Shown here in pieces: positions 1 to 16,309 of a DNA stretch of 16,309 bases. Source of the DNA: Oscillospiraceae bacterium (lineage in GTDB: Bacteria > Bacillota_A > Clostridia > Oscillospirales > Oscillospiraceae); the NCBI GenBank assembly GCA_031265965.1, contig JAISBX010000153.1, forward strand, positions 1 to 16,309, given 5' to 3'. The notes under the pieces are model-generated. The model saw nothing but the letters and a program-made list of their open reading frames with translations. It had not been told where the DNA came from and ran no database searches. Position numbers and translations under genes: made by a program. Each line of letters opens with the position of its first letter. Position 1 is the first letter of the stretch.

Positions 1-73
1 GGAGCGGGGTTTTGTCGCGTGTTTGCGCGCCGAAAAATGCCGTGAAACGCGGGGATTTGCGCAGTCGCGATGA

Positions 74-111
74 TCCGGCAGATTGCGGGCTCCGGCCCGG
101 TAACTGTCGGG
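74..111 (+). promoter_or_regulatory. Leader hairpin with UNCG-type tetraloop
   Basis: The outer stem CCGGCAG (75-81) pairs with CTGTCGG (104-110), seven pairs including one G-U, and U74-G111 can add a wobble. A 4x4 internal loop (82-85 against 100-103) follows. The inner stem CGGGC (86-90) pairs with GCCCG (95-99) and is closed by the tetraloop UCCG, a member of the stable UNCG class. No U-run follows, so it is not an intrinsic terminator. The two-stem layout with a symmetric internal loop suggests a folded RNA element in the operon leader, but its function is unknown. Confidence 0.5.
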
Positions 112-122
112 GAGTATGTCCG

Positions 123-142
123 GTATCGGCTTGCGCCGGTAT
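123..142 (+). promoter_or_regulatory. Second leader hairpin
   Basis: Bases 123-130 pair with 135-142 over eight positions (two of them G-U) around a UUGC loop at 131-134. It sits 11 nt after the first leader hairpin and has no U-tract behind it. It may be part of the same structured leader. Confidence 0.4.
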
Positions 143-188
143 GCAATCGGGCGGCTGAGAGAGTGCTGTATTGTCGTATATCGCCGGG

Positions 189-237
189 CGCGGGAACAAA
201 CGGCTGGGAGACGGCCGATTTATTTTCCCCGCGGGAA
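189..237 (+). promoter_or_regulatory. Leader long hairpin and competing short hairpin
   Basis: CGCGGG (189-194) pairs with CCCGCG (228-233), and AA (195-196) can continue with UU (225-226) past one bulged C. Inside it CGGC (201-204) pairs with GCCG (214-217). The right arm also forms its own hairpin, TTCCC (225-229) with GGGAA (233-237) around CGC, so the two folds exclude each other. A third partner exists downstream: TTTTCCC (223-229) is complementary to GGGAAAA (310-316) at the rpsJ ribosome binding site. The inner stem is followed by a T-rich run (218-226), but it is too short for a confident terminator. Confidence 0.4.
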
Positions 238-278
238 TGATACGCACGGTTATGTGTACAGAAATTTTCTCGTTCGCG

Positions 279-312
279 CCGACAGAGTATATTATATGTA
301 TATGTCGGAGGG
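279..312 (+). promoter_or_regulatory. Hairpin overlapping the rpsJ ribosome binding site
   Basis: CCGACA (279-284) is a perfect inverted repeat of TGTCGG (303-308). After a GAG bulge (285-287), TATAT (288-292) can pair with GTATA (298-302) around a five-base loop, with one G-U pair. The last two bases of the right arm (307-308) are the first two of the rpsJ Shine-Dalgarno GGAGGG (307-312), so folding would hide part of it. The AT-rich centre also resembles a -10 box, so an alternative reading is a promoter region. Confidence 0.5.
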
Positions 313-320
313 AAAAAATC

Positions 321-635
321 ATGGCAATCGGAAAGAAAATGATCCGAATACGGCTCAAGGCGTATGACCACCAGCTCATCGACCAGTCGGCGGCTACGAT
401 AGTGGAGACGGCAAAGCGCACGGGCGCTCAGGTCTCCGGGCCCATCCCGCTGCCCACAAAAAAAGAGGTTGTCACTATCCTGCGCGCGGTGCACAAGTAC
501 AAGGACAGCCGCGAGCAGTTTGAGCGCCTCACGCACAAGAGGCTTATCGACATCATCGGCCCGACGCAGAAGACGGTCGAGGCGCTCATGTCCCTCGAGC
601 TGCCGGCGGGCGTCGAGATCGAGATAAAGCTCTGA
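321..635 (+). CDS. rpsJ: 30S ribosomal protein S10
   Basis: S10 is part of the 30S head and is also NusE in transcription antitermination complexes. The 104-residue product has the family's start ([14 protein letters not shown] near residues 10-23) and the end [11 protein letters not shown], with the usual S10 length. The ATG at 321 was chosen because GGAGGG (307-312) lies 8 nt upstream and family members begin just before this [10 protein letters not shown] motif. The frame stays open upstream, but that extension has no S10 likeness. It is the first gene of the operon, and rplC follows after 13 nt. Its ribosome binding site is partly covered by a hairpin (279-308), which suggests translational control. 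Confidence 0.98.
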
Positions 636-648
636 GAGGAGGAGACAC

Positions 649-1284
649 GTGGAAAAGGCGATCATAGGCAGAAAGGCCGGTATGACGCAAATATTCGACG
701 GCAACGGCAAGGTCATACCCGTCACTGTTATAGAGGCCGGCCCGTGCGTCGTGGTACGGAAGAAGACGGTCGAGAGCGACGGGTACAGCGCCGTGCAGCT
801 CGGCTTTCAGGATGTCAAGGAGCGCAAGCTGACGAAGCCGGAGCTGGGGCATCTGAAAAAGGCGGGCGTCACGGCAAAGAAGCATCTTAAGGAATTCAGG
901 CTCGACGGCGCGGACTCGCTGGAGGTCGGCGGTCAGTTGAACGCAGACGTGTTCGCGGAGGGCGACAGGGTGGACGTCACGGGAGTGTCGAAGGGCAAGG
1001 GCTTCGCGGGCGTCATCAAGCGCCACGGGGCGCAGCGCACGCCCATGTCGCACGGCGGCGGCCCGGTTCACCGGCACGCCGGCTCGATGGGCTCGGGAAC
1101 GGATCCGTCGCGCATATTCAAGGGCAAAATAGGCGCGGGACACATGGGCGCGGAGCAGGTGACGGTACAGAATCTGGACGTGGTAAAGGTCGACGCGCAA
1201 CTGGGCTATATCGCCGTCAGGGGCGCGGTGCCCGGGCCCAGGGGCGGACTGGTGTACGTCAAAGACACGGTCAAGAACGTCTGA
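649..1284 (+). CDS. rplC: 50S ribosomal protein L3
   Basis: L3 is an early-assembling 50S protein whose long loop reaches toward the peptidyl transferase centre. The 211-residue product starts with [10 protein letters not shown] near the N-terminus, has [14 protein letters not shown] in the middle, then the loop with [16 protein letters not shown] and [14 protein letters not shown], and ends near [15 protein letters not shown]. This is full family length. The start is GTG, placed 6 nt after a perfect AGGAGG (637-642). It sits between rpsJ and rplD with short gaps. Nothing in it is odd apart from the GTG start. Confidence 0.98.
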
Positions 1285-1304
1285 GGAGAGGGGAGTCAAG
1301 ACAG

Positions 1305-1928
1305 ATGACGGCAATCAAGGTGTACAACATAGCCGGGGAGGTCACGGGCGAGACGACGCTTCCCGACGCCGTTTTCGGCATAGAGCCGAACAGATTCGCG
1401 CTGCACGAGATCGTAAAGAACCACCTCGCCAGACTCAGGCAGGGCACGCAGTCCGCGCTGACACGCGCGGAGGTCTCGGGCGGAGGCATAAAGCCGTACC
1501 GCCAGAAGGGCACGGGACGCGCGCGGCAGGGCTCGACGAGGGCGCCGCAGTTCACACACGGCGGCGTGGCGTTCGCGCCGAAGCCGAGGGACTACGGCTA
1601 TACGATAAACAAGAAGCTGCGCCGGCTCGCGCTGAAGTCCGCGCTCTCCGAGAAAGCGCTGAGCGAGTCCGTCGTGGTGATCGACAGCATTGAGTTTGAG
1701 AGCATAAAGACAAAGGATTTCAGGAAGTTTCTCGAAGCCGTGGGCGTCGAGGGAAAGGCGCTCGTCGTGACGCCGGACGTGAGGCGCAACGTAGTGCTCA
1801 GCGCGCGCAATCTGCCGAAGGTGCGCACAACAACGGCGTCGCTCCTGAGCGCGTACGACATAATCGACGCGAAGACCGTGGTTGTGGACATGGCGGCGCT
1901 GCCTAAAATCGAGGAGGTGTACGCGTGA
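1305..1928 (+). CDS. rplD: 50S ribosomal protein L4
   Basis: L4 is a globular 50S protein with an extended loop that lines the peptide exit tunnel. In E. coli it also represses its own S10 operon by acting on the leader. The 207-residue product shows the tunnel-loop motif GGIKPYRQKGTGRARQGS (about residues 60-80) followed by PQFTHGGVAFAPKPRDY, which is typical of the bacterial form. The ATG at 1305 follows a purine-rich site around 1284-1294. The stop codon TGA (1926-1928) overlaps the start of rplW, so the two are probably translationally coupled. Whether L4 controls this operon through the 1-320 leader is an inference. Confidence 0.98.
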   Translation: MTAIKVYNIAGEVTGETTLPDAVFGIEPNRFALHEIVKNHLARLRQGTQSALTRAEVSGGGIKPYRQKGTGRARQGSTRAPQFTHGGVAFAPKPRDYGYTINKKLRRLALKSALSEKALSESVVVIDSIEFESIKTKDFRKFLEAVGVEGKALVVTPDVRRNVVLSARNLPKVRTTTASLLSAYDIIDAKTVVVDMAALPKIEEVYA

Positions 1929-2224
1929 TGAGAACCGCATACGACATTGTTTTGCGCCCGATCATCACAGAGCAGTCGATGGAGCACGGCGACATCGGCA
2001 AGTATGTCTTTGAGGTCGCGCGCGACGCGAATAAGATAGAGATAAAGAAAGCCGTCGAGACCATTTTTGACGTAAACGTCAATAAAGTCACGACGCTGAA
2101 CATGCAGGGCAAGAAAAAGCGCACGGGGCGGTACCCGGAGGGCAGCCGCAAGGCGTGGAAGAAGGCGGTCGTCAGGCTGACGCAGGACTCGAAGACCATT
2201 GAATTCTTTGAGGGAATGATATAA
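1925..2224 (+). CDS. rplW: 50S ribosomal protein L23
   Basis: L23 sits at the exit of the peptide tunnel and is the docking point for trigger factor and SRP. The product is about 99 residues and contains YDIVLRPIITEQS at the N-terminus, KIEIKKAVETIFDVNVNKV, and the basic segment GKKKRTGRYPEGSRKAWKKAVV, all typical of L23. Two starts are possible: GTG at 1925, which overlaps the rplD stop by 4 nt, and ATG at 1928, which overlaps by 1 nt. AGGAGG (1912-1917) lies 7 nt from the GTG and 10 nt from the ATG, so both fit. They differ by one residue. Confidence 0.97.
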   Translation: MMRTAYDIVLRPIITEQSMEHGDIGKYVFEVARDANKIEIKKAVETIFDVNVNKVTTLNMQGKKKRTGRYPEGSRKAWKKAVVRLTQDSKTIEFFEGMI

Positions 2225-2260
2225 GGGCGGCTGCCCGAAAACGAAAGGAATGGTCACAAA

Positions 2261-3100
2261 ATGTCCGTCAAACTGTATAAACCTACAACTCCCTCGAGAA
2301 GGCACATGTCTGTGCTGGGCTTCGGGGAGATCGACAAGAGGGCGCGGCCCGAACGCAAGCTCACGCAGACGCTGAAAAAGCACTCGGGACGCAACAGCTA
2401 CGGCCGCATAACAGTCAGGCACAAGGGCGGCGGCAACCGCAGAAAATACAGGCTCATCGACTTCAAGCGCGATAAGCTCGGCGTCGCGGGGCGCGTCCTG
2501 CGTCTGGAGTACGACCCGAACCGCAGCGCGAATATAGCGCTCGTGGAGTACCCGGACGGCGAGCGGCGCTACATTCTGGCGCCTGTGGGGCTCTCGGCCG
2601 GAGACGCGGTGCTCGCGTCCCCGGAGGCGGACATCAAGCCCGGGAACGCGCTTCCCATCTCCGCCATACCGCTCGGCACGGTCATCCACAACATCGAGCT
2701 GTATCCCGGCAAGGGAGCGCAGCTCGTGAGGTCGGCCGGGGTGTCCGCGCAGCTCATGGCGAAGGACGGCGGCATGGCGCAGGTGAGGCTGCCTTCTGGC
2801 GAGTACCGGCTCATACGGCTCAACTGTATGGCGACGATAGGTCAGGTGGGAAACGTGGACCACTCGAATATATCGATAGGAAAGGCCGGCAGGGCGCGCC
2901 ACATGGGCATCAGGCCGACGGTGCGCGGCTCGGTCATGAACCCGAACGACCACCCGCACGGCGGCGGAGAGGGCAAGAGCCCCATAGGCAGGCCGGGCCC
3001 CGTTACCCCGTGGGGCAAGCCGACGCTCGGGTACAAGACGCGCAAGGTCAAAAACCGCACGAGTAAGTTTATAGTCAAACGCCGCGGCGTTAAATCGTAA
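2261..3100 (+). CDS. rplB: 50S ribosomal protein L2
   Basis: L2 is a large, highly conserved 50S protein needed for subunit association and for the peptidyl transferase centre. The 279 residues are full length. Visible are [20 protein letters not shown] (about 39-58), the core SH3/OB-like region, and the C-terminal motif [13 protein letters not shown] with the conserved histidine at 231, then [18 protein letters not shown]. The ATG at 2261 follows AAAGGA (2244-2249). A 36-nt gap separates it from rplW and contains a small GGGC/GCCC hairpin (2225-2236) just after the rplW stop. Confidence 0.98.
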
Positions 3101-3115
3101 GGGAGGGCGCAGATT

Positions 3116-3388
3116 GTGAGCAGAAGCATAAAAAAAGGTCCCTTCGCGGCGCCGGAGCTCTTGAAGAGAGTCGACGAGATGAACGCGTCGGGCAGCAAAA
3201 AGGTATTGAAGACATGGTCGCGGGCGTCCACCGTCTTCCCGACGTTCGTCGGGCATACGATAGCGGTCCACGACGGGCGGCGCCACGTGCCGGTGTACAT
3301 CACCGAGGACATGGTAGGCCATAAATTGGGCGAATTCGCTCCGACGCGCACATACCGCGGGCACGCCGGCAGCAAGACGACCAGATAA
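3116..3388 (+). CDS. rpsS: 30S ribosomal protein S19
   Basis: S19 lies in the 30S head and forms bridges with S13 and the 50S subunit. The 90-residue product begins [18 protein letters not shown] and contains [23 protein letters not shown] and [15 protein letters not shown], which mark the family clearly. The start is GTG at 3116, with GGGAGGG just after the rplB stop (3101-3107). The codon fits because S19 proteins begin directly before SRS(I/L)KKGPF. Gene order rplB-rpsS-rplV is the normal one. Confidence 0.98.
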
Positions 3389-3406
3389 GGGGGGCTCGGA
3401 CAGAAT

Positions 3407-3742
3407 ATGGCGGCAAAAGCACATTTGAAGTACGCGCGCATTTCGCCGAGAAAGTGCAAGATCGTCTGCGATCTCATAAGAGGCAAGAACACGGATATCG
3501 CCAGAGCCATACTGCAGGGGACTCCAAAGGCGGCGTCCGAGCTGATGATCAAGCTTCTCGACAGCGCCGTGGCAAACGCCGAGAACAACCACGACATGGA
3601 TCCCGACAACCTGTATGTCTCCGAGACATACGCCAATCCCGGCCCGATAATCAAGCGCATGATGCCGAGGGCGCACGGCAGGGGATACCGGATAAACAAG
3701 CGTACCTCGCACATAACGATCGCCGTGGCCGAAAGACAGTGA
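3407..3742 (+). CDS. rplV: 50S ribosomal protein L22
   Basis: L22 binds 23S rRNA domains and sends a beta-hairpin into the exit tunnel, where macrolide resistance mutations arise in other species. The 111 residues include [23 protein letters not shown] at the start, [15 protein letters not shown] in the middle, and the tunnel-loop motif [23 protein letters not shown]. This is full length. The ATG at 3407 follows a GGGGGG stretch after the rpsS stop. A second + strand frame covers the same bases but is only a shadow. Confidence 0.98.
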
Positions 3743-3755
3743 GGGAGGACAGCGT

Positions 3756-4850
3756 ATGGGACAGAAGGTAAATCCGCACGGCTTCAGAGTCGGCATAATC
3801 AAGGACTGGGACTCGCGCTGGTACGCGCGCCCTGACAAGGTGGGCGACCTCGTCGTCGAAGACTACAATATCCGCAAATATCTCAAGGGGCTGCTCTACT
3901 CCGCGGGCGTGCCCAAGATAGAGATAGAGCGCGACAACACGCGCGTGCGGATATTCATCCACTGCGCGCGCCCGGGCGTGATCATAGGCAAGGGCGGAGC
4001 GGAGATCGAGCGGCTGCGCGGCGTCATGGAGGCGCGGATCGGCAAGACCGTGGCGATCTCGATCGTGGAGGTCAGGAACGCCGACACGAACGCCCAGCTC
4101 GTCGCGGAGAACATCGCGCAGAAACTCGAAAAGCGCAGCGGGTTCCGCCGGACGATGAAAAACGCGATGAGCCGCGCCATGCGGCTCGGGGTACGCGGCA
4201 TAAAGGTCATGGTATCCGGACGTCTCGGCGGCGCGGAGATCGCGCGCAGCGAGATGTATCACGAGGGCACGATACCGCTTCAGACGCTGAGGGCGGATAT
4301 AGAGTACGGCTTCTCCGAGGCCGCTACGACATACGGCCGCATAGGCGTGAAGGTGTGGATATATAACGGCGAGATACTCAGCCAGACGCTCCGCACGACG
4401 CCGCGCACGATGGATACCTCGCGTCCGCCCAGAGACCGCAGGCAGGGCGGCGCGCGCTCCGGCGGCGGACGCGGTTACGACAACCGCGGCGGCGGCTACG
4501 GCAACAACCGCGGCGGACAGGGCGGAGGTTACGGCAACTACAACCGCGGCGGCCAAGGCCAAGGTCAAGGCGGACAGGGCGGCGGCTACAACCGCGGCGG
4601 CGGACAGGGCGGAAGCTACGGCGGTGGCCAAGGCGGGAGCTACGGCAACAACCGCGGCTGCCAAGGCGGCGGCTACGGAGGCTACAACCGCGGCGGCCAA
4701 GGCCAAGGCGGACAGGGCGGAGGTTACGGCGGCGGACAGTCAGGGGGCTATAACCGCGGCGGTCCGGGCGGCCGTCCGGGCGGCGCCGGGGGAACCGGCG
4801 GCGCCGGAGGGTCCGGAGGACAGCCGTCGGGAGAAGGAGGCGGTAACTGA
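3756..4850 (+). CDS. rpsC: 30S ribosomal protein S3 with a long RGG/Gly-rich C-terminal tail
   Basis: S3 forms part of the mRNA entry channel of the 30S subunit and helps its helicase activity. Residues 1-212 are a normal S3: [14 protein letters not shown] at the N-terminus, a KH type 2 domain with GKGG at 78-81, and the C-terminal domain with [12 protein letters not shown] and [14 protein letters not shown]. Usual bacterial S3 ends near residue 210-230, but this one has 364. From about 230 to 364 it is low complexity: 54% glycine, six RGG motifs (R244, R252, R264, R280, R312, R334) plus R300-Gly-Cys, 11 Tyr and many Gln and Asn. There is no Lys, Leu, Ile, Val, Met, Phe or Trp. The frame is continuous and ends at the rplP start (1-nt overlap), so the tail is probably real. 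Its function is unknown; RNA binding or condensation is inference from eukaryotic RGG domains. Confidence 0.97.
4444..4847 (+). repeat. Imperfect in-frame Gly/RGG-coding repeats at the 3' end of rpsC
   Basis: This stretch encodes the S3 tail as degenerate units of the type Y/N-N-R-G-G followed by G/Q/Y. At DNA level there are exact copies: a 27-bp segment at 4538-4564 recurs at 4682-4708 (offset 144 bp, in frame), and a 24-bp segment at 4512-4535 recurs at 4707-4730 (offset 195 bp, in frame). Such repeats probably grew by slippage or unequal recombination, so tail length may differ between strains. One unit carries TGC (4659-4661, Cys302) where its neighbours have GGC. Confidence 0.85.
4834..4840 (+). 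promoter_or_regulatory. Ribosome binding site of rplP inside the rpsC tail
   Basis: AAGGAGG lies 9 nt before the rplP ATG at 4850 and codes for part of the final Gly-Glu-Gly-Gly residues of the S3 tail. The rpsC stop TGA (4848-4850) overlaps the rplP ATG by one base, an arrangement that usually couples translation of the two genes. Confidence 0.85.
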
Positions 4851-5338
4851 TGCTTTTACCCAAGAGAGTCAAGCACAGAAAGGTACAGCGCGGCCGCATG
4901 AAGGGGCGCGCGACGCGCGGCACGGATGTGGTGTACGGGCAGTTCGGAATGCAGGCCACAGAGCCGGCGTGGATAACGTCAAACCAGATCGAATCCGCGC
5001 GTATCGCGATGACGAGATATACAAAGCGCGGCGGCAAGGTGTGGATCAAGATATTCCCGGATAAGCCGGTGACGAAGAAACCCGCCGAGACGCGCATGGG
5101 CTCCGGCAAGGGGTCGCCGGAATACTGGGTGGCCGTCGTGAAGCCCGGGCGCGTACTGTTCGAGATTGCGGGCGTCAGCGAGGAGGCGGCGCGCGAGGCC
5201 ATAAGGCTCGCAGGGCACAAGCTGCCGTGCAAGACGAAGTTCGTCGTGCGCGACACAGTGTCGGATTACGTGCCGGCGCCGGTGCCGGAGGCCGCGCGGG
5301 AGACTGAGACGGGTGGTGAACCAGATGAAGGCAAGTGA
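4850..5338 (+). CDS. rplP: 50S ribosomal protein L16 with acidic C-terminal extension
   Basis: L16 binds near the A-site tRNA on the 50S subunit and enters late in assembly. Residues 1-137 are typical: [81 protein letters not shown]. Family members are usually about 135-145 residues long, while this one has 162. The extra 20 or so residues (from about 140) are rich in Pro, Glu and Gly with a net negative charge. The end of the gene overlaps rpmC by 14 nt, so the extension may have arisen by loss of an earlier stop codon. The ATG at 4850 has AAGGAGG 9 nt upstream. Confidence 0.97.
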
Positions 5339-5519
5339 GGCGCGCAAGTTCAGTGACACTGAGCTGGAAGAAAAGCTGACGGGGCTGAAAAAGGATCTGT
5401 TTTTTCTCAGGATGCAGCACGCCACGAACCAGCTCGATAATCCGATCAGGATTTCACAGGTTAAGAAGGATATTGCCCGAGTCAAGACGGTCATTCGCCA
5501 GAAGCAGCTCGGACTTTGA
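5325..5519 (+). CDS. rpmC: 50S ribosomal protein L29
   Basis: L29 is a small two-helix protein next to L23 at the tunnel exit. The 64 residues begin [18 protein letters not shown] and contain [20 protein letters not shown] and [18 protein letters not shown], which is standard for the family. The ATG at 5325 was chosen because L29 proteins usually start MKA; GGTGGTG (5312-5318) stands 6 nt upstream. GTG codons at 5313 and 5316 in the same frame would add four or three residues and remain possible. The gene overlaps the end of rplP by 14 nt in a different frame. Confidence 0.96.
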
Positions 5520-5534
5520 GGAGGATTTTGAAAG

Positions 5535-5798
5535 ATGAGTGAAGTCAGGACGTCCTCCAGAAAGACGAGGACCGGCAAAGTGGTATCCGACAAGATGGAC
5601 AAGACGATAGTCGTCGCCGTGGAGGACCGCGTGGCGCATCCGCTGTATAAGAAGATCATCAAGCGGACGTATAAGCTCAAGGCGCACGATGAGAAGAATG
5701 AGTGCGGCGTCGGAGACAGGGTGCTCGTCATGGAGACGCGGCCTCTTTCAAAGGATAAGCGCTGGCGGCTCGTTGAGATCGTCGAGAAGGCGAAGTAG
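5535..5798 (+). CDS. rpsQ: 30S ribosomal protein S17
   Basis: S17 is an OB-fold protein that binds helix 11 of 16S rRNA early in 30S assembly. The 87 residues include [41 protein letters not shown] and [27 protein letters not shown], all family hallmarks. The ATG at 5535 follows GAGGAGG (5518-5524), which overlaps the rpmC stop. It opens the spc part of the operon, and nothing marks a transcription break from rpmC. Confidence 0.98.
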
Positions 5799-5810
5799 GG
5801 GGGCGGCGGC

Positions 5811-6179
5811 ATGATACAGCAGGAGACATATCTAAAGGTCGCCGACAACACGGGCGCTAAAGAGATAAAATGTATACGTGTGCTCGGCGGCTCAAAGCGG
5901 AAATACGGCAATATCGGCGATGTGATCGTGGCGTCGGTGCGAAAGGCCGCGCCGGGCGGCACGGTGAAAAAGGGCGAGGTGGTAAGGGCCGTCATCGTGC
6001 GTTCCGCCAAGGGCGTGCGCCGCGCCGACGGGACTTACGTCCGGTTCGACGAGAACGCAGCCGTGCTCATAAGGGACGACAAGAACCCGAGGGGCACGCG
6101 CATATTCGGGCCGGTCGCCCGCGAGCTGCGCGACAAGGACTACATGAAGATCCTGTCGCTCGCGCCCGAAGTATTGTAG
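5811..6179 (+). CDS. rplN: 50S ribosomal protein L14
   Basis: L14 lies at the subunit interface of the 50S subunit and is the binding site of the silencing factor RsfS. The 122 residues are exactly the usual length: [19 protein letters not shown] at the start, [38 protein letters not shown] and [28 protein letters not shown] at the end. The ATG at 5811 follows a G-rich site just after the rpsQ stop. Other + and - frames that cross this gene are shadows. Confidence 0.98.
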
Positions 6180-6192
6180 GGGAGGCGGCGGA

Positions 6193-6501
6193 ATGAATAT
6201 AAGATCGGACGACACGGTCGTGGTACTGTCCGGCAGGGACAGGGGCAAGCGCGGCAAGGTGCTCAGAGTAGACAGGAAGGGCGGCAAGGTCGTAGTCGAA
6301 GGCGTGAGCGTCGCGAGCCGGCACCAGAAGCCCCGCAAGCAGGGGGAAGAGGGCGGCATAATAAGAAAAGAGACGCCGCTCTACGCGTGCAAGGTCATGC
6401 GTGTGTGCCCCAAGTGCGACAAGCCGACGCGAACGGCTTTTAAGCTGAAAGAGGACGGCTCCAAGACGCGCTTTTGTAAGAAGTGCGGCGCGGAGATATA
6501 G
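6193..6501 (+). CDS. rplX: 50S ribosomal protein L24, four-cysteine form
   Basis: L24 starts 50S assembly by binding the 5' part of 23S rRNA. The 102 residues carry a KOW motif near the N-terminus (DDTVVVLSGRDRGKRGKVLRV) and GVSVASRHQKPRKQGEEGGII. The C-terminal half holds two CxxC pairs, C72/C75 and C95/C98, which may bind zinc, as in many Bacillota L24 proteins. The ATG at 6193 follows GGGGAGG, which overlaps the rplN stop. Confidence 0.97.
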   Translation: MNIRSDDTVVVLSGRDRGKRGKVLRVDRKGGKVVVEGVSVASRHQKPRKQGEEGGIIRKETPLYACKVMRVCPKCDKPTRTAFKLKEDGSKTRFCKKCGAEI

Positions 6502-6513
6502 GAGGCGGATCAT

Positions 6514-7056
6514 ATGGCAAGATTAAAACAAAAATATCGGGAAGACGCCGTACCCGCCCTGATGAAAAAATTCAGTTATCGCAATATCATGCAGACGCCC
6601 CGGATAGACAAGATCGTGGTGAACGTCGGGTGCGGCGACGCGCGCGACAACGCCAAGGCCATCGACGCCGTGGTGCGCGACATAACGGCGATAACGGGGC
6701 AGAAGGCCGTAGTAACGAAAGCGAAAAAGTCGGTCGCCAACTTCAAGCTGCGCGAGGGGATGCCGGTAGGCGTGAAGGTCACGCTGCGCGGCGAGCGGAT
6801 GTGGGAGTTTTTGGACAGACTGCTCAACGTGGCGCTCCCGCGCGTGCGCGATTTCCGCGGCATAAGCCCGAACTCGTTCGACGGGCGCGGCAACTACGCG
6901 CTGGGCATTAAAGAACAGCTCATATTCCCGGAGATCGACTACGATAAGATCGAGAAGATACGCGGCATGGATATCGTGATATGCACGACCGCCGGGTCGG
7001 ACGAGGAGGCGAGAGAGCTCCTGTCCGTCATGGGGGCGCCGTTCACACAGGTATAG
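6514..7056 (+). CDS. rplE: 50S ribosomal protein L5
   Basis: L5 binds 5S rRNA in the central protuberance and contacts P-site tRNA. The 180 residues match the family's usual length and contain [48 protein letters not shown], and [28 protein letters not shown]. The ATG at 6514 follows AGGAGG that overlaps the rplX stop. A 58-nt gap with an imperfect hairpin (7069-7088) separates it from rpsZ, which is wider than most gaps in this operon. Confidence 0.98.
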
Positions 7057-7114
7057 GCCACATTGACGCGCGGGCGTGTTTGCCGGCGACATATCGAAAG
7101 GATGTTCACAGATT

Positions 7115-7300
7115 ATGGCGAAAAAGTCCATGATATTAAAGCAGAAGAGGCAGCCCAAGTTCTCAACGCGCAGCTATAACCGCTGCAAGATTTGCGGGCG
7201 TCCGCACGCGTATCTGCGCGACTACGGCGTTTGCCGCATATGCTTCCGCAATCTGGCTTACAACGGGCAGATACCGGGGGTCAAGAAGGCGTCCTGGTAA
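7115..7300 (+). CDS. rpsZ: 30S ribosomal protein S14, zinc-binding type Z
   Basis: S14 joins the 30S head late in assembly. This is the short zinc-ribbon form of 61 residues: [19 protein letters not shown] followed by two CxxC pairs at C24/C27 and C40/C43, and a C-terminus [11 protein letters not shown] that is typical of type Z. AAAGGATG (7097-7104) serves as ribosome binding site about 10 nt before the ATG. The gene is isolated by gaps of 58 nt and 116 nt in an otherwise tightly packed operon, and both gaps can fold. Confidence 0.97.
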
Positions 7301-7416
7301 GAGCGGGGCGAGAGAATACGACGGCGAAAGGTCGCGCCGGCGGGAGACTGCCGGCGGTGAAACCTCGCCGCGAAAACAGGCGGGGCCTGTAACTTGGACA
7401 AAGGGGGAAACAGCAC
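7301..7416 (+). promoter_or_regulatory. Structured 116-nt gap between rpsZ and rpsH
   Basis: The gap contains a perfect 7-bp inverted repeat, CGCCGGC (7335-7341) with GCCGGCG (7350-7356), loop of 8 nt. A second hairpin pairs CCTCGCC (7363-7369) with GGCGGGG (7379-7385), including one U-G. A third pairs ACAGGC (7376-7381) with GCCTGT (7385-7390) around GGG. The second and third share bases and cannot form together. The rpsH ribosome binding site AAAGGGGG (7400-7407) lies 10 nt downstream of the third. No U-run follows, so these are not terminators. In E. coli S8 represses the spc operon by binding its mRNA; a similar role here is only a guess. Confidence 0.5.
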
Positions 7417-7812
7417 ATGCATATAACCGACCCGATTGCCGATATGCTCACTCGCATAAGAAACGCGTACGCGGCGAAGCACAGCTCTGTCGAGATACCC
7501 GCGTCGAACATGAAAAAGGCGATCGCGCAGATATTGCACGAAGAGGGATATATAAGGAACTACCAGATCATCAATAACGGGCTTCAGGGGATAATCAAGG
7601 TATCGTTGAAGTACAACAGCGGCGAGAAAGCGGTGGCGGGGCTCAGGCGCGTGTCCAAGCCGGGCCTGCGCGTCTACGCGGGCGCCGACGAGCTGCCGTA
7701 CGTCCTGCGAGGACTGGGCGTCGCGATAGTTTCCACATCTAAGGGCGTAATGACAGACAAGAAGGCAAGGGCGGCGCACGTAGGCGGCGAAGTCCTCGCG
7801 TTCGTGTGGTAA
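7417..7812 (+). CDS. rpsH: 30S ribosomal protein S8
   Basis: S8 binds the central domain of 16S rRNA and in E. coli is the translational repressor of the spc operon. The 131 residues start [22 protein letters not shown], contain [22 protein letters not shown] and [38 protein letters not shown], and end GGEVLAFVW, all characteristic. The ATG at 7417 follows a G-run (7403-7407). The 116-nt structured gap directly upstream is the natural place to look for autogenous control. Confidence 0.98.
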
Positions 7813-7824
7813 GGGGGTAACGGG

Positions 7825-8367
7825 ATGTCAAGGATCGGGAAGACCCCCATAACGGTCCCGCAGGGCGTGACCATAGAGGTGGCGGCGGGCAACGCGGTCA
7901 AGGTAAAGGGTCCGAAGGGGACGCTCGAGCGGACGCTCAATCCGGAGATAAGCATAAATGTGGACGGGCAGACGGTCACGGTGACGCGCCCGGGCGACGA
8001 GCCGAGGCTGCGCGCGCTCCACGGGCTCAACAGGTCGCTGCTCAACAACATGGTCGTGGGCGTCACGGAGGGATACAAAAAGGAGCTCGACGTGAACGGA
8101 GTCGGCTACAGGGCGGCGAAAGAGGGCAAGAAGCTGGTCATGAATCTGGGCTACTCGCATCAAGTGGTGGTAGAGGAGGCAAACGGCATCACGATAGACG
8201 TGCCCGCGCCGAACAAGATCATCATAAACGGGATAGACAAGCAGGCCGTCGGACAGTTCGCGGCCGAGGTTAGGAAGAAGAGACCGCCGGAGCCCTATAA
8301 GGGCAAGGGCATTAAATACGCAGACGAGGTCATTCGCCGCAAAGAAGGCAAGACCGGCGCGAAATAA
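7825..8367 (+). CDS. rplF: 50S ribosomal protein L6
   Basis: L6 sits at the base of the L7/L12 stalk near the factor-binding site. The 180 residues have two similar domains. The first opens with [18 protein letters not shown]. The second holds [19 protein letters not shown] and ends with the [26 protein letters not shown] segment, which is typical. The ATG at 7825 follows AAGGGGG, which overlaps the rpsH stop. Length and order are standard. Confidence 0.98.
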
Positions 8368-8384
8368 GAAGGAGGTGTGCCTAC

Positions 8385-8744
8385 ATGATAAAAAGACCGG
8401 ATACAAACGCGCAGAGGCTCCGGCGGCATAAGAGAGTAAGGGGCAAGGTCTCAGGTACGCCGGAGCGTCCGAGATTGAATGTCTTCCGCAGCGAGAGGCA
8501 TATATACGCAGCGCTAATAGACGATACGCGCGGCGCGACGCTCTGCGCGGCGTCCTCTGTCGAGAAGGGCTTCGACGGCGCGGGCGGCAACAAGGACGCC
8601 GCGAAGCGGGTCGGGCTAATGCTAGCCGAACGCGCCAAGGCGAAGGACATCGAAACGGTGGTGTTCGACAGAGGCGGGTATATATATCACGGGCGCGTGC
8701 AGCAGCTCGCGGAGGGCGCCCGCGAGGGCGGCCTGAAATTTTAG
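8385..8744 (+). CDS. rplR: 50S ribosomal protein L18
   Basis: L18 binds 5S rRNA with L5 in the central protuberance. The 119 residues contain [46 protein letters not shown], and the C-terminal [25 protein letters not shown], which marks the family. The ATG at 8385 has the long Shine-Dalgarno AAGGAGGTG (8369-8377) 7 nt upstream, one of the strongest in the window. Confidence 0.98.
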
Positions 8745-8764
8745 GCGGGGAGGGAATAGTCGGT

Positions 8765-9301
8765 ATGGCATACGGCGGCAACAGAAGGGACAACAGGAGA
8801 GACGACAGAAGAGACGAGACCCCGCCTGAATTCTCGGAAAAGGTGGTTTCACTTAACCGCGTATCGAAGACGGTCAAGGGCGGGCGCATATTCAAGTTCG
8901 CGGCCCTGTGCGTCGTAGGGGACGGAAAGGGAAGGGTCGGCTTCGGGCTTGGCAAGGCCGGCGAGGTTTCGGAGGCCATCCGCAAGGGCATAGAGGACGC
9001 GAAGAAGAACGTCGTGACTGTTACGATCTCCGGTTCAACGATACCGCACGAGGTCACGGGCCGTTTCGGCGCCGGCAAGGTGCTGCTCAAGCCCGCGCCC
9101 GCGGGAACGGGAGTCATAGCGGGCGGCGCGGTGCGCGCCGTCGTCGAGGCGGCGGGCATATCGGATATCAGGACAAAGTGCCTGAGGTCAAACAATCCGC
9201 AGAACGTCGTGGCGGCGACGATGGTCGGGCTGCGCTCACTTCGCGACGCCGCGCAGGTCGCGAGGATCAGGGGCAAGTCCGCTGATGATATTCGCGCATA
9301 G
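8765..9301 (+). CDS. rpsE: 30S ribosomal protein S5 with Arg/Asp-repeat N-terminal tail
   Basis: S5 lies beside S3 and S4 at the mRNA entry channel and affects decoding accuracy. The core (from about residue 23) has [54 protein letters not shown], and [23 protein letters not shown]. The first 22 residues are not conserved S5: they contain YGG and then the charged repeat [13 protein letters not shown] (6-18). S5 N-termini vary, so this is not exceptional by itself, but it echoes the S3 tail, which would sit close by. The ATG at 8765 has GGGGAGGG (8747-8754) 10 nt upstream. Confidence 0.97.
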
Positions 9302-9321
9302 TCAGGGGAGGAGAAGGAGCA

Positions 9322-9501
9322 ATGGCAAATCTGAGGATCAAGCTCGTAAAGAGCCTGAACGGCAGGCTGGATAAACACATAGCCACCGCGAGGTCTTTGG
9401 GGCTTACCAAGATAGGCAGTCAGACCGTACAGCCGGATAACCCCCAGACGGCGGGTAAGATAGCGCAGATACGGTATCTTATCTCTGTGACCGAGGAGTA
9501 A
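9322..9501 (+). CDS. rpmD: 50S ribosomal protein L30
   Basis: L30 is a small ferredoxin-like-fold protein of the 50S subunit. I translated this gene by hand: 59 residues, starting MANLRIKLVKSLNGRLDKHI, with ATARSLGLTKIGSQTVQPDNP in the middle and QIRYLISVTEE at the end. This is the usual pattern and length for bacterial L30. AAGGAG (9314-9319) stands 2-3 nt too close to the ATG for an ideal site, but the longer purine run upstream (9304-9319) offers GGGGAGGAG at better spacing. It lies between rpsE and rplO as in other bacteria. Confidence 0.96.
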   Translation: MANLRIKLVKSLNGRLDKHIATARSLGLTKIGSQTVQPDNPQTAGKIAQIRYLISVTEE

Positions 9502-9523
9502 CAGACAGTAGGAGGACGGGAAC

Positions 9524-9964
9524 ATGAGTTTACACGAGCTTTCTCCGGCCGCGGGATCGACCCGCCCGGCCAAGCGCCGCGGCAGGGGGCACGCGACCGG
9601 CAACGGCAAGACGGCGGGGCGCGGACATAAGGGCCAGAAGGCGCGCAGCGGCGGCGGGGTGAGGATCGGTTTCGAGGGCGGTCAGATGCCGCTGCACCGC
9701 AGGGTCCCGAAGAGGGGCTTCAACAATATATTCGCGAAACCGCCGGAGTCCGTCAACGTGTCGGCGCTCGACGCGTTCAACGACGGCGACACGGTGGGGC
9801 AGCAGGAGCTTCTGGATGCGGGCATCCTTTCAAAGTGCAGGTTCGGCGTGAAGATACTCGGAGGCGGCGAGCTGAAAAAAAAGCTGACCGTCCGGGCGGT
9901 CGCGTTTTCCGCGCAGGCAAGGAGCAAGATAGAAGCTGCCGGCGGAAAAGCGGAGGTGGTGTGA
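9524..9964 (+). CDS. rplO: 50S ribosomal protein L15
   Basis: L15 is a late-assembling 50S protein with a long basic N-terminal arm. The 146 residues open with the arm [32 protein letters not shown], then [20 protein letters not shown], and end with the globular domain ([34 protein letters not shown]). Length is normal. AGGAGG upstream (9511-9516) supports the ATG at 9524. Its stop TGA (9962-9964) is one base before the secY GTG. Confidence 0.98.
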
Positions 9965-9965
9965 A

Positions 9966-11297
9966 GTGCTCCAGACCTTACGCAACGCCTGGCGAGTAGA
10001 TGAAATAAGAAAAAAACTGCTGTTTATGCTGTTCATGGTGCTCATATACCGTTTGGGCAACGTCGTCACGGTGCCCTATATAGATACGCAGCTCCTGAGC
10101 AGCTACTTCAACAGCCAGCAGAACACGCTGCTCGGACTTCTGAACACGATGTCCGGCAGCGCGCTGGAGCGGGCGTCGATATTCGCGATGTCCATACAGC
10201 CGTATATCAACGCGTCCATCATCATTCAATTGCTGACCATCGCGATACCCGCCCTTGAGCGTATGCAAAAAGAGGGCGGCGAGGAAGGCAGGAAGACGCT
10301 GGAAAAAATTACCAGATATTCCACCGTCGTGATAGCGCTCATCCAGGGCTACGGCTATTACGTGCTCATAAAGAACGGCACGGGCTCCGTCAGCTTCCTC
10401 GCGGAGGGCGCGCAGGGCCTGTGGCCGGCGATAGTCATAATCGCGTCGTTTATCACCGGAAGCGCGCTGCTGATGTGGATGGGCGAGCAGATAACCGAAT
10501 TCGGCATTGGAAACGGTATATCCATCATCCTGTTTGTGAGTATCGTCTCGCGCTTCCCGACGCAGGTGTACAACATAATCGTCGGGCGCCCGGCGTCCGG
10601 GGAGACGCCCGCGACGGGCTTCGCCAACGACCCGGGGCACTGGTGGCTGTATTTGCTCATGCTCGTGGGCGCACTGGCCATCATGGCGCTGATCGTCATA
10701 GTTACGAACTCCGAGCGCAGGATACCGGTGCAGTACTCAAAGCGCGTGGTGGGGCGGAAGATGTACGGGGGGCAGTCCACGCACCTGCCGATGAAGGTGA
10801 ACATGTCGGGCGTTATGCCCATCATCTTCGCGCAGTCGATAGCGTCGGTGCCCGCGACTATAGCGACGTTCGTGCCCAGATGGTCGGACGGCTGGTTCGT
10901 CAGGTTTTTCGAGCCGACGGGCATACCGTACGCGGTCCTATATTTTCTGCTGATAGTGTTCTTCTCGTTCTTCTATTCCACGGTCCAGTTCAATCCTATC
11001 GAGATAGCGAATAATCTCAAGAAGAACGGCGGCTTTATACCCGGCTTCCGCGCGGGCAAGCCGACCTCGGAGTTTATACAGAAGGTGCTGACGAAAATCA
11101 CGCTTTTCGGCGCTATCTATCTCGCTATAATCGCGATAACCCCGATCCTCATAAGCCACTTCTCCGCGACGGCGGCGACCTCCGGGATATCGCTGGGCGG
11201 CACGTCCATCATAATCGTGATCTCCGTGGCGCTTGAGACTATCAAGCAGCTTGAGTCCCAGCTCCTCATGCGCCACTACAAGGGATTTTTAGAGTAA
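9966..11297 (+). CDS. secY: Protein translocase subunit SecY
   Basis: SecY is the channel of the Sec translocon in the plasma membrane and passes proteins out of or into the membrane with SecE, SecG and SecA. The 443 residues give the expected ten membrane segments. TM1 is about 18-37 (LLFMLFMVLIYRLGNVVTVP), followed by the plug region near 57-75, QPYINASIIIQLL at 79-91, and the conserved cytosolic loop with FNPIEIANNLKKNGGFIPGFRAGKPT at 342-367. The C-terminus ends in LLMRHYKGFLE. The start is GTG at 9966, 6 nt after GGAGGTGG (9952-9959), one base after the rplO stop. There is no signal peptide, as expected. Confidence 0.98.
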   Translation: MLQTLRNAWRVDEIRKKLLFMLFMVLIYRLGNVVTVPYIDTQLLSSYFNSQQNTLLGLLNTMSGSALERASIFAMSIQPYINASIIIQLLTIAIPALERMQKEGGEEGRKTLEKITRYSTVVIALIQGYGYYVLIKNGTGSVSFLAEGAQGLWPAIVIIASFITGSALLMWMGEQITEFGIGNGISIILFVSIVSRFPTQVYNIIVGRPASGETPATGFANDPGHWWLYLLMLVGALAIMALIVIVTNSERRIPVQYSKRVVGRKMYGGQSTHLPMKVNMSGVMPIIFAQSIASVPATIATFVPRWSDGWFVRFFEPTGIPYAVLYFLLIVFFSFFYSTVQFNPIEIANNLKKNGGFIPGFRAGKPTSEFIQKVLTKITLFGAIYLAIIAITPILISHFSATAATSGISLGGTSIIIVISVALETIKQLESQLLMRHYKGFLE

Positions 11298-11326
11298 TTT
11301 CGTTTGAAATGGAGGGTTATATTTTA

Positions 11327-11959
11327 TTGAAAATGATATTGCTCGGGCCTCCCGGGGCGGGGAAGGGAACTCAGGCTGAAATTCTTGGCCGGCGTCTTGG
11401 CATACCGGTCATATCCACCGGAAACATGCTCAGGGCGGCCGTGAAGAACGAGACGCCCGTCGGGCTGAAGGCAAAGGCGTATATGGACGCGGGAGAGCTC
11501 GTGCCCGACGACGTAATAATCCAGATGACGAAGGAGCGGCTCGGGGAGCCGGACTGCGGGAGCGGCTATATACTCGACGGAATGCCGCGGACGCTCGCGC
11601 AGGCGCGCGCGCTCGAGGACATTGGCGTGGAGGCCGACGTCGCGCTTTCGATCGAGATATCGGACGCCGAGATCAAACAGAGAATGACAGGCAGGCGCTC
11701 GTGCCCGGAGTGCGGCGCGACATACCATATCGAGAGCAGCCCGCCCAAGAACGCGGGGATATGCGACGGGTGCGGGGCGGCGCTTACGATTCGCGGCGAC
11801 GACAAGCCGGAGACGGTGAAAAACCGTCTCGAGGTGTATCACCGCGAGACGGAGCCGTTGAAGGAGTTCTATCGTGTGCGCGGCAGGCTGAAGACTGCGG
11901 ACAACGTCCCCGGAGTCGAGGCCACGACGGCGGTTATCCTCAGGGCTCTGGGAATATAG
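11327..11959 (+). CDS. adk: Adenylate kinase, zinc-LID form
   Basis: Adk interconverts ATP + AMP and 2 ADP in the cytosol. From the chosen start it has 210 residues: P-loop GPPGAGKGTQ (7-16), NMP-binding segment with STGNMLRAA (30-38), LDGMPRT (83-89), and a LID with C126/C129 and C146/C149, which probably bind zinc as in Gram-positive enzymes. The family motif is usually LDGFPRT, so Met replaces Phe at 86. Start choice: the in-frame ATG at 11309 lies before the ribosome binding site GGAGGG (11311-11316), so it is unlikely. TTG at 11327 is 10 nt after it and gives MKMILLGPPG. The ATG at 11333, 16 nt away, is the alternative. Confidence 0.96.
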   Translation: MKMILLGPPGAGKGTQAEILGRRLGIPVISTGNMLRAAVKNETPVGLKAKAYMDAGELVPDDVIIQMTKERLGEPDCGSGYILDGMPRTLAQARALEDIGVEADVALSIEISDAEIKQRMTGRRSCPECGATYHIESSPPKNAGICDGCGAALTIRGDDKPETVKNRLEVYHRETEPLKEFYRVRGRLKTADNVPGVEATTAVILRALGI

Positions 11960-11960
11960 C

Positions 11961-12737
11961 ATGATAAAGCTCAAATCCCCGGAGGAAATCGAGTTGATGA
12001 GACAGGCCGGGAGAATTACGGCCGGTGCGCGCGCGCTGGCGGGAGAGATGGCCGTCATAGGAGTGAGGACAAAGGAGATCAACAGCGCGGTGCACGATTA
12101 TATCGTGTCAAGGGGCGCGGCGCCGGCCTTTTTGAACTACGGAGGCTTTCCCGCGAGCGCGTGTATATCGGTAAACGAGGAGGTCATACACGGTATACCG
12201 GGCGACAGACGGCTGCGCGACGGCGACATCGTCAGCGTGGACGTGGGAGCGGTGAAGGACGGTTATATCGGCGACTGCGCGGACACGTTCATAGTCGGAG
12301 GCGCCGGGAGCGAGGCGGTGCGGCTCGTGGAGGCGACGCGGAGGTGCTTCTTTGAAGCGCTGCGTTACGCGCGAGTGGGCTTCAGGGTTTCCGACGTTTC
12401 GGGCGCCGTGCAGAGATACGCGGAGTCGAACGGGTTTTCGGTGGTCCGGGCGTTTGTTGGACACGGCATCGGCACAAAGATGCACGAGGACCCGCAGGTG
12501 CCGAACTACATCGAGAAACCGCGTAAGGGCCCCGACCCGAGATTGCTGCGGGGCATGGCGCTGGCGATCGAGCCTATGGTAAACGCGGGCGGCTACGGCG
12601 TAAAAACGCTCAAGGACAAGTGGACCGTGGTGACGCTGGACGGCAGCCTGTCCGCCCACTATGAGAATACGGTGATGATAACCGACGGCGACCCGGAGAT
12701 ACTTACGGTCGCGGAGGGCGCGGGCTATGGAGCTTGA
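11961..12737 (+). CDS. map: Methionine aminopeptidase, type I
   Basis: Map removes the initiator methionine from new proteins when the second residue is small. The 258 residues carry the pita-bread fold signature and all five metal ligands: D94 (VSVDVGA), D105 (GYIGDCADTF), H168 (FVGHGIGTKMHEDP), E204 (LAIEPM) and E235 (HYENTV), with the substrate-contact H77 (VIHGIP). It has no N-terminal zinc-finger or SH3-binding extension. The ATG at 11961 follows the adk stop by one base and the 3' end overlaps the next gene by 11 nt, so adk, map and the KOW gene look translationally coupled. I see only a weak ribosome binding site. Confidence 0.98.
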   Translation: MIKLKSPEEIELMRQAGRITAGARALAGEMAVIGVRTKEINSAVHDYIVSRGAAPAFLNYGGFPASACISVNEEVIHGIPGDRRLRDGDIVSVDVGAVKDGYIGDCADTFIVGGAGSEAVRLVEATRRCFFEALRYARVGFRVSDVSGAVQRYAESNGFSVVRAFVGHGIGTKMHEDPQVPNYIEKPRKGPDPRLLRGMALAIEPMVNAGGYGVKTLKDKWTVVTLDGSLSAHYENTVMITDGDPEILTVAEGAGYGA

Positions 12738-13020
12738 GATGGCGGATATCGTCGTATCGCGCAACGGCCGGGATACGGGCAGGAGGTTTTTTGTAGTGGG
12801 TTTGGACGACGGCGGGTACGCGCTGCTGGCGGACGGAAGATACCGCAGAGTTGAAAAGCCGAAACGCAAAAAGCAAAAGCACCTGAGCTTTGAGTCGCGC
12901 GGCGGAGGCGACAGGGCCGCCGTGAAGCTGCGAAGCGGCGAGAGAGTGACAAACAGCGAGTTGAGAAAGGCGATTATGGAATACGACGCCGCTCGCGCGG
13001 CTGAAAAGGGGGCGTGCTGA
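12727..13020 (+). CDS. Small KOW-domain RNA-binding protein (L14e/L6e/L27e-like)
   Basis: This 97-residue basic protein has an N-terminal segment [21 protein letters not shown] (about 6-26) that looks like a KOW/SH3-like RNA-binding element, a [23 protein letters not shown] basic stretch, and a helical C-terminus. Small KOW proteins of this kind, annotated as L14e/L6e/L27e-like, are known at this spot between map and infA in clostridial genomes. Their role is not settled; a link to the ribosome is inferred from operon context. ATG at 12727 has GGAGGG (12713-12718) 8 nt upstream and overlaps map by 11 nt. ATG at 12739 is a less well placed alternative. Confidence 0.85.
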
Positions 13021-13021
13021 C

Positions 13022-13240
13022 TTGGCAAAGGCGGACATGATCGAATTGGAGGGAACGGTGGTCGAGTCGCTGCCTAACACGCTGTTTCAGGTCGATATAG
13101 GCAGCGGTCACACGATTCTGGCGCACATATCCGGCAAGCTGCGTATGAATTTCATCCGTATACTTCCGGGCGACAAGGTGACAGTCCAGATGTCGCCCTA
13201 CGACCTGACGCGCGGCCGGATAACGTGGAGAAGCAAATGA
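13022..13240 (+). CDS. infA: Translation initiation factor IF-1
   Basis: IF-1 binds the A-site of the 30S subunit during initiation and supports IF-2 and IF-3. The 72 residues form an OB fold: [60 protein letters not shown], with the usual length. The start is TTG at 13022, chosen because IF-1 begins MAK and AAGGGGG (13006-13012) lies 9 nt upstream. A TTG start in this highly conserved gene lowers initiation and may limit the amount of factor made. It begins one base after the stop of the KOW gene. Confidence 0.97.
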
Positions 13241-13280
13241 CAGCTTTTACAGGACTTTATGCGATTAGGGGTGAGCGGAA

Positions 13281-13394
13281 ATGAAGGTGAGACCGTCTGT
13301 CAAGGCGATGTGTGAGAAATGCAAGGTCATCAAGCGCAAGGGCAAGGTAATGGTGATCTGTGAGAACCCGAAGCACAAACAGCGGCAGGGCTAG
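13281..13394 (+). CDS. rpmJ: 50S ribosomal protein L36, zinc form
   Basis: L36 is the smallest 50S protein and organises a rRNA junction near L6. The gene was translated by hand: 37 residues, starting [20 protein letters not shown]. The zinc ligands are C11, C14, C27 and H32, so it is the zinc-binding (C+) form. The ATG at 13281 follows AGGGGTGAG (13267-13275). A 40-nt gap with no clear signal separates it from infA. Confidence 0.96.
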
Positions 13395-13427
13395 TAATAA
13401 TATTATGAAAGGAATGGTTAATAAAAA

Positions 13428-13796
13428 ATGGCACGAATTGCCGGCGTCGATTTGCCGAAGGACAAAAGGATCGAGATAGGGCTCACCTATGTGTTTGGCA
13501 TAGGCTTGACAAGCTCGCGCAAGATACTCGCCGCCACAGGCGTCAGTCCCGATACGAGAGTGAAGGATCTGACAGACGCGGAGGAGACGGCGCTGCGCGA
13601 GTGCATCGACAAGAACTACACGGTGGAGGGCGACCTCCGGCGCACCGTTGCGCTTGACATCAAGCGCCTGACCGAGATAGGCAGCTACAGGGGGATGCGC
13701 CACAGGCGCGGACTGCCCGTCAGGGGACAGCGGAGCAAGACGAACGCGCGCACGCGCAAGGGGCCCAAGCGCACGATCGCAAATAAGAAGAAGTAA
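13428..13796 (+). CDS. rpsM: 30S ribosomal protein S13
   Basis: S13 is in the 30S head, contacts P-site tRNA and bridges to L5. The 122 residues include [62 protein letters not shown] and a basic C-terminus, as usual. The ATG at 13428 follows AAAGGAATGG (13408-13417). The 33-nt gap upstream is AT-rich (TAATAATATTAT), unlike the GC-rich surroundings, but has no matching -35 box. It opens the alpha part of the operon. Confidence 0.98.
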
Positions 13797-13810
13797 GGAA
13801 GTGATATGTA

Positions 13811-14209
13811 ATGGCGGCACCCAAAGGTAAGAAGGTCAGGACTCGCAGGCGCGAACGCAAGAATATTGAAAGGGGCGCGGTTCATATCAGCTCGTCCTTC
13901 AACAATACGATGGTCACGATCACCGATACGCGGGGGAACGCGCTCTCGTGGGCGTCCTCCGGCGGTATGGGCTTCCGCGGCAGCAGAAAGTCGACGCCGT
14001 TCGCCTCACAGACGGCGGCGGAGACCGCGGCGAAGGCCGCGATGGAGCACGGGCTGAAGACGGTAGAGGTGTTCGTCAAGGGGCCGGGTTCCGGGCGCGA
14101 GGCGGCGATCAGGGCGCTTCAGACGGCGGGGCTGGAGGTCACCATGATAAAAGACGTCACACCCATCCCGCACAACGGCTGCCGTCCGCCGAAAAGGCGC
14201 AGAGTATAG
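13811..14209 (+). CDS. rpsK: 30S ribosomal protein S11
   Basis: S11 lies on the 30S platform near the E-site and the mRNA exit. The 132 residues contain [42 protein letters not shown], and the C-terminal [18 protein letters not shown], which are characteristic. The ribosome binding site AAGGAAGTG (13795-13803) overlaps the rpsM stop and lies 7 nt before the ATG at 13811. Just upstream an ATG-TAA start-stop pair (13806-13811) overlaps the real ATG; its position only 2 nt from the ribosome binding site makes it an unlikely start. Confidence 0.98.
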
Positions 14210-14242
14210 CGCGGCACAGAGTATAAGGAGGTAAAACAGTAT

Positions 14243-14881
14243 ATGGCGAGATATACCGGCGCGGTCTGCCGCCTTTGCCGCAGGGAGAGTCAGAAGCTAT
14301 TTCTAAAGGGAGACAGGTGCTATACTGACAAGTGCGGGCTGGATCGCAGACAGTATGTGCCCGGACAGCACGGACAGGGGCGCGGTCAGACGCGCACTAA
14401 GGTCTCGGAGTACGGCACGCAGTTGCGCGAGAAGCAGAAGGCGAAGAGATATTACGGGATATTGGAGAGCCAGTTCAGGGGATATTTTGAGCTGGCGAGC
14501 AAGCGCAAGGGCAAGACTGGCGAGAACCTGCTGGCGATTTTGGAGTCGAGGCTCGACAACACCGTCTACAGGCTGGGGTTTGCGATGAGCCGCGCGGAGG
14601 CGAGGCAGCTTGTGCGGCACGGACATTTCACGGTGAACGGCAGACGCGTAAATATACCGTCGTTCCTTGTGCGGCCGGGCATGGTTCTGGCGCTGAAGGA
14701 ATCCAGCCGCTCGCTTGATAAGTTCAAGACGGTCATCGAGGCGAATTCCTCGCGGCAGCCGCCCAAGTGGCTGGAGTACGACGCGCAGGCGCTTTCCGCC
14801 AAAATAGTCGCGGCGCCCGAGCGGGACGACATCGATCTACCGATTGAGGAGCAGTTGATCGTCGAGCTGTACTCAAAATAA
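14243..14881 (+). CDS. rpsD: 30S ribosomal protein S4, cysteine-containing form
   Basis: S4 nucleates 30S assembly at the 5' domain of 16S rRNA, lies at the mRNA entry channel beside S3 and S5, and in E. coli represses the alpha operon. The 212 residues have four cysteines near the N-terminus (C9, C12, C26, C31), which fit the zinc-binding form. These are followed by [12 protein letters not shown] and an S4 RNA-binding domain ([39 protein letters not shown]). AAGGAGGT (14225-14232) supports the ATG at 14243. It lies between rpsK and rpoA, unlike Bacillus subtilis, where rpsD is elsewhere. Confidence 0.98.
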
Positions 14882-15004
14882 AAATAACCCTCATTATTTG
14901 GATAGCTGATATGAGCAGACATGGCGACAGGAGACACTAGGCAATATTATCGGCCGCATCGTTTTACTTGAGCTCCGGCCGATGGCGCAATAAGGAGGGT
15001 ATGT
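14882..15004 (+). promoter_or_regulatory. 123-nt rpsD-rpoA gap with a long-loop hairpin
   Basis: This is the widest gap in the second half of the operon. It contains a perfect 8-bp inverted repeat, ATCGGCCG (14949-14956) with CGGCCGAT (14976-14983), separated by 19 nt. The bases after it (GGCGCAATAAGG) are not a U-run, so it is not an intrinsic terminator. A TATTAT at 14945-14950 could be a -10 box but has only a poor -35 (TGGCGA, 14922-14927). The rpoA ribosome binding site AAGGAGGGT (14992-15000) starts 8 nt after the hairpin. Possible roles are an RNA-processing or stability element, or a control site separating rpoA from the ribosomal genes. Confidence 0.45.
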
Positions 15005-15955
15005 ATGGTCGAAATTGAAAAGCCGAGCATAAGGTGCATTGAGACGCCCGGCGACGATAACTACGGGAAATATGTCGTTGAGCCGCTGGAGCGCGGCTAC
15101 GGAACGACGCTGGGAAATTCGCTGCGCAGGATAATGCTCTCATCGCTGCCCGGAACGGCGGTGACGACGGTGAAGATCGCCGGGGTGCAGCACGAGTTTA
15201 CAACTCTTCCCGGCATCAAGGAGGATGTCACAGAGATAATCCTCAATATAAAAAGTATAGTGGCGCGCCTTCACACGCAGCATTCCAAGACCGTCTACAT
15301 CGAGGCGCAGGGCAAGGGCGAGGTGACGGCGGGAGATATAAAGGCCGACGGCGAGGTGGAGATACTCAATCCGGAGCTTCACATCGCGACGCTTGGCGAG
15401 GACGCGACTCTGAATATCGAGATGACGCTTGACCACGGACGCGGGTACGTGCCCGCCGAGAGGAACAAGCTCTCGCAACCTATAATAGGCGTCATTCCGG
15501 TAGATTCGATTTACACCCCGGTACTGAAGGTCAATTACGCGGTAGAAAACACGCGCGTAGGCAACATGACGGATTACGACAAGCTCACGCTCGAGGTGTG
15601 GACCGACAAAACGATCCCGGCGCGCACGGCGCTGTCTCTGGGCGCAAAGATACTCTGCGAACACTTCGCGCTGTTCACCGACTTATCGGACATTGTAGCC
15701 AGCAGGGTGAATGTCATGGAGAAGCTGAACATACAGCGCGAGCGGGTATTGGAGATGACCATTGAGGAGCTGGACCTATCGGTGCGCAGCTTTAACTGTT
15801 TGAAGCGCGCGAATATAAACACCGTCGAGGATCTTATATCCAAGACCGAGGAAGAGATGATAAAGGTTCGCAACCTCGGGCGCAAGTCGCTCGAGGAGGT
15901 CATGCACAAGCTGGCTATGATAGGGCTGACGCTGACAAATGACGAGCCGATATAG
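15005..15955 (+). CDS. rpoA: DNA-directed RNA polymerase subunit alpha
   Basis: The alpha subunit dimerises to start assembly of RNA polymerase, and its C-terminal domain contacts UP elements and activators. The 316 residues have the N-terminal domain ([25 protein letters not shown] at 27-50, [14 protein letters not shown] at 142-155, and [12 protein letters not shown] at 213-224). A linker follows, then the C-terminal domain (about 250-316) with [19 protein letters not shown] and [11 protein letters not shown]261 matches the DNA-contacting R265 of E. coli. The ATG at 15005 is 5 nt after AAGGAGGGT. An out-of-frame ATG at 15001 is not used. Confidence 0.98.
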
Positions 15956-15968
15956 GAGGTAACGAGAG

Positions 15969-16309
15969 ATGCCCGGAACACGCAAATTGGGAAAGGCGAC
16001 GGATCAGCGGCGGGCTATGCTCAGGCAGCAGGTCACCGATTTTCTGGACAACGGCCGAATGGAGACAACGGTGGCGCGCGCTAAAGAGATAGCGCCGATC
16101 GCCGAGCGCATGATAAGCCTCGGCAAAAAGAACACGCTCGCCTCGCGCCGCCGCGCGCTGAGTTTCATCACGCGCGAGGACGTGGTGACAAAGGTCTTCG
16201 CGACCACCGCGCCCGGCTATTCCGAACGAAACGGCGGTTACACGCGCCTGACGCGCATAGGTCCCCGCCGCGGAGATTCCGCCGAGATGGCGATAATCGA
16301 GCTGGTGTA
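15969..16309 (+). CDS. rplQ: 50S ribosomal protein L17 (right edge, stop codon cut)
   Basis: L17 is a 50S protein near the exit side of the large subunit. The hand translation gives 113 residues starting MPGTRKLGKATDQRRAMLRQ, with GRMETTVARAKEIAPIAERMI and NGGYTRLTRIGPRRGDSAEMAIIELV. The window ends with TA after the codon for the last Val. Since L17 proteins commonly end at IELV, the missing base is probably the third base of a TAA or TAG stop, so the gene is essentially complete. The ATG at 15969 has AGGAGG (15954-15959), which overlaps the rpoA stop. Confidence 0.96.
   Translation, partial: MPGTRKLGKATDQRRAMLRQQVTDFLDNGRMETTVARAKEIAPIAERMISLGKKNTLASRRRALSFITREDVVTKVFATTAPGYSERNGGYTRLTRIGPRRGDSAEMAIIELV

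Follow-up and report, generated by a model that had tools for sequence, protein, structure and literature searches.

What does a bacterial ribosomal protein S3 do with 159 residues beyond position 205 of its chain, 45.9% of them glycine and with six RGG motifs among them? The question is raised by a stretch of 16,309 nucleotides from an Oscillospiraceae bacterium (contig JAISBX010000153.1), here called the window, which contains the S10-spc-alpha ribosomal operon; its open reading frames were named by eye, except for S3 and L16, which were identified by profile. The S3 gene (rpsC, uS3; 3756-4850, forward strand) encodes 364 amino acids and has the placement expected between rplV and rplP, following an open reading frame at 3407-3742 (L22, named by eye) and preceding L16 at 4850. 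Profile TIGR01009 matches residues 1-210 at 287.8 bits, against a curated cut-off of 114.5, bearing out the earlier note's description of a normal S3 core followed by a tail. R131, R132 and K135, which take part in mRNA unwinding, are invariant across a 26-row alignment that includes the window. The features of the locus are as follows:

3756..4370, forward strand: rpsC (uS3) core, residues 1-205, with the F-R-R-x-M-K segment (R131, R132, K135); matched by TIGR01009.
4371..4442, forward strand: linker, residues 206-229; LRTTPR occurs in 53 of 69 family tails.
4443..4832, forward strand: low-complexity Gly/Arg/Tyr/Asn/Gln arm, residues 230-359; marked by its composition, YNRGG count, even Tyr spacing and the long tails found family-wide.
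4833..4847, forward strand: C-terminal EGGGN, whose codons GAA GGA GGC serve as the rplP ribosome-binding site; marked by the codon usage of the terminal EGG.
4836..4840, forward strand: GGAGG, 9 nt 5' of the rplP ATG; same placement in relatives.
4850..5338, forward strand: rplP (L16), which shares one base with the S3 stop (TGATG); matched by TIGR01164 at 202.3 bits.

The last sense codon of S3 ends at 4847; a TGA stop follows at 4848-4850, and the ATG of L16 spans 4850-4852. L16 itself runs 36 residues past its profile match (residues 2-126), with an acidic, proline-containing end encoded at window 5228-5335. Residues 230-364 of S3 comprise 135 amino acids, with 73 Gly (54.1%), 14 Gln, 11 Tyr, 11 Asn and 10 Arg, a single Asp, Glu and Cys each, and no V, I, L, M, F or W; the net charge of the tail is +8. 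This recount agrees with the composition given earlier (54% Gly, six RGG, 11 Tyr, 10 Arg, two acidic residues, no large aliphatics). Of the coordinates 4440..4847 assigned to the tail, the end holds, but 4440 belongs to residue 229, and residue 230 begins at 4443.

An assembly or frame error appears very unlikely to account for the tail, judging from related sequences and the way the frame ends. The S3 protein P0001, encoded on another contig and perhaps from the same population as the window, is 94% identical over the full query. L001 (identical to L177), from a MAG titled Oscillospiraceae, has a core 95.6% identical and 133 residues after the core point, compared with 159 in the window. An S3 tail of the YNRGGQGG type is carried by P0061, a protein that bears the name of the strain Sporobacter termitidis DSM 10068. 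Because of these three tails and a frame that runs exactly into the rplP overlap, we set aside an artefact or frameshift, one of the two findings that the earlier note had named as fatal to its claim. A fresh tandem-repeat expansion was likewise rejected, since the arrays in the tail are short and degenerate, with 2-3.5 copies and a best score of 106 at 82% matches.

Long S3 tails characterise the entire sampled family, mostly gut bacteria, and not the window genome alone. Relatives were sampled within the window's own phylum, taking as family, order and phylum the groups in which the sequence collection places the L001 genome. For the family, 81 genomes were searched, 73 exceeded the cut-off, 70 were fetched (without G007, G072 and G084) and 69 were usable (L106 runs off its contig). 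The corresponding numbers for the order are 88, 82, 80 (without G189 and G246) and 79 (L167 runs off its contig). At the phylum level, 101 exceeded the cut-off and 43 were fetched, 30 as the best-scoring and 13 chosen for long frames; 41 were usable after leaving out L136, which has an in-frame stop, and L265, which has no anchor and stops shortly past the core. Protein relatives (P numbers) are the best 120 of 8000, six of which lack the first anchor, and 80 of 573 confirmed places were taken as additional loci. In all counts, "tail" means everything after a W-x-x-x-G anchor, so that the linker, some 24 residues long, is counted with it. All 69 of the 69 usable family S3 sequences have at least 40 residues after the core. 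The same holds for 42 of 79 sequences from the order and, in the phylum sample, which is enriched for long frames, for 5 of 41. Family tails are 49-138 residues long (median 79), against medians of 49 in the order and 16 in the enriched phylum sample; short order tails have about 15-25 residues, for example EVLPEVKRPSNEGGK. Three or more RGG occur in 7 of 69 family tails, 1 of 79 in the order and 0 of 41 in the phylum.

A quick method was used to build a tree from 201 rows of S3 cores, with 75 of 192 inner branches left open. One of its groups contains 103 rows, and every tail in it has at least 40 residues (SH-aLRT 87, not starred; 17 of the rows, 16 chosen loci and the window, were added by hand). 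Long versus short tails require 10 changes on this tree, three of them forced by starred branches. The form with at least 30% Gly is scattered across it, requiring 17 changes against a shuffled mean of 19.3 (17 of 500 shuffles as low; four changes forced by starred branches). The window and L177 are sisters (99). Counted from residue 206, the window has the highest Gly content and RGG number of 268 complete loci sequences. It is not the richest of all, a claim we had to drop: among the proteins listed, in which RGG ranges from 0 to 9, P0001 has 46.4% Gly and seven RGG, and P0009 has nine RGG. Nor is length the novelty that it had been taken for, as S3 reaches 384 residues among the matches listed, compared with 364 in the window. 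Elsewhere in the order, a separate branch (L156, L159, L160) has GGGRPGGFGG-type tails with 34-40% Gly, in which Phe largely takes the place of Tyr; they may be a Gly-rich version of separate origin. Another branch (L259, L260, L262) has tails of 130-189 residues that are mixed-charge, not Gly-rich, and end in GGNNDVNA.

The extreme C-terminus answers to a second reading of the same DNA. Of 188 distinct sequences, 184 were usable for this comparison, and a rplP start was recognised in 158. E-G-G lies within the last 10 residues of 148 of the 184 tails. A GGAGG lies within 22 nt of the rplP start in 133 of the 158 and in none of the other 25; it falls wholly within the S3 frame in 131 of those 133, at a median spacing of 9. 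Within the last 25 nt of S3, GGAGG is in codon phase 0 in 139 of 150 cases. The terminal EGG is encoded GAAGGAGG in 64 of 69 cases from the family set and the window, and the four internal EGG never are. The one-base TGATG overlap is present in 118 of the 158 relatives. The E-G-G end of S3 is therefore conserved because its codons form the rplP ribosome-binding site, and growth of the C-terminus has respected this coding overlap in most relatives.

Between the linker and this end, the elements of the tail differ in how far they exceed chance. The window tail has six RGG against a mean of 2.95 in composition-preserving shuffles, 103 of 3000 of which reach six, so the count is weakly non-random. 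YNRGG, found four times against 0.02 expected (0 of 3000 shuffles with as many), is clearly so, as is the evenness of the Tyr residues, whose spacing variance is 16.1 versus 96.4 at random (0.44% of 10,000 random placements as even). Successive RGG are separated by 5, 9, 13, 29 and 19 residues, outside the 0-4 that define di- and tri-RGG motifs. The significant unit in the window is thus aromatic-Asn-Arg-Gly-Gly and not RGG alone. Evenly spaced aromatic stickers of the FUS type are found in the window but are not general in the family, whose tails have a median of three aromatics (range 0-8, at most three in 45 of 69; 11 in the window). Strict RGG is absent from 25 of 69 family tails, and with a window count only mildly above the shuffles, we dropped it as the shared unit. 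The likeness to a eukaryotic RGG box drawn in the earlier note accordingly stands for a long Arg/Tyr/Gly-rich tail and fails for strict RGG as the shared unit, given its absence from those family tails and gaps of at least five residues in the window. The roles suggested there, namely mRNA capture, helicase recruitment, ribosome clustering and survival under stress, would be conjectural.

Across 68 family tails, GGYNR occurs 28 times against 0.25 expected from shuffles and RRD 47 times against 11.7; in family tails, GG[YF] is found 139 times versus 16 and [YF]N 111 times versus 21. The usual layout is a linker, often an Arg/Asp block, the low-complexity arm, and E-G-G with a few residues; the Arg/Asp block is small in the window (two Arg-acid neighbours versus a family median of six). 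What the family has in common is Arg in place of Lys, Gly/Asn/Gln and a near absence of aliphatics; GG[YF] and [YF]N are enriched, with few per tail. Tails that are Tyr-rich and almost free of acidic residues belong to the window's kin and to scattered others; they do not characterise the family.

The tail is kept by selection; it is constrained, though less than the core, and turns over fast. The 88 tails of at least 60 residues contain 22.5% Arg and 1.7% Lys, with V, I, L and M together at 0.8% versus 26% in the cores. Their third-position GC content tracks that of the core (GC3; rho 0.80), whereas the Gly, Arg, aromatic and Asn+Gln fractions do not follow core GC3 over its range of 0.31-0.94 (Spearman rho 0.005-0.113), so the DNA drifts with the genome and the protein composition stays. 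In 172 tails, N, Y, F, G and R lie above the prediction from tail base composition and V, I, L, M, T, A and H below it (N 0.098 versus 0.020 predicted, Y 0.027 versus 0.008, V+I+L+M 0.004 versus 0.082). On both grounds, we rejected DNA composition as the cause of the tail. Substitution rates were compared between pairs sharing no sequence. In 27 close pairs, cores had a pN/pS of 0.071 and tails, which were aligned in a way that favours low values, one of 0.226. In 17 equal-length pairs compared without an aligner, where hidden shifts favour high values, it was 0.102 for cores and 0.655 for tails; the true tail value lies between 0.226 and 0.655. The tails contain 35 internal Shine-Dalgarno-like sites (GGAGG/AGGAG), where synonymous shuffles give 69.8 +/- 6.6 and none of 300 is as low; the window alone has five against 8.7 +/- 2.4. 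Measured in tails alone, this deficit may be a genome-wide habit.

These measurements make it unlikely that the tail is a near-neutral growth, lengthened at the C-terminus by slippage and purged only of hydrophobic or otherwise harmful residues. Such growth would fit the fast turnover of length and order, the short degenerate repeats, the wide ranges of RGG (0 to 9 among the relatives listed) and of aromatics in the family, and a tail pN/pS of up to 0.655; the range of aromatics slightly raised our estimate for it. It fits poorly with the lack of any short tail in the group of 103 tree rows, a composition independent of GC3, specific GGYNR units, internal Shine-Dalgarno-like sites below shuffles, and a pN/pS below 1 in both tests.

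The explanation that we tentatively prefer, with a confidence slightly short of even, is that the tail is a lineage-specific, probably disordered, Arg-rich (in the window also Tyr-rich) arm, predicted from its sequence to bind RNA near the mRNA entrance. In 30S structures, uS3 has its C-terminus on the head of the subunit, close to that entrance. The conserved linker (206-229) would carry the arm off the S3 core at this place. Spaced by Gly, Gln and Asn, its Arg residues would make weak multivalent contacts with single-stranded mRNA, or else with the rRNA of an adjacent ribosome; in the window and its kin they would be joined by Tyr, evenly spaced in GGYNRGG-type units. The arm could in this way concentrate mRNA around the entrance and aid its loading, or hold downstream mRNA open next to the S3/S4/S5 helicase site. 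The sequences show the anatomy of the tail, its retention across the family sample, its constrained composition and the scarcity of internal Shine-Dalgarno-like sites relative to synonymous shuffles; we infer the disorder, the location near the entrance (from 30S structures), the RNA binding and any effect on translation. AlphaFold2 gave a mean pLDDT of 42.6 with the core also at low confidence, and is therefore uninformative on disorder. Against the Tyr-sticker part stand the 45 of 69 family tails with at most three aromatics; it can hold for part of the family at most, and our confidence in the RNA-binding arm is lowered for this reason. The pN/pS of 0.655 in equal-length pairs also counts against the arm.

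In make-up, the tail resembles RNA-binding low-complexity domains, with Arg among Gly/Asn/Gln spacers, almost no Lys and, in the window, Tyr. The low-complexity domains of FUS and hnRNPs likewise combine Gly spacers with Arg and Tyr and have few acidic or aliphatic residues. The S3 tail differs from these RG/RGG-box and Tyr-rich domains in its position on a ribosomal protein, in RGGs at least five residues apart, and in the lack of a sequence match. Residues 216-364 matched no PDB chain at 1e-5, and a search with residues 230-364 found P0001 as the sole match at 1e-5 among 7982 scored candidates; there is thus no homology to a known RNA-binding domain, which weighs against the arm. Methyltransferase PF05185, the one PRMT type covered, was found in 0 of 41 family genomes and, as a control, in 2 of 14. 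Another analogue is the disordered, Tyr/Gly-rich F/YGG region of hnRNPA2; in the S3 tail, Asn-Arg often follows Tyr. According to PMC9067507, the hnRNPA2 region binds RNA through its aromatics, which by analogy would speak for the arm, and does not bind rRNA, which would speak against it.

Extensions of uS3 as such have precedents in mycobacteria, Cutibacterium and Mycoplasma pneumoniae. A whole-protein search of the PDB at 1e-20 matched 49 sequences, the longest of 275 residues, excepting a 712-residue chain with the match at its far end. The extended chains with solved structures (269-275 residues) have extra residues after the same core and are shorter than the window S3. Titles and abstract openings in the open-access literature yielded no bacterial S3 tail of this kind, and the words "RGG" and "glycine" are absent from the main text of a review on ribosomal-protein and histone tails (PMC11764897). 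Disordered ribosomal-protein extensions are known; the S3 tail is probably one of them, with an unusual, conserved make-up.

Within the genomes, a search for similar arrays outside S3 returned nothing from 10 genomes, but also missed the S3 tails of the eight carriers among them and is therefore uninformative; a DNA pattern for the array gave 85 matches against 81 in the reversed control. YNRGG matches cluster in S3 (G007, G085), and G004 has one pair, in two hydrolase-like frames. Among 336 loci and the window, five frames outside S3 matched as R/G/aromatic-rich; by eye, two are L15-like and three are apparent out-of-frame readings. The N-terminus of S5 is rich in N, R and D, with 30 residues before the NRV motif in the window (8765-8854). 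Of 81 sources (L001-L080 and the window), 62 yielded an S5, with a median of 27 residues before NRV (18-112) and at least four RR/RD/DR in 20 of the 62.

Ribosomes are very abundant, and condensation might follow if arms, in analogy with FUS, stuck to each other and to RNA and clustered ribosomes or polysomes, for instance in stationary phase. The window tail, with its 11 evenly spaced Tyr, 10 Arg and charge of +8, would suit this role. Since most family tails have few aromatics (and a median of six Arg-acid neighbours, versus two in the window) and the Gly-rich form is scattered on the tree at close to the shuffled number of changes, condensation is unlikely as a shared ancestral role, and we consider it improbable overall.

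A hibernation plug acting in cis seems more doubtful still. SERBP1 has RGG boxes. An S3 arm of 135 residues could by its length reach the mRNA channel of its own ribosome and might fold into it on starvation, as SERBP1 and Stm1 do in trans; these occupy the mRNA channel of dormant 80S ribosomes (PMC11274626) and are separate eukaryotic proteins, whereas the chain here is part of uS3. The 26-row alignment shows no conserved plug-like motif in the arm, and tail length varies from 49 to 138 residues in the family. Equally doubtful is a tether, in which the arm or linker would recruit a partner to the entrance, such as a helicase, RNA polymerase/NusG or an assembly factor. Nothing else past the core is as well conserved as the linker, and eukaryotic helicases contact uS3 (PMC11274626), but the arm lacks an alignable recruiting motif in the 26 rows. 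The tail as a stand-in for ribosomal protein S1 was rejected, because an S1-like match is present in all 88 of the 88 genomes from the order, whatever their tail, and the only weak best matches, in G214 (long S3 tail) and G264 (short), show no link to it. The full-length S1 cut-off was passed by 0 of the 88 (control, 2 of 14); most best S1 matches in the order extend to about profile position 345, in frames of about 640-900 residues (a few of about 400), as if fused.

Ribosomal proteins are among the most conserved of proteins, yet every usable S3 sampled in this family has a long low-complexity C-terminus at what would be a functional opening of the ribosome. A bolder reading, which we regard as unlikely, is a FUS-like sticker-and-spacer arm built into the ribosome at the mRNA entrance. 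With no need of a separate RGG protein, such an arm would gather mRNA or neighbouring ribosomes, as translation condensates, or plug the ribosome's own channel when the cell is dormant. If RNA binding or ribosome clustering by the tail were true, these bacteria would show that a sticker domain like those of eukaryotes can occur naturally as part of a bacterial ribosome.
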